Shown one piece after another: positions 1 to 64,000 of a stretch of DNA of 64,000 nt. Within the stretch, counting starts at the first letter, position 1. The number at the start of each line of letters is the position of its first letter. Origin of the DNA: an uncultured Flavobacteriaceae bacterium (GTDB lineage: Bacteria > Bacteroidota > Bacteroidia > Flavobacteriales > Flavobacteriaceae); contig CANMFO010000001.1 in the NCBI GenBank assembly GCA_947497245.1, positions 62,001 through 126,000 of the forward strand. The letters run 5' to 3'. Below the pieces are notes generated by a model, which saw only the letters and a program-made list of their open reading frames with translations, had not been told where the DNA came from and made no database searches. The position numbers and the translations under genes were made by a program.

Positions 1-645
1 AACACAGCGCCAAGAATAGAAATCCTGCGTCCCCTGGAAAATACCAAACTTCGGTGGAATGCCTCGATTCCATATGCAATAGAGATTGTGGACAGGGAGG
101 ACGGAAATTCGGAATACGGTGAAATTCCGGCAAACGAAGTTATTTTGGCTGTAAAATACCTCCCCGATTCTGCCAAAGTGGGCAGCTACTTGGTCCACCA
201 TGCCAAGGACAACAGCGACGTCCTTTCCTGGATGGGTCGATCCAACTGTTTTAGCTGTCATACCGCCAAGGACAAATTGATCGGGCCGTCGTTTGAACAG
301 ATTGCCCATAAATATGGACAAAAAAGGGGTGCGATCGAAGATCTCGCACAGAAAATTATCCATGGAAGTACGGGCACCTGGGGCGATCAAATCATGCCGG
401 CACAGCCCGATTTGGATATGGCCCGGGTCGAGGAAGTGGTGACCTGGATCTTGGACAAAAGTGCCATTCCCGATTTCGACTACTTTTCAGGTACACAAGG
501 TGTTTTCAAAACCACCAAAAACCAAAAGGAGGCAAGTGGGAAGGCCGTTTATGTACTAAGTGCGCAGTACATGGACCACGGCATAAACGGAACTTTTCGT
601 GATGCAAAAAGAACCGTGGAATCTATGGTATTGGCTTCCGAATAG
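1..645 (+). CDS. C-terminal part of a secreted c-type cytochrome protein (5' end outside window)
   Basis: The frame is open from base 1, so the start lies upstream and only 214 codons are visible. The first 50 or so residues look like a PKD-like beta-sandwich linker (xAPxIEI pattern). A mono-haem cytochrome c domain follows, with C83-F-S-C86-H87 and a likely distal Met in the IMPAQP stretch. A C-terminal extension looks like a carbohydrate-binding or jelly-roll tail. In Bacteroidetes this order usually closes PQQ/sorbosone-type sugar dehydrogenase or ThuA-cytochrome fusions, but the catalytic part cannot be seen, so the enzyme is not named. It converges on the beta-helix/cytochrome gene with a 7-nt gap. 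The role is electron transfer in the periplasm. Confidence 0.8.
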   Translation, partial: NTAPRIEILRPLENTKLRWNASIPYAIEIVDREDGNSEYGEIPANEVILAVKYLPDSAKVGSYLVHHAKDNSDVLSWMGRSNCFSCHTAKDKLIGPSFEQIAHKYGQKRGAIEDLAQKIIHGSTGTWGDQIMPAQPDLDMARVEEVVTWILDKSAIPDFDYFSGTQGVFKTTKNQKEASGKAVYVLSAQYMDHGINGTFRDAKRTVESMVLASE

Positions 646-652
646 CAGAACC

Positions 653-2155
653 TTATTCCTTCATATTCAGGATGTACTCGGCTACGGCCATTTTGGCATC
701 GTCGGCCAAATAGTCTTGCGGTGGCATTTCCGGATAGTCCTCGCGAAGGTTCTTGGGATTGTTTATGTAATCTACGATACCTTGGGGGTTGCCGTTATGG
801 ATGGCCTGCAAGATTTCGGTCGGTGGGCCGATCAAGCGGTTGCCAAAAGCATGGCAGCCCGCACATACCCCATAGTATGTGAGTTCGCCCAGTTCTTCCT
901 TGGACACGGACCTTGGAGGCACCGGAGCGTCCATGGTAAAAGTGGTGATATCCCTGGTATCGGTTATTTGGGCCGGACCATAATGGTCCAAACCAAAGGT
1001 CCGGTATCGGTTCTTGTCCCGAATGGTGCTCCCCGTACCACCACCGTAGGCGAAGATGTCGGGTCCCTTGGTATCCATTTGTGTGAGCATGATGGCTTTC
1101 AGTTCTCCGGTAGGGTCATTCCCATTTTCGTACATAATGTTGTCCAGTATGATCACACGGTCGGGGTTGGGTTCCGAATTCGGATCTTTGGCCGAAGGTG
1201 CTCCGGTGGGCAGGTCAACAATGGTAATTCCCGAATTGTTGTTCCCCGTGATGATATTGTTCTCTATGATAACGTCGTCCGCTGCCATTATCAAAATACC
1301 GGTTCCCGGGGGAATGCCCGCGACCGTGGAGCCCGGGGCTCCGAAATTCTCATGATTGTTGTTGACCACAAAATTGTTCCTTAAAATAACGTCGAAAGTG
1401 GTTTTTATGGGGAGGCCGGGGGTTACGAAGGCCAAGAGCCCGCCCGTATTGTCGTGGGCGTAATTGTTTTCGACCAAACAATGCCTTGAATTTTCAATTT
1501 CGATGCCCGCGACGCTATCGAACACCTCGTTGTGCAACACATCGACATTATCGCACATGCCCACATAAATGGCCGCATCCGCGATTACGGACAGCACATT
1601 GTGCTCGATAAGTCCATTTTTGCCGTACTGCGGAAAGATGCCGTAGACCCCGGTATCGATGATCCAATTATTTCGGATGACGAAATTGTTTCCGGCCTGG
1701 CCCATCACTCCATTTCCCTTGTAATTGACGATCTTGAAGTTTTCGATCAGGATCCCATTGCCCGAATAGAGAAAAGCATCGTTGATCTCTTTTTTTCCAT
1801 CCAGGGTGGGCCAATCCCCATTGATTACCACTCCTTGAAGGCTGATATTGTCTTTGTCCACATAAACGTTTTCAGAATAGGTGCCCGGAAATACCCGGAT
1901 TAGATCTCCGGGCTTTGCCTCGTTGACCGCCGCTTGAATGGATCCCCCTTTTTTGACTTCGATGATTTTTCCATCAAAGGCCTGATTTTGTGCCAGCCTG
2001 GTCGTATCCTCGGAAATGCCCACCTTGCGGTATTTCATGGTCGAGGGAATGGGAACGGTATCCACCTCAGGGCTTGAAAAGAGGAATTTGCCCAAAAACA
2101 TACCAAGAACCAAAAGGAAAAGGGCCCTGATAATTTTAAAGAGTTTTGATTTCAT
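653..2155 (-). CDS. Parallel beta-helix protein fused to cytochrome c
   Basis: 500 residues. An N-terminal hydrophobic segment (about 5-27) serves as signal or anchor. Then come right-handed beta-helix repeats of the PbH1/NosD type (about 75-330), recognisable by recurring N-N/I-x-I-x-x-N-x-I ladders. The C-terminal 80 residues are a cytochrome c domain with C431-A-G-C434-H435 and a Met in the YPEMPPQ stretch as likely sixth haem ligand. Beta-helix domains of this type occur in polysaccharide lyases, epimerases and copper-transfer proteins; the substrate cannot be read from the sequence. It lies 22 nt downstream of the di-haem peroxidase and is probably co-transcribed with it, so the two may exchange electrons. 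Confidence 0.85.
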   Translation of the reverse strand: MKSKLFKIIRALFLLVLGMFLGKFLFSSPEVDTVPIPSTMKYRKVGISEDTTRLAQNQAFDGKIIEVKKGGSIQAAVNEAKPGDLIRVFPGTYSENVYVDKDNISLQGVVINGDWPTLDGKKEINDAFLYSGNGILIENFKIVNYKGNGVMGQAGNNFVIRNNWIIDTGVYGIFPQYGKNGLIEHNVLSVIADAAIYVGMCDNVDVLHNEVFDSVAGIEIENSRHCLVENNYAHDNTGGLLAFVTPGLPIKTTFDVILRNNFVVNNNHENFGAPGSTVAGIPPGTGILIMAADDVIIENNIITGNNNSGITIVDLPTGAPSAKDPNSEPNPDRVIILDNIMYENGNDPTGELKAIMLTQMDTKGPDIFAYGGGTGSTIRDKNRYRTFGLDHYGPAQITDTRDITTFTMDAPVPPRSVSKEELGELTYYGVCAGCHAFGNRLIGPPTEILQAIHNGNPQGIVDYINNPKNLREDYPEMPPQDYLADDAKMAVAEYILNMKE

Positions 2156-2177
2156 TTTTAATCGTGGTTAGGGTTGG

Positions 2178-3365
2178 TTAAACTGAGGGTTTTAGTCCAG
2201 AAGGTACCATTTCGGGTATCCGTGGGGTAAAGGTCTCGTCGGTCAGCGTTTTTAGAAAATCCACCAGTCTATCAAGTTCGTAATCACTTAGATCGGGCTC
2301 CCAGATATGCCAATGGATGATCAGGTCCTCGTTTTCGGGCACGGCATGGCCTCTACCGTCCGTGTAAAACTGTACCGTCTCGCGCAGGGTCTTAAAATTT
2401 CCGGAATGCATATAAGGTGCCGTCTTTTCAATATTCCTCAGGCTGGGAACCTTAAAACCGCCCCGCAGCGATTTATCGTTGAAAGGAATCTGTGCACCTG
2501 GATCCAGCGGTAAGCCATCAGGCTCGGGGGCGCCTATGATGGCAAACTGCTGGTTGGTGAACAGCGGGGGAGTATGGCATTCGGCACAACGGGCGACGAA
2601 AGATCGAAAGACGTTCATTCCCTCAATTTCATTTTGGTCCAGGGCTTTGTGATACCCATGGGCGTATTGGTCGTACTTACTGTTCAGCGAAACCAAGGAA
2701 GATTCAAAAGCCGCAATGGCCGTATATATTTCATTTAGGGCAATGGGCCGCTGTTTCCGATCCGGAAAAGCCTCATCGAACAATATTTGGTAATTCTCGA
2801 TGGAATTCAGCGTTTTCAGTAGATTTTCCTCCGTATTGCCCATTTCTTCCTCAGAATACAAGGGGCCTTGCATTTGCTCTTCCAAGGTGGTGGCCCTTCC
2901 ATCCCAAAAAAGCCGCCTTAGGTATGCGACGTTCCAAAGTGTTGGCGCCGCTCGTTTCAGTTTTCGTCCATCCTTGCCAACGCTCGTGGCCAGGCCATCG
3001 GAAAACCCCTTGTTGGGGTCATGGCAACTGGCGCATGAGACCGAACCGTCACCTGAAAGTACAGGATCGAAGAACAGATACCTGCCCAGGTCAATTTGTT
3101 GGGGTGAGAAGCCATCCCTAACTTCGGGCAAACCGGTTCTGAGTCCACCTACGCCCTTGTTATTGGGAGAATCATATTGTTGGTACAGATTGACTGCAAT
3201 GCACTCGTTCCTGGCGTTTCGCTTAAAGCCTGGAGGACATTGGGTGTTTAAAAGGGGCGCGTTTTCGTAAGGTGTTGAATTGTTCTTGGAATAGAGCAAC
3301 ATCGCAAAAATGGCCAAAACAAGGCCCCAAATGCTTGACTTTAAAACCACACTCCTTTTGCTCAT
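2178..3365 (-). CDS. Di-haem cytochrome c peroxidase / MauG family
   Basis: 395 residues with an N-terminal hydrophobic segment (about 9-26) for export. Two haem c motifs are visible, C111-A-S-C-H115 and C260-A-E-C-H264, at the spacing of the CcpA/MauG family. The family pattern around the first haem (RYLFFDPxLSGDGSVSCASCH) and TPPLFTN after the second support this. Members reduce hydrogen peroxide with electrons from small cytochromes or carry out oxidations in the MauG style. An extra Cys pair (C43, C55) between signal and catalytic domain is unusual and might form a disulfide. It is the first gene of a leftward pair with the beta-helix cytochrome. Confidence 0.92.
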   Translation of the reverse strand: MSKRSVVLKSSIWGLVLAIFAMLLYSKNNSTPYENAPLLNTQCPPGFKRNARNECIAVNLYQQYDSPNNKGVGGLRTGLPEVRDGFSPQQIDLGRYLFFDPVLSGDGSVSCASCHDPNKGFSDGLATSVGKDGRKLKRAAPTLWNVAYLRRLFWDGRATTLEEQMQGPLYSEEEMGNTEENLLKTLNSIENYQILFDEAFPDRKQRPIALNEIYTAIAAFESSLVSLNSKYDQYAHGYHKALDQNEIEGMNVFRSFVARCAECHTPPLFTNQQFAIIGAPEPDGLPLDPGAQIPFNDKSLRGGFKVPSLRNIEKTAPYMHSGNFKTLRETVQFYTDGRGHAVPENEDLIIHWHIWEPDLSDYELDRLVDFLKTLTDETFTPRIPEMVPSGLKPSV

Positions 3366-3499
3366 TGATCTTCAAGGTTTTAGCGTGTCTCGATAAGGTA
3401 GAACAGCGAAAACACAAAAACGTAATACGAATAAATGCCAATTGGGGTGAAAAGGGAAGGAGATCATCCGTTTTGTGATAAAACGGTTCTATGCTGTGA

Positions 3500-4348
3500 C
3501 TAATGGATCACTTTTTGTTTCAATGCCTCTTCGAAAGATTGCTTAAAACCACTGGATACCGGAATGATAATGTCGGGGATATGCTGTACCATCAATTCGT
3601 AGCTTTTTTTGGTTTTTTTTAAGGAAGAGATATGACGGACGTTGACCAGATAGGACCTGTGCACCTTTACCACATTGGTGACAGCTATTTTTTTTTCCAG
3701 CTCTTTTAACCGTTCCCGAACCAATTCCTTTGCCATCTTTTCCCCTTTTAGATAATACAGCTCCAAGTAATTTCCGGCAGATTTTACAAACAACAGTTGT
3801 TGATATTTGATCGCTAAGATCACTTTCTCATTCTCGCCCGTGATGGTGAGCAGTTGATCACCGGTATGCGAAGGGGAGGCCAGGGTATTGTTTTGTGCCA
3901 CTTTGATGGAAGCGATTTTTTGCCTGAGCCACAGATACCAGATGAAGGCTGCATAGGGTCCCGCGATGATAAGGCCCACAAATTTCAGCGTTATCAGGTA
4001 TTCAAGAAATTTTTCCTTGAGGGTATGCAATTCGGGCCCAAAAGCGATATACATGGCAAAAGCGATGAGGAGCAGATCTACGATGCCCCATAGAACAAGG
4101 CTGTACACCTTGAACTTTTGCAATCCAAAAACCCGGCGAAGCACAAACTGACTTGCCAAAAGAACCACGGTACCCGAAACAACGTACCCATTGCTGCTGA
4201 CGTTGTCCCATTGCTCCATGTTGAATGGTGTATATACATTTAAAAAAAAAAGACTGAAAATGGCCAGGAAACCAATAAGAAAAAGCCTGTTTTCCGTAGA
4301 ATCCAAACAGGGAAAATCTTGTTTTAAGATGTTTGTTATCCGCCTCAT
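3500..4348 (-). CDS. Membrane-anchored LytTR-type transcriptional regulator
   Basis: 282 residues. Four hydrophobic stretches occupy about residues 20-145, followed by a linker and a LytTR DNA-binding domain (about 178-278) with the family landmarks VKSAGNYLELYY and VHRSYLVNV. There is no receiver domain. Such proteins are common in Bacteroidetes and are thought to sense a membrane or envelope signal directly. No histidine kinase lies nearby. Neighbours are the peroxidase pair on one side and a decarboxylase on the other, each separated by more than 130 nt, so the target cannot be inferred. Confidence 0.85.
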   Translation of the reverse strand: MRRITNILKQDFPCLDSTENRLFLIGFLAIFSLFFLNVYTPFNMEQWDNVSSNGYVVSGTVVLLASQFVLRRVFGLQKFKVYSLVLWGIVDLLLIAFAMYIAFGPELHTLKEKFLEYLITLKFVGLIIAGPYAAFIWYLWLRQKIASIKVAQNNTLASPSHTGDQLLTITGENEKVILAIKYQQLLFVKSAGNYLELYYLKGEKMAKELVRERLKELEKKIAVTNVVKVHRSYLVNVRHISSLKKTKKSYELMVQHIPDIIIPVSSGFKQSFEEALKQKVIH

Positions 4349-4606
4349 GTAGTTCCTGCTGTTTCTGGAGCGCAGTCTTACTAAAGATAAAACAAACTTT
4401 GCAATTATAAGGAAACAGGGAATCCCTAAAACAATTCTCCCCGCCTGGTACCATGCCCAGAAATGGCCTGTCGGATATTGGCCAAGACCAACTCCTTGGT
4501 TGGTGTTCGATAGCTAATAAGACAGCAAGATATGTACTTTGAAACCGGCCGGATACCTTCGAAGCGATTTCATATACCTACGGGCCCATGTTTGGAAACA
4601 ACACCC

Positions 4607-6040
4607 TTAATCCCGTATCCCTTTGCTGAGTTCCATGATTTCGGACACTAGTTCTTTGACCGTTTCAAGGGTGGTGTTTTCGCTCATGAAGACCAATCGC
4701 AAGTACCTCTTTTCCTTAAAGGCCACAGTTGTAAGATAGAAGGTACCCTCCTTCGTCAAATGGTTCCTAATATGCAGTTGGAGCGCATTGTCCCCTTTGA
4801 TCCTAAAACATAGGATATTGCTTTGCGGGGATATCGGGCACTCAAAATTGGGATGTTCGCGGATATATGTGTAGGCTTCCTGGGCCAATTGGTATTGATT
4901 GTCGATGTAGCGGGCCAGACCTTTTTCGCCCAAGCCCGCCAGTACAAAAAAAAACTTTTCCCCTAGTCCGGACTTGGTGGTCTCAATGGTCCTGTGTATG
5001 GAATCAAAACCGGGCTGGTGTTTTTCATGAAACAGATAACTGGCGTTTTGGTGGATTTGAAAACCCTGGTCCAGGTGTTCCATATTCCTCACCAACAAGG
5101 CGGCGCATAATGATGGGGTCTGAAGCAGTTTATGGGCGTCCCAAACCAGTGAATCCGCTTTTTGGACCCCTTTGAGCAGTCCCATATGCTTGTCCGAAAG
5201 AAGGGCGCTGGCCCCATGGGCTCCATCTACATGGAACCACAACTTGTTTTCCCTACAGAAGTCACCTATTTCGTCCAAGGGATCATAAATACCCACTGAT
5301 GTTGAACAGGCATTGGCCGCCAGGGCAATCGGAATTTTGCCGTCATCCATTACTTTCTTGAACGTGCCGGGAATGCTATCGGGCCGTATGGCCCCGGTTT
5401 CGTCCCCATCGATATAATAAATGGATTGGGCCCCGATACCCATGATCCCGGCGGCCTTGGTGAGGGCATAGTGGCTCTCGGCAGGCAATAAAAGAGCCAA
5501 GTTGGATGGGCTGCCCGTTTTCCATACCTCGGGGACCACCTTGCTTCTTGCTATGGTGAGCGCCGTAAGATTGGCGATCGAGCCGCCATTGACCAAGACC
5601 CCTCCTCCAGAAGTCGACATGGCGTGTCGGGAATTTCCCCGAATGCGAACTTTTTCCCAGCCTACTTTTTCGAGCATCCAATTAATGACAAAGTATTCCA
5701 GGCTTACCGAGGCCGGGCCCATTTCATAGATCGAGGATACGGTATTGGCAAATCCCGTTACAAGTGACCCTAAGGCACTCGAATAGTGGGGCGGGGCACA
5801 TTGATGGCCCAGGTTGTTCGCATGGTGCAATCTGGTGACATAGGAAAGATATTTGTCCAGGAATTGTTTAAGATCCCGATTGGCCAGACCGCCGTTTTGT
5901 GCATAATGTTCCAGTTTTAGGTCGGCAACGATATGGTCCAGCTCCTGTTGGTTGAGAACAGGTTTTGCCTTAGCAAGGGTGTCCGAGTAGAATTGGTTCA
6001 GTGCTTGGGTCACGATGCTGATATCAGAAGTAAAGGACAT
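4607..6040 (-). CDS. Group II PLP-dependent amino acid decarboxylase
   Basis: 477 residues, the usual length for the glutamate/aromatic amino acid decarboxylase fold. The PLP lysine is K304 in the VWDAHKLL stretch, and D272 in FHVDGAHG is the conserved aspartate that contacts the pyridine nitrogen. A Gly/Thr-rich block around 142-160 fits the phosphate cup. The protein has no signal and is cytoplasmic. Substrate is uncertain: tyrosine, tryptophan, 2,4-diaminobutyrate, glutamate and cysteine-sulfinate enzymes all share these features. The gene downstream (6092 side) is on the same strand, 51 nt upstream of this start. Confidence 0.88.
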   Translation of the reverse strand: MSFTSDISIVTQALNQFYSDTLAKAKPVLNQQELDHIVADLKLEHYAQNGGLANRDLKQFLDKYLSYVTRLHHANNLGHQCAPPHYSSALGSLVTGFANTVSSIYEMGPASVSLEYFVINWMLEKVGWEKVRIRGNSRHAMSTSGGGVLVNGGSIANLTALTIARSKVVPEVWKTGSPSNLALLLPAESHYALTKAAGIMGIGAQSIYYIDGDETGAIRPDSIPGTFKKVMDDGKIPIALAANACSTSVGIYDPLDEIGDFCRENKLWFHVDGAHGASALLSDKHMGLLKGVQKADSLVWDAHKLLQTPSLCAALLVRNMEHLDQGFQIHQNASYLFHEKHQPGFDSIHRTIETTKSGLGEKFFFVLAGLGEKGLARYIDNQYQLAQEAYTYIREHPNFECPISPQSNILCFRIKGDNALQLHIRNHLTKEGTFYLTTVAFKEKRYLRLVFMSENTTLETVKELVSEIMELSKGIRD

Positions 6041-6091
6041 AGTGGTTCTCGGTTGTTTTCATGGGTATGGTTTGTAAGGGGGGTCCCCTGC

Positions 6092-7648
6092 TCATAATAC
6101 CTGTGCCACGCTTCCATTTTCTGTGGCAAGGTAATGTTGGTTCACCTCGACGCCCCTATGGATGTCTAGCATGCCCGAGGGCCAGGTGATCTGCATGGAT
6201 TTGATGGTTCGGAAATTCCCAAGTCCAAAATGAATTTCATAATCATTTTGACTTCCGTATCCCGTGACAGGGTACATCCATCGATAAAGCATTTTGTCCG
6301 TACCGTTTTCAGAAATCTCCAGAACGATTTTTGCCCCGATTCCGAAACGGTTGGAAGTTTGTCCCCTTAATCGGACCGAAATCCAGTTCCGGCCCTTGGT
6401 CCGGTTCTCATAAAGTTTGTTGATTTGGTCACTGCTTCCCCAATTTGCCACAAAAATGTCCAGATCTCCATCCCTGTCGAAATCGGCGTGTGCTGCTCCT
6501 GCCGAAGTGTCGGCAGGTACGGTCATTACCTCCGACATATCGCGCACAAAATCGCCACTACCCGTGTTCAAGTAAAGGAAATTCTGCATATCGGGTTTAT
6601 AGGTGCCATTGGCAATATAGAGATCCAGATCACCGTCGTTGTCATAATCCCCCCATGTATGGCCTTTGGACGCTCCCCCTGTTTCCAGGGCGATCTGGCC
6701 CTTGGAAATTGGGGTCAAACGACCTTTGCCATCGTTGGCGTACAGAAAATTCTCCTTGTTGAAATTGGCCAGGAATAGGTCAAGATCGCCGTCACCGTCA
6801 TAATCTGCCCAGGAAACGCCGTAGGAATATCCGATATCTTCCACCAAGTGGCCACGGGTCACGGCTTCGAACTGCCAATCCCCTTGATTTTTGTAGAACA
6901 GATTGGGCCGCATGGCATTGGCGATATAAAAGTCTGGAAGACCGTCCCCATTGGAATCCCCGCAGGCACATGCCCGACCCCTACCGGAGCCATCCGCCAT
7001 CGGATGGTCTTTGACTTCTTCAAAAGTCCCTTCCCCCAGATTTTTGAACAATAAGTTGGGGCCACTGCCCGATGCCACAATCAGCACGTCCAGATCGCCA
7101 TCTCCCTCGATATCTGCCCAACAACTCATGGAGGCACTTATTCCCTCTTCGGTCAACGGACTGTCCGTAATGCGTGTGAACCCTTTGTTTTCATAGTTCC
7201 TGAAAAGAAAGTTGGCTTCCTTACCCCGACTGGCCACATACAGATCCAGATCACCATCGTTATCATAATCGACCCAGTTGGCACCTTCGGAATTACCTCC
7301 GTGCAGGACCACTTCTGATAGGGCGCGGATACTGCCCCCGTCGTCTGTCATTTTCTTGAAAGTCCCGTTTCCATTGTTACGATACAGTGCGTTCCATTGC
7401 CCGTTGGAGTTGGCCACATACAGATCGGGGTCTCCATCTTGGTCATAGTCGCCCCAGGCAACACCCCTGGATTGGCCACCATCCGTGGCGATCCGTCCAT
7501 GCTCAACGATACGAAATAAGGGGGGTACCCCTTCGGTGATCGAAACGTCCGGCGCTTTTTCCTTGCATCCAAAAATTAAAAATAATGGAACGAACCGAAC
7601 AAATGTTCTGTCCAGATGGGTCCCGAGAATCTTTTTCACCTTTTCCAT
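6092..7648 (-). CDS. FG-GAP/VCBS repeat lipoprotein with ASPIC/UnbV domain (CRTAC1-like)
   Basis: I choose the ATG at 7648 (518 residues) rather than the upstream in-frame ATG at 7696, because it directly precedes a lipoprotein signal with lipobox LIFGC (Cys28). About eight repeats of the type DYDxDGDxDLY/F follow, each a calcium-binding blade of an integrin-like beta-propeller. The C-terminal 90 residues match the ASPIC/UnbV domain. It is probably an outer-surface protein for binding glycans or other proteins. Its start overlaps the end of the acid phosphatase gene by 13 nt, so the two are very likely translated from one mRNA. Confidence 0.88.
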   Translation of the reverse strand: MEKVKKILGTHLDRTFVRFVPLFLIFGCKEKAPDVSITEGVPPLFRIVEHGRIATDGGQSRGVAWGDYDQDGDPDLYVANSNGQWNALYRNNGNGTFKKMTDDGGSIRALSEVVLHGGNSEGANWVDYDNDGDLDLYVASRGKEANFLFRNYENKGFTRITDSPLTEEGISASMSCWADIEGDGDLDVLIVASGSGPNLLFKNLGEGTFEEVKDHPMADGSGRGRACACGDSNGDGLPDFYIANAMRPNLFYKNQGDWQFEAVTRGHLVEDIGYSYGVSWADYDGDGDLDLFLANFNKENFLYANDGKGRLTPISKGQIALETGGASKGHTWGDYDNDGDLDLYIANGTYKPDMQNFLYLNTGSGDFVRDMSEVMTVPADTSAGAAHADFDRDGDLDIFVANWGSSDQINKLYENRTKGRNWISVRLRGQTSNRFGIGAKIVLEISENGTDKMLYRWMYPVTGYGSQNDYEIHFGLGNFRTIKSMQITWPSGMLDIHRGVEVNQHYLATENGSVAQVL

Positions 7649-8520
7649 TCGAGCCGGGCTTTTTCCAAATCTGCCTGGAACGTCGGATTGCCCCACATCG
7701 CTGAAAGCATTTTGTGCGCGAGCACCCTTGCCGCCTCCTCATCGCTAGGGTAGTGGATGCCCATAATTTCCCGGGATTCCCCCACTTCATAGGCAATTTC
7801 CAAAAACTCACTTCGCTTTTCTGGAATCAGTTCGCTCCAGGTGAAAGCCTGGATATAGGCCCATAGCGTATGCCCGCTGGCAAGCGAAGGCGACGAAATC
7901 CTGGCCAGCGGCTTTAGTTTTGGTTCCAGATGATAGGGCCTGGCCCGCAACAAATGGTACTTTACCGTAAACTCCATAATTCGCATGTCCTTGGTGACCC
8001 CTTCCATCAACTTTGCAGTGGCCGGATAGTTTTTAGCGTTGCATTGATCTCCCATTACAGTTCTGCCCTCGTAGAAAAGATGCTGCATATTCTCCTGATA
8101 CCGAGGGTGGTCTGCCAAAATACTGATATGGGGCCAATAGCCAATGGGAGCCAAGAAATTGGAAGCCCTTTCTTCTTGGGCCCTTGTTCTTTTCTCCTGC
8201 CAATCCAACAAGAACTGGAGCTCGGCCCGGGTTTGATCTGAGCTGTTGGCGGGATGCGCTATGTCATTTTTCAAATAATCTACCTGGTCGGAGGTCAAAT
8301 AGGCCGGTTTGGCCATTACGTAGATAAGCGTCCCGCTCCGGTATTCGGATGGAGGATACTTAATTTTGTCCAAGTGGGCCCTGGAGGGGTCGGGACCGGA
8401 ATCGAGAACCTCGAGTGCGGCGTAATGGCCCTTCGAAACCTCCAAAGGGTGGAGGTTTTGCGAAAGGACCGTAAGAGTGCTACATACATATAACACAAGG
8501 TAAAATGATGTGCGAATCAT
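7636..8520 (-). CDS. Secreted class A acid phosphatase (PAP2 family)
   Basis: 294 residues with a cleavable signal (about 1-21, ending near LSQ). All three PAP2 signature blocks are present: K187-x6-R194-P195, S215-G216-H217 and S249-R250-x5-H256-x3-D260. H217 and H256 would be the catalytic histidines. Soluble members hydrolyse phosphate monoesters non-specifically in the periplasm. It is translationally overlapped with the FG-GAP lipoprotein downstream. A 21-bp inverted repeat 32 nt upstream of the start could be a regulator site, and an ArsR-type regulator gene lies just upstream. Confidence 0.92.
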   Translation of the reverse strand: MIRTSFYLVLYVCSTLTVLSQNLHPLEVSKGHYAALEVLDSGPDPSRAHLDKIKYPPSEYRSGTLIYVMAKPAYLTSDQVDYLKNDIAHPANSSDQTRAELQFLLDWQEKRTRAQEERASNFLAPIGYWPHISILADHPRYQENMQHLFYEGRTVMGDQCNAKNYPATAKLMEGVTKDMRIMEFTVKYHLLRARPYHLEPKLKPLARISSPSLASGHTLWAYIQAFTWSELIPEKRSEFLEIAYEVGESREIMGIHYPSDEEAARVLAHKMLSAMWGNPTFQADLEKARLEWKR

Positions 8521-8551
8521 GATTGATGAATAAAATGGGATTTCTTTTAAA

Positions 8552-8572
8552 TCGTATATTAACGATATACGA
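8552..8572. promoter_or_regulatory. Inverted repeat upstream of the acid phosphatase gene
   Basis: TCGTATAT (8552-8559) and ATATACGA (8565-8572) are perfect 8-bp inverted arms around TAACG. A second symmetric pair, ATCGT/ACGAT (8551-8555 and 8562-8566), is nested in it. The site sits 32-52 nt upstream of the phosphatase start codon in AT-rich DNA, where an operator would be expected. The neighbouring ArsR-family regulator is the obvious candidate binder, but this is inference. Confidence 0.5.
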
Positions 8573-8797
8573 ATTTAATAAAATAATCCGAAATACCAAA
8601 CCCTGGCAAAAAGAAGTGATCGAAAACTGTTTATGTGGTAGGGGGGAGGGGCATTTTATGTCAGCAGGTTTGGATTCCCTGTTCCAAAGGCGGAGTCCCT
8701 GTCCATTTGAAGCTGGTCCCATGGATCTGCCCAACTGGGATTCTCGGTATTGTCCTTACCATCGAGGCTGGCCGGGTACGGGGATTTGCAGGATGTG

Positions 8798-9121
8798 CTA
8801 TCGATCGAGGAATGCGGTAAATTCACGAAGTAGATCTCTATTGAGATAATAAAAGGTGAACTTGTCCTTGCTTTCTGTTATGAAAAGCCCGCAATCCTTC
8901 AAAATCTTCACATGTTGGGAAACGGTGGATTGCGAGTAATCGAACATCTTTACCAAATCTTTGTTGCAGGTAACGTTGTCGACCCCGGTGCCGTCGTTCT
9001 TCGTTCCTAAATACCTGACCAGTGCCACCCGAAGCGGATGGGCCAGTGCGTTGGCGATTTCCGCGACCTTGAGGTCTTCCTCATTGATATACTTGCTCGA
9101 TATTTCCGTCCGTATTCTCAT
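8798..9121 (-). CDS. ArsR-family winged-helix transcriptional regulator
   Basis: 107 residues from the ATG at 9121; a TTG two codons earlier is less likely. The fold is a typical ArsR winged helix: ALAHPLRVALVRYL, then the recognition helix YSQSTVSQHVKILKDCGL, then the beta-hairpin wing. The ELCVCDL metal site of ArsR/SmtB is absent, so it probably responds to something other than a soft metal at that position. It lies on the same strand as the PAP2 acid phosphatase gene, 277 nt upstream of it, and may control that gene or itself. Confidence 0.88.
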   Translation of the reverse strand: MRIRTEISSKYINEEDLKVAEIANALAHPLRVALVRYLGTKNDGTGVDNVTCNKDLVKMFDYSQSTVSQHVKILKDCGLFITESKDKFTFYYLNRDLLREFTAFLDR

Positions 9122-9138
9122 CTTCAAATCGTTTATTG

Positions 9139-9146
9139 CAAATATA
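9139..9146 (-). promoter_or_regulatory. Likely -7 promoter element for the ArsR-type gene
   Basis: Reading leftward this is TATATTTG, an exact match to the Bacteroidetes TAnnTTTG element, 17 nt upstream of the ATG. I did not find a good TTG at the usual -33 distance, so this is tentative. Confidence 0.4.
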
Positions 9147-9245
9147 CACTATTTGGATAGGGGTACCCGACCAGGGCGGCGGAAGGCCCTTTGCAATGAA
9201 CGGGAAGGGCAACCCAGGCCTTGGGTGTGTTCGCAATGGTCCTTT

Positions 9246-10223
9246 CTAATTTACAAAGGCTCCGTACTTTTTTCTAAATCCGCTAGGGGTCAGCCCCGTA
9301 CTCTTTTTAAAAACCTTTCCGAAGAATTTTCTGTTTTCATAGCCAATGTGATAGCAGACTTCATCAATGGTCATGCTGCCACTGATCAACCGGTCTTTGG
9401 CCACATCGATCTTGTACCGCAGGAGATATTGGTGCGGGGTTTCCCCAGTGGCCTTTTTGAACCTTCTCAATAGGGTTCGCCCATTTAAATTGACTTCCCT
9501 GGCCATTTCGATGAGCGTGGGGTTCGCTCTGAACTTGTTTTCGATGAATTCCTGTACTTGCGATACTCGGGCGTCCCCATGTTTCTTTTGGTATTCGAAC
9601 AGGGCATAGTTATTTTGGGAAACGTTTCTATTATCAAGTACCAGTGACATGGAACACTGCCTGGCCACCTCATAGTTGGTATACTTATTTACCAAATACA
9701 GGCACAGCTCCGCGTAGGAGTTGACGCCCCCGGAGCACAGCACATTTTCGTTGTCCACCACCAACTGCTCGGATTTTAAGGTTATATCCGGGTATTTGTT
9801 CCTAAAAAGTGCAGCGTAGCCCCAATGCGTTGTCGCAATCTTGTCTTTTAGGATCCCCGCCTCCGCCAGGACAAATGCTCCCGTGCAGATACTCGCCACC
9901 GCGGCACCTTTTCGGTACATTTTGCGGATCCATGTTACCGCCTTGGCGATTTCCTCGGTATCCTCTAGATAGTCGCCCGAGGCGACAATGATCAAATCTG
10001 CCTGCTTGGCCGTATCAATAGTTTTGTGGGACTGTACTTCCAGGGCGTTCAGACACCTTATGGTGGGCTGGGAAACGGATACGATTTCGACCTGAAAAAA
10101 TGGCGATGGGTTGATGGCACAAATCTTATTGTACAGCATACCGGCCTGGGCGAATATGTCCATAGGTCCACAAATGGTCGATGCAAGGGAATTGTTCAAT
10201 CCGAGTATTGAAATTTTTTTCAT
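9246..10223 (-). CDS. GlxA-type transcriptional regulator (DJ-1/PfpI-like domain plus AraC HTH)
   Basis: 325 residues. The N-terminal 190 residues form a DJ-1/PfpI-like domain with a cysteine at the nucleophile elbow (ASICTGAFVLAEAG). The C-terminal 90 residues are an AraC double helix-turn-helix, with NLNGRTLLRRFKKATGETP and the closing GLTPSGFRKKYG. Family members activate genes in response to small molecules such as amines or amides. The gene is divergent from the DUF488-GNAT fusion across 164 nt, so it may regulate that gene. Confidence 0.92.
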   Translation of the reverse strand: MKKISILGLNNSLASTICGPMDIFAQAGMLYNKICAINPSPFFQVEIVSVSQPTIRCLNALEVQSHKTIDTAKQADLIIVASGDYLEDTEEIAKAVTWIRKMYRKGAAVASICTGAFVLAEAGILKDKIATTHWGYAALFRNKYPDITLKSEQLVVDNENVLCSGGVNSYAELCLYLVNKYTNYEVARQCSMSLVLDNRNVSQNNYALFEYQKKHGDARVSQVQEFIENKFRANPTLIEMAREVNLNGRTLLRRFKKATGETPHQYLLRYKIDVAKDRLISGSMTIDEVCYHIGYENRKFFGKVFKKSTGLTPSGFRKKYGAFVN

Positions 10224-10387
10224 AATCGCAAAGCCCGTAAATTAAGGTGTAAATAAAGGTAAAGAAAAGATCGGTCGGGTTCGCATTTTGTCACTACAGG
10301 GCCCTGAGTATGTCGTTATCGACCCTACTTTTAAGTCTGGTCAATGGCTTAATTTTGTTCGTGTCAGCGTTTTAACCATAAGGGAAC

Positions 10388-11284
10388 ATGAAAATAATCT
10401 TAAAAAGGGCCTACGAAATATCACGGGAAGACCGGGGAACCAGAATACTGGTGGACAAGTTTTGGCCGCGTGGCATAAAAAGGGAAACGCTTCAGGTCGA
10501 TTATTGGGCAAGGGACCTCGCGCCGTCCGATACGCTCAGAAAATGGTATCACAACAATCGGAACCAATGGGAAGCGTTCAGGGAAAAGTACCATGCGGAA
10601 CTGTTGCAAAATAAGGAAGCCCTGGAGCAGCTCCGGTCCAATATAAGGGATAAGGCCCCTTTGATGCTCCTCTACAGTTCCAAAGAGGAAAAATACAATA
10701 ATGCCGCAGTGCTAAAACAATTTCTTGAAACACAAACCGTCCGCGCCCGGAAGGAAGTGGAAAAAACCTTTACGTTCATGATTCGAGAGGCAAAGCCCCA
10801 TGATTTTGGGCGACTGAGCAGCCTGATGGTTACCGAGTATGGTCACCTTGCCGGTTTCCCGGGCAGGGATGTGATGCCGGATTATTACGAGATGCTCGAT
10901 GCCATCGGAAAACAGGACATACCCCCTGGCACCAAGCTCATCGCTGCCGTTTCCGAAACGGATGAACTGCTGGGCGGGGTGGTGTTCATAGACGATATGA
11001 AGCACTATGGTTCTGGCGGTACTGCGAAATATGTGGCCAATGCCGCGGGCTTCAGATTGTTGGTGGTCGCTTCATCGGCAAGGGGTCTGGGAATTGGAAA
11101 GGCGTTGGCAGAGGAATGTGTTCAACGGGCAAGGAACAAAGGCCGATCACAGGTCGTCATCCATACTACGGAGTCCATGAAAGTGGCTTGGAAGATGTAC
11201 GAAAGAATGGGATTCCAGCATTCCCTGGACCTTGATTTCTTCCAGCACAGTCTATATGTGTATGGATTCAGACTTTCTATTTAA
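10388..11284 (+). CDS. DUF488 - GNAT acetyltransferase fusion
   Basis: 298 residues in one open frame. Residues 1-115 match the short DUF488 family (YeaO-like): landmarks VDKFWPRGIKRE, DLAPSDTLRKWYHNN and a final LYSSKEEKYNNAAVLKQFL. Residues 127-298 are a GNAT acetyltransferase with motif A as VASSARGLGIGKAL and a later MYERMGFQ. DUF488 has no firm biochemical role; GNATs transfer acetyl from acetyl-CoA to an amine. I see no frameshift or gap between the domains, so the fusion looks genuine. It is divergent from the GlxA-type regulator gene. Confidence 0.88.
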   Translation: MKIILKRAYEISREDRGTRILVDKFWPRGIKRETLQVDYWARDLAPSDTLRKWYHNNRNQWEAFREKYHAELLQNKEALEQLRSNIRDKAPLMLLYSSKEEKYNNAAVLKQFLETQTVRARKEVEKTFTFMIREAKPHDFGRLSSLMVTEYGHLAGFPGRDVMPDYYEMLDAIGKQDIPPGTKLIAAVSETDELLGGVVFIDDMKHYGSGGTAKYVANAAGFRLLVVASSARGLGIGKALAEECVQRARNKGRSQVVIHTTESMKVAWKMYERMGFQHSLDLDFFQHSLYVYGFRLSI

Positions 11285-11377
11285 ATCGCCAAAACACGAA
11301 TACGCAGCCCTTTGTACCCCTCCGGGACCATCCAGGGGAGCTCCGATAAAAATTAACATTTCTCCCTTACCAAGACG

Positions 11378-11412
11378 CTACATATTATGTAGTTTTGCTA
11401 TCTAATATGTAG
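11378..11412. promoter_or_regulatory. Palindromic operator overlapping the HxlR gene promoter
   Basis: CTACATA-T-TATGTAG (11378-11392) is a perfect 7-bp palindrome. CTACATATTA (11378-11387) is also exactly inverted at 11403-11412 as TAATATGTAG. TAGTTTTG (11390-11397), a TAnnTTTG -7 element, lies between the half-sites, 27 nt upstream of the ATG. This arrangement fits autorepression by the HxlR protein encoded next. Confidence 0.6.
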
Positions 11413-11424
11413 CAAATAGGAATT

Positions 11425-11751
11425 ATGGCATTACCCGTACCAGGAAAACCCGTTAGAGGCTCGAGGTCAGGAGCGCCCATTATGGCGCTTTTGGACCTTT
11501 TGGGAAGAAGTTGGGCCATGGGCATCATTTGGCACCTCTATAGCGGGCCGAGCACCTTTAGGAAACTCCAGGAATATTGCGAGTCGATATCACCGACCAC
11601 ACTCAACAAAAGGCTCAAGGAACTCAAGGATTCCCATCTCATTGAAAGAACGATGGACGGGTATGCACTGACGCGGCACGGCAAGGAACTCTACGACCTT
11701 ATCGCCCCCTTGGGCGGTTGGGCAAAGATTTGGGCGAAGAATTTTAAATAA
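11425..11751 (+). CDS. HxlR-family winged-helix transcriptional regulator
   Basis: 108 residues. The HxlR pattern is clear: LLGRSWAMGIIWHLYSG, then FRKLQEYCESISPTTLNKRLKELKDSHLIER, then YALTRHGKELYDLIAPL. HxlR proteins are dimeric and respond to aldehydes, thiols or redox changes. A matching palindrome covers the promoter. The DinB-like gene begins 7 nt downstream and is very likely in the same operon, which suggests a stress or detoxification function. Confidence 0.9.
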   Translation: MALPVPGKPVRGSRSGAPIMALLDLLGRSWAMGIIWHLYSGPSTFRKLQEYCESISPTTLNKRLKELKDSHLIERTMDGYALTRHGKELYDLIAPLGGWAKIWAKNFK

Positions 11752-11758
11752 GTGGACT

Positions 11759-12403
11759 ATGATGAGAAAAATTGACAAACCGGTTCCCGGAGAGTATCCG
11801 GAATACTCAAAAATCTATATGGACCTATTGGAGGACGACGGACAGATCCTTGAACGGTTGTGGCGAAACTTCATCGCCATCAGGGACTTCATATACAAAG
11901 TTCCCGAGGAAAAGCTGTACTATAGGTACGCCGAGGGCAAATGGACCATTAAGGAAATTCTGGTGCACCTTATCGACGATGAGCGCATTTTCACCTATCG
12001 GGCATTGCGATATGCCCGCAACGACAGCACCCCTTTGCACGGTTTTGATGAAAACAGCTACGCCAGGTTTTCCAATGCGAACCGAAGAAGTCTGTACAGC
12101 ATCTTTGACGAATACGAGGCAGTCCGAAAATCCACACTCTCCCTCTTTCAGAACCTGCCGGAGGACTGTTTTTTGAGAAGTGGCAGCGGTATCGAGATCG
12201 ATAACAGCATCGTCAATGAAAGAACGGTGAGGGGATTGGTCTATCATATTGCGGGACACGAACTGAGGCATTTCAATGTGATCAAGGAGCGGTATTTGGA
12301 TATGAAGCTGCCCCCAGAGGCCTCGACACGAAATTGTGCAAAGGCAAAATCCACTGAAACCAACGGTGGGCCGTTCCGAAGTTTGGAAGGGAAAAAACAG
12401 TAA
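11759..12403 (+). CDS. DinB-superfamily protein
   Basis: 214 residues. It has the four-helix DinB/YfiT-like pattern: WTIKEILVHLIDDERIFTYRALR near residues 62-84 and HIAGHELRHFNVIKERY near 162-178. The three metal-ligand histidines are plausibly H71 in the first block and the two in HELRH. Members are metal-dependent thiol (bacillithiol or mycothiol) transferases or of unknown role. Two ATG codons (11759, 11762) are both possible starts. It is cotranscribed with the HxlR regulator. The last 35 residues are low-complexity and not part of the domain. Confidence 0.88.
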   Translation: MMRKIDKPVPGEYPEYSKIYMDLLEDDGQILERLWRNFIAIRDFIYKVPEEKLYYRYAEGKWTIKEILVHLIDDERIFTYRALRYARNDSTPLHGFDENSYARFSNANRRSLYSIFDEYEAVRKSTLSLFQNLPEDCFLRSGSGIEIDNSIVNERTVRGLVYHIAGHELRHFNVIKERYLDMKLPPEASTRNCAKAKSTETNGGPFRSLEGKKQ

Positions 12404-12438
12404 TTTAAAAAACGGACAACCACATAAACAGCGATACA

Positions 12439-13593
12439 ATGAAAAAGCATAGGTTAAGAGGTTTTTTGGTCATACTTTGGCTGCTACACCTGGCAATTTT
12501 TAAGGTTTCAGCCCAAGCCGACTGCCGGCCCGTTGAGGAACTGAAACGTTTGTACACCGATAATACGGAATTCAGGACCACCGTGGACAACATGCTCGAA
12601 AATGTCCACGACCTTCCGGACGGTTCCCCAAACCCGTGGCGGGGCAAGACCGTGGAAGACCTGTACACCTTCTTGAACGAATGGTTCTATTTCCTTCCCG
12701 GTACGCAGAACGGTCTGGACCGCATTCTGGAGTTTTCATTTTTGTATTATAAAAACCCGGATGGCATGAATTTCATACGCAAGGAGCCCGGTCGGGCCTG
12801 GTCCTTGGGCTTTGCTGAGGAAAGGGGCAAATATATGGATAGTCCGGCCTCCACAAAAAACATAGCGCTATGGCTTTCAGATCCGGGCCTCCCCAACGAA
12901 GACTTTGTCGAGCCCGCCAATGGGTTCCGATCCTTCAATGAATTTTTTATACGGGACTTAAAACCGGGGGCCCGTCCCATAACGGGCATCAATGACAATT
13001 CGGTTTTGGTATCCCCCGCGGACGGTGTCATCAATATGATAAACAACGACCTACAACTGGATACCGAAATCCCGACGAAGGGGGGCATGACCCTGAGTTT
13101 GACAGCGCTTCTCGACGCTTCGTCCTTCTGTGACAAATTTGTCGGGGGCACGGCATTGGCGGTTTTTTTGTTGCCTACCAACTACCACCATTTTCACGCG
13201 CCCATATCCGGCAAGATGGTAGAATCGAAGGAAACGGTCGGGGACCGACTTTTCGGGATGCCCGATATCTTGGATATCATAAACAAGGGGAACATCGCCT
13301 ACAATAAGGATTATAGTGTGTTCCAGGATTTCAGGCACGGATATTATATCATCGACACCGAAGACTACGGTCACGTCGGGATGGTTCCCATAGGGTTGCA
13401 GACCATTGGCTCGGTGGTTTTCGAGGAAAAGTTCAGGAATGTGGTAGAAAGTAGTCCGGTAGAGGTGTACAAGGGCGATAAACTGGGGCATTTTGCCTAT
13501 GGAGGGTCAACGGTACTGTTGCTGTTTGAAAAGGACAGGCTCAACGCGGTCAGTGTACAGTTGGGCCAAAAAATTGGGAGCTTGAGGAAGTAG
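12439..13593 (+). CDS. Exported phosphatidylserine decarboxylase-like protein
   Basis: 384 residues with a signal peptide (1-25, ending near VSAQ). The phosphatidylserine decarboxylase blocks are all there: FNEFFIRDLKPGARP (166-180), VSPADG with D195, YHHFHAPISGKM with H250/H253, and YGGSTVLLLFEKD with G356-S357, where self-cleavage would create the pyruvoyl group. Most bacterial Psd enzymes are cytoplasmic-membrane proteins with no signal; this long form resembles the soluble PSD-related group that acts on other substrates. A periplasmic place of action is inferred. A hairpin follows directly (13594-13630). Confidence 0.85.
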   Translation: MKKHRLRGFLVILWLLHLAIFKVSAQADCRPVEELKRLYTDNTEFRTTVDNMLENVHDLPDGSPNPWRGKTVEDLYTFLNEWFYFLPGTQNGLDRILEFSFLYYKNPDGMNFIRKEPGRAWSLGFAEERGKYMDSPASTKNIALWLSDPGLPNEDFVEPANGFRSFNEFFIRDLKPGARPITGINDNSVLVSPADGVINMINNDLQLDTEIPTKGGMTLSLTALLDASSFCDKFVGGTALAVFLLPTNYHHFHAPISGKMVESKETVGDRLFGMPDILDIINKGNIAYNKDYSVFQDFRHGYYIIDTEDYGHVGMVPIGLQTIGSVVFEEKFRNVVESSPVEVYKGDKLGHFAYGGSTVLLLFEKDRLNAVSVQLGQKIGSLRK

Positions 13594-13641
13594 CCGGGCA
13601 GGTCCTGCATCGTTCGCAAGGATGGCCCGGGCGAGCTTTTT
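13594..13641 (+). terminator. Likely rho-independent terminator after the Psd-like gene
   Basis: CCGGGC (13594-13599) pairs with GCCCGG (13625-13630), and inside it TCCT (13603-13606) can pair with AGGA (13619-13622). Five T residues follow at 13637-13641. The T-run is six bases from the stem, so strength is uncertain. It overlaps the 3' end of the convergent GNAT gene. Confidence 0.45.
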
Positions 13642-14158
13642 AATCTTTATCCAGATCGATTTCGAACAGACAAGCGGGGGCGGTCCCATAATGATCGGGA
13701 AGCCCATCGGTATTTTTCAGGTCGAAGAGCCCGAGAAACGTAAACCCGACCCGGGTATAATGTTCGATCAGGCGCACATTGTGTCCCAGGGTGTCCAATC
13801 GGATAAATCGCTTGTTCTTGGATTTGGCATAGTCTTTTGCCCATGCAACGATAGTGGCCACATAATTGTTTCCGCGAGCGGATGGGTGGGTGGCAATACG
13901 GTGTATATAGATGGCAGGATCACTGTTCCGCTCCCCCCAAATCTGGGGGTCATTGAATGCAATGGCCCAAAGACAGGCAATTTTATCTTCTATCAACAGT
14001 TTCCATTGGCGATTTTCGATGATCTCGGTTTCCACGAGGTCCCGCTCAAATTCGGGCCACACCACCACCCCTTTTTTGGTTTTCTGGTACTCCGACGCGA
14101 TACGGTACAGCCGAAATATCTCATCGATATCCCCTAAAGTACAGTTTACAATGTTCAT
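13640..14158 (-). CDS. GNAT family N-acetyltransferase
   Basis: 172 residues from the ATG at 14158; the frame extends 31 codons further, but that part has no domain and is not conserved-looking. Motif A is HRIATHPSARGNNYVATIV, and LIEHYTRVGFTFLG is the usual motif B end. The substrate is unknown. It converges on the Psd-like gene and is divergent from the ebo operon across about 350 nt. Confidence 0.85.
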   Translation of the reverse strand: MNIVNCTLGDIDEIFRLYRIASEYQKTKKGVVVWPEFERDLVETEIIENRQWKLLIEDKIACLWAIAFNDPQIWGERNSDPAIYIHRIATHPSARGNNYVATIVAWAKDYAKSKNKRFIRLDTLGHNVRLIEHYTRVGFTFLGLFDLKNTDGLPDHYGTAPACLFEIDLDKD

Positions 14159-14510
14159 GGACCGTTGTTTTCTGGATGTTCCGTTTCCTATGGTCAATAA
14201 TACAAATTTCAGGTGAACGGCCCGGTCATAAAACCCGAATCTTGCTGACAAGGTCCGAAATTGCCGAAAGCGGTACCAAGGCCATTACCGGTCCGCTTTC
14301 GGTTTCCCGATCCGATTCGCACGGAATATCCCGGCGCCTTTCGTTGAATCTATCACATTTAATCGATAAACCTTGATATATACTCGCTGTCACCGCTTTC
14401 ATTATAGGAGAATTAGCTTTATTTTTGGGATGTTTTTGGTGAAATGCTTGGTCATGGCGGAGTGCTAAAGGTGCCATGAAGTATGATTTACCTCAAAAAT
14501 TGGTGATTTT
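14159..14510. promoter_or_regulatory. Intergenic region upstream of the ebo operon
   Basis: This 352-bp stretch separates the leftward GNAT gene from the rightward eboA and must hold both promoters. TATTTTTG at 14420-14427 matches TAnnTTTG on the ebo strand, but it is 83 nt from the start and has no clear TTG partner. No RNA gene or repeat is visible. Confidence 0.35.
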
Positions 14511-15365
14511 ATGCAATTAGGAAATGTGGGACAACAGTTGTCGGGAATCTTGGAAAATACTGTTGATGCGGAGGTTGGAAATTGGTTGGCCGAGAAAATT
14601 GACAAGATCATCACCGATGGTTCAACAAGGGACATGTACCTGACCTATAGTCTCATTGCTTCCAAAATTCCGCCCAAAAATATCCCAAGTGCGCACCTGG
14701 AAGGCGATTTGGGAGCGTATCTGCAACTGCAAGGGGCAAATGTCCAACAGATGGCAAGAATATATTTGTTGGTCAGGGTATTGGAGGCCGACAGGGAGTC
14801 ATTTGCGCCCAAGGTGGCCAATATCATCCAAGTAGCGGATACCGGGGAGCTGGAGACCTTTTTAAAGTTCCTGGTACTGTTGCCCCGTCCCGAAGATTAC
14901 AAAACCCCGGCCGTCGATGCGCTGCGGACCAATATAGCAACGGTTTTCAATGCCATAGCGCTGAACAACCCCTATCCCGCGCGGTTTTTTGATGAGCAGC
15001 AGTGGAACCAGATGTACCTCAAGACCGCGTTTATGCAGGGCGATCTGAGCGCCATATACCAGATCGACCAAAGGGCGAACGGGGAACTGGCCCGGATCAT
15101 ATCGGACTATGCCCATGAACGATGGGCGGCCTCCAGGGATATCGACCCCTATTTTTGGCGCCCCGTATCCCAATTTTTGAATACGGCCCTTTTGGAAGAT
15201 ATGGAACGTTTGCTGGAAAGCAGTGACCCCTTGGAGAACAGGGCGGGCGCACTTTGCTGCTATTTTTCCGATGCCCCCGGGGCCAAAAAACTACTGGAAG
15301 GCCGTTCCGAATGGATAGAACAGATTGAAAACAAAACACTAAGCTGGAAAACCCTTAAAGATTGA
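14511..15365 (+). CDS. eboA: EboA domain protein, first gene of ebo operon
   Basis: 284 residues, soluble and mostly helical, without signal or catalytic motif. It is recognised by the EboA family pattern (NPYPARFFDEQQWNQMYLKTAFM and the later HERWAASRDIDPYFWRPV) and by its place before five genes in canonical ebo order. In cyanobacteria eboABC are needed to move the scytonemin precursor to the periplasm; the biochemical role of EboA is unknown. It ends 2 nt before eboB. Confidence 0.92.
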   Translation: MQLGNVGQQLSGILENTVDAEVGNWLAEKIDKIITDGSTRDMYLTYSLIASKIPPKNIPSAHLEGDLGAYLQLQGANVQQMARIYLLVRVLEADRESFAPKVANIIQVADTGELETFLKFLVLLPRPEDYKTPAVDALRTNIATVFNAIALNNPYPARFFDEQQWNQMYLKTAFMQGDLSAIYQIDQRANGELARIISDYAHERWAASRDIDPYFWRPVSQFLNTALLEDMERLLESSDPLENRAGALCCYFSDAPGAKKLLEGRSEWIEQIENKTLSWKTLKD

Positions 15366-15367
15366 TT

Positions 15368-16276
15368 ATGGAAGAAAAAATGATGTTTATTGATCCGCAT
15401 GTACACATGTCCTCACGAACGACCGATGACTACGAGGCCATGGCAGATGCCGGGGTGGTAGCGCTCATTGAACCATCATTTTGGCTGGGGCAGGCACGTA
15501 CCCAAGTGGGATCGTTCCAGGACTATTACAGCAGCCTGGTGGGATGGGAGCCCTTTAGGGCCAGCCAGTTCGGTATACAGCACTACTGCACCATCGGCCT
15601 CAATTCCAAGGAGGCGAACAACGAGGCCCTGGCCGAACAGGTGATCGAATTATTGCCCCTGTACGTGCACAAGGAAAACGTGGTGGCGATAGGGGAGATA
15701 GGCTACGACGACCAGACCCCGGCCGAGGACAAATATTTCAGGATCCAGCTGGAAATGGCCAAGGAACTCGGGATGGTCGTACAGGTACATACCCCGCACC
15801 GCGATAAAAAGGCGGGGACCATCCGAAGTATGGAGGTATGCCTGGAGCACGGCCTCGACCCGGCAATGGTGGTCATAGACCACAACAACGAGGAAACGGT
15901 GAAAGAGGTACTGGATAGGGGGTTCCTGGCCGCATTCACCATCTACCCCAAGACCAAAATGGGCAACGAGCGCATGGTGGCGGTGGTCAAAAAATACGGC
16001 AGTACCAACATCATCGTGGACAGCTCCGCAGATTGGGGCGTCAGCGATCCGCTGGCAGTTCCAAAGACGGCGAACCTTATGTTGAAGAGGGGGGTGGCCA
16101 GGGAAGATGTTGTAAAGACCTGCTACCAGAACGCGCTGGACGCTTTTGGAAAGAACGGGAAGATGAAGGAGTCCGATTGGCTGGACCCCGAGGGCATCAA
16201 CCAGACCAAACTGTACAACGATAACAGCGTATTGCGCGGTCAGGAACCCAAAGTGGATTCGGATAAAATCGTTTAG
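15368..16276 (+). CDS. eboB: EboB, TatD-family metal-dependent hydrolase
   Basis: 302 residues from the ATG at 15368; a TTG two codons earlier would overlap eboA. The amidohydrolase fold shows H11-V-H13 at strand 1, GEIGYDDQT near 115, VQVHTPHRDK near 140 and VIDHNNEE near 170, which supply the metal ligands of a TatD-type TIM barrel. The natural substrate in the ebo pathway is not known. Its stop codon is immediately followed by the eboC ATG. Confidence 0.92.
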   Translation: MEEKMMFIDPHVHMSSRTTDDYEAMADAGVVALIEPSFWLGQARTQVGSFQDYYSSLVGWEPFRASQFGIQHYCTIGLNSKEANNEALAEQVIELLPLYVHKENVVAIGEIGYDDQTPAEDKYFRIQLEMAKELGMVVQVHTPHRDKKAGTIRSMEVCLEHGLDPAMVVIDHNNEETVKEVLDRGFLAAFTIYPKTKMGNERMVAVVKKYGSTNIIVDSSADWGVSDPLAVPKTANLMLKRGVAREDVVKTCYQNALDAFGKNGKMKESDWLDPEGINQTKLYNDNSVLRGQEPKVDSDKIV

Positions 16277-17167
16277 ATGAACGCCGTTCTAAAAGGATAT
16301 CTACGATTGGCCCGCCCGGCCAATCTACCGACCGCCGCCGCCGATATTTTGGCCGGTGTCGCGATCGCAGGGCCGCTTGCCGCTGGCGGGGCGTCCCTCC
16401 CCATAAGTTCCAATATTGCCCTTCTGGTTTTCGCCTCCGTGTTCCTATATGCCGGGGGAGTGGTGCTCAACGATGTGTTCGATTTTGGAATCGACAAAGA
16501 GGAACGGCCCGAAAGGCCCATCCCCAGCGGATTGGTACCCCTGAGGTCGGCCGCGGTCTACGGAGCACTATTATTGGCCATTGGTGTTTTTCTTGCCTTT
16601 TATGCCCAGAGGTTCAGCGGCTATGTTGCCCTGGCCTTGACAGTTTCCATTGTGCTGTACGACGCCTTCTCGAAAAAGTACGGTTTCCTGGGCCCCTTGA
16701 ACATGGGAATCTGCAGGGGACTGAACCTGATCTTGGGAATGTCCGTTTTGGGAGAACCGACCTATTGGTGGTATGCGGCTGTTCCGGTGGTGTACATTTT
16801 TGCCATCACAATGATCAGTAGGGGGGAAGTGCATGGAAACAACAAGAATCATATTATTTGGGCGGGTATGTTGTACATTCTCGTTATTTTAGCGGTGGTG
16901 GCCATTGTTGTGTCCGAAACGGGCAATGTATTTCAAGTTACCCCATTTTTGGTGCTTTTTGCTATTTTGATCTTCAAGCCATTGATCAATGCATATCGAA
17001 TGAATTCACCCAAAACCATAAAGAAAGCGGTAATTGCCGGTGTACTTTCTCTGATCGTCCTGGACGCATCGCTCGCGGTCGGCTTTTCCGTCTGGTGGTA
17101 CGGCCTTTTATTGCTGGCATTATTGCCTTTATCCATACTTTTGTCCAAAATTTTTGCCGTTACTTAA
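16277..17167 (+). CDS. eboC: EboC, UbiA-like membrane prenyltransferase
   Basis: 296 residues with about eight to nine membrane segments. The UbiA motif NDxxDxxxD is intact as N65-D66-x-x-D69-x-x-x-D73, followed by the RPIPSG stretch, which predicts magnesium-diphosphate binding. UbiA enzymes attach a prenyl chain to an aromatic or sugar acceptor in the membrane. In the ebo cluster the donor and acceptor are unknown. There is no gap after eboB, which implies translational coupling. Confidence 0.93.
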   Translation: MNAVLKGYLRLARPANLPTAAADILAGVAIAGPLAAGGASLPISSNIALLVFASVFLYAGGVVLNDVFDFGIDKEERPERPIPSGLVPLRSAAVYGALLLAIGVFLAFYAQRFSGYVALALTVSIVLYDAFSKKYGFLGPLNMGICRGLNLILGMSVLGEPTYWWYAAVPVVYIFAITMISRGEVHGNNKNHIIWAGMLYILVILAVVAIVVSETGNVFQVTPFLVLFAILIFKPLINAYRMNSPKTIKKAVIAGVLSLIVLDASLAVGFSVWWYGLLLLALLPLSILLSKIFAVT

Positions 17168-17176
17168 ACAAGGCCC

Positions 17177-18346
17177 ATGCAGTTGAAACCTATAAAACAA
17201 TCCTTTGCAGTCGCGTACGAGTACAATTTGCACTTTACGCAGGGACTGTTCGATTCCCAGAACACCTTGTTCAGGGATATCTTTGACAGTTATAAGAAGA
17301 ACGAAAGGGTAAAAGTGTTTTTTGTGATCGACCAAGGGGTCGCCGATCATCATCCCGATCTGAAGCAAGGGATAAAAACCTATTGCGAACGGTATTCGGA
17401 TAATTTGGACCATACCGGAAGCCTGGTCGTCCCGGGCGGCGAACAGTGCAAAAACGACTATGGCAACGTTACCGCGGTCCTGTCCGCGATCAATACCAAT
17501 GCCATATGCAGGCACTCGTTTGTGGTGGTCATCGGTGGAGGTGCCATGGTAGATATGGTCGGCTATGCCGCGGCCATCGCACACCGGGGGGTGAAATTGA
17601 TCCGTGTTCCGACCACCGTGCTCTCCCAGAACGATTCTGCCGTAGGGGTGAAGAACAGCATCAACAACTTCGGGAAGAAGAACTTTGTGGGCACCTTTGC
17701 ACCGCCCTATGCGATCATCAACGATACCGATTTCCTGCATACCCTGGAACAGCGTGACTGGATCGCCGGTGTTGCGGAGGCCGTGAAGGTGGCCCTGATC
17801 AAAGATGAAAAGTTCTTTGCCTATCTTGAGGAAAACGCCCAAAAGCTGAAGGATAGGGATATGGCACCGATGCAGTACCTGATACACCGTTGTGCCGAAA
17901 TGCACATGCACCATATTGCCCAGGGCGGCGACCCCTTTGAAAGTGGATCTTCCCGGCCGTTGGACTTCGGACATTGGGCCGCCCATAAGCTCGAACAGAT
18001 GACGGACTACAAACTGCGGCACGGGGAGGCGGTGGCCAAGGGCATTGCCCTGGACATGACCTATGCACAAATGACGGGGCTGATTTCCGCTGATGCCCTC
18101 AAACGTATCCTGACCGTTATGGAGCGCATGGGCTTCGACCTGCACATCCCCGTTGGATCGGATAAGGACATCACAGACCTCTTGGTGGGCATCGAAGAGT
18201 TCCGCGAGCATCTGGGCGGGGAACTTTGTATCACCCTGATATCCGGGATCGGAAAAAAACACGATGTGAATACGATCGATCTAGATCGTATGCAGCAGGC
18301 GGTCCAAGTGCTGAACGATAGCTGTAAAATAAAAATAGACCACTAA
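17177..18346 (+). CDS. eboD: EboD, 3-dehydroquinate synthase-like cyclase
   Basis: 389 residues of the DHQ synthase superfamily. NAD-binding VIGGGAMVDMVGYAAA (117-132), then RVPTTVLSQNDSAVGVKN, and the metal ligands in RPLDFGHWAAHKLE and LRHGEAVAKG are all present. The sequence fits the EboD branch, whose relatives include sugar-phosphate cyclases, and context assigns it. A housekeeping AroB role is unlikely because no other shikimate gene is near. It ends flush against the eboE start. Confidence 0.92.
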   Translation: MQLKPIKQSFAVAYEYNLHFTQGLFDSQNTLFRDIFDSYKKNERVKVFFVIDQGVADHHPDLKQGIKTYCERYSDNLDHTGSLVVPGGEQCKNDYGNVTAVLSAINTNAICRHSFVVVIGGGAMVDMVGYAAAIAHRGVKLIRVPTTVLSQNDSAVGVKNSINNFGKKNFVGTFAPPYAIINDTDFLHTLEQRDWIAGVAEAVKVALIKDEKFFAYLEENAQKLKDRDMAPMQYLIHRCAEMHMHHIAQGGDPFESGSSRPLDFGHWAAHKLEQMTDYKLRHGEAVAKGIALDMTYAQMTGLISADALKRILTVMERMGFDLHIPVGSDKDITDLLVGIEEFREHLGGELCITLISGIGKKHDVNTIDLDRMQQAVQVLNDSCKIKIDH

Positions 18347-19540
18347 ATGCGCATAAATACCCACCATCAGCTCACCTATTGCACCAATATCCATCCGGGC
18401 TCCGATTGGAAAAACACCTTTGATAGCCTTAAGGCATACGTCCCCAACATTAAAGACCAGGTAGCTCCCGACGTCCCCTTCGGGCTTGGGCTGCGCTTGT
18501 CGAACAAAGCAAGCGAGGAATTGGCCCAGAGCGATCGGCTGTCCGAGTTTAAACAGTGGCTGCAACAAGAAGGTCTTTACGTGTTCACCATGAACGGTTT
18601 TCCCTATGGAAACTTTCACGATGAACGGGTCAAGGACGATGTGCACACCCCGGATTGGACCACCCGGGAACGGGTCGATTATACCAAGCGCCTTTTTGGC
18701 CAACTGGCCGAGTTGCTTCCCGAGGGCATGTCGGGGGGTATTTCCACCTCGCCCATAAGCTACAAGCATTGGTTCGCTACCGAAGCCCTCCGGGAAAAGG
18801 CCTTTGAAACGGGTGCCCTCCATCTTTCGGAAATTGTACTGCAATTGTACGACCTGGAGCGTACCACCGGCAAATACCTGCATTTGGATCTGGAGCCCGA
18901 ACCCGACGGATTTCTGGAGAACAGTGATGAGGTGCTGTTGTTCTTTGAAAAATATTTGGTGCCCATGGCCACCCCGGCCGTAAAGGCCCATACGGGAAAG
19001 GAGGGAACGGAGGCCGTCGAACTGATCAAAAGGTACATCACGGTCTGTTACGATATCTGCCACTTTTCCCTGGCCTACGAAGAGCCCGAGGATACCTTTC
19101 AAAAGTTCCGCCAAGCCGGAATCGCCATTGGCAAGATCCAGGTAAGCGCCGCTTTGAAGATCCTGTTCAACGAACAGGGCAAAGATGCCATTTGGGAATC
19201 GCTTTCGAACTTTGACGAGCCCACCTACCTGCACCAGGTGACCGAAAAATTGGACGGAAAGGTGAAAACCTACAACGACCTACCCGTTGTATTGGCCGAA
19301 CGCAACGATTTTACCGAACTGAGGGCCCATTTCCATGTACCCATTTTCCTGGAGCGTTTCGATATGCTGTTTTCCACCCAGGACCATATCATCAAAGTGT
19401 TGGACCATATCAAAAAGCACCCGGTCTCGGAACATTTGGAGATCGAGACCTATACCTGGGACGTGCTTCCGAAAGAATTGAAACGGGAACTGACCGAATC
19501 GATCGTACGGGAGATCAACTGGTTAAAAGACAGAATGTGA
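18347..19540 (+). CDS. eboE: EboE, TIM-barrel metabolite traffic protein
   Basis: 397 residues of the xylose-isomerase-like TIM-barrel group. Acidic and His residues placed as metal ligands occur in LDLEPEPDG, YDICHFSLAYEEP and the later IEIETYTWDVLP region (here LEIETYTWDVLP). NCBI families call this EboE, a metabolite traffic protein; no reaction is proven. The ATG follows the eboD TAA with no spacer. Confidence 0.92.
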   Translation: MRINTHHQLTYCTNIHPGSDWKNTFDSLKAYVPNIKDQVAPDVPFGLGLRLSNKASEELAQSDRLSEFKQWLQQEGLYVFTMNGFPYGNFHDERVKDDVHTPDWTTRERVDYTKRLFGQLAELLPEGMSGGISTSPISYKHWFATEALREKAFETGALHLSEIVLQLYDLERTTGKYLHLDLEPEPDGFLENSDEVLLFFEKYLVPMATPAVKAHTGKEGTEAVELIKRYITVCYDICHFSLAYEEPEDTFQKFRQAGIAIGKIQVSAALKILFNEQGKDAIWESLSNFDEPTYLHQVTEKLDGKVKTYNDLPVVLAERNDFTELRAHFHVPIFLERFDMLFSTQDHIIKVLDHIKKHPVSEHLEIETYTWDVLPKELKRELTESIVREINWLKDRM

Positions 19541-19544
19541 CCCC

Positions 19545-20927
19545 ATGCAAAAGACCGTTGTCATCAATGTGGTCGGATTGACCAAACGGCTCATCGGGGC
19601 GCACACCCCCTTTATCCGATCGTTTTTGGAGCAGGGCCGATCCGCCCTGATCTCTCCCGTGCTCCCCGCAGTGACCTGTTCGGCACAATCTACCTATCTC
19701 ACGGGCGAGTACCCCTCGGAGCATGGAATCGTGGGGAACGGATGGTATTTCAAGGACGAATGCGAGGTGAAGTTCTGGAGGCAGTCCAACAAGCTCGTCC
19801 AAAGTGAAAAGATCTGGGAGAAGCTCAAACGGCACGACCCGGAGTTTAGCTGCGCCAACCTTTTTTGGTGGTACAATATGTACGCCACCACCGATTATAG
19901 CGTTACCCCGCGGCCCAATTACCTGGCCGATGGGCGAAAGATCCCCGACATCTATTCCCATCCCGCGGGTTTGCGCGATACGTTGCAGGAGGCGCTGGGA
20001 ACCTTCCCGCTCTTCCATTTCTGGGGCCCGAAGACCTCCATAAAGTCCAGTCAATGGATCGCCGATGCCACTTTGAAGACCGATACAATGCACGATCCAA
20101 CGCTCACCTTGGTGTACCTGCCGCATTTGGACTACAATCTGCAGCGACATGGTCTTGATTTTGAACACATCGCAAAAGATTTGAACGAGATCGACGGGGT
20201 GGTCGGGCAATTGCTGGAGCACTATCGGGAACAGGACGCCAACATCATCCTGCTCTCCGAATATGGGATTACCGATGTGCACCGTCCCATCCACCTGAAC
20301 CGTATCCTACGGAAAGAAGGGTACATCAGTATTCGGACGGAACGCGGATTGGAGCTGCTGGATGCCGGGGCGAGCAAGGCCTTTGCGGTGGCCGACCACC
20401 AGATCGCACATATCTATCTGAACGACAAATCCCTTGGATCCAAAGTGAAGGAACTCTTGGAAAAGGTGGAGGGGGTGGAAAAGGTGCTGTCCGGGGATGA
20501 CCTGAAAGAAGCCAAACTGCAGCACGACCGCTGTGGGGACCTCGTGGTCGTGGCGGACAAGGATTCCTGGTTTACGTACTATTTTTGGCTGGATGACAAA
20601 AAGGCCCCGGACTTTGCCCGAATGGTCGATATCCACAAAAAACCGGGGTACGACCCCGTGGAAATGCGCACCGATCCCAAGGACAAGCTGGTCATGGCGA
20701 AGGTCATCGGCAAATTGCTCAAAAAGAAAATGGGCTTTAGGACGGTATTGGATATCATTCCGTTGGATGCTACACTGATCAAGGGCTCCCACGGCAGAAT
20801 TCCCGAAGATACCGACGATTACCCCATTTTCATCACCAACAATACCACATCGGTCCTGGAAAAGAAGATAGCCCCGACCCAGGTGTTCGGGCTTTTGGAA
20901 GACCATGTCCTGTCGCCACGGCCCTAG
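19545..20927 (+). CDS. eboF: EboF, alkaline phosphatase/NPP-type hydrolase
   Basis: 460 residues of the alkaline phosphatase superfamily (nucleotide pyrophosphatase branch). T44 in PAVTCSAQSTYLTG sits where the nucleophilic Thr is found in NPP enzymes; EYPSEHGIVGNGWY follows, and later LLSEYGITDVH and GSHGRIPED supply metal ligands. The usual first Asp ligand near the N-terminus is not obvious (VINVVGLTKR), so activity should not be assumed. It is the last ebo gene, starting 4 nt after eboE, and it converges on the PIG-L gene. Confidence 0.9.
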   Translation: MQKTVVINVVGLTKRLIGAHTPFIRSFLEQGRSALISPVLPAVTCSAQSTYLTGEYPSEHGIVGNGWYFKDECEVKFWRQSNKLVQSEKIWEKLKRHDPEFSCANLFWWYNMYATTDYSVTPRPNYLADGRKIPDIYSHPAGLRDTLQEALGTFPLFHFWGPKTSIKSSQWIADATLKTDTMHDPTLTLVYLPHLDYNLQRHGLDFEHIAKDLNEIDGVVGQLLEHYREQDANIILLSEYGITDVHRPIHLNRILRKEGYISIRTERGLELLDAGASKAFAVADHQIAHIYLNDKSLGSKVKELLEKVEGVEKVLSGDDLKEAKLQHDRCGDLVVVADKDSWFTYYFWLDDKKAPDFARMVDIHKKPGYDPVEMRTDPKDKLVMAKVIGKLLKKKMGFRTVLDIIPLDATLIKGSHGRIPEDTDDYPIFITNNTTSVLEKKIAPTQVFGLLEDHVLSPRP

Positions 20928-20966
20928 TGTCGGAACAGGGCCCTGACCAGTTTTCTTTCTCCGGGC

Positions 20967-21812
20967 CTATTCCCCAAAAACGGAACTTTTCGCTTGTGCT
21001 GGGCCGACAAATTCGCGCAGGTAAATGGCACCGCCCGTTTTTTTCCGCGACTCGGTGATCCACGAGATCATTTCCGGTGAGACCTGGCTTTTGTGGCACT
21101 TGAGGGAGATCATCGCTTTTTCGGCGTCCGCTTTCGAGTACGGTACCCTGGTCTTGAGGTAGGTCGAGTCGATTCCGGCCAATTTTTTCCGTTCCGGGTC
21201 CTCGATCAGCTGGGCCGGGGTGCCCACATAGTACAAGGCCATAGGGTGGTCCCAGACCTTGCCCAGGAACACTTGGGTGACCGAGGCACCGACCAACCGA
21301 TGGTCCATATGGGTACTTCCGCCATCGGGGCCCCAGCTGATGAGTACATCGGGCTTTTTGTCCGTAACGATCTGGTGCAGTTCGTTGATAAGGGCCTTGG
21401 CGTGCGGCACGTGGCCGTCATAGCCCTCGCCCGCCCGGAGCTGGTCGTGGTAGTCCAAATGGATCAGTTCGGCCCCCAGCTGTTCCGCGGCGCACTTCAT
21501 TTCCTCCTTGCGGATGGCGACCAGGCCCTCGCCGGCCTCCAGCCCGGAGAAATCATTGGTCCCGTACCGCCCGTCCGTGCAGATCACCAGATATACCTTG
21601 GTCCCTTCCCGGGCATATCTGGCCAGCATCGGGCCAACGGTCATTTCATCATCCGGATGGGCAAATATGGCCATGAGCACCTTGCCCTCATCGGCCTGCT
21701 GCGCGTTCAGGGTGCAAGTACCCAAGATCAGGGACGCTAGGCAACAAAATTTTACCATTGGGGCGAAAGGGAAGGACTGACGGGAAAACGTGGGCTTTTT
21801 TGGATGTCTCAT
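20967..21812 (-). CDS. Secreted PIG-L / LmbE-family deacetylase
   Basis: 281 residues. Zinc ligands are clear: FAHPDDEM near residue 51 and HMDHR near 165. Members remove acetyl groups from N-acetylglucosamine-linked substrates or related amides. A hydrophobic stretch (about 19-38, ending LNAQ) is a signal peptide; the in-frame ATG at 21758 would give a tidier signal and is a possible true start. The gene converges on eboF across 39 nt. It shares a 609-bp upstream region, which includes the 22-bp repeats, with the large cytochrome gene. Confidence 0.9.
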   Translation of the reverse strand: MRHPKKPTFSRQSFPFAPMVKFCCLASLILGTCTLNAQQADEGKVLMAIFAHPDDEMTVGPMLARYAREGTKVYLVICTDGRYGTNDFSGLEAGEGLVAIRKEEMKCAAEQLGAELIHLDYHDQLRAGEGYDGHVPHAKALINELHQIVTDKKPDVLISWGPDGGSTHMDHRLVGASVTQVFLGKVWDHPMALYYVGTPAQLIEDPERKKLAGIDSTYLKTRVPYSKADAEKAMISLKCHKSQVSPEMISWITESRKKTGGAIYLREFVGPAQAKSSVFGE

Positions 21813-22421
21813 GATGGATGGATTTAATGGACCGGACCGAAAAGGGGTCCGATCATTAAAAATAAGGCTTTTGGAACGTTCCTTTTACCGTTGGTCCCGT
21901 AATTTAAGATCAAGGACGGTTTTGGCCTTTATGCACCGTCCCGAAACACCAATGTTTTAGGGGGATGGCAATTATGCCCTGGGGTTTTTGAAATTATGCC
22001 CTGGGGTTTTTGAAATTATGCCCTAGGGGTTTTATGATTATGCCTTGGGGTTTGTATCAGGATGCCCCGGGGGTTTTGTCAGGATGCCCTAGGGATTGTA
22101 TCAGGATGCCCTGGGGATTGTATCAGGATGCCCTGGGGATTTTATCAGAATGCCCTAGGGATTTGATTTGTCTCCCTGGATATAGGGTATGCCAAATGGT
22201 GCGCAACAAAATGAATATCCACCCTGAAGAAAGGAAAGACAATGGGATGTTCCGAAAAAGGTATTAAGGCGGCCAATGGGATCCATGGCGTGGAATTCCG
22301 ATTCAATTCCCTATTTTTAGGGAAACGAATGTGCATGGAACGGAAAGGCAGTACCGCTTTGCCCGTGAAGGCCCAATACCAAGAACCGATGCTACCGACC
22401 GCTATAGACCAAAAGGAACCG
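21813..22421. promoter_or_regulatory. 609-bp divergent intergenic region
   Basis: It lies between the leftward PIG-L gene and the rightward cytochrome/propeller gene (start taken as 22422). Its middle is filled by the 22-bp tandem repeat array. An open frame (ATG 22034 to stop 22267) crosses the repeats but has no recognised domain. No RNA gene is evident. Both promoters are expected here, outside or at the edges of the array. Confidence 0.5.
21974..22171. repeat. Array of nine 22-bp direct tandem repeats
   Basis: Units begin at 21974, 21996, 22018, 22040, 22062, 22084, 22106, 22128 and 22150, exactly 22 bp apart with no indel. All begin ATGCC; the shared core is CCCTGGGG or CCCTAGGG, and the tail drifts from TTTTTGAAATT (units 1-2) to TTGTATCAGG (units 4, 6, 7). 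A degenerate unit in register lies just before, at 21952-21973 (ATG...TAGGGGG...AATT). Units 3, 6 and 9 carry CCCTAGGG while the others mostly have CCCTGGGG, pointing to a 66-bp higher-order unit. There are no spacers, so this is not CRISPR. Confidence 0.95.
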
Positions 22422-25400
22422 ATGTTAAAAGGGATGGTCCCGCTAAAATATGCTTTATGGATGGCCCTATTGGGGGCGGTATTGGTCCTGGGAAGTTGCC
22501 GGCCTACCCCGATCGAGGAATCGTGGGCGTACGAAATGGACATGGGCGACGAGATGCCCCACGGGACCATGAAACTGAAAAGGGAGGGAGGGTCCGATCA
22601 AATAACCCTGGTTTCGCTCGATTGGGGCACCTTTGAACTCGAGAATGTGGCCATGGATGCCAGTGCGCTATCCGGCGATCTGGAGCTTTTTGGGGACAGT
22701 GCCCGCCTTGAAGGTACCTTTCGCGATACGGTTTTTTCAGGAACAATGAAGGTCGATGATGAGGTTTTCCCCTTTGTGGCCCGGAGGCAAACGCAGGAAC
22801 CCTTTGAGATAGACCGTTCCCATATCGCCTATGTCCTTTCGGAAGCCGACCTGGCCGAATCCGAAAGCGATATCGACCATTCCGGGATCATTGCCGCTAC
22901 CGACCGGGAAGGGTATCGACGGGGCGAACGGATCTATAGCAACAATTGCATCAACTGCCACGGGAACGAAGAGGTTGAGGGTTCCATACCCTTGTCCACC
23001 AAGTTTTGGGAACAGCCCCTAAAGGCCGGTAGCGATGCGTTCTCCATGTACCAGACCATCAGTCGGGGCACCGGGGCCATGCCGCCCCAGCCCTTGCTCA
23101 CCCCCCGGGAAAAATACGATGTCATCTCCTATATCCGGCACAGGTACATCCGGGAAAATGCAAGCGAGACCTATGTTCCCAACACGCCCGGGTATTTGGC
23201 AGGTCTGCCCAAGGGCACCTCCCGTGGACCGGAGACCAAACCCTATCAGCCCTGGGCCGATATGGACTATGGCAATTTCCTTATCAATACCTATGAACTG
23301 GTCGATGAAGAGACCGGACCGGAACGCTACCATTCCCCTGGGCCGGCCCCATACCCCGATGAGGACTACTCGGAAAATAATTTTGCCTACAAGGGGATCG
23401 CCGTTCGCCTGGACAAGGGGGAGGGCGGTATCGCCAAAGGGAGGGCTTGGATGCTGTTCGACCACGACCTGATGCGGGTGGCCGGTGGCTGGACGGGCGA
23501 GGGCTTTATCGATTGGGACGGTATTCTGTTGAACGACAAGCACGAGACCTACCCCAGGACCGTGGGAAAACTCCATTTCGAGACCCCGGTGGGCCCCGGG
23601 TGGGCCAATCCGGAAACGGGCTCTTTTAAGGATCCTAGGTTCAAGGCCAGGGATGGCCGGGCCTTTGGACCCCTCCCCAAGAACTGGGCCGACTATAAAG
23701 GGCTGTACCACCATGGAGAAAAAATCATCATTTCCTATAGCGTGGGGAAGGCCAAGATCTTGGAAAAACTGGGCATGGAGGAGCACGACGGGGCAACGGT
23801 CTTCACAAGGACCCTGAACATCGGCCCCTCGAACGCACTTTTAAAAATGAGGGTGGCCCCTGAGGGGAACAAGGTCGCCCTTTCCGGTTCCGGGGCGGTC
23901 CTGGTCGAAAAAGATGGCCATATCCTGCTCCAAGTGCAACAGGGAACGGCAGCGAAATTGAAGCTCTTCATCGCGGACGCATCGGTAGCGGATCTTTCAG
24001 GGTTTGCCAAAACTTCCGCTGCCCCAGAATCCCTGGCGCAATATACTTCCGAAGCTGGGCCGGCCCACTATCCGGAAAAAATCAAGACCACGGTGACCAC
24101 GGGCACCGAGGAGGGTCTTTTTGCCGTAGATCAATTGACCCCGCCCTTTGACAATCCCTGGGCCTGTAGGATGAAGCTGAGCGGCATCGACTTTATGGAG
24201 GACACCGACAAAGCGGTGGCCTGCGCTACCGATGGTGACATCTGGCTGATCTCCGGCCTGACCAAGGGTGGTGGGGAACTGAGCTGGCAACGGATCGGTT
24301 CGGGCCTTTTCCAGCCCTTGGGCATCAAGGTCCTGGACGACAAGGTATACGTAATATGCCGGGATCAGTTGGTGCTGCTCCGAGACTTTGACGGGGACAA
24401 CGAAACGGACTTTTACGAAAGCTTCAACCACGACCACCAGGTGACCGATCATTTCCACGAGTTCGCCATGGGCCTTCAGGCCGATGGAGCGGGAAACCTC
24501 TATTATGCCAAAAGTGGACGGCATGCCAGGGAGGCCCTGATCCCCCAGCACGGCACCTTGTTGAAGGTAAGCAAGGACGGGTCCAGGACCGATATCATCG
24601 CCAAGGGGTTCCGGGCCGCCAACGGGGTGTGCATCAATACTGACGGCAGTTTCCTGGTCACCGACCAGCAGGGTTTCTGGAACCCGATGAACCGGATCAA
24701 TTGGGTGGATGGAAAGGGCAAGTTTTACGGCAATATGTGGGGATACGATCCACCACGGGACAGTACCCGGGTGGCCATGGAACAGCCCATGGTCTGGGTC
24801 GACATGCAGTTCGACCGATCGCCCTCCGAACTTCTGTGGGTCGACAGCAAAAAGTGGGGCCCTTTGAATGGAAGCCTTTTGAGCTTCTCCTACGGTTACG
24901 GAAAGATACAGTTGGTGCCCCACGAAAAGATCAATAACCAGGTACAGGGCGGGGTCATCGACCTGCCCGGGGTGAAGTTTTTGACCGGGGTGATGCGGGG
25001 CAGGTTCAATTCCGGGGATGGCCAGCTGTACGCCTGCGGCATGTCGGCCTGGGGCACCAACCAGATGCTTCGGGGCGGCGGACTGTACCGTGTCCGGTAC
25101 ACTGGAAAGCCCATGACCCTACCCATCGACCTGAAGACCACCGTTTCGGCGGTCCATTTGGGCTTTGCCCTGCCGCTGGATGCCCAGGGGGCGGAAACTG
25201 TGGAAAACTATGAAATAAAGACCTGGAACCTGGTACGGAGCAGCAAATACGGTTCCGACCGCTATGATGAGCAGACCCTATCGATCTCCAAAGCGGAAAT
25301 ACGGCCCGATGGCAAAACAGTAAAGCTCCATGTAAAGGATATCAAGCCCGTGGACGTAATGACGATCACCTACGACCTCAAGGATACCGCAAGCAATCCG

Positions 25401-25460
25401 GTACAGGGCACACTGCAGAACACCATCCACCAGCTGGGTCCCGAAAGCGGGGCACTTTGA
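22422..25460 (+). CDS. Lipoprotein with cytochrome c, DUF6797-like and beta-propeller dehydrogenase regions
   Basis: I choose the ATG at 22422 (1012 residues), with AAAAGGA just upstream and a lipobox LGSC (Cys26), over the in-frame ATG at 22242, which adds 60 residues of no clear character. Order: small beta domain (30-125), cytochrome c with C176-I-N-C179-H180 and a Met in GTGAMPPQP, a DUF6797-like region (about 255-560), and a six-bladed-propeller domain of the PQQ/sorbosone dehydrogenase type (about 570-920) with DFDGDNETDFYESF and AANGVCINTDGSFLVTD. It likely oxidises a sugar or sugar derivative outside the inner membrane and passes electrons through its haem. Confidence 0.82.
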   Translation: MLKGMVPLKYALWMALLGAVLVLGSCRPTPIEESWAYEMDMGDEMPHGTMKLKREGGSDQITLVSLDWGTFELENVAMDASALSGDLELFGDSARLEGTFRDTVFSGTMKVDDEVFPFVARRQTQEPFEIDRSHIAYVLSEADLAESESDIDHSGIIAATDREGYRRGERIYSNNCINCHGNEEVEGSIPLSTKFWEQPLKAGSDAFSMYQTISRGTGAMPPQPLLTPREKYDVISYIRHRYIRENASETYVPNTPGYLAGLPKGTSRGPETKPYQPWADMDYGNFLINTYELVDEETGPERYHSPGPAPYPDEDYSENNFAYKGIAVRLDKGEGGIAKGRAWMLFDHDLMRVAGGWTGEGFIDWDGILLNDKHETYPRTVGKLHFETPVGPGWANPETGSFKDPRFKARDGRAFGPLPKNWADYKGLYHHGEKIIISYSVGKAKILEKLGMEEHDGATVFTRTLNIGPSNALLKMRVAPEGNKVALSGSGAVLVEKDGHILLQVQQGTAAKLKLFIADASVADLSGFAKTSAAPESLAQYTSEAGPAHYPEKIKTTVTTGTEEGLFAVDQLTPPFDNPWACRMKLSGIDFMEDTDKAVACATDGDIWLISGLTKGGGELSWQRIGSGLFQPLGIKVLDDKVYVICRDQLVLLRDFDGDNETDFYESFNHDHQVTDHFHEFAMGLQADGAGNLYYAKSGRHAREALIPQHGTLLKVSKDGSRTDIIAKGFRAANGVCINTDGSFLVTDQQGFWNPMNRINWVDGKGKFYGNMWGYDPPRDSTRVAMEQPMVWVDMQFDRSPSELLWVDSKKWGPLNGSLLSFSYGYGKIQLVPHEKINNQVQGGVIDLPGVKFLTGVMRGRFNSGDGQLYACGMSAWGTNQMLRGGGLYRVRYTGKPMTLPIDLKTTVSAVHLGFALPLDAQGAETVENYEIKTWNLVRSSKYGSDRYDEQTLSISKAEIRPDGKTVKLHVKDIKPVDVMTITYDLKDTASNPVQGTLQNTIHQLGPESGAL

Positions 25461-25576
25461 TGTTCTATGCTTTGCTTGGTGCATTTATTTCAAAAAATAT
25501 CTTTTTTCAATTAAAATTTATTGTTTTTCGATAATTTTTTGTTCTTTTACGGTATTCAACCAATAGATGTACCATT

Positions 25577-26221
25577 ATGGAAGCGACAAAAAAGATTTAT
25601 GGCGAAACCTTTATAGAGCTCTTGCTGGTGATTTTTAGGTTGAGCTTCTTCATCACGGCGGTGGGCATCATCTTCTGGGCCATTTACAGTATGGTCCTTT
25701 TTCTTACCGATGGCCCGACCGTTCACCAGGCGTTCCCGGTTTTCTTTAGGGGTCAGGGTGAAGGTATTCTGAACGTTCCAAATGACATTGGGGCGGCAAA
25801 ATTCCGTATGTACCATGCATTGGGTTACATCGTATCGGACAGTGTCCCCAAGGGTTTTTTGGCCCTGTTCAGCGTCATCCATGTTAGCGGGTATATCTTT
25901 TGGCTCCTATGTTTTGGGTTAACGATACGTATTCTGGATGCCGCCCGTTTGGGAAGGTTTTTCATTGTGGAGAACGCGATCCGCCTGAGGTACATTGGAC
26001 TATGGGGCATCGCCTATTTTGTCCTTAACAAATTGATGGTCGTTGTTTCCGCTTCCTATTTTAGTGATAAACTGGCGTTTTCGAAGGTGAATTTCCTCAG
26101 TTTTGATTTTTTTGGATGGATTGGCCTAAATTCGCTGTTCGGGTTTCTTTTTCTGTTGGTCATCTCCGAAGCCTTTCGCATTGGTGCACAGTTGAAGGAA
26201 GAAAGTGATCTAACCATTTAA
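25577..26221 (+). CDS. DUF2975 membrane protein
   Basis: 214 residues with four membrane segments at about 14-38, 85-118, 133-155 and 175-200. The DUF2975 landmark RLGRFFIVENAIRLRYIGLWGI lies between segments 2 and 3. Proteins of this family have no known activity but are regularly encoded beside a small YozG-like HTH regulator, as here (9 nt downstream). A role as membrane partner or sensor for that regulator is inference. Confidence 0.85.
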   Translation: MEATKKIYGETFIELLLVIFRLSFFITAVGIIFWAIYSMVLFLTDGPTVHQAFPVFFRGQGEGILNVPNDIGAAKFRMYHALGYIVSDSVPKGFLALFSVIHVSGYIFWLLCFGLTIRILDAARLGRFFIVENAIRLRYIGLWGIAYFVLNKLMVVVSASYFSDKLAFSKVNFLSFDFFGWIGLNSLFGFLFLLVISEAFRIGAQLKEESDLTI

Positions 26222-26230
26222 GGAACGGGT

Positions 26231-26440
26231 ATGCCCATAGTTGTAAATCTTGATGTGATGTTGGCCAGGCGAAAAATGTCGCTCACCGAGCTCTCCGGGA
26301 AGGTGGGCATTACCATGTCCAATCTTTCCATTTTGAAAAAAGGGAAGGCGAAGGCCATCCGCTTCAGCACGCTGCAGGCGATATGTGAAGTATTGGACTG
26401 CCAACCCGCCGATATTCTGGAGTATCGTACGGAGGAATAA
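26231..26440 (+). CDS. Small Cro/C1-type (YozG-like) HTH regulator
   Basis: 69 residues that are almost all helix-turn-helix: LTELSGKVGITMSNLSILKKGKAKAIRFSTL, then ICEVLDCQPADILEY. This is the short XRE form found beside DUF2975 genes. It starts 9 nt after the DUF2975 stop and is certainly in the same transcript. It may repress its own operon. Confidence 0.9.
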   Translation: MPIVVNLDVMLARRKMSLTELSGKVGITMSNLSILKKGKAKAIRFSTLQAICEVLDCQPADILEYRTEE

Positions 26441-26461
26441 GTTCTTTAGTACCGTCCCTCC

Positions 26462-27571
26462 CTATTCCAGATCGGTGATCCTAAGTTGCTTGTCCGCCCA
26501 ATATTCATCGGTCTGGAACCCGTAGGCAGAGGGTCGATAATCGCCCACCAAGCCTACATCGGCCTTCTCGGGAACGTCGAGCCCCATGGCCCAAAAGGTG
26601 CCGTTGATCAACAACCTACGGACCCCTTCGTTGACCAGGTCGCTCGCCGACCCTATGGTCGAGGCAAAGGCCTTTCCCTGGGTACCGCCGGGCAGTTGGT
26701 AACTTTTGGCCCAGGCGATGGGCATCAGCGTGTCGTTCACCCGGAGACCGTTGTTGTTCACTTCGGCCACTAGATCGTCCGAAGGTTTCATTCCATAGAA
26801 CAGATCGTTCTCGTCATATTCCCCTTTCCGGTCCATTACCTGCCCCAGAACAATGGGCTGGCTATCCCCTGGAAGCGGTAAGCGCACGCCGTAGACATCG
26901 GTAGATCCCCAGATATCGCCAGGAGCGATGCCATTGGCGATGGGGTGCGTTTCCGAACCCTTTGCCACGATGCCCCTTGTGCTCTGGTGTTTGTGGTGCC
27001 CGTGGTGCGATATCCATTTTTCTCCCAGGACCAAACGGCCAAAACCATCGGTCCACTCCGTCTTGTCTCCGGCATAGTAATTGCCGTAATGTGTAAAATT
27101 GGATACAGAACCTTCCTCAAAATTAAAGGCATGGGTGGCGGTACGAATTCCCAAGACCGGTTTCCCAGCGCTCAGATAGTCATCGATGAACTGCATTTGC
27201 CCATCGGGAAGTGCCCGGAAGCGGGTAAAAATGACCATCATATCAGCGGTGGCCAAAGCTTCCAGTCCCGGAATGTTCCCTACGTGGTTGGCATTGACGA
27301 TCCCAGGTTTTTCGGGCTGCTGGGCGAACAGTACGGTACATTTAAAACCATGGTGCCCGGACAAGATCTTGGCCAATTGTGGCAGGGCCTCCTCGGATCG
27401 GTATTCCTCGTCCCCGGAAACAAGAACGATGTGCTTTGCCGCTTCGTCCTTTCCATCGAAGACCAGCCATTGTTTTGGACCCTCTGCCACTTCTTCGGAA
27501 ACGGTCTTTTCCTTTTTTTGGCCACAGGCCATCAACAAACCACAGATCAATAGACAATAAATTCTTTTCAT
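26462..27571 (-). CDS. ThuA-like lipoprotein (class I glutamine amidotransferase fold)
   Basis: 369 residues from the ATG at 27571; a TTG two codons earlier is rejected. Lipobox LMAC (Cys16). A ThuA domain fills about 45-260: HIVLVSGDEEYRSEEALP at the start and DMMVIFTRFRALPDGQMQFIDDYLSAGKPVLGIRTATHAF in the middle, the usual pattern for this family. ThuA is linked to trehalose and disaccharide 3-keto metabolism in rhizobia; the Bacteroidetes versions are periplasmic and without known reaction. It is the last of a leftward set with the isomerase and MFS genes. Confidence 0.88.
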   Translation of the reverse strand: MKRIYCLLICGLLMACGQKKEKTVSEEVAEGPKQWLVFDGKDEAAKHIVLVSGDEEYRSEEALPQLAKILSGHHGFKCTVLFAQQPEKPGIVNANHVGNIPGLEALATADMMVIFTRFRALPDGQMQFIDDYLSAGKPVLGIRTATHAFNFEEGSVSNFTHYGNYYAGDKTEWTDGFGRLVLGEKWISHHGHHKHQSTRGIVAKGSETHPIANGIAPGDIWGSTDVYGVRLPLPGDSQPIVLGQVMDRKGEYDENDLFYGMKPSDDLVAEVNNNGLRVNDTLMPIAWAKSYQLPGGTQGKAFASTIGSASDLVNEGVRRLLINGTFWAMGLDVPEKADVGLVGDYRPSAYGFQTDEYWADKQLRITDLE

Positions 27572-27784
27572 GTTCAACGTTTAATATAGATTTATTCTTC
27601 GCTCTTTTAAGGATTTGGGTCCGTATTTGGCCCTTCTTACTTTAACTATCGTACTCCCCACTTCCAAATAATACGCGACGCACTGAGCGCTCTGCACAAC
27701 GCGCAATATAGTTCATTGCGAACGGAGCACGGTTTACTGTCAATTTTTCATTGCCAATTGTTTATTGTCCACGTCCCAGCATGT

Positions 27785-28624
27785 TCAAAGGGCCATTCCA
27801 TCCTTGATGAACTGGAGGCCCTTGGTGTAGACTTCCTCCGAGGGAGAATAGTCGCGCCATACATTGATGGCATTGGCAAATTCGGGGATGATGGTACTGA
27901 ACGCCTCAATGGTCAGCCAACCATCGTAATCGATCTCCTTTAGGGTGCGGAACACCTCGTCCCAATTCACCTGGCCGCTTCCCGGGGTGCCCCGGTCGTT
28001 CTCACTGATGTGCACATGCCTCAGATAAGGGGCAATGGTCTTGATGGCCCCGGCCTGGCTCTTTTCCTCGATATTGCTGTGGTGGGTATCGTACATGGCG
28101 CCCAGACTGGGATGGTCTACTAGCTCGGCCATTGTCCGCAGGTCCGCCATGGTATTGTAGAGGTAGCATTCAAACCGGTTGAGGGCTTCCGGCGCCAGAA
28201 CGATATTTGCCTGGGCGGCCCATTCGGCCGCTTTCCGCAACATCTCAACGCTCCATTGCCGTTCCTCCTGGGTGGGGGGTTGGCGCGTGAAATAGGCAAA
28301 ACTAGAGTGGAAGGGTCCGCAAATGACCTCAGCATTGACCGCGGCCCCCACATCTATGGCCCATTTCAACCTTTCGAGTCCGGCTTCCCTTGTTTTTAGG
28401 TCCGGACTGGCTATGTTCTCTTCCGGTGCAAGGGAGGCCACGCAGGTCACACCCATATCGATATCCGAGAAATGCCGGCCCAACTTCGAGTAGTGCGGTA
28501 CATCGCCCTCCCCCAGAAACAGTTCAATTCCGTCGTATCCGGTCTGTTTCAGTTTATCAACGATACCGTAGTGTTCCTCCGTGACATGGTTTGTCCAGAG
28601 CAAGAGGTTCATTCCAATCTTCAT
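27785..28624 (-). CDS. Sugar phosphate isomerase/epimerase-like TIM barrel
   Basis: 279 residues, AP endonuclease 2 / xylose-isomerase-like fold. Metal ligands of the family are visible: LAPEALNRFE (Glu, about residue 144), MYDTHHSNIEE (Asp-His), VHISENDRGTPGSGQVNWDEV and a final LTIEAF (Glu). There is no signal, so it is cytoplasmic. It resembles tagatose 3-epimerase/IolE relatives and may interconvert or dehydrate a keto-sugar. The MFS gene lies upstream on the same strand, with a hairpin terminator in between. Confidence 0.88.
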   Translation of the reverse strand: MKIGMNLLLWTNHVTEEHYGIVDKLKQTGYDGIELFLGEGDVPHYSKLGRHFSDIDMGVTCVASLAPEENIASPDLKTREAGLERLKWAIDVGAAVNAEVICGPFHSSFAYFTRQPPTQEERQWSVEMLRKAAEWAAQANIVLAPEALNRFECYLYNTMADLRTMAELVDHPSLGAMYDTHHSNIEEKSQAGAIKTIAPYLRHVHISENDRGTPGSGQVNWDEVFRTLKEIDYDGWLTIEAFSTIIPEFANAINVWRDYSPSEEVYTKGLQFIKDGMAL

Positions 28625-28657
28625 ATTCTTTTTATCGGTTGTACTTTATTTTCAAAA

Positions 28658-28693
28658 ACAACACCCCCGCCCGAAACAGGTAGGGGGTGTTGT
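28658..28693 (-). terminator. Rho-independent terminator after the MFS gene
   Basis: An 11-bp perfect stem, ACAACACCCCC (28658-28668) with GGGGGTGTTGT (28683-28693), and a 14-nt loop. Reading leftward it is followed by TTTTTG, giving a U-tract only in the leftward direction. It sits between the MFS stop (28753) and the isomerase start (28624), so it should reduce read-through from the MFS gene. Confidence 0.75.
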
Positions 28694-28752
28694 AAAATTA
28701 TGTTTTCTGGCACATACTGAATTCCAAATGGCCGAAAAATCGAATGTTCCCA

Positions 28753-29994
28753 TCATGCCGCAACCGCAGGATCGGCCTTCCTGTTCTTCACCCAAAAATA
28801 GAGTATGGTGAACAGCACGATCAGTATGCCCGGGAACAGCACCATGGTCCCCAAGGTGGCCTGACCGGCAACCAGTTCCAATTCGTCGCCCGTAAGTCCC
28901 TGCGCTGCCGCCTCTGCCTTGTCGGAATCGATCCATCCACCGATGATCGGCTGGAATATGGAGGAGGAAAACATCCCCACCGCACCCAGGATCGACATGC
29001 CCAGGGCCCCGCTCTTTGGAATCTTATCGGCAATGAAGCCGATCATGTTCGGCCAGAAATAAGCAATACCCAATGCAAAGAAGATCGCGGCCACATAAGC
29101 CATGGTTCCGGTCTGCGTGCTAAAGAGATATACTCCTATCGTGGCCAGCACCGCTGAACCGAGGAGCACGCCCGTTTGATCGAACTTGTGTACCATTTCC
29201 CCTCCAAAATAGCGCGCAACGGCCATAAGACCCGTTACCAGGGCCAGGATCACCATCGGATTGGCACCACTTTTGGACAAGATCAGACTGACCCATTGTT
29301 GCGGACCGAATTCCGAAATTGCGGTCAGGGCCATGCAGGCCACCATAAAGAGGAACAAGGGCGAGATCATCGCTTTTAGGTTTCCGCCCAGTGTAGCGGC
29401 CTCTTGTACTTTTGCCTTGGGCCAGGGTTGTGCAAAAAAGAGATAGGCATATATTAAGGTAGGGACCATGATCACCCAGATCTGGCTTTCCCAGCTCATT
29501 CCCGCTTTGGTCATGAAGTTGGAGACCAGGCTTCCTATGACAATGCCCCCGGGGAACCACATATGAAATCGGTTCATCATCTTGCTCATACGCGAGCCTT
29601 CGTACGCATCCGCGATCATGGGGTTACAGGCGGCCTCGGTACATCCGTTACCGATCCCTATAAGGAGGGTGGAAATGAGCAGCCCTACATAACTTCCCGA
29701 ATAGATGGTCATGATGATGCCAACGGCATGGGCGAAAAAGGCAAACTGCATGATTATTTTTCCTCCTACTTTGTGATAGATCAGCCCCCCGATCACCATG
29801 GATATGGGAAAACCCAAAAACCACATCGAATTGATATAGCCCAATTGTTCCGCTGTTAGGCTGAGCTCTTCGCCCAATTCGGGCAGGATTCCGGCGCGGA
29901 TACTAAAAGATAATGCGGTAGTGATCAGCGCAAAGCAACTACCGTAAAAGAGTCTGTTGGCATTCACGGCCGAAACAGGTGCAGAGTTTTCCAT
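28753..29994 (-). CDS. MFS transporter, FucP-like sugar porter
   Basis: 413 residues with about 12 membrane segments in two halves. GIGNGCTEAACNPMIADAYEG and FHMWFPGGIVIGSL in the first half resemble the fucose/glucose-galactose porter group of MFS, which takes up sugars with protons. No signal beyond the first segment. It is divergent from the 30298 isomerase gene across 303 nt and probably brings in the substrate used by these isomerases and oxidoreductases. Confidence 0.87.
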   Translation of the reverse strand: MENSAPVSAVNANRLFYGSCFALITTALSFSIRAGILPELGEELSLTAEQLGYINSMWFLGFPISMVIGGLIYHKVGGKIIMQFAFFAHAVGIIMTIYSGSYVGLLISTLLIGIGNGCTEAACNPMIADAYEGSRMSKMMNRFHMWFPGGIVIGSLVSNFMTKAGMSWESQIWVIMVPTLIYAYLFFAQPWPKAKVQEAATLGGNLKAMISPLFLFMVACMALTAISEFGPQQWVSLILSKSGANPMVILALVTGLMAVARYFGGEMVHKFDQTGVLLGSAVLATIGVYLFSTQTGTMAYVAAIFFALGIAYFWPNMIGFIADKIPKSGALGMSILGAVGMFSSSIFQPIIGGWIDSDKAEAAAQGLTGDELELVAGQATLGTMVLFPGILIVLFTILYFWVKNRKADPAVAA

Positions 29995-30297
29995 AAGTTA
30001 AATCGTTTTGAAAATTGTTAGGTTGATTTATTACAGTGTAAAATTATTATTAGCGAATTAATTTAATCCCTTTTTGCGTAATATCATAATAATTTTGCAG
30101 CTATGCGATATAATTATCAAAAAAAAACTTATTTGTAATAGCATCCCTAAATTTTTTGCGGAATTGTTTTTTTGGCTAATTTAGGAGGTTCAAGAACGTG
30201 GCCCGGAATACCATTTCCAAAATGGAAACAGCACGTGGGCCCGATTTTGTTTCAGTCCTGTACATATTAATATAGCTTCAACAATAAAACCGATAGT
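29995..30297. promoter_or_regulatory. AT-rich divergent promoter region
   Basis: 303 bp between the leftward MFS gene and the rightward isomerase gene. TAATTTTG at 30090-30097 matches the -7 element on the + strand, with a TTG at 30074-30076 that is closer than usual. An inverted repeat TTTCCA-AAA-TGGAAA lies near 30210-30226. No gene is apparent. Confidence 0.4.
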
Positions 30298-31347
30298 ATG
30301 CAGCAAAACAATTACCCAAAACTGCACAATGCCTCATGGCCCGGTGTGGTTGGTAAGGGACCGGATTCCGAACCGCCCATAGCCATCGATACGATGATCG
30401 AGCTTACCGCCAATGCCGAAGTGGACGGAGTGAAGTTCGATGGATTCGATCTCTTTCTCTTCGACCCCCATATGGACATTGATGCCTCGGACGACGGTAT
30501 CAAAAGAATGGCCGACAAGGCCACGGCCAAAAACCTTGAGATCGGAAGCCTTGTGGCCCCGGTGTGGACCCCGACGGGAGGTGGATCTGCCATGGGTACG
30601 GCCGAAGAGCGCAAGCAGTTCGTGACCCAGGTGCGCAAATCCTGTATCATAGGACAAAAGCTTCGTGATCTCGGGGTACGCCCCCATGGGGTCATCCGCA
30701 TCGATTCCTCGGTAGATCCCGAAAGTTGGGCCGCCGACCCGGTAGGCAATACCAAACTGATCGCGCAGACCTTTCGGGAGGCCTGTGATATTGCCGCAGA
30801 TTATGGAGAGTCGCTGGCCGCCGAAGGCGAAATCTGTTGGGGGGGCATGCACGGATGGAAGTCCATGGTAAATACCCTGGAGGCGGTGGACCGCCCCAAT
30901 ATTGGCTTTCAGGCCGATATGGCGCATACCCTCCTGTACCTCTTGGGATACAACAAGCCCGACGAACGGATCTTGCCCGAAGATTTTCAGTGGGAAGATC
31001 GGGCCACCCTAACGGAAGGCCTGAAAACCTTGACCGCCGCACTGCGACCATGGACCATTGATTTCCACGTGGCCCAAAATGATGGGACCGTCTTTGGGGC
31101 GGGTTCCCACGATAAAACGGGTAGGCACTGCCAGGCCGCCGACCCTAACGGAAAGCTTGACATTCCGGTAGATGCGGGGCATTGGCTGCGCAACGAGGAC
31201 GGCAGCCTTACCAAAAGATTCAAGCACATTTGCTGGGACGGATGTATGTTCCCCAACGAGGTGATGATGCAGCCCAAGACCTGGAACGATATTCTCGGTG
31301 CGATGATCAAGGTCCGTGAGCAGCATGGATGGTACGAGGCCGGGTAG
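30298..31347 (+). CDS. TIM-barrel sugar isomerase/epimerase-like protein
   Basis: 349 residues of the xylose-isomerase-like superfamily, cytoplasmic. Likely metal-site segments are [11 protein letters not shown] (Glu), [16 protein letters not shown] (Asp, His), [15 protein letters not shown] and [19 protein letters not shown]. It differs from the 27785 paralogue in length and sequence, so both probably act on different intermediates. It is followed after 115 nt by a Gfo/Idh/MocA gene, a pairing seen often in keto-sugar pathways. Confidence 0.83.
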
Positions 31348-31462
31348 TAAGGCCCATATGGTGTTTTACGGACCGGTTGGCGACCAGTGTTCGATAAGCC
31401 ATAGGCCATATGCAGGGACCGATAACCAATAAAAAATAGTAATCAATAACCTTTAGACATCA

Positions 31463-32617
31463 ATGTCAAATAAAAAAGAACTGAGAATAGGATTAATAGG
31501 CTATGGATTTATGGGAAGGACCCATTCCAACGCCTACAAGCGCTTGGGAGATTTTTTCCCGGAATTGCAATACCGGCCTGTACTGAAAGTGGTGTGTGCC
31601 CGTAACAAGGAAAGGGTCCAGGCCTTTGCCGACCAATGGGGCTATGAATCCGTGGAAACAGACTGGAAGGCGGTCATCGCCCGCGACGATGTCGATGCCA
31701 TCGATATTTGCACCCCGAACAATATGCACGCCGAAATTGCCATAGCCGCGGCCGAGGCGGGAAAAATGGTGCTCTGCGAAAAGCCCTTGGCGAGAACGGT
31801 CGCCGAGGCCCAGCCCATGGTCGATGCCATAGAAAAGGCCGGCGTGCCCAATACCGTATACTACAACTATAGAAGAATTCCCGCTGTTACCTTGGCAAAA
31901 CAATTGATCGATGCCGGAAAATTGGGCAAGGTGTTCCATTATCGCGCCAACTTTTTGCAGGATTGGACCATCAGTCCGGAGCTTCCGCAGGGAGGGGAAG
32001 GACTATGGCGATTGGACAATGCGGCCGCCGGATCCGGAGTGACCGGAGATCTCTTGGCGCACTGTATCGATACGGCCATGTGGTTGAACGGCGGAATCAA
32101 GGATGTCTCGGCCGTTACCGAAACCTTCATCAAGGAAAGGGTACATACGGGAACGGGTGAAGTCCAGAAGGTCGACATCGATGACGCCTGTATCTTTCAT
32201 TGCCATTTTGACAACGGTTCGCTGGGGCTTTTTGAATCCACGCGTTATGCCAGGGGCCATAAGGCATTGTATACCTTTGAGATCAATGGGGAGCATGCCT
32301 CCATTAAATGGGACCTGCACGACCTGAGCCGACTGGAATATTTCGACCATCGGGACGAATCCATAGAACGGGGTTGGCGCTCCATTCACGTTACTGATGG
32401 CGATCAGCCTTACATGGATAAGTGGTGGGTTCCCGGTCTATCGATCGGCTATGAGCACAGTTTTGTGCACCAGGTGGCCGATTTCTTTAAAAGTGTGGAG
32501 GAGGGAACACCTTGTTCCCCTACCTTTAGGGAGGCCCAGGAAACCCAGAAGGTTTGCGAGGCGGTCCTGAACTCCGCAAAATCGAAAAGCTGGCAAGATA
32601 CCGGGGTCGACTGGTAG
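31463..32617 (+). CDS. Gfo/Idh/MocA family NAD(P)-dependent oxidoreductase
   Basis: 384 residues. The Rossmann start is [16 protein letters not shown] (10-25), and E106-K107-P108 in CEKPLART is the signature EKP motif with the catalytic Lys. The C-terminal beta-sheet domain contains [19 protein letters not shown] with the expected Asp/His. Members oxidise a ring carbon of a sugar or inositol or the reverse. No export signal. It is the second gene of the rightward set. Confidence 0.92.
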
Positions 32618-32725
32618 TTTTTGCGAGGTCGTTCACAAAATGGGCCGTGGACCGAAGGTTTGTTCCATAAACAAAAATTCGAGCGATCCTAATAATCTAA
32701 CTATCTAAAGAAGAATTACGTTACA

Positions 32726-33838
32726 ATGACCAATTCAATAAAAGGTTTTTGCCTGCATGGAAAGGAGCGGATATATCCCGGCTCGGGAGTTTCGGTAACC
32801 GGCAATACGTCGGTGGTGGATATGGAAATCCCCAAATTAAGGGAAGGGGAGATTTTGGCAAGGACACTATATACCGGTATCTGCGGATCCGATAATAGCG
32901 CCAGTTTGGGCAAACCCAATTTTGATTGGGTGGAACGCCCCAGGGTTATCGGCCATGAGTTCAGTGCCGAGGTACTGGAGTTGGGACCCGGCGACCACGG
33001 CGACGTCCGTGTCGGGGACGTATTCACCCCCTTGGCGATGCTGGGCTGCCAAGACGAGGACTGTCCCGCCTGCAGTATTGCCAAATGGAACCTGTGCCCT
33101 ACCAAACAGATTATCGGTTTCCACAGAAATGGGGGTTTTGGGCAGCAGGTCGTTCTGGAATCGGATCGGGTGGTCCATTTGATCGATGGATTGACCCCTG
33201 AACAGGGTGCCCTGGTAGAACCTTTGTCCATCATTGTAAACGCATTGCACAACAAATGCCACATCAAGCCGGGGCAGGATGTCGTCGTCACGGGATGCGG
33301 CATCATAGGCTTGATGTCAGCAGAGATTGCTAGGGCGGCAGGAGCAAGGGTGGCCATTACCGGCATTGCCCATGACCGGGAGATCCGATTGAAAAAAGCC
33401 ATGGAAAGGGGTTTCATCACCCTAGAGGTTTCCCCGGATAATACCCTTGCTACTCAATTGGCCCATGGCGTAGTGGATGGAAACGGCGTTCCCTTCGGGA
33501 CCCAAGGGAAGGTGGATCTGCTCATCGAGTGTTCCGGGGTTCCCCAGGTGCTCACCGAGGCCATATCGGTGGTGCGGCCGGAAGGGGATATCTGTGTCAT
33601 CGCGACCTATCCTTCAGAAGTGGCGATCAATGCCACGCACCTTACCCGGACTTCCCTGAACATGAGAGGGTCTATGGGGTCTTGTCGAGACGATTATATG
33701 GTCGCGCAAAAATTAATGGTCACCGGGGTATTTCCATCGGAACATTATACCAATATTTACGGATTCGACGATATCACCCAAGCCTTCGAGGATTCGATCA
33801 AGGCGAACAATGTAAAGGCAGTCATTAGAATGAATTGA
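32726..33838 (+). CDS. Zinc-dependent medium-chain alcohol/sugar dehydrogenase
   Basis: 370 residues. Catalytic zinc residues C53 (GICGSD) and H77-E78 (GHEF) are present, as are the structural zinc cysteines C108, C113, C116 and C124. The nucleotide-binding loop is VVVTGCGIIGLMSAEIARAAGA, with Gly-x-Gly replaced by GCGIIG. It resembles threonine/sorbitol/polyol dehydrogenases. With the flanking oxidoreductases it likely interconverts a polyol or sugar and its keto form. Confidence 0.91.
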   Translation: MTNSIKGFCLHGKERIYPGSGVSVTGNTSVVDMEIPKLREGEILARTLYTGICGSDNSASLGKPNFDWVERPRVIGHEFSAEVLELGPGDHGDVRVGDVFTPLAMLGCQDEDCPACSIAKWNLCPTKQIIGFHRNGGFGQQVVLESDRVVHLIDGLTPEQGALVEPLSIIVNALHNKCHIKPGQDVVVTGCGIIGLMSAEIARAAGARVAITGIAHDREIRLKKAMERGFITLEVSPDNTLATQLAHGVVDGNGVPFGTQGKVDLLIECSGVPQVLTEAISVVRPEGDICVIATYPSEVAINATHLTRTSLNMRGSMGSCRDDYMVAQKLMVTGVFPSEHYTNIYGFDDITQAFEDSIKANNVKAVIRMN

Positions 33839-33883
33839 AAAGGATCATATATCCAAAAATCCAACACCTAGTATCCATAGAAT

Positions 33884-34900
33884 ATGCACAGAATATTGAT
33901 TACGGGAGGAACCGGCTGTATTGGTTCGGTAACCATTTATAAGTTATTGCAGTCCACTGAAATTGAGAAAATTGTGGTGGCCACCCGGTCGAACAATACC
34001 GATCCCCTTAAACTGTGGTTGGGGGAGGCCATGGATCCCAGGTTGGAATTCGTTGCCCTCGACGTTTCCGACTACCAGGCCATCGAAGAAGTGGTTGCCA
34101 AGGTAAACCCTACCCATATCATTCATTTGGGGGCTTATCAAAGCCCGGATTGTTCAAAATACCACATTCGTGGAATGGAGATAAATACGGGAGGTACAAT
34201 GGCCCTTTTCGATGCCGCGGAGAAGCTTCCGAACCTGGAGCGGTTCGTGTTTGCAAGTTCTGCGGCGGTATACGGCATGCGGTCCATGTATGCCCAGGCC
34301 ACAATAGGTGAGGAAGTGCCCTTGGCCCCGCCCAATCATTATGGAATCTGGAAACTGGCCGGGGAGCATTTGGCCCGTCTTTTCCATGATAATACCAAAG
34401 TGCCCACGGTTTGTCTACGGATCAATACCACCTATGGAAAGGGAAGGGACAAGGGAAAAACATCGGCGCCGACCAATGCCATGAAAGCTGTGGCAATGGG
34501 GGCTGTTTCAGGGAAATTATTGCCTTTTGAAATGCCCTATCAAGGGCGCGAGAACTATCATTTTGTAGAAGATGTAGGTGCCCATTTTGCTGCCTGCACC
34601 CTGCAACCATTTACCGGTTTTGGGGCTTTCAATATCAAGGGGGAAACCATCCCCATTAAAGACTTTTTGCAAATTGTGGATGAGCAGGCAAACCAGTTGG
34701 GCATGGGCGCCCATTCAAGCTCTTCCATAATCGCGGATGCCCCGCCGAATCTTTTTATCTGCGATCTTGACCATGAAAAAATAGATAGCACCTTTACCGA
34801 CCTGCCCTTGACACCTATTGCCTGGGGCGTTCGGTCTTCCCTGGAGGAATTCAAGGTGATGGCGGAAAAGGGTATTTTGGAATATTCGATAAACACATGA
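33884..34900 (+). CDS. NAD-dependent epimerase/dehydratase (extended SDR)
   Basis: 338 residues. The nucleotide motif is G8-x-x-G11-x-x-G14 and the catalytic pair Y153-x-x-x-K157 (YGIWK), with Ser/Thr in FASSAAVYG. UDP-sugar epimerases and related sugar dehydratases share this pattern; the substrate cannot be settled. The last four bases (ATGA) overlap the start of the next Gfo/Idh/MocA gene, showing tight coupling. Confidence 0.91.
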   Translation: MHRILITGGTGCIGSVTIYKLLQSTEIEKIVVATRSNNTDPLKLWLGEAMDPRLEFVALDVSDYQAIEEVVAKVNPTHIIHLGAYQSPDCSKYHIRGMEINTGGTMALFDAAEKLPNLERFVFASSAAVYGMRSMYAQATIGEEVPLAPPNHYGIWKLAGEHLARLFHDNTKVPTVCLRINTTYGKGRDKGKTSAPTNAMKAVAMGAVSGKLLPFEMPYQGRENYHFVEDVGAHFAACTLQPFTGFGAFNIKGETIPIKDFLQIVDEQANQLGMGAHSSSSIIADAPPNLFICDLDHEKIDSTFTDLPLTPIAWGVRSSLEEFKVMAEKGILEYSINT

Positions 34901-35880
34901 ACACGATACGAATAGGATTATTGGGGGCCGGTGATGTGGCCGACCTGCATGCCGAGGCCATCAATGGCCTACCGGGTGCCAAGTTGGTGGGGCTTTGGAA
35001 CCGAACGGTCGAAAAAGGGGTGGCCAAAGCTGCAAAATACGGATGTAGGACCTATGCTTCCGAAGAGGAGTTGTTCAATGACCCGGACATTGATGCGGTG
35101 TTCATTCTGACCAATATGGAAACCCATTGTGAATATACCATTAGGGCCGCAAAAGCGGGCAAGCACATTTTGGTTGAAAAACCGGCGGCTTCCAATATCG
35201 CTGAATTGGAGAAGATGCAAGAGGCCATAGCCGAAGCGGGGGTACGATGTATGCCGGTGCACAATTATATTTATGAAACGGGTATCCAGCGTGCCAAAGA
35301 GATGATCGAAAGTGGGAAATTGGGCGACATCACCCAATTTTATATGCTGTACAATATCCATCATGACGATGAGATCCGGGCCCGATACCCCGGGGTGATC
35401 CGTCAGATATTGACCCACCATAGCTATACGATGCTCTATCTTGCCGGTAGACCGAAGACCATATCTTGCCTAAAACATACCGTGGACGATACATTGGCAC
35501 CACAGGAGAACGTGGCCATGGCGAATATTAAAATGCAGAACGGGACCCTTAGCCATCTCTGTGCCAGTTTTGCCAATGACGACCATGCCGGTGACCCGTG
35601 GACGTGCATCATCAAGGTTATAGGCACTAAGGGCAGCACCCGTTACAGCTATCGCGATTGGGTGATCAATGCCCGAAACGGCGCCCATTCGCAGACCTAC
35701 CAGTGCTATCCCGAATCCATTAAGAATACGACTACACATTTTATCGACAAGGTTTTGCGAGAAGGGGCCGAGCCCCTGTCCAGTTTGGAAGATGCCATTA
35801 CCTGTCAACGAATAATAGAAGCGTGCGAACGATCCGTAAGGGATGGTATCCATGTGGATTTTAAACAAAATAATCAGTAA
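34897..35880 (+). CDS. Gfo/Idh/MocA family oxidoreductase
   Basis: 327 residues. GLLGAGDVADLHAEAI is the cofactor loop and E94-K95-P96 the EKP motif. The C-terminal half is shorter than in the 31463 paralogue and contains YPGVIRQILTHHSYTMLYLAG. It starts inside the epimerase stop codon (ATGA) and ends 5 nt before the large cytochrome lipoprotein gene, so these three are one operon. Confidence 0.92.
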   Translation: MNTIRIGLLGAGDVADLHAEAINGLPGAKLVGLWNRTVEKGVAKAAKYGCRTYASEEELFNDPDIDAVFILTNMETHCEYTIRAAKAGKHILVEKPAASNIAELEKMQEAIAEAGVRCMPVHNYIYETGIQRAKEMIESGKLGDITQFYMLYNIHHDDEIRARYPGVIRQILTHHSYTMLYLAGRPKTISCLKHTVDDTLAPQENVAMANIKMQNGTLSHLCASFANDDHAGDPWTCIIKVIGTKGSTRYSYRDWVINARNGAHSQTYQCYPESIKNTTTHFIDKVLREGAEPLSSLEDAITCQRIIEACERSVRDGIHVDFKQNNQ

Positions 35881-35885
35881 AACGT

Positions 35886-38800
35886 ATGGGGAGTATCAGA
35901 AAAAAAGGTATCGAAAATTTTTTATGGGCATTTATCGCGGTGTGTGTCATCTATAGCTGTGACAGTCCGCCGGAAAACCTCCTAAAGGCGAATGAGGGCA
36001 GCCATATTGTATTGGTGGGAAATAATTTGGGTTCCCGTATGTTGAATTTTGGTCATTTTGAGACCGAAATGCAGCTCAGGTACCCCGACAGTCTATTGTT
36101 TATCCGAAACATGTGCGACGGGGGCAATACGCCGGGTTTCAGGCCACATTCCGCACGGAATTCCCCCTGGGCGTTCCCCGGTGCCGAAAAATTTCAGGAA
36201 GAATACGCTCAGAAGTCGGGAAGTATCGGTCATTATGAAACCCCGGACGAATGGTTGACCAACCTAAAAGCCGATGTCATCCTAGCCTTTTTTGGCTATA
36301 GCGAGTCCTTTCAAGGGCCGGAGGGACTGGAAAATTACAAGGCAGAACTGCACGCGTTCGTCGAACACACCTTAAATCAAAAATACAATGGGACCAGGGC
36401 TCCACAATTGGCCCTGATTTCCCCGATAGCCTTTGAGGACCTGTCCGAAAAGATGGATCTCCCCAATGGCGTTGAGGAGAACAAGAACCTTGCCCTATAT
36501 ACCCAGGCCATGCGGGAAGTGGCCGCTGCGGACAGTGTTTTGTTCGTGGATGCCTTTGAGGAGAGCAAAAAATGGTTTGCAAGCGAAAGCGAGGATTTGA
36601 CCGCAGATGGTTTTCAACTAAATGATCTGGGCTATCAAAAATTTGCGGATTTTCTGGCCGATCAGGTATTTGGAAAGGAAAAGAGCAGGGCGGAGGAAAA
36701 TCGTGGCTTGGTCCACGAGGCGGTAATGGACAAAAATTGGTTCTGGCATAACGACTATAAGATTCCAAACGGTGTGCACGCCTACGGAAGACGTTACGAT
36801 CCGTTCGGTCCGGCAAACTACCCCTACGAAATTGAAAAAATCCGCCAAATGACCGCAATTCGCGATAGTGCGATTTGGGAGGCCACCAAGGGAAAAACAA
36901 TAGATTTGCCCGCGGCCGATGCCATGACCAGAACACTTCCACCGGTAAAAACCAACTACGACCCGGGCCAGGGCGATGTGGATGCCGGTTATTTGTACGG
37001 GCAGGATGCCCTGGACAAGATCAAAGTGCCCCAGGGGTACAAGATAGAACTGTTCGCTTCGGAAAAGGAATTTACCGATCTGGCCAATCCGGTGCAGATG
37101 TCTTTTGACAACAAAGGCAGGCTTTGGGTCGGGGTAATGCCTACCTATCCGCATTACAAACCAGGGGACAGCAAACCCAACGACAAGCTGATTATCCTGG
37201 AAGATACCGATCATGACGGGAAGGCCGACAAGCAAACTACCTTTGCCGACGATCTGCACTTGACCATCGGATTTGAATTTGCCCCGGAAGGGGTGTACGT
37301 ATCCCAGGGTACCAACCTTGTTCTGCTAAAAGATACCGACGGCGATGATAAGGCCGACGTTACCGAAATAATCCTGAGCGGATTTGATGATCACGATACG
37401 CACCATACAGCAGGGGCATTTGTCGCCGATCCGTCGGGGGCCATTTATATGGGCGAGGGAGTGTTCCTGCATACCAACGTGGAAACGGCGTATGGCCCTG
37501 TTCGCGCCACCAATGGCGGATTTTATCGTTATAGCCCGCAACGGCACCATTTGGAACGGACCGCGCAATTGCCGATTCCCAACCCATGGGGGATCGCATT
37601 TGATGACTGGGGGCAAAATTTCTTTGCCCATACCTCCGGTCCCGATATGACCTGGATGATGCCGGGAACGATCAGGCCGCGTTACGGACAAGCCTCCCCA
37701 TTGCCTAAAAACCTGATACAGGAAGAGCATCGGGTGCGACCCACTTCGGGCTTGGAATTTATTTCCAGTCGTCATTTTCCGGATGCGGTTCAGGGCGATT
37801 TGATCATCAACAACACCATAGGATTTTTGGGGACCAAGCAACATACCATGGCGGATGACCCCGAAAGTGCCGGATACAACAGTAGGCACAGATTGGATTT
37901 GATAACTTCCACGGACACGAATTTCCGGCCCGTTGATATGGAATTTGCACCCGATGGATCACTGTACGTAGTGGACTGGCACAATGTATTGGTGGGGCAT
38001 ATGCAGCACAACGCCCGAGATCCGCTTCGGGACCACGTGCATGGAAGGATTTACCGGATTACCTATCCATCAAGGCCTTTGGTGAAACCGGCGAAGATCG
38101 TGGATGCCAGTATCGAAGAACTATTCGAAAATTTAAAGCTACCGGAATACCGTTCACGATATCGCACCAAAAGGGAACTCCGGGCCAGGGACCAGGAGGA
38201 AGTATTGGCAAAGCTGGGAGACTGGGTCGAGGGACTGGATAAGGACGATCCAAGATATGAGCACCATGTACTGGAAGCCCTTTGGGTAAGCTGGGGGTTG
38301 AACAAAATCGATGCCGGACTCCTGGACCAAATGTTGAATGCAGACGATTTTAGGGCACGGGCGGCGGCCGTTAAAGTCTTGCGCTATAGCGGACATCAGA
38401 TCGATAATCAAGCGGAATTGTTGCTAAAGGCGGCCCAGGACAATCACTCCCGGGTTCGTTTGGAGGCACTTGTGGCAGCATCCTGGTTGGACAAGGAGGT
38501 CGGAAACCCCATCTTGCAGGCTGCGGGCAACAAGCCCATGGACGATTGGATGAAGCTGCCATATGAGGCTGCGGTGGCGCATTTGAACGGATATAATTTA
38601 GGTGAAGGAGGACAGTATTCGGAAAAATTTGGCGATAGCAGCTTGAAAACAGCGCTTAAGGGCAAGGAAAAGGAACTGTACATCAAAGGACAGGAAATTT
38701 ATGAAAGGGAAGGCTTTTGTACTACTTGTCACCAACCCGATGGGAACGGACTGACCGCGTCCCAGTTCCCTCCCCTGGCAGGTGTGCCCTGGGTCACGGG

Positions 38801-39077
38801 AAATGAAGACCGGTTGATAAAACTGACTCTTAAGGGAATCATGGGACCGATTGATGTGAAAGGCAAAACCTATCCGGGACAAGTACCGATGACCCCTTTC
38901 GGCGGAATGCTGGATGATGAGGAAATGGCCGCGGTACTGACCTACGTCAGGAATAGTTTCGGCAACCAAGCGGCTCCCATTTCTCCTGAACAAGTGAAAA
39001 AGGTACGGGAAAGCATCAAGGACAAAGAAGGCTTCTACTCGGCGGAAGAACTCTTAAAGGAACATCCGATGGATTAG
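35886..39077 (+). CDS. Large lipoprotein: SGNH-like domain, propeller dehydrogenase, cytochrome c
   Basis: 1063 residues. Lipobox VIYSC (Cys25). Residues 38-255 resemble an SGNH/GDSL hydrolase domain (FFGYSESFQGPEGL, LTADGFQLNDLGYQKFADF), but block I reads VGNNLGS instead of GDS, so hydrolase activity is doubtful. A PVC-type membrane-bound dehydrogenase propeller (about 380-720) follows with calcium-like loops DTDHDGKADK and DTDGDDKADV, then HEAT-like helices (about 760-930) and a C-terminal cytochrome c with C945-T-T-C948-H949 and Met in GQVPMTPFGG. It is probably a periplasmic sugar dehydrogenase that ends the oxidoreductase operon. Its last 4 nt overlap the convergent mutarotase gene. Confidence 0.85.
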   Translation: MGSIRKKGIENFLWAFIAVCVIYSCDSPPENLLKANEGSHIVLVGNNLGSRMLNFGHFETEMQLRYPDSLLFIRNMCDGGNTPGFRPHSARNSPWAFPGAEKFQEEYAQKSGSIGHYETPDEWLTNLKADVILAFFGYSESFQGPEGLENYKAELHAFVEHTLNQKYNGTRAPQLALISPIAFEDLSEKMDLPNGVEENKNLALYTQAMREVAAADSVLFVDAFEESKKWFASESEDLTADGFQLNDLGYQKFADFLADQVFGKEKSRAEENRGLVHEAVMDKNWFWHNDYKIPNGVHAYGRRYDPFGPANYPYEIEKIRQMTAIRDSAIWEATKGKTIDLPAADAMTRTLPPVKTNYDPGQGDVDAGYLYGQDALDKIKVPQGYKIELFASEKEFTDLANPVQMSFDNKGRLWVGVMPTYPHYKPGDSKPNDKLIILEDTDHDGKADKQTTFADDLHLTIGFEFAPEGVYVSQGTNLVLLKDTDGDDKADVTEIILSGFDDHDTHHTAGAFVADPSGAIYMGEGVFLHTNVETAYGPVRATNGGFYRYSPQRHHLERTAQLPIPNPWGIAFDDWGQNFFAHTSGPDMTWMMPGTIRPRYGQASPLPKNLIQEEHRVRPTSGLEFISSRHFPDAVQGDLIINNTIGFLGTKQHTMADDPESAGYNSRHRLDLITSTDTNFRPVDMEFAPDGSLYVVDWHNVLVGHMQHNARDPLRDHVHGRIYRITYPSRPLVKPAKIVDASIEELFENLKLPEYRSRYRTKRELRARDQEEVLAKLGDWVEGLDKDDPRYEHHVLEALWVSWGLNKIDAGLLDQMLNADDFRARAAAVKVLRYSGHQIDNQAELLLKAAQDNHSRVRLEALVAASWLDKEVGNPILQAAGNKPMDDWMKLPYEAAVAHLNGYNLGEGGQYSEKFGDSSLKTALKGKEKELYIKGQEIYEREGFCTTCHQPDGNGLTASQFPPLAGVPWVTGNEDRLIKLTLKGIMGPIDVKGKTYPGQVPMTPFGGMLDDEEMAAVLTYVRNSFGNQAAPISPEQVKKVRESIKDKEGFYSAEELLKEHPMD

Positions 39078-39415
39078 TTTTCTTTCTGAAACTCAAAAAT
39101 TTTCTCCATGGGTAGCCACTTTTCCCCTGGCTTGGCCATGGGAAGAGCCTGTTGGTACTCCCACATCAACACTTCCCAGTCCTGGACTTTTGCATTATCG
39201 GCGTCCATTTGGGCTTTTTTCTCGAACGAAAAGGAATCCCCGACCTCGATGATCATGAACAGACGGTTCCCCACGCGATAGATTTCCATATGTTCAATAC
39301 CAGAATCCTGGAGACTGGCCAATACCTCGGGCCAAACATTCCTATGGTATTCCTCGTATTTATCGATCAGCAGGGGGTCGTCTTTTAAATCGAGCGCTAA
39401 GCAGTGTCTTTTCAT
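39074..39415 (-). CDS. L-rhamnose mutarotase family protein
   Basis: 113 residues from the ATG at 39415 (14 codons inside the longest frame). Family landmarks are CLALDLKDDPLLIDKYEEYH, VWPEVLASLQDSGIEHMEIY and the end block WEYQQALP...GEKWLPMEKIFE. Such proteins turn alpha- into beta-anomers of L-rhamnose or L-fucose. No rhamnose kinase or aldolase is nearby, so L-fucose or another deoxysugar is equally possible. It is the last gene of the leftward set and its 3' end overlaps the convergent cytochrome lipoprotein gene by 4 nt. Confidence 0.88.
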   Translation of the reverse strand: MKRHCLALDLKDDPLLIDKYEEYHRNVWPEVLASLQDSGIEHMEIYRVGNRLFMIIEVGDSFSFEKKAQMDADNAKVQDWEVLMWEYQQALPMAKPGEKWLPMEKIFEFQKEN

Positions 39416-39498
39416 GTATTTGATTTTTTTGAAAAAAGTGATATCGATTGGGGACAAAACCTGCCTTTTATGATGACATCACATTATTTAAATTGGTC

Positions 39499-40269
39499 TT
39501 ATTTCAGGATCAATTTACCAAAAACGGACGGTTTATGAAAACTGGCACCTGTTGGGGACCAGGCATACATCCCCCGTTCCATCCCTTGACTCATATCAAG
39601 TCGGTAAAAATTGATCTTAATTTCCGTACCGAAGGTGATCTGCTCCCCATTTTCGGACTTCAAATCGTTAAAGGGAATTGCCACTTCCACCGTCCAGCTT
39701 TTGTCGATATCGTCGCGCTGGTTGAGCGTGCCATTGACCATCACGGCTGTTTCGATACCCTGTAGATCGAACCGTGCCGTGCTCTCTACATCGATGTTCT
39801 GTGGGTCCACAATATAACTGTCGAACAGCACATTGGCGGGGGAGACCTCAATTTCAACGTAGTTTTGGGGGATGTCATCAACATCGATAAAGACTTCCAC
39901 GGCCTCTTCTTTCTATAGATGGTCGTCCCTTTGCGTATACAGGCTCCAGATATCCGGGTCCATACAGTAAAAACTGAGATACAGCTTATCGGTATCGTAA
40001 CAGGCCCTTACCGTGGTTGTCAATCTGGAATCGGTAACCGGCTCCGCCGAACGGTTTTCTTCAAGGTACACCGGTTTGGACCGCTTCCATACCGAATCAT
40101 TGGGATTGCCGTCGATCACGGGAGGTACGGAAGCAAAATTCGCTTCGATCTGTCTTTCTTGTCCGAAAGACGTCGTACAGTGCAAAGTCAATAGGCTACC
40201 AAAAAGCAGGCGTGCCATCATCGATTTGGCGTCCAAAAGGACCATCAGGAGGTATAATTTATTTCGCAT
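39499..40269 (-). pseudogene. CBM9-like carbohydrate-binding protein interrupted by one amber codon
   Basis: Two open frames, 40269-39913 and 39912-39499, are in the same reading frame and separated only by a TAG at 39915-39913. Joined they make 256 codons: a signal peptide (start at 40269 or, better, 40221), then PVIDGNPNDSVWKRSKPVYL at the start of a family 9-like carbohydrate-binding fold, then across the stop RDDHL-[stop]-KEEAVEVFIDVDD, then IPFNDLKS near the end. In this family a Trp often precedes the acidic EVFID strand, so TGG to TAG is the simplest lesion. A sequencing error must be excluded before calling it dead. Confidence 0.8.
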
Positions 40270-40328
40270 TCCATCTTATTTATTGGTAAGGGTACCAATG
40301 CCATTTCCACACTTTGGCCAGGGCGGCA

Positions 40329-41417
40329 CTAATCTATTTTCAGGAAATTCACGACATTTTGGTAGTAAACCTTGTTCAACACATCGTTCGAAAGCCCCAA
40401 GCCTCGGGTAGTACGCCCTCTTAATTCCACGGAATCCGTACTGCTCAGGTATTTCCATAGGCGATCATAGTTCACGTCAAGATTCATTTTTTCCTCTTGA
40501 AGCTGGGCCGGGGCCATCGAATCCTGGGGGATGCCGTTGCCAAAATCGGAGCCGAACATGATCCGGTCTTGGTATTTTTCAAAGAATGCCCTTACCTTTT
40601 CACTATCCTGTCGTGCCAGATCGCCAAACCTAGCGCCGGGCTCCACACTCATATTCGGGAACCTGTCGAGTCGCGCTGCCACCATATCCACGTCATGGGA
40701 CATACTGCCAAGGTGGGCACATAGGATGTTTAGATCGGGGTTCTTTTCGATCCAATGATCCCTGGCCGTTATAATCGTTTCGTATGTAGGTATTTCCGGA
40801 AAATGGTAGGCGTGGTATTGGGGGTGTTCCTTGTAGTAACCATAATGCGGACTATCTGGATCCAGTTCGCGCCATGCCTGCTCGGGCTCTCCTATGTGGG
40901 CCATAACTGGAATGTTTTTGGTTTTTAGGTAGTCCCATATGGGCTGCAGTCGCGGATCATCGATTTGGATGAACGCACCAGAGGCATCCTTGGTCACCAT
41001 GCCAAAATTCTTCCAAACCTTGACCATCCTTGCCCCGGCCTTAATCTCCCCTTCCAATTGCGCAATGGTTTTCTCGGCAAAATCCGGGGCATCGATTCCA
41101 ACACCTATAAACGAAGTGCAAAGGAAAAACAGTTCAGGATCCGTCTGGGTATGCGCCAGATATTTGTCCCAACTTCGGCGAATGTCCATGGAATCTTTGT
41201 GGAATACGTCGACCAGGACCCCCTGCATATTCCATTTTTCGAAAAAGGCGGGTAGGTAGTCCCGTTTGTGTTGATAGTGGGCGTGGACATCGATTTTTTT
41301 GATAGTCCCGGATTCAGCCCCAGCGGCCTGGAGGTCATTTGATGGTTTCTCCCCTGTTTTGGGTTTGCATGTGGCCAAAGCGAGGGCCGTGATCAAAAAA
41401 AGCGTCCAATTTTTCAT
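40329..41417 (-). CDS. Lipoprotein amidohydrolase (amidohydrolase 2 / COG2159-type)
   Basis: 362 residues. Lipobox ALATC (Cys17). The TIM-barrel amidohydrolase pattern begins with KIDVHAHYQHKRD (HxH metal ligands), followed by MAHIGEPEQAW, LCAHLGSM and FGSDFGNG for later ligands. Relatives decarboxylate or hydrolyse lactones and amides. The outer location makes a sugar lactonase acting on products of the neighbouring periplasmic dehydrogenases a reasonable guess, but not shown. Confidence 0.87.
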   Translation of the reverse strand: MKNWTLFLITALALATCKPKTGEKPSNDLQAAGAESGTIKKIDVHAHYQHKRDYLPAFFEKWNMQGVLVDVFHKDSMDIRRSWDKYLAHTQTDPELFFLCTSFIGVGIDAPDFAEKTIAQLEGEIKAGARMVKVWKNFGMVTKDASGAFIQIDDPRLQPIWDYLKTKNIPVMAHIGEPEQAWRELDPDSPHYGYYKEHPQYHAYHFPEIPTYETIITARDHWIEKNPDLNILCAHLGSMSHDVDMVAARLDRFPNMSVEPGARFGDLARQDSEKVRAFFEKYQDRIMFGSDFGNGIPQDSMAPAQLQEEKMNLDVNYDRLWKYLSSTDSVELRGRTTRGLGLSNDVLNKVYYQNVVNFLKID

Positions 41418-41659
41418 GTATATGGTTTAGAAAATGAGCAATGCTTCAATATGTCTGTTCCAGTTTTGGGTCAACCCCTTGAAATTAGTGATTTTTTCCA
41501 TACCATTGCATATTGCGTCCATCCCTTGGACATACCAGGGCAAACTCCTATTCCGAACAGCGTGGTTTGTTCTTTATGATTGAAATTTTTGCAAAGGGTT
41601 AAATGGATTTTTGTTTCACGCATTTTCGGACTTCCGATAGGGACGGGTGGTACGGTGCT

Positions 41660-43372
41660 TCACTGGGGCCTTGGCACAATCCCCGTTCGTTTTCCCCATT
41701 GCAACCACATTTCCGCCATTTTCCGTACCAATTGCGGATGCGCCGCCGCTAGGTCGTGCATTTCGGTCCGATCTTTTTCCATATCGAACAGTTCCCAATT
41801 GTCTAGAGCCAGTTCATTTACCTCGTCCCAAAGGAAGGAGTGTTTTTTGTCCGCTTTGGAAACAAGCTTCCATTTTCCCATTCTAATGGCCCGGTTTCCT
41901 TCGTGTTCCCAATAAATGGCTTCCCTTTCCAGTCTTTTCCCTTCAAAGACAGGGACCAGGCTCTTCCCTTCCATGGGCTGGATCTCATTTCCATTGTAGG
42001 TTTTGGGATAGCTATTGCCCCCGACCTCCACGCAGGTTGCCATGATGTCCACTAGATGGGCGGGTTCGGTTCGGAACCCACCGATCCCCGAAGTTCCAGA
42101 ATTGATTTTGGCCGGCCAATGAACGATTAGCGGTGAGGAAATGCCACCTTCATGTACCCAATGCTTGTATTCCCGGAAAGGAGTGTTGCTCGCATTGGCC
42201 CAATTTCGTCCATAGGCTGTATAGCCTTCGGGGGGACCTGGCCACCCTTCTTTCATTATCTTAATGGGTTTACCATCCCGGGTTGCCAAGGGCACCATTT
42301 CGGTTTGAAGTTCATCAGGGGTCAGGGGTACGATATCTTTTTCATCCGGACGATCCTTCACCCAATCCAACTCTTCCGCACAGGCACCATTGTCCTGTAG
42401 GTAAATGATCAAGGTGTTTTCCAGTTCCCCACGGGCCTTAAGTGCGTCCACTACCTTTCCGATGCCTTCATCCATAAGGGTGGTCATGGCCGCATAGGTT
42501 TCCATATTGGCCAGTTCCCATTCCCTGTCCGGAACATCAGCAGACCAGGGTTGCACAAATGGATCTCTGGGGGTGAGTTCCCAACCTGTCTTGGTCAGCC
42601 CCATTTTCTTCATCCGTTCAAAGCGCTCCCTGCGCACCTCGTCCCATCCCTTGTCGTACTTTCCTTTGTATTGGGATATGGCCTTGGCCGGAGCGTGCAT
42701 GGGCCAATGGGCAGCGGTATACGACAGGTACAGAAAAAAAGGATGGTCCCCCCGATGCTCCTCAATGCGTTTAACGGCGTAATTGGTAAAATCCGTGGTA
42801 CAATAAAAACCGTCCCGAGGTGCCACGTATTCATTATCTTCTGTCAATGAACGCGGATCATAAAGACTGCCCGCTCCCGAAATCATCCCAAAGAATTTTT
42901 CAAAGCCCCTTTGTCTGGGCCAATTGTGTTTGTCGGGGTTTTCGATCACGTATGGGGTCACATGCCATTTTCCGGACATGTATGTGGAATAGCCTGCCGC
43001 TTTCAGGGCTTCGGCAATCGTCACGGCGTTGTAGCTCAAATCCCCCTTAAACGCTGGAGTTCCCCGGTCATCCACCATATGGCCGACCCCGGCTTGTTGG
43101 GGATACAGACCGGTAAGTAGGGAAGCACGGGTAGGACAACAACGGGCCGTATTGTAGAACTGGGTAAATCGCAATCCGTTGGCCGCCAGTTCATCGAGCC
43201 TCGGGGTCTTGATCTCTCCTCCATAACAACCAATATCCGAATACCCCATATCATCCCCCATGATGAGCACGATATTGGGTGGTGAATCCTGTATCTTGGA
43301 AGGAGTGGACGATTCGCAACTTTGATAGAGCATCGCGCTAAAAATTACCAATATCCCCATACGTTTTTTCAT
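41660..43372 (-). CDS. Arylsulfatase-type lipoprotein, Cys-type (S1 family)
   Basis: 570 residues from the ATG at 43372. Lipobox LYQSC (Cys19). The sulfatase signature is C78-C-P-T-R82 followed by ASLLTG, with C78 the residue oxidised to formylglycine. Metal ligands D40-D41 (MGDDMGYSD) and the later LQDNG block are present. C-terminal KWKLV...LYDMEKD-type pattern (LFDMEKDRTEMHDLA) confirms the family. Substrate unknown; S1 subfamily cannot be assigned by eye. It is separated by 256 nt from the large cytochrome gene upstream, so it may have its own promoter. Confidence 0.93.
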   Translation of the reverse strand: MKKRMGILVIFSAMLYQSCESSTPSKIQDSPPNIVLIMGDDMGYSDIGCYGGEIKTPRLDELAANGLRFTQFYNTARCCPTRASLLTGLYPQQAGVGHMVDDRGTPAFKGDLSYNAVTIAEALKAAGYSTYMSGKWHVTPYVIENPDKHNWPRQRGFEKFFGMISGAGSLYDPRSLTEDNEYVAPRDGFYCTTDFTNYAVKRIEEHRGDHPFFLYLSYTAAHWPMHAPAKAISQYKGKYDKGWDEVRRERFERMKKMGLTKTGWELTPRDPFVQPWSADVPDREWELANMETYAAMTTLMDEGIGKVVDALKARGELENTLIIYLQDNGACAEELDWVKDRPDEKDIVPLTPDELQTEMVPLATRDGKPIKIMKEGWPGPPEGYTAYGRNWANASNTPFREYKHWVHEGGISSPLIVHWPAKINSGTSGIGGFRTEPAHLVDIMATCVEVGGNSYPKTYNGNEIQPMEGKSLVPVFEGKRLEREAIYWEHEGNRAIRMGKWKLVSKADKKHSFLWDEVNELALDNWELFDMEKDRTEMHDLAAAHPQLVRKMAEMWLQWGKRTGIVPRPQ

Positions 43373-43628
43373 GGTGCACTTTTTTGTCTTATCCAAACGG
43401 CCGTATTCCCTATTTCTCGGTGCGCCCAGGCATAATATGGAATTGCGATATGGGAGGGACTCTCGATTTTCCCCACACTACCAAAAACCACGGGATCGAA
43501 CGTGCAACTGAATTTTTCTTCTTCGGCAACCGTTCCTTGAGAACCCCATTGGGATTATCCACTTCTTTCGCACAATTAAGAGTTTTATTATTTCTGTTCA
43601 CAGTTTGGAAACCAGTATAAGATAAGGA

Positions 43629-46600
43629 TTATAAACTTTCCTCGGGTTGAAGCGTTTTTAGGTACGACACCAGATCCAGGACATCAGAATCGGTCAGGGT
43701 ATTCAATAACCCTTCCGGCATCATCGATTTCTCGGTTACGTCCCTTGACCGGATTTTTGATTTATTGATTGAAATGGGGTCCTGCCCGACCACCCTTAAG
43801 GTAATATTTCGATCGTTTTCGGCAATGATATTTCCACTGTACGTCCTGCCGTCCTGTGTGATGACCACGACCAGCTTATAATCATCTTGAATCTCACCAC
43901 TGGGGTTGAGAATGTTGTTCAAAAGATAGGCGGTATTGGTCCTGTTCGATCCGGTCAGGTCCGGACCTATTTTTCCACCCTCCCCGAACATAACATGACA
44001 TGCCGAGCAGGTCCTCTGATAGATGAGCTTTCCTTTGCTGGCATTCGCATTTGCGATGGATTCATCTGAAAGTAATCTTTGGTATTTGTTGAATTGCCCC
44101 TGAATATCCCCTGAAATGTCGTCGATGGGTCCCCATATCTCGACAAAACCGCTACCCACAACCCTTCTCATTTGCATGGCCACATAGGCAGGAATATCTT
44201 TCCTGGGAATGGTACCTTCCTTGATGGCCCTGGCCAAGCCCCTGCCATATGTCGGCCTGGAGGCAAGGGTTAAAATGGCTTCTTGCTTTTCGGAAGGCGA
44301 AAGTTTCGGGTATTTACGGAATAGGGTTTTGCCCAAATCTTCATTTTCGTAGGCAGCTATCGCCCGTATTGCTTCCATACGCAGCTTGGGATCCTCCAAC
44401 AATCGGGGCAGGGCGGCTTCCAATTCCTCACGTTGGTGCAGGGCCAAATTTTTGATGGCGTTTTGCTTTTGGGCTATTCCGTACCCCGTATCGTTTATGA
44501 TCGTCATCATTTTTTTCGCAGCTTCCGCATTGCCAAAATGTTGTGCGATTTCATCTGACAAGGGCGACAATCGGGGATTGGATTGAAGGGATTTGTAGAC
44601 CGACCCCCAATTCGAGGGCTCAGAGCTATCGGAACGACCTTCCAACCCGGCCAGCATCCCATTGAGCAGGTACATCTGTTTATCGGATCCCTTACCTATT
44701 TCTGCTACCAATTTTTGAAGCTGGTCCCCGTCGACCAAACGCCTGCCAATTTTCTCGACCAGGGACGGTATTTCACATTTATCCGCCAAGATCAAGGCTG
44801 CCTCGGGTCGATCTGCCAAAATGGGTTCTATGCCAAACCACAACATCAGTGGGATGTTCGGATCCCTGCCGTCTTCCTTATATTGCACCAGTGATGCGGC
44901 TATATCCCAGCGATCTTCCCGATCCATTCTTTGGAGGGCACCCGCCATATACCGGCGGACCACTGGGGAAGGCTCATTTTTTGCCAATTCCCGGATGGCC
45001 TCAATACCTTCTTTTGAAACAGGGGCATCCTCGCCCAAAAACTGGATTGCCCAGGCCCGGACATGTTGATCTTTGTCCCTTAGCAAGGAAATCAATTCCG
45101 CTGGGTCCAGGTTTCCGGTAATCCACAAGGTCCAGAGGGCCCGAAGTCTCAAATCCTCTTCATTTTCACCGTCCATAAGATTCTCCAAATGGTCCAAGGC
45201 GGCCTTATCGAGCGTCCTTTGTACGGCCCGATGTTGTAGAATGATCCGGGCTCTTTGTGCGTGCCAGTTGCTTTTGCGCTGTTGTAAGGCAACCAACTCC
45301 ATATCACTTTTGTCGTTCAGGTCATCGAACCTTCCCGGCCAGTTTTCCGCTGCCGAGGTTTCGGGCATAATTCGAAATACCCTTCCGGTTTCCTTATTGA
45401 GCACTTCCCCTCCACAAATATCCGCATCGTGCCAATCCAGTACATAAAGACCGCCTTCCGGCCCAACCTCCATGCTAAACCCTACCCATTGTGCGTTGTT
45501 GGCCAACATGAAATCTTCACCGTGACTGGCCGTGAACCCAGAGCCCGTTGGTGTTAGAACATCCGAAAGAACGGCATGTTCATGAATATTCGCCATAAAG
45601 ATCCGCCCCTGTTGATCGGGGGGAAATGCATCGGACTGATAGATTCTCGCTCCGCCATGGGCCGACCGATGTCGATGATCGACGATGGTTTTGATATCCT
45701 CATATACATACGGATTGAAATGTTGTCCACCCTGTCTGTGATAAATACCTCCAGGAACAATATGGAATAAATGCGGGATGACACAGGCGGAAATGAACAA
45801 TTGTCCCTTTGAATCATAATCGATGCCCCAGGGATTGCTAAAGCCGTGCGCCACTACCTCGAAGCGATCCTTTATGGGATGGTACCTCCAAACGCCCCCG
45901 TTGATATCCACTCCATCGGCATTCAGAAGATCATCGGGAAAATCTTCCCGATGACGGTAGATCCTTCCTTTGCCCTTGGGTTTTCGAATTACCGATGGCG
46001 TGGCAAACCCTTCCAGCCCGTAGAGCCATCCATCCGGCCCCCAGTGAAAACTGTTGATCGTCTCGTGCCGATCCCGGATTCCCCATCCGGTCAATAAGAC
46101 CTTGATAGCTTCCTCATCGGCCCGGTCATCCCCATTTTTGTCGGGCACAAAGAGCAGATTGGGCGGGGCGCCCAAAAATAGGCCACCATGACCGACAGCG
46201 ATTGCCGAAGGAAAGGGAATCCCGTCCAAAAAAACCTTTTTGGTATCAGCGACCCCGTCCTGATCCGTATCCTCTAAAATTAAAATTCTGCTATCCCCGA
46301 AATTGGAAAAACCATGCCCCCGGGATTCGTAGTCCCGATTTTCGGCTATCCACATTCTTCCCTTATCATCCCAGCAAAATGCCATGGGCTGCGTGATCAT
46401 GGGCTCAGACGCAAAAGCGTTTACTTCATAGCCTTCCTTGACGGTCATGGCCCGTACCGCCTCTTCCGGGCTCAAGAGCTTGGCATCCCGGCCTTCTTTT
46501 TTTGCGAGGTCCCAAAGCGAGGCTGTATTGTACATTCCCTTATCTCCCACGTAATCCCCCCAGAGATCGTCCATTTTAATGGCGTTCAATTTTCCGGTAT

Positions 46601-47528
46601 AGGCCACTATTTGATGTTGAATGGTTTCCACTTCCCCTTTTTTAATATGCCAATCGCCCATTTTGGCACGGACCGGTCCAATCCCCAGTTGGGAATCTAC
46701 CCGCCAGGTCTGGGGAAAACCTACATTGTCGGGATGATCAAAAATGGCGATATGGCCCCAGTCATCTAGTCCCTCTATTTCCATGCCCGCATCCACCCAC
46801 ATGGCCCTTTGCCCTTCCGCCTTTTCATTCCGTTGCCGCGCGGCGTTCTCCACTTCCCCCTGTATACCTTCCTTCCACGGCATCCTCAGGAACAATCCTC
46901 CGTAATCGAATTCGTTGATGGTAATATCGACAAGTGCCTCCCCTTGCCACTCTAAACTCAAGAGATAACTTTCTTTTCTTTCCTTAAATGTCCATGTTTG
47001 GGTTTCTTTTAAAATGGGGGCCCCGGTGTCATCGAGCATATGGTATACGGTTTGCCATTTCACTTCTTGCCCCTGGCCGATCAGTACTCGGGCTGACACC
47101 TTTTGCCAATGATCGCCTTGGGGGAAATGAAAAAAATCACGCCCGATTTTTTTCTTGACGGCTTCGGGCTTGTTGCGATCATAAAACCACTTTTTTAAGC
47201 CAGCGGAATCAATGCCTGTGCCATTTACCCTTGTAAAACCCCAGTAAAGGCCGGTTTGATGAGGATGGTGGCCAGGACTGTACTGCGTTAATTCGGAAGT
47301 CGATCCCGGAGCCAAGATGGGATGTAAAAAGGGTCGGAAATCGTCCTTTGTGTTTTGTGTGACAAGGGCAATGGACGCACCTTCCCCGAACACCTGGATG
47401 AGGTCGTTCTCCTGTTTGACCATAAAACTTTTTTCCTTTTCAACCTTTGGTGCCGCTGTTTTTCCATTTTTGGATTGACAACCCACAAATAGAATAAGTC
47501 CCAGGCATAAAGCGAAGCGTAGTAGCAT
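43629..47528 (-). CDS. Giant lipoprotein: DUF6807 (PmoA), propeller dehydrogenase, HEAT, cytochrome c
   Basis: 1299 residues. Lipobox LFVGC (Cys17). Order: a DUF6807/PmoA domain (about 40-325) with FRPFLHPI and YSPGHHPHQTGLYWG; a PVC-type propeller (about 365-700) with ENRDYESRGHG and DTDQDGVADTKKVFLDG; HEAT repeats (about 740-1130); and a C-terminal haem domain with C1174-S-A-C1177-H1178 and MMPEGLLNTLTDSD. The propeller resembles PQQ/sorbosone-type dehydrogenases, and the haem would take the electrons. Joining PmoA to this enzyme class is uncommon and makes a one-chain sugar-binding and oxidising unit likely. It is followed by the sulfatase gene and preceded (29 nt) by a related cytochrome gene. 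Confidence 0.87.
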   Translation of the reverse strand: MLLRFALCLGLILFVGCQSKNGKTAAPKVEKEKSFMVKQENDLIQVFGEGASIALVTQNTKDDFRPFLHPILAPGSTSELTQYSPGHHPHQTGLYWGFTRVNGTGIDSAGLKKWFYDRNKPEAVKKKIGRDFFHFPQGDHWQKVSARVLIGQGQEVKWQTVYHMLDDTGAPILKETQTWTFKERKESYLLSLEWQGEALVDITINEFDYGGLFLRMPWKEGIQGEVENAARQRNEKAEGQRAMWVDAGMEIEGLDDWGHIAIFDHPDNVGFPQTWRVDSQLGIGPVRAKMGDWHIKKGEVETIQHQIVAYTGKLNAIKMDDLWGDYVGDKGMYNTASLWDLAKKEGRDAKLLSPEEAVRAMTVKEGYEVNAFASEPMITQPMAFCWDDKGRMWIAENRDYESRGHGFSNFGDSRILILEDTDQDGVADTKKVFLDGIPFPSAIAVGHGGLFLGAPPNLLFVPDKNGDDRADEEAIKVLLTGWGIRDRHETINSFHWGPDGWLYGLEGFATPSVIRKPKGKGRIYRHREDFPDDLLNADGVDINGGVWRYHPIKDRFEVVAHGFSNPWGIDYDSKGQLFISACVIPHLFHIVPGGIYHRQGGQHFNPYVYEDIKTIVDHRHRSAHGGARIYQSDAFPPDQQGRIFMANIHEHAVLSDVLTPTGSGFTASHGEDFMLANNAQWVGFSMEVGPEGGLYVLDWHDADICGGEVLNKETGRVFRIMPETSAAENWPGRFDDLNDKSDMELVALQQRKSNWHAQRARIILQHRAVQRTLDKAALDHLENLMDGENEEDLRLRALWTLWITGNLDPAELISLLRDKDQHVRAWAIQFLGEDAPVSKEGIEAIRELAKNEPSPVVRRYMAGALQRMDREDRWDIAASLVQYKEDGRDPNIPLMLWFGIEPILADRPEAALILADKCEIPSLVEKIGRRLVDGDQLQKLVAEIGKGSDKQMYLLNGMLAGLEGRSDSSEPSNWGSVYKSLQSNPRLSPLSDEIAQHFGNAEAAKKMMTIINDTGYGIAQKQNAIKNLALHQREELEAALPRLLEDPKLRMEAIRAIAAYENEDLGKTLFRKYPKLSPSEKQEAILTLASRPTYGRGLARAIKEGTIPRKDIPAYVAMQMRRVVGSGFVEIWGPIDDISGDIQGQFNKYQRLLSDESIANANASKGKLIYQRTCSACHVMFGEGGKIGPDLTGSNRTNTAYLLNNILNPSGEIQDDYKLVVVITQDGRTYSGNIIAENDRNITLRVVGQDPISINKSKIRSRDVTEKSMMPEGLLNTLTDSDVLDLVSYLKTLQPEESL

Positions 47529-47557
47529 ACGTGTGTTTTAAGTTTAGTTCGACAAAT

Positions 47558-50071
47558 CTAAAGGTCCATATCAAAAACCAAAGTATCCAATTCCGAGGCC
47601 TTCCAAGGGGTGATCTGTCCCTGGGTACGAAATCGGATATGACCGACAGTCCCGCTAGTAATTGGAGACTGTGAATGCCCCCAAGAATTTCTTATGTAGG
47701 TGGCAATGGCCGCAATGTCCTCGTTCTGTAGGGTAGAGAAAGAGGGCATACTGGGTAAAATATCGGGAGTGCCATATTCTTTGCCATTTACTTTTACCGG
47801 GCCCTCCATGCCGTGCAATAAAATCATGGCCAAACGATACTCTTTCCCAACCACCCATTCCGATTTTTCAAGGGGAGGGGCAAACCGAGGTATGCCTTCT
47901 CCCTCGGTACCGTGGCAGCTGGCACAGAGGTTTAGATATTTTTGCCGTCCAACGGCGAATACGCCCGGGTCTACTTCGTATTTGGTGTTTTGGCCAGCGC
48001 TCGGGGCTTTGGGTTTTCCGGGCCAGCTTAATTTTCGCAGCAGAACCTCCGAAATAGCGGATCCTTCAAGACGGGGCTTTTCAGAAAGAACGATTTCTCC
48101 TGCCTCGTTGGCCCCCCTGGAATTGATCATCCCGTTGGTTACGGCTTTTCTTATCCATATTTGATCTTTGGGATAGTCCGCTTCCGCGATATCGAGCAGC
48201 TGTTCAAGCTCCGGTCCGAACCCTTTGTTGGCAATTGCCGTCGCCAGCATTTCCACAAATATTTCCTTTTTTTGGTCGTAGTCCCTCCATTCGCGTTTGG
48301 CCAGTAGTTCTTTCAATAGCCCTGCTTCTCGGTCCTGTAGAGTACTCATTACCACATCACGGGCGACGGGCAATAAACCAAATTGGGCAAGGAACTTTTG
48401 GGCAATGTTATAATTCAACTGGGTATCCAGGGCTCCACTGGCGAATACCATTTGCATTTGTACAAGGGGATGCGCCTGATCGTAGTTTTCTTCAATAAAT
48501 CGGGTTACTTCCTTTTTTACGCCGGGGTGGCCCGTCTCCAGTCCTATGGCCAGGCGTAAAGCTGTTTGCACCACTTTTGGATCTTCAGAGCTAAGGGCGG
48601 ACAAATAGACTTCCGCCGTACCCAGGCCCAACCCGTCCAAAGTCCATAGGGCATGCATCTGTGCAAGAGGGCCTCCTTTTTCAACTACTTCATCCAAATC
48701 GGATGAAATGGGTCCTCCTTTTTCCACCAGTAGGCGTTGTGCCGTATCTCGGGTCCATCCATTCGGGCTTCCCAATAAGTGGACCAACGTTTGCGCGTCA
48801 GCGGAAGAAAGATCGACGCGTTCTTCCTTTTTTTTTGCTTTTGGGATGATTTTCCAGATACGCCCCATATGAATGGGCTTATCCAATTTGCGTTTCAAGG
48901 AAACCTCTCGCAAATAGGGGGTCATATACGGGCCGTGTTGGATGATTCCCTTGTACATGTCCACAACGTACAGTGCCCCATCGGGTCCCGGAGCCAACGA
49001 AATGGGCCTAAAACGCTCATCCGTTGATGCCAGAAACTCTCGATTTTCATAAACCCCCTGTGCGCTGAGCATAAATCCCTGCTCGATAATTCTATTGCGT
49101 TTGATCAAATTGGCCGTTGGTTCGCAAACAAAAGCATTGCCCCTGTAGTTTTTGGGCAGGACATCCCCGCGATAGATCAACGGCCCGCAGGCGGAAGCGA
49201 ACTCCAGCAAACGTCCCTTTACGTCCAGAGTACCGGGAACATATCCCCTGTTCACAGCGGTATTGCTGCGAATGGGAAATATTCTTCGTTCCAAGGTGAG
49301 TCCGTGGTCAATGCCACTGGTCGGGGTATGGTTTTTATTCCCCTGGAGGGCATTTGGCGGTACCAGATCGGCATGCAATTGCGACCAGTTGTAGTTATAG
49401 AACAACCGGCCCGCATCGTCGTGCACAATGCCCCACTGGCCCCGAAATTCTGTTTCGCCCTTGACCCACCGGTCATCGATCCTTCGATACCGGTATTTCG
49501 ATTTGGCATTGTACAGCCAGTTGTCCATCCCGTGCCAAAGTCCGTTTGCGGAATGTTCGGGCATACCAAGGCCTCCATAGGTGGAATCGATAAGGGTTTT
49601 GGTATCGGCCTTAAGATCACCATCCGTGTCCTGTACATACCATAAGGGAATGTTTTCCGCAACCAGCGCACCGCCTTTGACAAGGGCAACCGCCCTTGGG
49701 AGCACCAGACTGTCCAAAAAGATTTGACCCCGGTCCATTTGCCCATCCCCATCATCATCGAACAATACGGAGATGCGTCCCACGCGATCTTCTTCCCCGG
49801 TTCCGTCGATATCGGACATAAAACCCAACATTTCCACTACCCAAAGCCTTCCGCCCTCATCGAATGTTATGGCCACGGGATCTTGTACCAAAGGTTCGGC
49901 GGCCACGAGCTGGATCTGCAGGTCTTTGTCGGCCAGTACAAACGAATCAAGGGCTTCCTTGGGCGACAGGGGAGGAGAGGGGCCTTTTCGGCAGCCGATC
50001 GCGCAAGTGGTAAGTACCAACAGAAGGACTATCGCAAGCCGTACGTTATTTTTTTTAGTTTGGGCAATCAT
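47558..50071 (-). CDS. PVC-type propeller dehydrogenase lipoprotein with cytochrome c
   Basis: 837 residues. Lipobox AIGC (Cys27; C23 is an alternative). The propeller spans about 40-400 (DDDGDGQMDRGQIFLD, GNAFVCEPTANLIKRN, YVVDMYKGIIQHG). Helical HEAT-like repeats follow (about 430-660), then a cytochrome c domain with C716-A-S-C719-H720 and Met in LPSMPSFSTL. It is shorter than the 1299-residue neighbour, lacking the DUF6807 domain. Likely role: oxidation of a sugar or alcohol in the periplasm. It lies 56 nt downstream of the GntP permease gene. Confidence 0.88.
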   Translation of the reverse strand: MIAQTKKNNVRLAIVLLLVLTTCAIGCRKGPSPPLSPKEALDSFVLADKDLQIQLVAAEPLVQDPVAITFDEGGRLWVVEMLGFMSDIDGTGEEDRVGRISVLFDDDGDGQMDRGQIFLDSLVLPRAVALVKGGALVAENIPLWYVQDTDGDLKADTKTLIDSTYGGLGMPEHSANGLWHGMDNWLYNAKSKYRYRRIDDRWVKGETEFRGQWGIVHDDAGRLFYNYNWSQLHADLVPPNALQGNKNHTPTSGIDHGLTLERRIFPIRSNTAVNRGYVPGTLDVKGRLLEFASACGPLIYRGDVLPKNYRGNAFVCEPTANLIKRNRIIEQGFMLSAQGVYENREFLASTDERFRPISLAPGPDGALYVVDMYKGIIQHGPYMTPYLREVSLKRKLDKPIHMGRIWKIIPKAKKKEERVDLSSADAQTLVHLLGSPNGWTRDTAQRLLVEKGGPISSDLDEVVEKGGPLAQMHALWTLDGLGLGTAEVYLSALSSEDPKVVQTALRLAIGLETGHPGVKKEVTRFIEENYDQAHPLVQMQMVFASGALDTQLNYNIAQKFLAQFGLLPVARDVVMSTLQDREAGLLKELLAKREWRDYDQKKEIFVEMLATAIANKGFGPELEQLLDIAEADYPKDQIWIRKAVTNGMINSRGANEAGEIVLSEKPRLEGSAISEVLLRKLSWPGKPKAPSAGQNTKYEVDPGVFAVGRQKYLNLCASCHGTEGEGIPRFAPPLEKSEWVVGKEYRLAMILLHGMEGPVKVNGKEYGTPDILPSMPSFSTLQNEDIAAIATYIRNSWGHSQSPITSGTVGHIRFRTQGQITPWKASELDTLVFDMDL

Positions 50072-50127
50072 ATGTTTTTTAAATACCCGGAATCCGAACC
50101 GTCGGAAAAAGGGAACCTAACTCAAGT

Positions 50128-51465
50128 CTAGAAAAGAAAGGTAGCCAAGAAAACCATCAGGGCGGCGCAGGCACCTACGACAAATGTTCCCAAGGTATAC
50201 ACGCGGTACCCTGTCTTCACGTCAATACCGGAAAACTGGGTCAGAATCCAAAATCCGCTGTCATTGGCATGGGAAACCACCATGGCTCCAGCACCAATGG
50301 CCGAAACCACCAGGGCCTTGTCTATTTCTGTAGTAAAGCCCATGGTGACCAACAAGGGTGCCACGATCGAAGCAGTGGTGATCAGGGCAACTGTCGAGGA
50401 GCCCTGAGCGGTCTTGATCGCGGCACAAAGCAAAAAGGGCAACCAAATGCCCAGATTGGCACCGGACAATGAGTCTGCCAAGGTATCGGCAATACCACTG
50501 TTTTGAAGTATGGTTCCGAAGATCCCTCCTGCTCCTGTGATCAAGATAATGTTGGAGGCATCCGCAAGGGCCTTGCCCACCCATCCGGTAGTGGCCAACA
50601 TTTCATTATCCCATTTTTTTGGCAAAAGAAAAGCGAACAGCATACCTATGAGCAGGGCGATGACCGGGGAACCGATAAAGGAGATAAACTTCACCAAGCC
50701 CGAAACTTCCTCTCCCTCCACCAGGTTAAACTCCATAATGGATTTTCCCACGATCAATAAAATCGGGACCAAAATGGGCAAAAAGGATTTAAAAGCGCTC
50801 GGTGCCTGCTTCATCCTTTGTTGTATGACTTCCTCGGTAATATCCGGATTGGGATCGATGTAGGTCCTAGCCCCCATTTTTTTGCAGTAGATCACGGCGA
50901 TGATCAGGGACAGCAATCCGATGACCAGCCCCACCAGCATCACCAATCCGACGTCGGCACCTATGATTCCCGCCGCTGCTATGGGGCCTGGAGTCGGTGG
51001 TACCAATACATGGGTGATCATTAAGCCAAGGATTAGGGCAGTGGCCGTACCCACAATGGAGAGCCCCGCCCTTTTTGTCAAACTTTTGTTCAACGGATTC
51101 AGGATAATGAACCCGCTATCGGCAAATACCGGAATGGAGACAATAAAGCCCACAATTCCCATAGCTTCATGAACCCTTTTCTTGCCAATGATGCGCAAAA
51201 CCACTTCAGCGAGTTTATAGGCACCTCCAGAATGTTCAAGAAAGGCCCCGATGATCACTCCCAATATGATTACAATTCCAATTTTCCCCAAGGTGATCCC
51301 AAAACCGTCATTGACGAATTTGACAATATCGTCCAGGGTCATGCCGGAAAAAAGTGCAAAAAAGAGGGCAGCGGCCAGGAGGGAGAGAAAGGGGTGGACT
51401 TTCCATTTTACGGTCAGTAAAATTATTATTAGAACACTTAGTACCAGTAAGATAATGTTGATCAT
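50128..51465 (-). CDS. GntP-family gluconate/aldonate:H+ symporter
   Basis: 445 residues from the ATG at 51465, which removes an unlikely N-terminal extension and a 29-nt overlap with the dehydratase gene. About 12 to 14 membrane segments. The GntP landmarks are SIPVFADSGFIILNPLNKSL and VVSHANDSGFWILTQFSG near the C-terminus. Members import gluconate and similar sugar acids with protons. Its place, 13 nt after the IlvD/Edd dehydratase and just before two periplasmic dehydrogenase genes, strongly suggests import of the aldonate these make. Confidence 0.93.
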   Translation of the reverse strand: MINIILLVLSVLIIILLTVKWKVHPFLSLLAAALFFALFSGMTLDDIVKFVNDGFGITLGKIGIVIILGVIIGAFLEHSGGAYKLAEVVLRIIGKKRVHEAMGIVGFIVSIPVFADSGFIILNPLNKSLTKRAGLSIVGTATALILGLMITHVLVPPTPGPIAAAGIIGADVGLVMLVGLVIGLLSLIIAVIYCKKMGARTYIDPNPDITEEVIQQRMKQAPSAFKSFLPILVPILLIVGKSIMEFNLVEGEEVSGLVKFISFIGSPVIALLIGMLFAFLLPKKWDNEMLATTGWVGKALADASNIILITGAGGIFGTILQNSGIADTLADSLSGANLGIWLPFLLCAAIKTAQGSSTVALITTASIVAPLLVTMGFTTEIDKALVVSAIGAGAMVVSHANDSGFWILTQFSGIDVKTGYRVYTLGTFVVGACAALMVFLATFLF

Positions 51466-51478
51466 GGTTTGGTTGTTT

Positions 51479-53209
51479 TTAATGGGCGTCCCGGGTAACA
51501 TCCGCACTTGATTTCCCTACTAGAAAATCAAGATCGGCGCCTAAATGTGATTGTTGTACGGTTTTGGTATATAGACTGGTATAGCCCCTATCGACAGGTG
51601 GTTCCGGTGGGGTCCAGACCGCTTTTCGTTTTTGCAGCTCGGCTTCTTCCACCTCCAAATGTAGTTTTCGGTTGGGCACATCCAGTACAATGGTGTCGCC
51701 GGATTGCACCAGGGCCAATACGCCACCTACAGAAGATTCCGGGGATACGTGCAGGACCACCGTGCCAAAGGCCGTACCACTCATACGACCGTCGGAAATG
51801 CGAACCATATCCTTGATACCTTTCTTTATCAATTTTTCCGGTAGTTCCATGTTTCCCACTTCTGCCATTCCGGGATACCCTACCGGGCCGACCCCCTTGA
51901 GCACCATAACGCTGTTTTCATCGATATCCAGATCGGGATCGTCCACCGATGCCAAAAAATCCTCTATGGTCTCAAAAACGACCGCCTTGCCCCGGTGGGT
52001 CATCAATTCCGGGGTCGCCGCAGAAGGTTTTATAACTGCTCCGTCCTCGCAAAGATTCCCGTACAGGACGGCAATACCTGCCTCTTCCATAAAGGGCTGG
52101 TCCAGGGTGGCGATAACCTCGGCATTGTACGATTCCGCGGATGTATTGTTGTCGATCAATGATTTGCCATTAGCGGTAACCACATCCTTGTGCAGATGTT
52201 CCTTCATTTCATTTATTACCACGGGCAATCCCCCGGCATCAAAGAAGTCCTCCATCAGAAATTTCCCGGAGGGCATTAGATTCACCAACAGGGGTATTTT
52301 ACTTCCGAGCGTATCGAATTCCTTCAGATCGAGCTTAATTCCGATTCTACCGGCAATGGCCAACAAGTGGACGATGAAATTGGTCGATCCGCCCACGGCG
52401 GCGTTGATTTTAATCGCATTTTCAAAGGCTTCCCGAGTGAGGATCTTGGACAACTTAAGGTCTTCACGCACCATTTCTACAATGCGCCTTCCCGAAAGTT
52501 GGGCCAATACCTTTTTTCGGGAGTCCACTGCAGGAATAGCGGCGGCCCCTGGCAAGGTCAGTCCGAGCGACTCCACCATGCAGGCCATGGTCGAAGCGGT
52601 CCCCATGGTCATGCAGTGCCCAGCACTCCTTGCGGAGCATATCTCGGCCTCTATTTGATCCTCCTTGGTAAAACCTTCGTTTTTGATCTTGTCCTTCAAC
52701 TGCCAGACAAAGGTACCCGAACCGATGCGCTCCCCCTTGTATTTCCCATTGAGCATGGGCCCACCGGGCACTACTATGGTAGGAAGATCTACGCTACAGG
52801 CCCCCATTACCGTTGCGGGTGTGGTTTTATCACATCCTGTCAACAGTACCACGCCGTCCAAAGGATTGGCCCGGATGCTCTCTTCCGTGTCCATACTGGC
52901 CAAATTCCTGAAAAGCATGGCGGTCGGCCGCATCAATATCTCGCCCATGCTCGTCACCGGGAATTCAAAGGGAACCCCTCCAGCCTCCAGTACCCCACGC
53001 TTCACATATTCCGCAAAATCACGGAGGTGGCCATTGCAGGGTGTGAGCTCGGACCAAGTATTGCAGATGCCGATGACGGGACGACCTTCGAAATAATCAT
53101 TGGGGTAGCCCTGGTTCCGGAGCCAGGAGCGATGAATAAATGCGGATTTTTCATCTTTTGGATTGAACCAATCCTCACTTCTCAATTTTTTTTTGTTCTC
53201 TTCAGCCAT
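51479..53209 (-). CDS. IlvD/Edd-family sugar-acid dehydratase
   Basis: 576 residues, cytoplasmic. Iron-sulfur cysteines C58 (TPCNGHL), C126 (TGCDKTTP) and C199 (GHCMTMGTASTM) are at the spacing of sugar-acid dehydratases such as L-arabinonate dehydratase, with a [2Fe-2S] cluster and Mg. Length and pattern favour pentonate or hexonate dehydration to a 2-keto-3-deoxy acid over the branched-chain amino acid enzyme IlvD, and the GntP permease next to it agrees. A matching KDG-type kinase or aldolase is not in the window. Confidence 0.9.
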   Translation of the reverse strand: MAEENKKKLRSEDWFNPKDEKSAFIHRSWLRNQGYPNDYFEGRPVIGICNTWSELTPCNGHLRDFAEYVKRGVLEAGGVPFEFPVTSMGEILMRPTAMLFRNLASMDTEESIRANPLDGVVLLTGCDKTTPATVMGACSVDLPTIVVPGGPMLNGKYKGERIGSGTFVWQLKDKIKNEGFTKEDQIEAEICSARSAGHCMTMGTASTMACMVESLGLTLPGAAAIPAVDSRKKVLAQLSGRRIVEMVREDLKLSKILTREAFENAIKINAAVGGSTNFIVHLLAIAGRIGIKLDLKEFDTLGSKIPLLVNLMPSGKFLMEDFFDAGGLPVVINEMKEHLHKDVVTANGKSLIDNNTSAESYNAEVIATLDQPFMEEAGIAVLYGNLCEDGAVIKPSAATPELMTHRGKAVVFETIEDFLASVDDPDLDIDENSVMVLKGVGPVGYPGMAEVGNMELPEKLIKKGIKDMVRISDGRMSGTAFGTVVLHVSPESSVGGVLALVQSGDTIVLDVPNRKLHLEVEEAELQKRKAVWTPPEPPVDRGYTSLYTKTVQQSHLGADLDFLVGKSSADVTRDAH

Positions 53210-53457
53210 TATTCAATGTTCGTTCTTTGCTCGCACATGATGGTTCGGTGTCCGCTATAAAAATTTCGAAATCAAGGTATGATCTTTACAGCAGTTAACA
53301 AAATGGAATTGTTAATTATTTACAACATATCCCTACTTTTAAGTGAATATTCGATGATCTTATGACCAAAAACATGGTATTTCGGTAGTGTTCCCCTTGG
53401 ATTGTGGTAAAAAAGCATAATTTAGTCCACTCGCACAAAAAGGCAAAACCATTTCGT
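53210..53457. promoter_or_regulatory. Divergent promoter region between dehydratase and isomerase operons
   Basis: 248 bp, AT-rich, between the leftward IlvD/Edd gene and the rightward TIM-barrel gene. It must carry both promoters, so the two catabolic operons may share control. I see no clear paired TTG/TAnnTTTG element or strong inverted repeat. Confidence 0.35.
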
Positions 53458-54525
53458 ATGAAACGGAGAAAATTTATCGAAACTTCCTCGGCAGGGGCAC
53501 TTTTTATGACCATGCCGTCCGTCCCTACTTTCTCGGCCACGGTTGCGGAGACCAGGTTTGGAGTGGCCGATGCTTCCTATATGATGCGTCGTTACCGCAA
53601 AATGGAAAGCAAAAAATACCCCCCGTTTACGAATGCCTTGGAAATGATCGAACATTGCAGTTCCCTGGGTTTTGGAGGAATGCAGGTAGGTGTAGGGGGA
53701 TGGGACACAGGGTTTTCGAAGAAAGTGAGGAGAAGAAAGGAAGCGCTCGACATTTTTTTGGAGGCGCAGATTGGCTTGCCCAAGAGCGAGGGCGATGTGG
53801 CACGCTTTGAGGCTGAAGTGAAAGCGGCCAAGGAAACTGGCATCGATGTTTTCAGGGCGGCCTGTTTATCTGGTAGGCGCTATGAGAACTTTGACAGCAT
53901 GGCGGCATTCCAAACCTTTAAAGAGGAAGCGATCACATCCATACAAAGGGCAGAACCCATTATGCGAAAGCATAGGGTGAAACTTGCCTTGGAGAACCAT
54001 AAGGATTGGCGGATAGCTGAAATGATCGCTATCCTGAATATGATCGGCAGCGAATGGGTCGGGGTTACTTTGGATACGGGGAACAACATATCGCTACTGG
54101 AAGACCCCATGGAGGTTGTGAGGTCGCTTGCACCCTATGCGTTTTCCGTGCACCTTAAAGATATGGCCGTAGCTGAATACGAAAATGGATTTTTGTTGTC
54201 CGAGGTAAATTTAGGGGAGGGGTGCCTTGATATCGACGCGATGATAAAGACCATTAAACAACAACAGCCCGATATTCGTTTCAATTTGGAAATGATTACA
54301 AGGGACCCACTTAAAATTCCTTGCCTAACCGAAAAGTACTGGGCCACTTTTGATCAGATATCGACCCTTGAACTGGCGCGATATCTGCATAAGGTCAGAA
54401 CACTGAAAGCAAAGGAACCGCTTCCCATCATTTCGGATAAGGCGACCGATGAACAACTGGCTTTGGAAGTGGAGAACAATCGCACCTCCCTATTATATGC
54501 CAAACAGAATCTAGGATTTAAATAA
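53458..54525 (+). CDS. Exported TIM-barrel sugar isomerase/epimerase-like protein
   Basis: 355 residues from the ATG at 53458, where a twin-arginine-like start (KRRKFIETSS) and hydrophobic segment appear; the upstream in-frame GTG adds 18 residues. The AP-endonuclease-2-like barrel shows LALENHKDWR (Glu), GVTLDTGNNISLLED (Asp), SVHLKDMAVAEY (His) and FNLEMI (Glu). These suit a metal-dependent isomerase or lyase acting on a keto-sugar, here possibly folded before export. The SDR gene begins 10 nt downstream. Confidence 0.87.
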   Translation: MKRRKFIETSSAGALFMTMPSVPTFSATVAETRFGVADASYMMRRYRKMESKKYPPFTNALEMIEHCSSLGFGGMQVGVGGWDTGFSKKVRRRKEALDIFLEAQIGLPKSEGDVARFEAEVKAAKETGIDVFRAACLSGRRYENFDSMAAFQTFKEEAITSIQRAEPIMRKHRVKLALENHKDWRIAEMIAILNMIGSEWVGVTLDTGNNISLLEDPMEVVRSLAPYAFSVHLKDMAVAEYENGFLLSEVNLGEGCLDIDAMIKTIKQQQPDIRFNLEMITRDPLKIPCLTEKYWATFDQISTLELARYLHKVRTLKAKEPLPIISDKATDEQLALEVENNRTSLLYAKQNLGFK

Positions 54526-54535
54526 ACCGATATCC

Positions 54536-55321
54536 ATGACCAAAACACGTTTACCCGGAATAAAACAATTTGATCTTACTGGAAAAGTAGCCTTGATTAC
54601 CGGCGGCTCCAAGGGGCTTGGCTATGCCATGGCCGCGGGCCTTGCCTCGGCGGGCGCCCAAGTGGCATTGTTGAACCGAAACTTGGAGGAGGGTGAGGCC
54701 GCCGCTGAGCAACTTACTAGTGACTACGGACAAAAGACGGGAGCCTTTGCAGCCGATGTCACCGATTTAAGCGAGGTGGAGTCCGCAGTTGAATCGATCC
54801 TAGCGCAATTTGGCCGGTTGGACATCCTGATAAACAGTGCCGGAATCAACATTCGTGGCGCCATAGATGAACTCACTCCCGATGAATTCAATACGGTCAT
54901 GAAAGTTAATGTGGACGGTACCTGGAATGCCTCTAGAGCGGTAACGCCCCAAATGAAAAAACAAGGCAGTGGGCGCATTATCAATATGGCCAGCACACTT
55001 GGTTTGGTAGGCTTGGCGAACCGGACGCCCTATGCCACAAGCAAGGGTGCGGTCGTGCAGATGACCCGGGCTTTGGGACTGGAACTTGCCCCTTTCAACA
55101 TTACCGTAAATGCGATATGTCCTGGACCTTTTTTAACCGAAATGAACATCCCTATCGCGGAAACAGCGGAGGCCAAAAACTTTATTGTGGGAGCCACGGC
55201 CCTGGCGCGATGGGGCGAGTTGCCTGAAATTCAAGGTGCCGCCATTTTCTTGGCCAGTGATGCAGGGAGCTATGTGGTGGGATCTATGTTGACCGTGGAC
55301 GGCGGGTGGACCGCCAAATAA
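54536..55321 (+). CDS. SDR oxidoreductase, gluconate 5-dehydrogenase-like
   Basis: 261 residues of the classical short-chain dehydrogenases. TGGSKGLG (22-29) binds NAD(P); the catalytic triad is S153, Y166 and K170; NAG motif NSAGINIRG lies at 100-108. The C-terminal VGSMLTVDGGWTAK is typical. It resembles 2-deoxy-D-gluconate 3- or gluconate 5-dehydrogenases, which act on sugar acids, in line with the nearby IlvD/Edd dehydratase and GntP. Confidence 0.92.
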   Translation: MTKTRLPGIKQFDLTGKVALITGGSKGLGYAMAAGLASAGAQVALLNRNLEEGEAAAEQLTSDYGQKTGAFAADVTDLSEVESAVESILAQFGRLDILINSAGINIRGAIDELTPDEFNTVMKVNVDGTWNASRAVTPQMKKQGSGRIINMASTLGLVGLANRTPYATSKGAVVQMTRALGLELAPFNITVNAICPGPFLTEMNIPIAETAEAKNFIVGATALARWGELPEIQGAAIFLASDAGSYVVGSMLTVDGGWTAK

Positions 55322-55473
55322 ACAACCTGAGGGATAACGTGTCCACAGCGCATTTTTTTGGTTCAAAAAAAGCATATTGTGTTAAGGCTGTTCGTTAACA
55401 GTGCCGATTTCACAATAAAGTTTTATATTAACTGATTATCCAATAGAAGTATCCAAACGAAAATCGTAGAACA

Positions 55474-56823
55474 ATGAAAAATTCAAAAAACAACCAACAA
55501 CCGATGGGTCAACAGAAAAAGACCAGAAGGGACTTCGTAAAGAACACCGCCCTCTTCACGGGAGGGGCCATGATATTGCCCAATATGCAGATGAACGCCA
55601 TGGTGAACGTATTCAACGACAAAAAACTCAAGATTGCCCTTGTGGGCTGTGGTGGCCGTGGAACGGGTGCCGCGGTACAGGCCCTAAGGGCGGATGACAA
55701 TGTAGAATTGGTGGCAATGGCCGATGCCTTCGAAGATCGCCTACAGGGCAGCTTTATGAATATTGCCAAAGCACTGGGAGATACGAAGAAGCTGAATGTA
55801 AACGAAAAGCACAAATTTGTGGGATTCGATGGCGCCCAAAAAGCGATGGATCTGGCCGATGTGGTCATTTTGGCCACCCCACCAGGTTTTCGCCCACAAC
55901 ACTTTGAATATGCCATAAATAATGGAAAACATGTGTTTATGGAAAAGCCCGTTGCCACGGATGTTCCCGGTGTACGAAAAGTTTTGGCCGCGGCCAAGGT
56001 CGCCAAGGAAAACAAGTTGAACGTGGTGGTTGGATTACAACGGCACTATCAGGACAACTACCTTGCCGCTTTGGACCAACTAAAACAGGATAAGATCGGA
56101 AAGATCGTTTCCGGACAGGTGTACTGGAACAGCGGAGGGGTCTGGGTGCGTGAAAGACAGGCGGGACAGACCGAGCTGGAGTATCAAATGCGCAACTGGT
56201 ACTACTTCAATTGGTTATGTGGAGACCATATTTTGGAGCAGCACATCCACAATATAGATGTTGCCAACTGGTTCATAGGGGAGTACCCTATATCGGCACA
56301 GGGAATGGGTGGCCGTCAGGTGCGAAACGGAAAAGATCATGGCGAGATATACGATCACCATTTTGTGGAATTCACCTACCCCAGTGGGGCTGTAATAGCT
56401 AGTCAATGCCGTCACCAACCCGAAACCATGAGCAGGGTCTCCGAATTTTTCCAAGGGACAAAGGGTACGGTGTCGACTGAAGGGGATAATGCCACCATAA
56501 AGGGTTGGGATGGCAGTACCATTTTCGAACACCGGGGCAAGGATGATCCAAACCCGTACGAGGTGGAGCACGTGAAATTGTTTGAATCGATTCGTAACGG
56601 AGGCGTTATCGCCAATGGTGAAAATGGAGCCAAAAGTACCATGACCGCTATTTTGGGAAGAATGGCCACCTATTCCGGAAAAGTGGTTTCCTGGGATGAG
56701 GCGATGAAATCCAATTTGGCCCTGGTACCCGACAATTTGACATGGGACAGTCCTGCCCCGGTGAAACCGAACGCCGATGGCTGGTACGAAATTCCAACAC
56801 CTGGAAAAACGGTGGTTCTATAA
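55474..56823 (+). CDS. Tat-exported Gfo/Idh/MocA family oxidoreductase
   Basis: 449 residues. A twin-arginine signal (TRRDFVK at 17-23, then TALFTGGAMILP) suggests export in folded form with its cofactor bound. The cofactor loop is ALVGCGGRGTGAAVQAL and the signature E157-K158-P159. Longer than the two cytoplasmic paralogues in the window. Exported members with tightly bound NAD oxidise glycosides or N-acetylhexosaminides. It starts 152 nt after the SDR gene and is followed by two sulfatase genes. Confidence 0.91.
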   Translation: MKNSKNNQQPMGQQKKTRRDFVKNTALFTGGAMILPNMQMNAMVNVFNDKKLKIALVGCGGRGTGAAVQALRADDNVELVAMADAFEDRLQGSFMNIAKALGDTKKLNVNEKHKFVGFDGAQKAMDLADVVILATPPGFRPQHFEYAINNGKHVFMEKPVATDVPGVRKVLAAAKVAKENKLNVVVGLQRHYQDNYLAALDQLKQDKIGKIVSGQVYWNSGGVWVRERQAGQTELEYQMRNWYYFNWLCGDHILEQHIHNIDVANWFIGEYPISAQGMGGRQVRNGKDHGEIYDHHFVEFTYPSGAVIASQCRHQPETMSRVSEFFQGTKGTVSTEGDNATIKGWDGSTIFEHRGKDDPNPYEVEHVKLFESIRNGGVIANGENGAKSTMTAILGRMATYSGKVVSWDEAMKSNLALVPDNLTWDSPAPVKPNADGWYEIPTPGKTVVL

Positions 56824-56842
56824 AAGAGGTAAACCCCGTCCT

Positions 56843-58312
56843 ATGTTTTCAATGAGATCAATATTGTCCCTGCTGTTGGCAGGGACAATCTTTTTTTCCT
56901 GTAAGGAGAAGGTAAAACTGGCAGAGGCGGTTCCCCAGCCCGAAAGACCCAATATCATCTATATTTTGGCGGATGATCTGGGCTATGGGGATCTCAGTAG
57001 TTATGGGCAGAAAAAATTCACCACGCCCAACATAGATAGGTTGGCGTCCCAGGGTTTGCTGTTCACGCAACATTATTCGGGGAGCACTGTATGCGCACCA
57101 TCACGATCGGCACTGCTTACGGGTATGCACACCGGGCATACCGTGGTTCGGGGCAACAAGGAGGTACGGCCCGAAGGACAGCATCCGATTCCGGATGCGA
57201 CCTTTACGCTTGCCGAGGCATTGAAAAAGACCGGGTACACTACCGGTATTTTTGGAAAATGGGGCTTGGGTTTCCCGGGATCGGAAGGCGATCCCACCAA
57301 GCAAGGGTTTGACACTTTTTTTGGATATAACTGCCAACGGTTTGGACATAACTACTATCCAAGACACCTTTGGAGCAACAGGGATTCCATTGTTTTGGAA
57401 GAAAACGCTGGCCACAAAAAGGGAATATATGCCCCCGATCTGATACACGGAAAAACATTGGAATTCATTGAGAACAATCAGGATGGACCTTTCTTTTTAT
57501 TTGTTGCATCGATCATTCCCCATGCCGAGCTCGTTGCGCCCGAAGCCGTAATGGAATCGTTCAAGGGAGAATTTCTGCCAGAAACGGCCTATAAGGGAGT
57601 CGATGACGGCCCTGAATACAGAAACGGTCCGTATGGATCACAGAAAGAACCCCATGCCGCTTTTGTGTCCATGATCCATATCTTGGATCGACAGGTTGGA
57701 GAAATTATGGAAAAGGTCGAGGCCCTGGGACTGTCAGACCAGACCATAATTGTATTTACATCGGACAACGGCCCCCATACGGAAGGAGGGGCCGACCCAG
57801 ACTTTTTCAATAGCAATGGCCCACTGAAAGGGACAAAACGGGATCTTTACGAAGGCGGAATCCGGGTTCCCATGATCGTACGATGGCCGGACAAAATAAA
57901 AGGGAATACCCGAACGGATCACATTTCCGCTTTTTGGGATGTTTTCCCAACCTTATCCGACATTGTCGGTATCGATCCCCCCCCAAATACGGATGGGATC
58001 TCTTTTTTACCTACGCTTCTGGGCACTCCGGAGAACCAAAAGACCCATTCCTACCTCTATTGGGAATTTCATGAAAGAGGGGGCAGGCAGGCGGTTAGAA
58101 AGAAAAATTGGAAGGCGGTCAAGTACCAGGTTTTTGAAAAAGCCGAATCGTCATTGGAACTGTATGACCTGTCCGTGGATATTGGGGAAGCGCATGATGT
58201 GGCATCCCAACATCCCGATATCGTAAGGGATATGGAAAGAATTTTGAAAGAGGCCCGAATACCCTCTGAGGTGTTTACCTTTGATCAAGGGACCTATCTG
58301 GAGGTCAAATAA
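56843..58312 (+). CDS. Arylsulfatase-type lipoprotein, Cys-type (S1 family)
   Basis: 489 residues from the ATG at 56843, 19 nt after the preceding stop; the frame runs further upstream inside that gene but the lipobox FFSC (Cys20) sets the start. The sulfatase signature is C84-A-P-S-R88 then SALLTGMHTGH. Metal ligands D44-D45 (LADDLGYGD) and FTSDNGPH are present. The sequence is close to the next gene, indicating tandem duplication and divergence. Confidence 0.94.
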   Translation: MFSMRSILSLLLAGTIFFSCKEKVKLAEAVPQPERPNIIYILADDLGYGDLSSYGQKKFTTPNIDRLASQGLLFTQHYSGSTVCAPSRSALLTGMHTGHTVVRGNKEVRPEGQHPIPDATFTLAEALKKTGYTTGIFGKWGLGFPGSEGDPTKQGFDTFFGYNCQRFGHNYYPRHLWSNRDSIVLEENAGHKKGIYAPDLIHGKTLEFIENNQDGPFFLFVASIIPHAELVAPEAVMESFKGEFLPETAYKGVDDGPEYRNGPYGSQKEPHAAFVSMIHILDRQVGEIMEKVEALGLSDQTIIVFTSDNGPHTEGGADPDFFNSNGPLKGTKRDLYEGGIRVPMIVRWPDKIKGNTRTDHISAFWDVFPTLSDIVGIDPPPNTDGISFLPTLLGTPENQKTHSYLYWEFHERGGRQAVRKKNWKAVKYQVFEKAESSLELYDLSVDIGEAHDVASQHPDIVRDMERILKEARIPSEVFTFDQGTYLEVK

Positions 58313-58323
58313 TTGGACGGAAT

Positions 58324-59910
58324 ATGAAAAAAAACAGCAACAAATCGATTTTTGCGGTGGCCCTGTCCCTGGTTCTTTTTGGGGCATGTAGACAAAATAA
58401 GGAATCCACGGCCCCGTCTACCGCGGGCCAGCCGAATATCATCTACATTTTGACGGATGATCTAGGATATGCCGATATCGGGGCATATGGACAAGAAAAA
58501 ATAGAGACCCCGAATATCGATGCCCTTGCCCAACGGGGTATGTTGTTCACCCAACATTACACGAGCGCTCCGGTATGCGCCCCGGCAAGACATATGTTGC
58601 TCACCGGACAACATGCCGGCCATGCCTATATCCGAAGTAACTCTGAATGGGGCGAACGGGGAGATGTCTGGAACTATCGGGAGATGGCGAATGATTCCAC
58701 TTTGGAAGGCCAGGGCCCAATGCCCGAAGGTACCCTTACCTTTGCCCACAAGTTAAAGGAAGTCGGTTATGCGACGGGCATGGTAGGTAAATGGGGTTTG
58801 GGCGCTCCCCATACCCAATCGATCCCCAATGAAATGGGATTCGATTTTTTCTACGGATTTAATTGTCAACGTCAGGCGCATACCTATTATCCACTTCATC
58901 TGTATCAAAACAGGAACAGGGTCCATCTTCAGAACGATACCATCGCACCCCATTCGGTACTTCCGGTAGGAGCGGACCCCGATGATGCGGCAAGTTATGC
59001 TGATTTTACCCTGAAGGATTACGCCCCGGATTTGATGTTCGAGGCATTGACCAGTTTTGTTGACACCAATAAGGACGGGCCTTTCTTTCTGTATTGGGCC
59101 ACCCCAATTCCCCATGTGGCCCTTCAGGCGCCCCAAGCTTGGGTGGATTATTATGTGGGCAAATTCGGAGCGGAAACGCCCTATCTATCCGGTGGGAACA
59201 ACGCCTATTTTCCACATAAAAACCCACATGCCGCCTACGCGGCCATGGTCTCGTATTTGGATGACAATATTGGAAAGCTGGTCCAGCAGTTGAAAGATGA
59301 AGGGATCTATGAAAACACCCTGATTATTTTTACCTCCGACAACGGTCCCAGTTATGCCGGCGGTGCGGACCCTATCTTTTTTGATAGTGCCAAGCCTTTT
59401 CGGGGCGAGTACGGGCGGGGAAAAGGTTTTTTGTATGAAGGCGGGATTCGCGTGCCGCTGATTGCGTCCTGGCCCGGGCATATCAAGGAAGGCAGTACCT
59501 CTGATCATATTTCCGCCCACTACGATATGTGGGCGACCTTTGCCGATATTGCCAAGTTTGATTCCGCTGGGGATACCGATGGAATCAGTATGCTGCCCAC
59601 GCTGTTGTCAAGAGAGGATCAGGAGGCGCACGAGTTCTTATATTGGGAGTTTCCCAGCTACAATGGCCAAGTGGCCCTTCGTATGGGAGATTGGAAGATC
59701 GTTCGCAGAAACCTGTTGTCGGATAAGGAACCACCGACAATAGAATTGTACAACCTTATGGACGATCCAACTGAGAGTAATAATGTTGCGGAAAGGCACC
59801 CTGAGGTTTTGGAAAAAGCAGCAAAGATATTTACTGCCGAACGCGAGGCCCCGGAATTGGAAAATTTCCAAATACCCCTTATAGATAATGGCTTGTTTAC
59901 TGAAAAATAG
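58324..59910 (+). CDS. Arylsulfatase-type lipoprotein, Cys-type (S1 family)
   Basis: 528 residues. Lipobox LFGAC (Cys22). Signature C85-A-P-A-R89 then HMLLTGQHAGH; D45-D46 (LTDDLGYAD) and FTSDNGPSYAGG supply metal ligands. It is a paralogue of the gene 11 nt upstream and shares the GLGFPG/GLGAPH and FFYGFNCQR blocks. Two neighbouring paralogues with different loops may remove sulfate from different positions of one glycan. Confidence 0.94.
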   Translation: MKKNSNKSIFAVALSLVLFGACRQNKESTAPSTAGQPNIIYILTDDLGYADIGAYGQEKIETPNIDALAQRGMLFTQHYTSAPVCAPARHMLLTGQHAGHAYIRSNSEWGERGDVWNYREMANDSTLEGQGPMPEGTLTFAHKLKEVGYATGMVGKWGLGAPHTQSIPNEMGFDFFYGFNCQRQAHTYYPLHLYQNRNRVHLQNDTIAPHSVLPVGADPDDAASYADFTLKDYAPDLMFEALTSFVDTNKDGPFFLYWATPIPHVALQAPQAWVDYYVGKFGAETPYLSGGNNAYFPHKNPHAAYAAMVSYLDDNIGKLVQQLKDEGIYENTLIIFTSDNGPSYAGGADPIFFDSAKPFRGEYGRGKGFLYEGGIRVPLIASWPGHIKEGSTSDHISAHYDMWATFADIAKFDSAGDTDGISMLPTLLSREDQEAHEFLYWEFPSYNGQVALRMGDWKIVRRNLLSDKEPPTIELYNLMDDPTESNNVAERHPEVLEKAAKIFTAEREAPELENFQIPLIDNGLFTEK

Positions 59911-59944
59911 AAGTAACTTTGACCTTTTAATTTTAAACAGACCC

Positions 59945-61093
59945 ATGCGCAGCATAACCCGTACCATGGCCTTCTTTTTTATTTTTCCGTTTTTGATGGG
60001 GTGTAAAGGTGAAGGTGGAAAAAAAGCCACGGACTCCGGGGTTTCGACCCAGGTCCAACCGAAGGAGGCCCAGTCGAAAAAAGTGGAAATTTTAAAGGAG
60101 AAGCCTCAGGGAGTGGAGGCCCCAGAGGGTATGGTATGGATTCCCGGCAGGGAATTCATGCAAGGGGCCGTACATCAAGATAAAATGGCAATGGGCCATG
60201 AAAAACCGGCCCATAGGGTAGCTGTCGATGGCTTTTTTATGGATGTGAACGAGGTCACCAATGCCGACTTTAGGAAATTTGTCGATGCCACGGATTATGT
60301 AACGGTCGCTGAGAGGGAAATCGATTGGGAGGAAATGAAGAAACAACTTCCTGAAGGCACACCAAAACCGCCCGACAGTATTATGCAACCGGGGTCATTG
60401 ACTTTCAAAAAAACCAAAACACCGGTCCCCAACCTCTACGATTTTTCACAGTGGTGGCGATGGACCATTGGCGCGAACTGGAAACACCCGAATGGACCGG
60501 GAAGTTCGATCAAGGGACTGGACAACCATCCTGTGGTGCACATTTCGTATGAGGATGCTTTGGCCTATTGCGATTGGGCCGGTCGACGTTTGCCTTCCGA
60601 AGCGGAATGGGAACTTGCCGCCAGGGCGAATAGGGACGGTGCCATTTTTGTCTGGGGAGATGACTTGTCCATGCTGTCGCAAATGGCCAATTCTTGGGAA
60701 GGCGAATTCCCGGTGACCAATACCCAGGTCGACGGTTTTGAGCGGCGTGCCCCGGTACGGTCCTACCAGGCCAATGACCTTGGCCTCTACGACATGGCCG
60801 GAAACGTTTGGGAGTGGACGAGCGATTGGTACAACTCCAATTATTACAAGGAAATGGCCTCCAGCAACCAGCTTGCCGTGAACCCTATCGGGCCCAGGAC
60901 CCCGTTTAACGAAAGGGACCGTTATGCCAAGGAAAGGGTTATCAAGGGAGGGTCTTTCCTATGCAGTGAATCGTATTGCGCAAGTTATCGTATCTCCGCT
61001 CGAATGGCGACCAGTTTGGATTCGGCCCAGGAACATTTGGGTTTTCGAACGGTGGCCACTGTCGATATGGTGCAACGTGAAACCAATAAATAG
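59945..61093 (+). CDS. Formylglycine-generating enzyme-like lipoprotein (FGE-sulfatase domain)
   Basis: 382 residues from the ATG at 59945. Lipobox FLMGC (Cys20). The FGE-sulfatase domain begins GMVWIPGREFMQG and includes NEVTNADF, DWAGRRLPSEAEWELAAR, YDMAGNVWEWTSDWY and GGSFLCSESYC. The C340-x4-C345 pair in that last block matches the copper-binding cysteines of true FGEs, followed by LGFR. Many relatives (EgtB, PvdO) lack the pair, so activation of the two sulfatases encoded just upstream is likely. The lipoprotein location is unexpected for an enzyme that acts on unfolded sulfatase. Confidence 0.87.
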   Translation: MRSITRTMAFFFIFPFLMGCKGEGGKKATDSGVSTQVQPKEAQSKKVEILKEKPQGVEAPEGMVWIPGREFMQGAVHQDKMAMGHEKPAHRVAVDGFFMDVNEVTNADFRKFVDATDYVTVAEREIDWEEMKKQLPEGTPKPPDSIMQPGSLTFKKTKTPVPNLYDFSQWWRWTIGANWKHPNGPGSSIKGLDNHPVVHISYEDALAYCDWAGRRLPSEAEWELAARANRDGAIFVWGDDLSMLSQMANSWEGEFPVTNTQVDGFERRAPVRSYQANDLGLYDMAGNVWEWTSDWYNSNYYKEMASSNQLAVNPIGPRTPFNERDRYAKERVIKGGSFLCSESYCASYRISARMATSLDSAQEHLGFRTVATVDMVQRETNK

Positions 61094-61098
61094 CTTTG

Positions 61099-62235
61099 AT
61101 GCATTTTTTAGAAAACTTCAGCCCGCAACTGGTCGTTGCGTCTCCCGGCAGAATCAATCTTATTGGGGAGCATACCGACTACAACATGGGCTATGTCCTG
61201 CCCACTGCCATAGAAAAAAAAATCACCTTCCAACTACAAAAGAACGAATCGGACACCCATTGCAGGATATACAGTAAAGGCTACGATACCGGTTTTGAAC
61301 TCGACTTGCGACATATTGCCATAAGTAAGATAGAATGGGAAAACTACATCTTGGGCGTACTCCATGAAATTTTGAAGCGCACCGACGGGCTGCGCGGTTT
61401 TGATTGTATTGTGGAAAGCAATTTGCCCAGTGGCTCGGGCCTTAGTTCCTCTGCTGCCCTGGAATGTGGACTGGTGTTCGGCCTGAACGAGCTTTTCGAC
61501 CTTGGACTCCCGAAAATGGAAATGGTGAAACTTTCACAAACAGCGGAACATACATTTGTGGGCACACAATGCGGAATCATGGACCAGTATGCGTCTGTCA
61601 TGAGTGAAGCCGGACATGTGATCCTATTGGACTGCCGGTCCTTGGAACGCCGTATGATCCCTGTTAGCTTGGATCCCTTTAAACTTATTCTACTGAATAC
61701 CAAGGTGTCACATAATTTGGCTACCAGTGAATATAATGTCCGCAGACGTGAGTGCGAGGAAGGGGTGGCCATAATACAAAGGGATTTCCCAAAGATCCGT
61801 TCGCTACGGGACGTTACCGAAAAGATGTTGACCGAGTGCAGGGACAAAATGGGGGAAGTGGTTTTTAAGAGGTGCTCCTTTATCGTTGCGGAAAACCAAA
61901 GGGTCTTGGAAGCGGCCGAAGCTTTGGGGCAAAACGATCTCGATCATATGGGGCGGTTGTTGTATAAAGCCCATGAGGGGATAAGCAAATTGTACGAAGT
62001 GAGTTGTGCCGAGTCCGATTTCTTGGTGGATTTCACGAAAGAAAACCCCTTGGTCCTGGGTGCGAGGCAGACCGGTGGCGGATTTGGGGGATGTACCCTG
62101 AACATCGTACATCGAGATGGGGTGGATTCCTTTATAAAGAGTGCTTCGGAAGCGTACGCAAAGGCCTTCGATATTTCGCTCGAGGCATTTGAGGTCACTC
62201 CAAGCCAGGGAACGACCATTGTAAGAAAAGGTTAG
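61099..62235 (+). CDS. galK: Galactokinase
   Basis: 378 residues from the ATG at 61099 (a TTG directly before it is rejected). GHMP kinase blocks are clear: galactose-binding RINLIGEHTDYNMGYVLPTA, ATP-binding LPSGSGLSSSAALECG, and the C-terminal QTGGGFGGCTLNIV. It phosphorylates galactose to galactose 1-phosphate for the Leloir pathway. It follows the FGE-like gene by 5 nt, so galactose use is linked to desulfation of a galactose-containing glycan. Its last 4 nt overlap the convergent regulator gene. Confidence 0.95.
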   Translation: MHFLENFSPQLVVASPGRINLIGEHTDYNMGYVLPTAIEKKITFQLQKNESDTHCRIYSKGYDTGFELDLRHIAISKIEWENYILGVLHEILKRTDGLRGFDCIVESNLPSGSGLSSSAALECGLVFGLNELFDLGLPKMEMVKLSQTAEHTFVGTQCGIMDQYASVMSEAGHVILLDCRSLERRMIPVSLDPFKLILLNTKVSHNLATSEYNVRRRECEEGVAIIQRDFPKIRSLRDVTEKMLTECRDKMGEVVFKRCSFIVAENQRVLEAAEALGQNDLDHMGRLLYKAHEGISKLYEVSCAESDFLVDFTKENPLVLGARQTGGGFGGCTLNIVHRDGVDSFIKSASEAYAKAFDISLEAFEVTPSQGTTIVRKG

Positions 62236-62936
62236 GTTTCCATCAGAGCCCGCTCCAGGTTTTCCTTTTTTTGCCGGCTCATGGGAATCAATTTGCCACC
62301 GATTTCAACATTGGTGCTACAGAACTTCTCCACGCGCTCGACATTCACGGCATAGGACTTGTGTATCCGTACAAATTTGTCCTTTGGCAACCGCTCCAAG
62401 AATGACTTCATGGTGGAAAGCACCAACATGGTACTGTCATCGCTTGTTACCAATTTAATGTAATCGCCCAAAGCTTCTATCCATTTAATTTCATTGACGA
62501 ACACCTTTTTCTTTTGAAGATTACTGTTGACAAAAATATATTCTTTGTCGTCTTCATCTTTGATCAACTGCAAATGGGTATTGAGTGCACGTTGGACCGC
62601 CGCATTGAAGCGTTCTTGGGCGATCGGTTTTTGTAGATAATCCGTTACGTCGTAGTCAAACGCCCTTAGGGCATAACCGGATTTCCCCGAGATCACGATT
62701 ACCTGGGGCCTGTTTTCAAGGGTGTCCAAAAAATCGAACCCACTTATCCGCGGCATTTCAATATCCAGGAACAACAAATCTACCTGTCGGTCCATCATCC
62801 CCTTTTTGGCCGCGGCCCCACTATCATATGTGGCTTCCAACAAAAGGCTGGGGTGTTTTTTCACCATTTTCGATACCACCTTGAGTTGCAGGTTCGAATC
62901 GTCAATTACGACGGTCTTCAGTACTTTGTTTGCCAC
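62232..62936 (-). CDS. LytTR-type response regulator
   Basis: 234 residues starting with GTG at 62936; no in-frame ATG lies upstream. The receiver domain has the acidic pair D12-D13, phospho-acceptor D58 (LFLDIEMPRISGFDFLD), Ser/Thr (VISGKSG) and a Lys in LQKPIAQERF. The LytTR domain (about 135-232) has FVNEIKWIEALGDYIKLV and VRIHKSYAVNVERVEKF. No cognate histidine kinase is in the window, so it is an orphan here. It converges with galK. Confidence 0.92.
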   Translation of the reverse strand: MANKVLKTVVIDDSNLQLKVVSKMVKKHPSLLLEATYDSGAAAKKGMMDRQVDLLFLDIEMPRISGFDFLDTLENRPQVIVISGKSGYALRAFDYDVTDYLQKPIAQERFNAAVQRALNTHLQLIKDEDDKEYIFVNSNLQKKKVFVNEIKWIEALGDYIKLVTSDDSTMLVLSTMKSFLERLPKDKFVRIHKSYAVNVERVEKFCSTNVEIGGKLIPMSRQKKENLERALMET

Positions 62937-62962
62937 GGCTCCTCATTTTTAAAAACCTGGGC

Positions 62963-62970
62963 CAAAGTTA
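62963..62970 (-). promoter_or_regulatory. Likely -7 promoter element for the LytTR regulator gene
   Basis: Reading leftward this is TAACTTTG, a TAnnTTTG match, 26 nt upstream of the GTG start. No good TTG was found at -33, so it is tentative. Confidence 0.4.
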
Positions 62971-63079
62971 GTCGGTAATAATTGATAATAAAATGATAAA
63001 AGTCAGAATTCGCATTAATTTGGCCACTATATGGCTAAAATGTGTCGATTTTTCCCAAAAAAGGACTTTGCTTTTTAGA

Positions 63080-63102
63080 GGGCAGGGGAACTGCCCCTTT
63101 TT
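63080..63102 (+). terminator. Rightward terminator-like hairpin without a matching gene
   Basis: GGGCAG (63080-63085) and CTGCCC (63091-63096) form a 6-bp GC-rich stem with a GGGAA loop, followed by C and five T (63098-63102). The T-run lies on the rightward side, yet no rightward gene ends nearby (galK stops at 62235). It may end a small RNA starting within 62.95-63.05 kb. Confidence 0.5.
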
Positions 63103-63257
63103 AAGCGCGGTTCAAGTACCGGAGCAGCACCCATGTCCACCTAAGATCGTAAGTATTTGGCCTTGATCACGCCTAAAGGGGAACGAGTGTTTTAATACGG
63201 GTTTGAACCGGATTTTTGGGTGCGGACTCCATAATAACTTTTAATAACTAATAAGTG

Positions 63258-63285
63258 AGGTTTTTTTGTAAAAAACCTACTTTTG
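63258..63285 (+). promoter_or_regulatory. trxB promoter region with inverted repeat
   Basis: AGGTTTTTT (63258-63266) and AAAAAACCT (63270-63278) are perfect 9-bp inverted arms with a 3-nt loop. TACTTTTG (63278-63285), a TAnnTTTG -7 element, follows directly, 31 nt before the ATG. The repeat could be an operator or a small RNA hairpin. Confidence 0.5.
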
Positions 63286-63316
63286 CCTAATAGCTAAATT
63301 TGATAAGAATTCGATT

Positions 63317-64000
63317 ATGTCAGAACAAGTAGAGCGAATAAAAACATTGATAATAGGGTCTGGTCCGGCAGGATATACCGCGGCGATATATGCGGCAAGG
63401 GCAGATTTAAAACCCGTGGTCTATACGGGTATGGAGCCTGGGGGGCAGCTGACCACTACTACTGAGGTGGACAATTTTCCAGGATATCCGGAAGGAATTG
63501 ATGGTCCGGGCATGATGGTCCAATTGCAACAGCAGGCCGAACGTTTTGGCACGGAGGTCCGTATTGGAATGGTCACTGCGGTCGACCTGAGCGAAGAGGT
63601 AGGGGGCATCCATAAAGTAACGGTTGACAACAACAAATTGATCGAGGCGGAGACCATCATCATTTCCACCGGGGCGACCGCCAAATATTTAAATATTCCA
63701 AGTGAGCAACGGCTACGTGGGGGCGGGGTTTCCGCCTGTGCCGTTTGTGATGGTTTTTTCTACAAGGGCCAAGATGTGGCCATTGTCGGAGCAGGGGATA
63801 CCGCGGCAGAAGAAGCTTCGTACTTGGCCAATATCTGTAACAAGGTGACCATGTTGGTAAGAAGGGATGTTATGCGGGCATCGAAAGCCATGCAGCACCG
63901 GGTGCGAAGTTTGAAGAACATTGAAATAAAGTTCAATACCGAAGTAGATGAGGTGTTGGGAGATCAAGTGGTGGAGGGCCTGCGCATGGTCAACAATAAA
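63317..64000 (+). CDS. trxB: Thioredoxin-disulfide reductase, 3' end outside window
   Basis: 228 codons are visible from ATG 63317 to the window end with no stop. FAD-binding IIGSGPAGYTAAIYAARA (13-30), GGQLTTTTEVDNFPGYP (about 44-60) and the redox pair C141-A-V-C144-D in SACAVCDG are those of low-molecular-weight thioredoxin reductase. A second nucleotide loop (VGAGDTAAEEA) lies near residue 157. It reduces thioredoxin with NADPH in the cytoplasm. It has its own promoter and is unrelated to the sugar operons. Confidence 0.95.
   Translation, partial: MSEQVERIKTLIIGSGPAGYTAAIYAARADLKPVVYTGMEPGGQLTTTTEVDNFPGYPEGIDGPGMMVQLQQQAERFGTEVRIGMVTAVDLSEEVGGIHKVTVDNNKLIEAETIIISTGATAKYLNIPSEQRLRGGGVSACAVCDGFFYKGQDVAIVGAGDTAAEEASYLANICNKVTMLVRRDVMRASKAMQHRVRSLKNIEIKFNTEVDEVLGDQVVEGLRMVNNK

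Follow-up and report, generated by a model that had tools for sequence, protein, structure and literature searches.

HU proteins are the textbook example of non-specific DNA benders, with a preference for bent and cruciform DNA. Other DNA-binding proteins come with sites of their own: RAYT transposase genes adjoin their own type of palindromic REP sequence, further copies of which are dispersed through the genome, and ParB–parS systems and plasmid iterons combine a gene with adjacent repeated sites—dyads or direct repeats—laid out in phased arrays.

Among described repeats, the one that bears most directly on the present locus is BrickBuilt of Porphyromonas gingivalis (Klein et al. 2015, PMC4596501). 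BrickBuilt consists of 23-bp tandem units without spacers, in 19 intergenic copies that vary in the number of their units; it is called a MITE of P. gingivalis, occurs also in P. gulae, and has a leader, a tail and terminal inverted repeats. One copy, BrickBuilt_14, adjoins a gene for an HU-family DNA-binding protein (PF00216) in Table 1 of the paper; 'HU family' and 'histone' are absent from its text, and the parts at hand propose no protein partner for the repeat. On the protein side, two domains that will concern us, PF14848 and PF14734, are named for TDE_2259 of Treponema denticola in PMC12724145, the one paper in the literature searched that was found to name them; 'tandem repeat' does not occur in it. 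The TAACTGA repeats of Beggiatoaceae and some Bacteroidetes (PMC4679880) were considered and set aside; they are heptamer direct repeats, unlike the 22-bp arrays described below. Within the literature searched we found no report of a pairing between HU-type genes and arrays, and any claim of novelty is limited to that literature.

The window, by which we mean the whole stretch of 64,000 nucleotides that was analysed, comes from an uncultured Flavobacteriaceae bacterium, and carries such an array, A1. Its parts and its neighbours are these:

20967..21812, minus strand: PIG-L family deacetylase gene (PF02585), left neighbour of the array
21948..21969, plus strand: unit 0 of A1, degenerate, in register, core TTTTAGGGGG
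21970..22167, plus strand: array A1, nine 22-bp units, TRF consensus ATGCCCTGGGGATTTTATCAGG, near-palindromic core CCC-T-(A/G)-GGG
22168..22189, plus strand: right edge of A1, degenerate and off phase, CTCCCTGG (by eye)
22242..25460, plus strand: cytochrome c / DUF6797 gene (PF20601, PF13442), right neighbour of the array

The first-pass annotation had described a nine-unit 22-bp tandem array in perfect phase, preceded in register by a degenerate tenth unit, with near-palindromic cores and lying between a divergent PIG-L gene and a large cytochrome gene, and all of this stands. The units follow one another at 22 bp throughout, with zero indels; direct reading is matched by TRF (period 22, 8.7 copies, 84% matches, 0% indels), and bases 22 positions apart are identical at 149 of 176 places over the nine units, against a mean of 48 and a maximum of 72 in 2000 composition shuffles. 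The core is CCCTGGGG or CCCTAGGG, the latter in units 3, 6 and 9. A higher-order unit of 66 bp, also claimed earlier, had to be given up: identity within A1 is 0.84 at lag 22 but 0.79 at both lag 44 and lag 66, a three-unit pattern has p = 0.38 when the order of the units is permuted, and no peak at lag 66 is found in A2, A3 or A4, the sister arrays of A1. By eye, the right edge of A1 carries a degenerate, off-phase CCCTGG, and a similar TCCCTGG ends A2.

BLAST with the A1 array matches four places in its own genome (G000, 5.25 Mb), and a three-core pattern with up to 3 mismatches finds four arrays there, A1 to A4, two of which share one 1.7-Mb contig. Each is intergenic and has some 9–10 units; the linkers differ from array to array, the cores and the phase are kept. 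A1 lies between divergent genes. A2 lies between tandem genes, one P-II-like (a name read from sequence), the other encoding 192 aa. Convergent genes flank the other two: A3 lies between a DUF922 gene and a BshC gene, A4 between a gene for a protein with an HU and an Ig-like domain (HU-Ig) and a putative ribosome recycling factor gene (the latter name again read from sequence). The first core of A4 is found 11 bp past the stop codon of the HU-Ig gene. A1 is a remote copy; the home copy is A4, directly behind the HU-Ig gene. A looser two-core pattern adds a single match in G000, at C2:70105; over 60 genomes it finds that place and one each in G006, G009 and G021, all with linkers unlike those of the arrays, and the places in G000 and G006 look alike and are perhaps coding.

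Set beside the known systems, these arrays are familiar in part. They share with BrickBuilt the tandem units without spacers (22 bp in A1–A4, 23 bp in other genomes) and the several dispersed, intergenic copies, here four of the A type; they differ from it in that a leader and tail with terminal inverted repeats of about 12 bp are missing around A1–A4 (by eye), and in that the home copy follows an HU-Ig gene. With RAYT–REP pairs they share a gene, a palindromic repeat type belonging to it and dispersed copies, but the partner here has an HU fold and is not a transposase, and the repeats form phased tandem arrays in place of single or paired REPs; no IS200/IS605-like transposase occurs among the Pfam-scanned neighbours or the recurrent neighbour clusters. 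The likeness to ParB–parS and to iterons lies in a gene beside repeated sites in phased arrays, the difference in a partner gene with HU and DUF4469 domains only, free of ParB or Rep domains, and in several dispersed copies. A plasmid iteron origin was rejected on the four copies in this one genome, two of them on a single contig, and on Pfam-scanned neighbours that are not Rep, and a CRISPR array on head-to-tail units without unique spacers and Pfam-scanned neighbours that are not Cas.

The HU-Ig gene before A4 encodes 233 aa, and contains PF14848 (HU-DNA_bdg; 79.9 bits, cut-off 30) and PF14734 (DUF4469, Ig-like; 53.7 bits, cut-off 22.6). The predicted model of the protein (mean pLDDT 89.6, pTM 0.50) combines an HU/IHF-like domain with an Ig-like one; at that pTM, their relative placing is uncertain. 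Its best match in the PDB is 4fmr (E 2e-17), the putative DNA-binding protein BVU_2165 of Bacteroides vulgatus, a solved relative that is matched by sequence as well as by model; HU/IHF chains (6n2l, 1ihf) are matched more weakly, at E 0.004–0.007 with probability 1.00. PF14848 is patchy in its distribution, occurring in 12 of 395 Bacteroidota genomes at E <= 1e-12, with four genes in G000 and none in nine congeners. Two of the other HU-Ig genes in G000 (L076, L078) are followed by 22-bp arrays of quite different sequence, and the fourth paralog (L079 1477–2178) has no periodic array beside the gene. A viral origin was rejected on null results in viral_contigs, where three HU-Ig protein queries found zero relatives and the exact two-unit pattern 0 matches; a defence system was rejected too, PADLOC having no match for two HU-Ig proteins.

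HU-Ig genes in Bacteroidota, and one on a Treponema plasmid, are usually followed just after the stop codon by a phased array with a period of 22–24 bp, whose sequence varies with the gene. For 40 PF14848 genes—36 from 16 genomes, and four retrieved from plasmid and phage collections with protein queries (one on a Treponema saccharophilum plasmid, one on a Parabacteroides distasonis plasmid and two on unverified human faecal 'Bacteriophage sp.' contigs)—the best repeat period between 12 and 40 bp was scored from 20 bp before the stop to 330 bp past it. The best period is 22 (13 genes), 23 (17) or 24 bp (1) in 31 of the 40, in each case above all 60 shuffles, which preserve base composition only; with up to seven genes per genome (seven from G641) the 40 are non-independent, and the count overstates their independence. 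A Pfam scan of 30 of these genes found PF14848 and DUF4469 together in 30. Nine genes are without such an array in the tested stretch (L144, L150, L151, L163, L079, L167, L164, L080 and L141), the last of which has a 23-bp array some 490 bp downstream, beyond that stretch. Upstream of the same genes a period of 22–24 bp comes out best in 3 of 39, with scores of 28–29 (unshuffled) that are close to the shuffled downstream mean. Among 101 control gene ends, seven pass the shuffles, two with a period of 22, both of these in loci that had been fetched as 22-bp pattern matches. Three short proteins barely above the cut-off (L084, L085, L104) are outside the test, as are two entries that lacked a locus; for one of the latter, L172, the locus was obtained later and has a 23-bp array 24 bp past its stop. 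The association is weaker at loci of short or weak HU matches, where 22 bp is the top period in five of 22, one tied (unshuffled).

The association of gene and array is strong, and arrays of very different sequence keep the same 22/23-bp phase. The proposal that A1 offers phased sites to a DNA-binding protein is supported by this indirectly: the array family is tied to an HU-Ig gene, and the phase is kept across sequences.

Remote copies are not peculiar to this genome. With seven home arrays from four genomes joined as a single query, remote copies were found in all four: in six further places in G000, in seven in G151, in two in G108 and in 17 in G174, where they are spread around a single 4.4-Mb contig. 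One of the places in G000 (C2:493481) is weak, with no clear array; counting A1–A3, the remote arrays of this genome come to eight clear ones and a doubtful ninth. Simple ORF calling places remote arrays in intergenic DNA; where they overlap an ORF, it is a short and probably spurious one, or the overlap is limited to a few terminal bases of a gene. Composite arrays, in which two unit types abut in one phase, were seen by eye in G108 (L205, L206) and G174 (L173, L181, L184). In the remote/home pair of G174 at L179 2950–3271 and L186 2915–3231, array and downstream flank together are 91% identical, with a hairpin and then T residues; this shared flank is a clue to the origin of copies. At L198 2990–3142 in G151, an array 83% identical to the G000 home array type has no HU-Ig gene adjoining, which suggests exchange between genera, or loss of the gene.

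A pair of CCCTAGGG cores (up to 1 mismatch) is absent from 396 of 397 Flavobacteriaceae genomes, the sole exception being G000. A scan of genome_contigs with TGCCCTRGGG-N12-TGCCCTRGGG returned 12 stretches; six come from four Flavobacteriaceae genomes (two titled Flavobacterium), and the other six (Bacillota, Verrucomicrobiaceae, Firmicutes, Cesiribacter, Proteobacteria, Coriobacteriales) were judged by eye to look like chance pairs or other repeats and were discarded. The four Flavobacteriaceae genomes contain 9, 8, 5 and 14 matches to the pattern on one strand with up to 2 mismatches, and 0 to the reversed-pattern control; in most of the arrays inspected there, the row of CCCTAGGG dyads is extended, without change of the 22-bp phase, by a CTGTACAG dyad. 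Each of the four has an array with the same core immediately upstream of a short HU-HIG gene, identified by Pfam in three and by NCBIfam HU_rel in two. The same dyad array is found upstream of tyrosine recombinase genes (L042, L044, L073, L039) in Flavobacteriaceae genomes, and some of these loci then run into small ORFs that resemble a cassette array.

As to what is recognized in the arrays, 13 of 31 home-array consensuses contain a dyad at p < 0.05, and 18 are without a significant one. The units of G174 are the most instructive. They number 144, 101 of them distinct; 84 that begin with AG were used, and all column pairs at least 3 apart were searched. The top pairs, 9–23 (A-T, T-A, G-C), 13–19 (G-C, A-T) and 11–21 (C-G, G-C), share one common dyad axis, and the Watson–Crick fraction is 0.72 for pairs 9–23, 10–22 and 11–21, against 0.09–0.34 for slid pairs—values that are not probabilities, since the units are mutually related. 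Because these pairs change by compensation, with some unit types breaking them (the L180 type breaks 9–23, 10–22 and 11–21, the L170/L171/L185 type 11–21), self-complementarity is largely kept while the letters change, as would suit a dimer or a protein that reads structure. Two paralogs in G174, L081 and L102, have different arrays in spite of identical residues 1–120, which means that the unit sequence is not chosen by the HU half on its own and weakens the idea that the HU domain reads strictly paralog-specific sites. The codons of these two genes differ by 2 synonymous changes in residues 1–120 and by 16 synonymous and 19 non-synonymous changes in the remainder, a pattern that probably reflects gene conversion.

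Our best reading is that the arrays are phased landing strips to which HU-Ig proteins would bind, perhaps bridging loci; we think it rather probable that HU-Ig proteins act on such arrays. HU-Ig dimers would occupy one dyad per 22–23 bp, the HU fold gripping a bent or self-complementary dyad, and would line up next to one another as a nucleoprotein filament; the Ig domain might link neighbouring dimers, or bridge the home array to remote ones, and the resulting filaments or bridges might organise or mark the chromosome. That HU-Ig bridges loci or marks the chromosome is a guess. Bolder, and to our minds possible but somewhat doubtful, is the idea that HU-Ig proteins and self-complementary 22/23-bp arrays make up an undescribed class of DNA marking, in which each protein polymerises on its home and remote arrays, bending and joining chosen loci, the phase being set by the filament while unit sequences drift by compensation.

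The landing-strip reading draws on the home, remote and composite arrays, the gene survey and its controls, the dyads, the predicted fold and the arrays upstream of HU-HIG genes, all described above. Two further observations favour it: HU-DNA_bdg, with its four genes in G000, is missing from the nine congeners, and so is the array pattern; and BrickBuilt_14 of P. gingivalis adjoins a PF00216 (HU) gene. Several count against it. Nine of the 40 genes, L079 included, are array-less in the tested stretch; 18 of the 31 consensuses are without a significant dyad, and some G174 types break the pairs; identical HU halves go with different arrays; and the array in G151 that is 83% identical to the G000 home array adjoins no such gene. 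If the reading is right, part of the HU superfamily has defined chromosomal addresses—a wide HU-Ig family, mostly with a phased array, and with remote copies in the genomes searched—and HU-Ig becomes a candidate partner for the BrickBuilt repeat class, described as a MITE. A single purified protein and a single array would then be enough to put the function of the arrays to a direct test.

The arrays might instead be BrickBuilt-like minisatellites or MITEs, mobile or copied but without any HU-Ig-binding function, the home arrays being chance insertions behind genes. Their intergenic, dispersed placing and variable length would agree with this, as would the classification of BrickBuilt (PMC4596501) as a MITE that has a leader, a tail and terminal inverted repeats; moreover, in G174 a remote and a home array have about 175 bp of flank in common, a terminator-like hairpin included. 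Chance insertion does not predict, however, that arrays of different sequence and the same phase should follow 31 of 40 genes. By eye, furthermore, the flanks of A1–A4 have no common leader, tail or inverted ends, and no transposase-like member was seen among example sequences of the protein clusters found in at least three of the compared loci. We consider this explanation unlikely.

A little less likely still is an element that works at the level of RNA. Home arrays would then be rows of hairpins in the 3' untranslated region, regulating the HU-Ig mRNA or serving the HU domain as an RNA ligand, and remote copies would act likewise on other transcripts. Home arrays do closely follow the stop codon, and arrays in cis may be transcribed; the dyad changes are compensatory; and the A1 strand folds better than 200 of 200 shuffles (z -5.2), although any array of palindromes would do so. 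Against this, palindromic cores such as CCCTAGGG or GAAAGCATGCTTTC leave no room for a loop, so that a single unit cannot fold into a hairpin, and a phase kept strictly at 22/23 bp suits helical DNA. Some remote arrays (A1; L177) have divergent genes on either side, and the array of the four Flavobacteriaceae genomes precedes the HU gene, on its upstream side. A known RNA family for the A1 region was rejected, Rfam having zero matches at gathering score in window 21700–22500.

A third possibility, an operator array through which a local regulator would control the PIG-L and cytochrome genes, we hold to be improbable. In its favour, A1 lies between divergent genes. The PIG-L gene starts about 135 bp from unit 0, and the true start of the cytochrome gene is probably at about 22404–22440, ahead of a lipoprotein-like signal. 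The placing of Flavobacteriaceae arrays upstream of HU-HIG and tyrosine recombinase genes also speaks for it. The sister arrays lend no support to the view that A1 regulates the genes that flank it: A2 lies between tandem genes, and A3 and A4 between convergent ones. The cytochrome gene is matched in one of the nine congeners, G005, in a different gene neighbourhood from that of the window locus, and the tandem array is absent from there; a conserved operator of the cytochrome gene was rejected on this ground. The PIG-L and cytochrome c / DUF6797 genes, neighbours by position, are candidate members of the array system at most.

That A1 is a neutral product of replication slippage, for which the absence of its pattern from all nine congeners could be cited, is already disfavoured, and we give it hardly any credence: sister arrays occur at three further loci with diverged linkers and the same core and phase, and arrays are tied to HU-Ig genes. 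The first-pass annotation had looked to related genomes on this point, taking absence from all close relatives as the mark of slippage. The three-core pattern is indeed absent from the nine congeners (two of which are 81–86% complete and one 87%), and related arrays were found outside the genus. The rule would mislead here, because the HU-DNA_bdg family is also missing from the same nine, and because those related arrays exist.

Two further observations concern neighbouring genes. Putative RadC-like genes, so named from their sequence, are found close to an array or an HU-Ig gene at four loci (L172, L178, L193, L207), which belong to three genomes. In the window itself, positions 14511–20927 are occupied by a run of genes that we take to resemble an ebo-type cluster (prenyltransferase, dehydroquinate-synthase-like, TIM-barrel and phosphatase).
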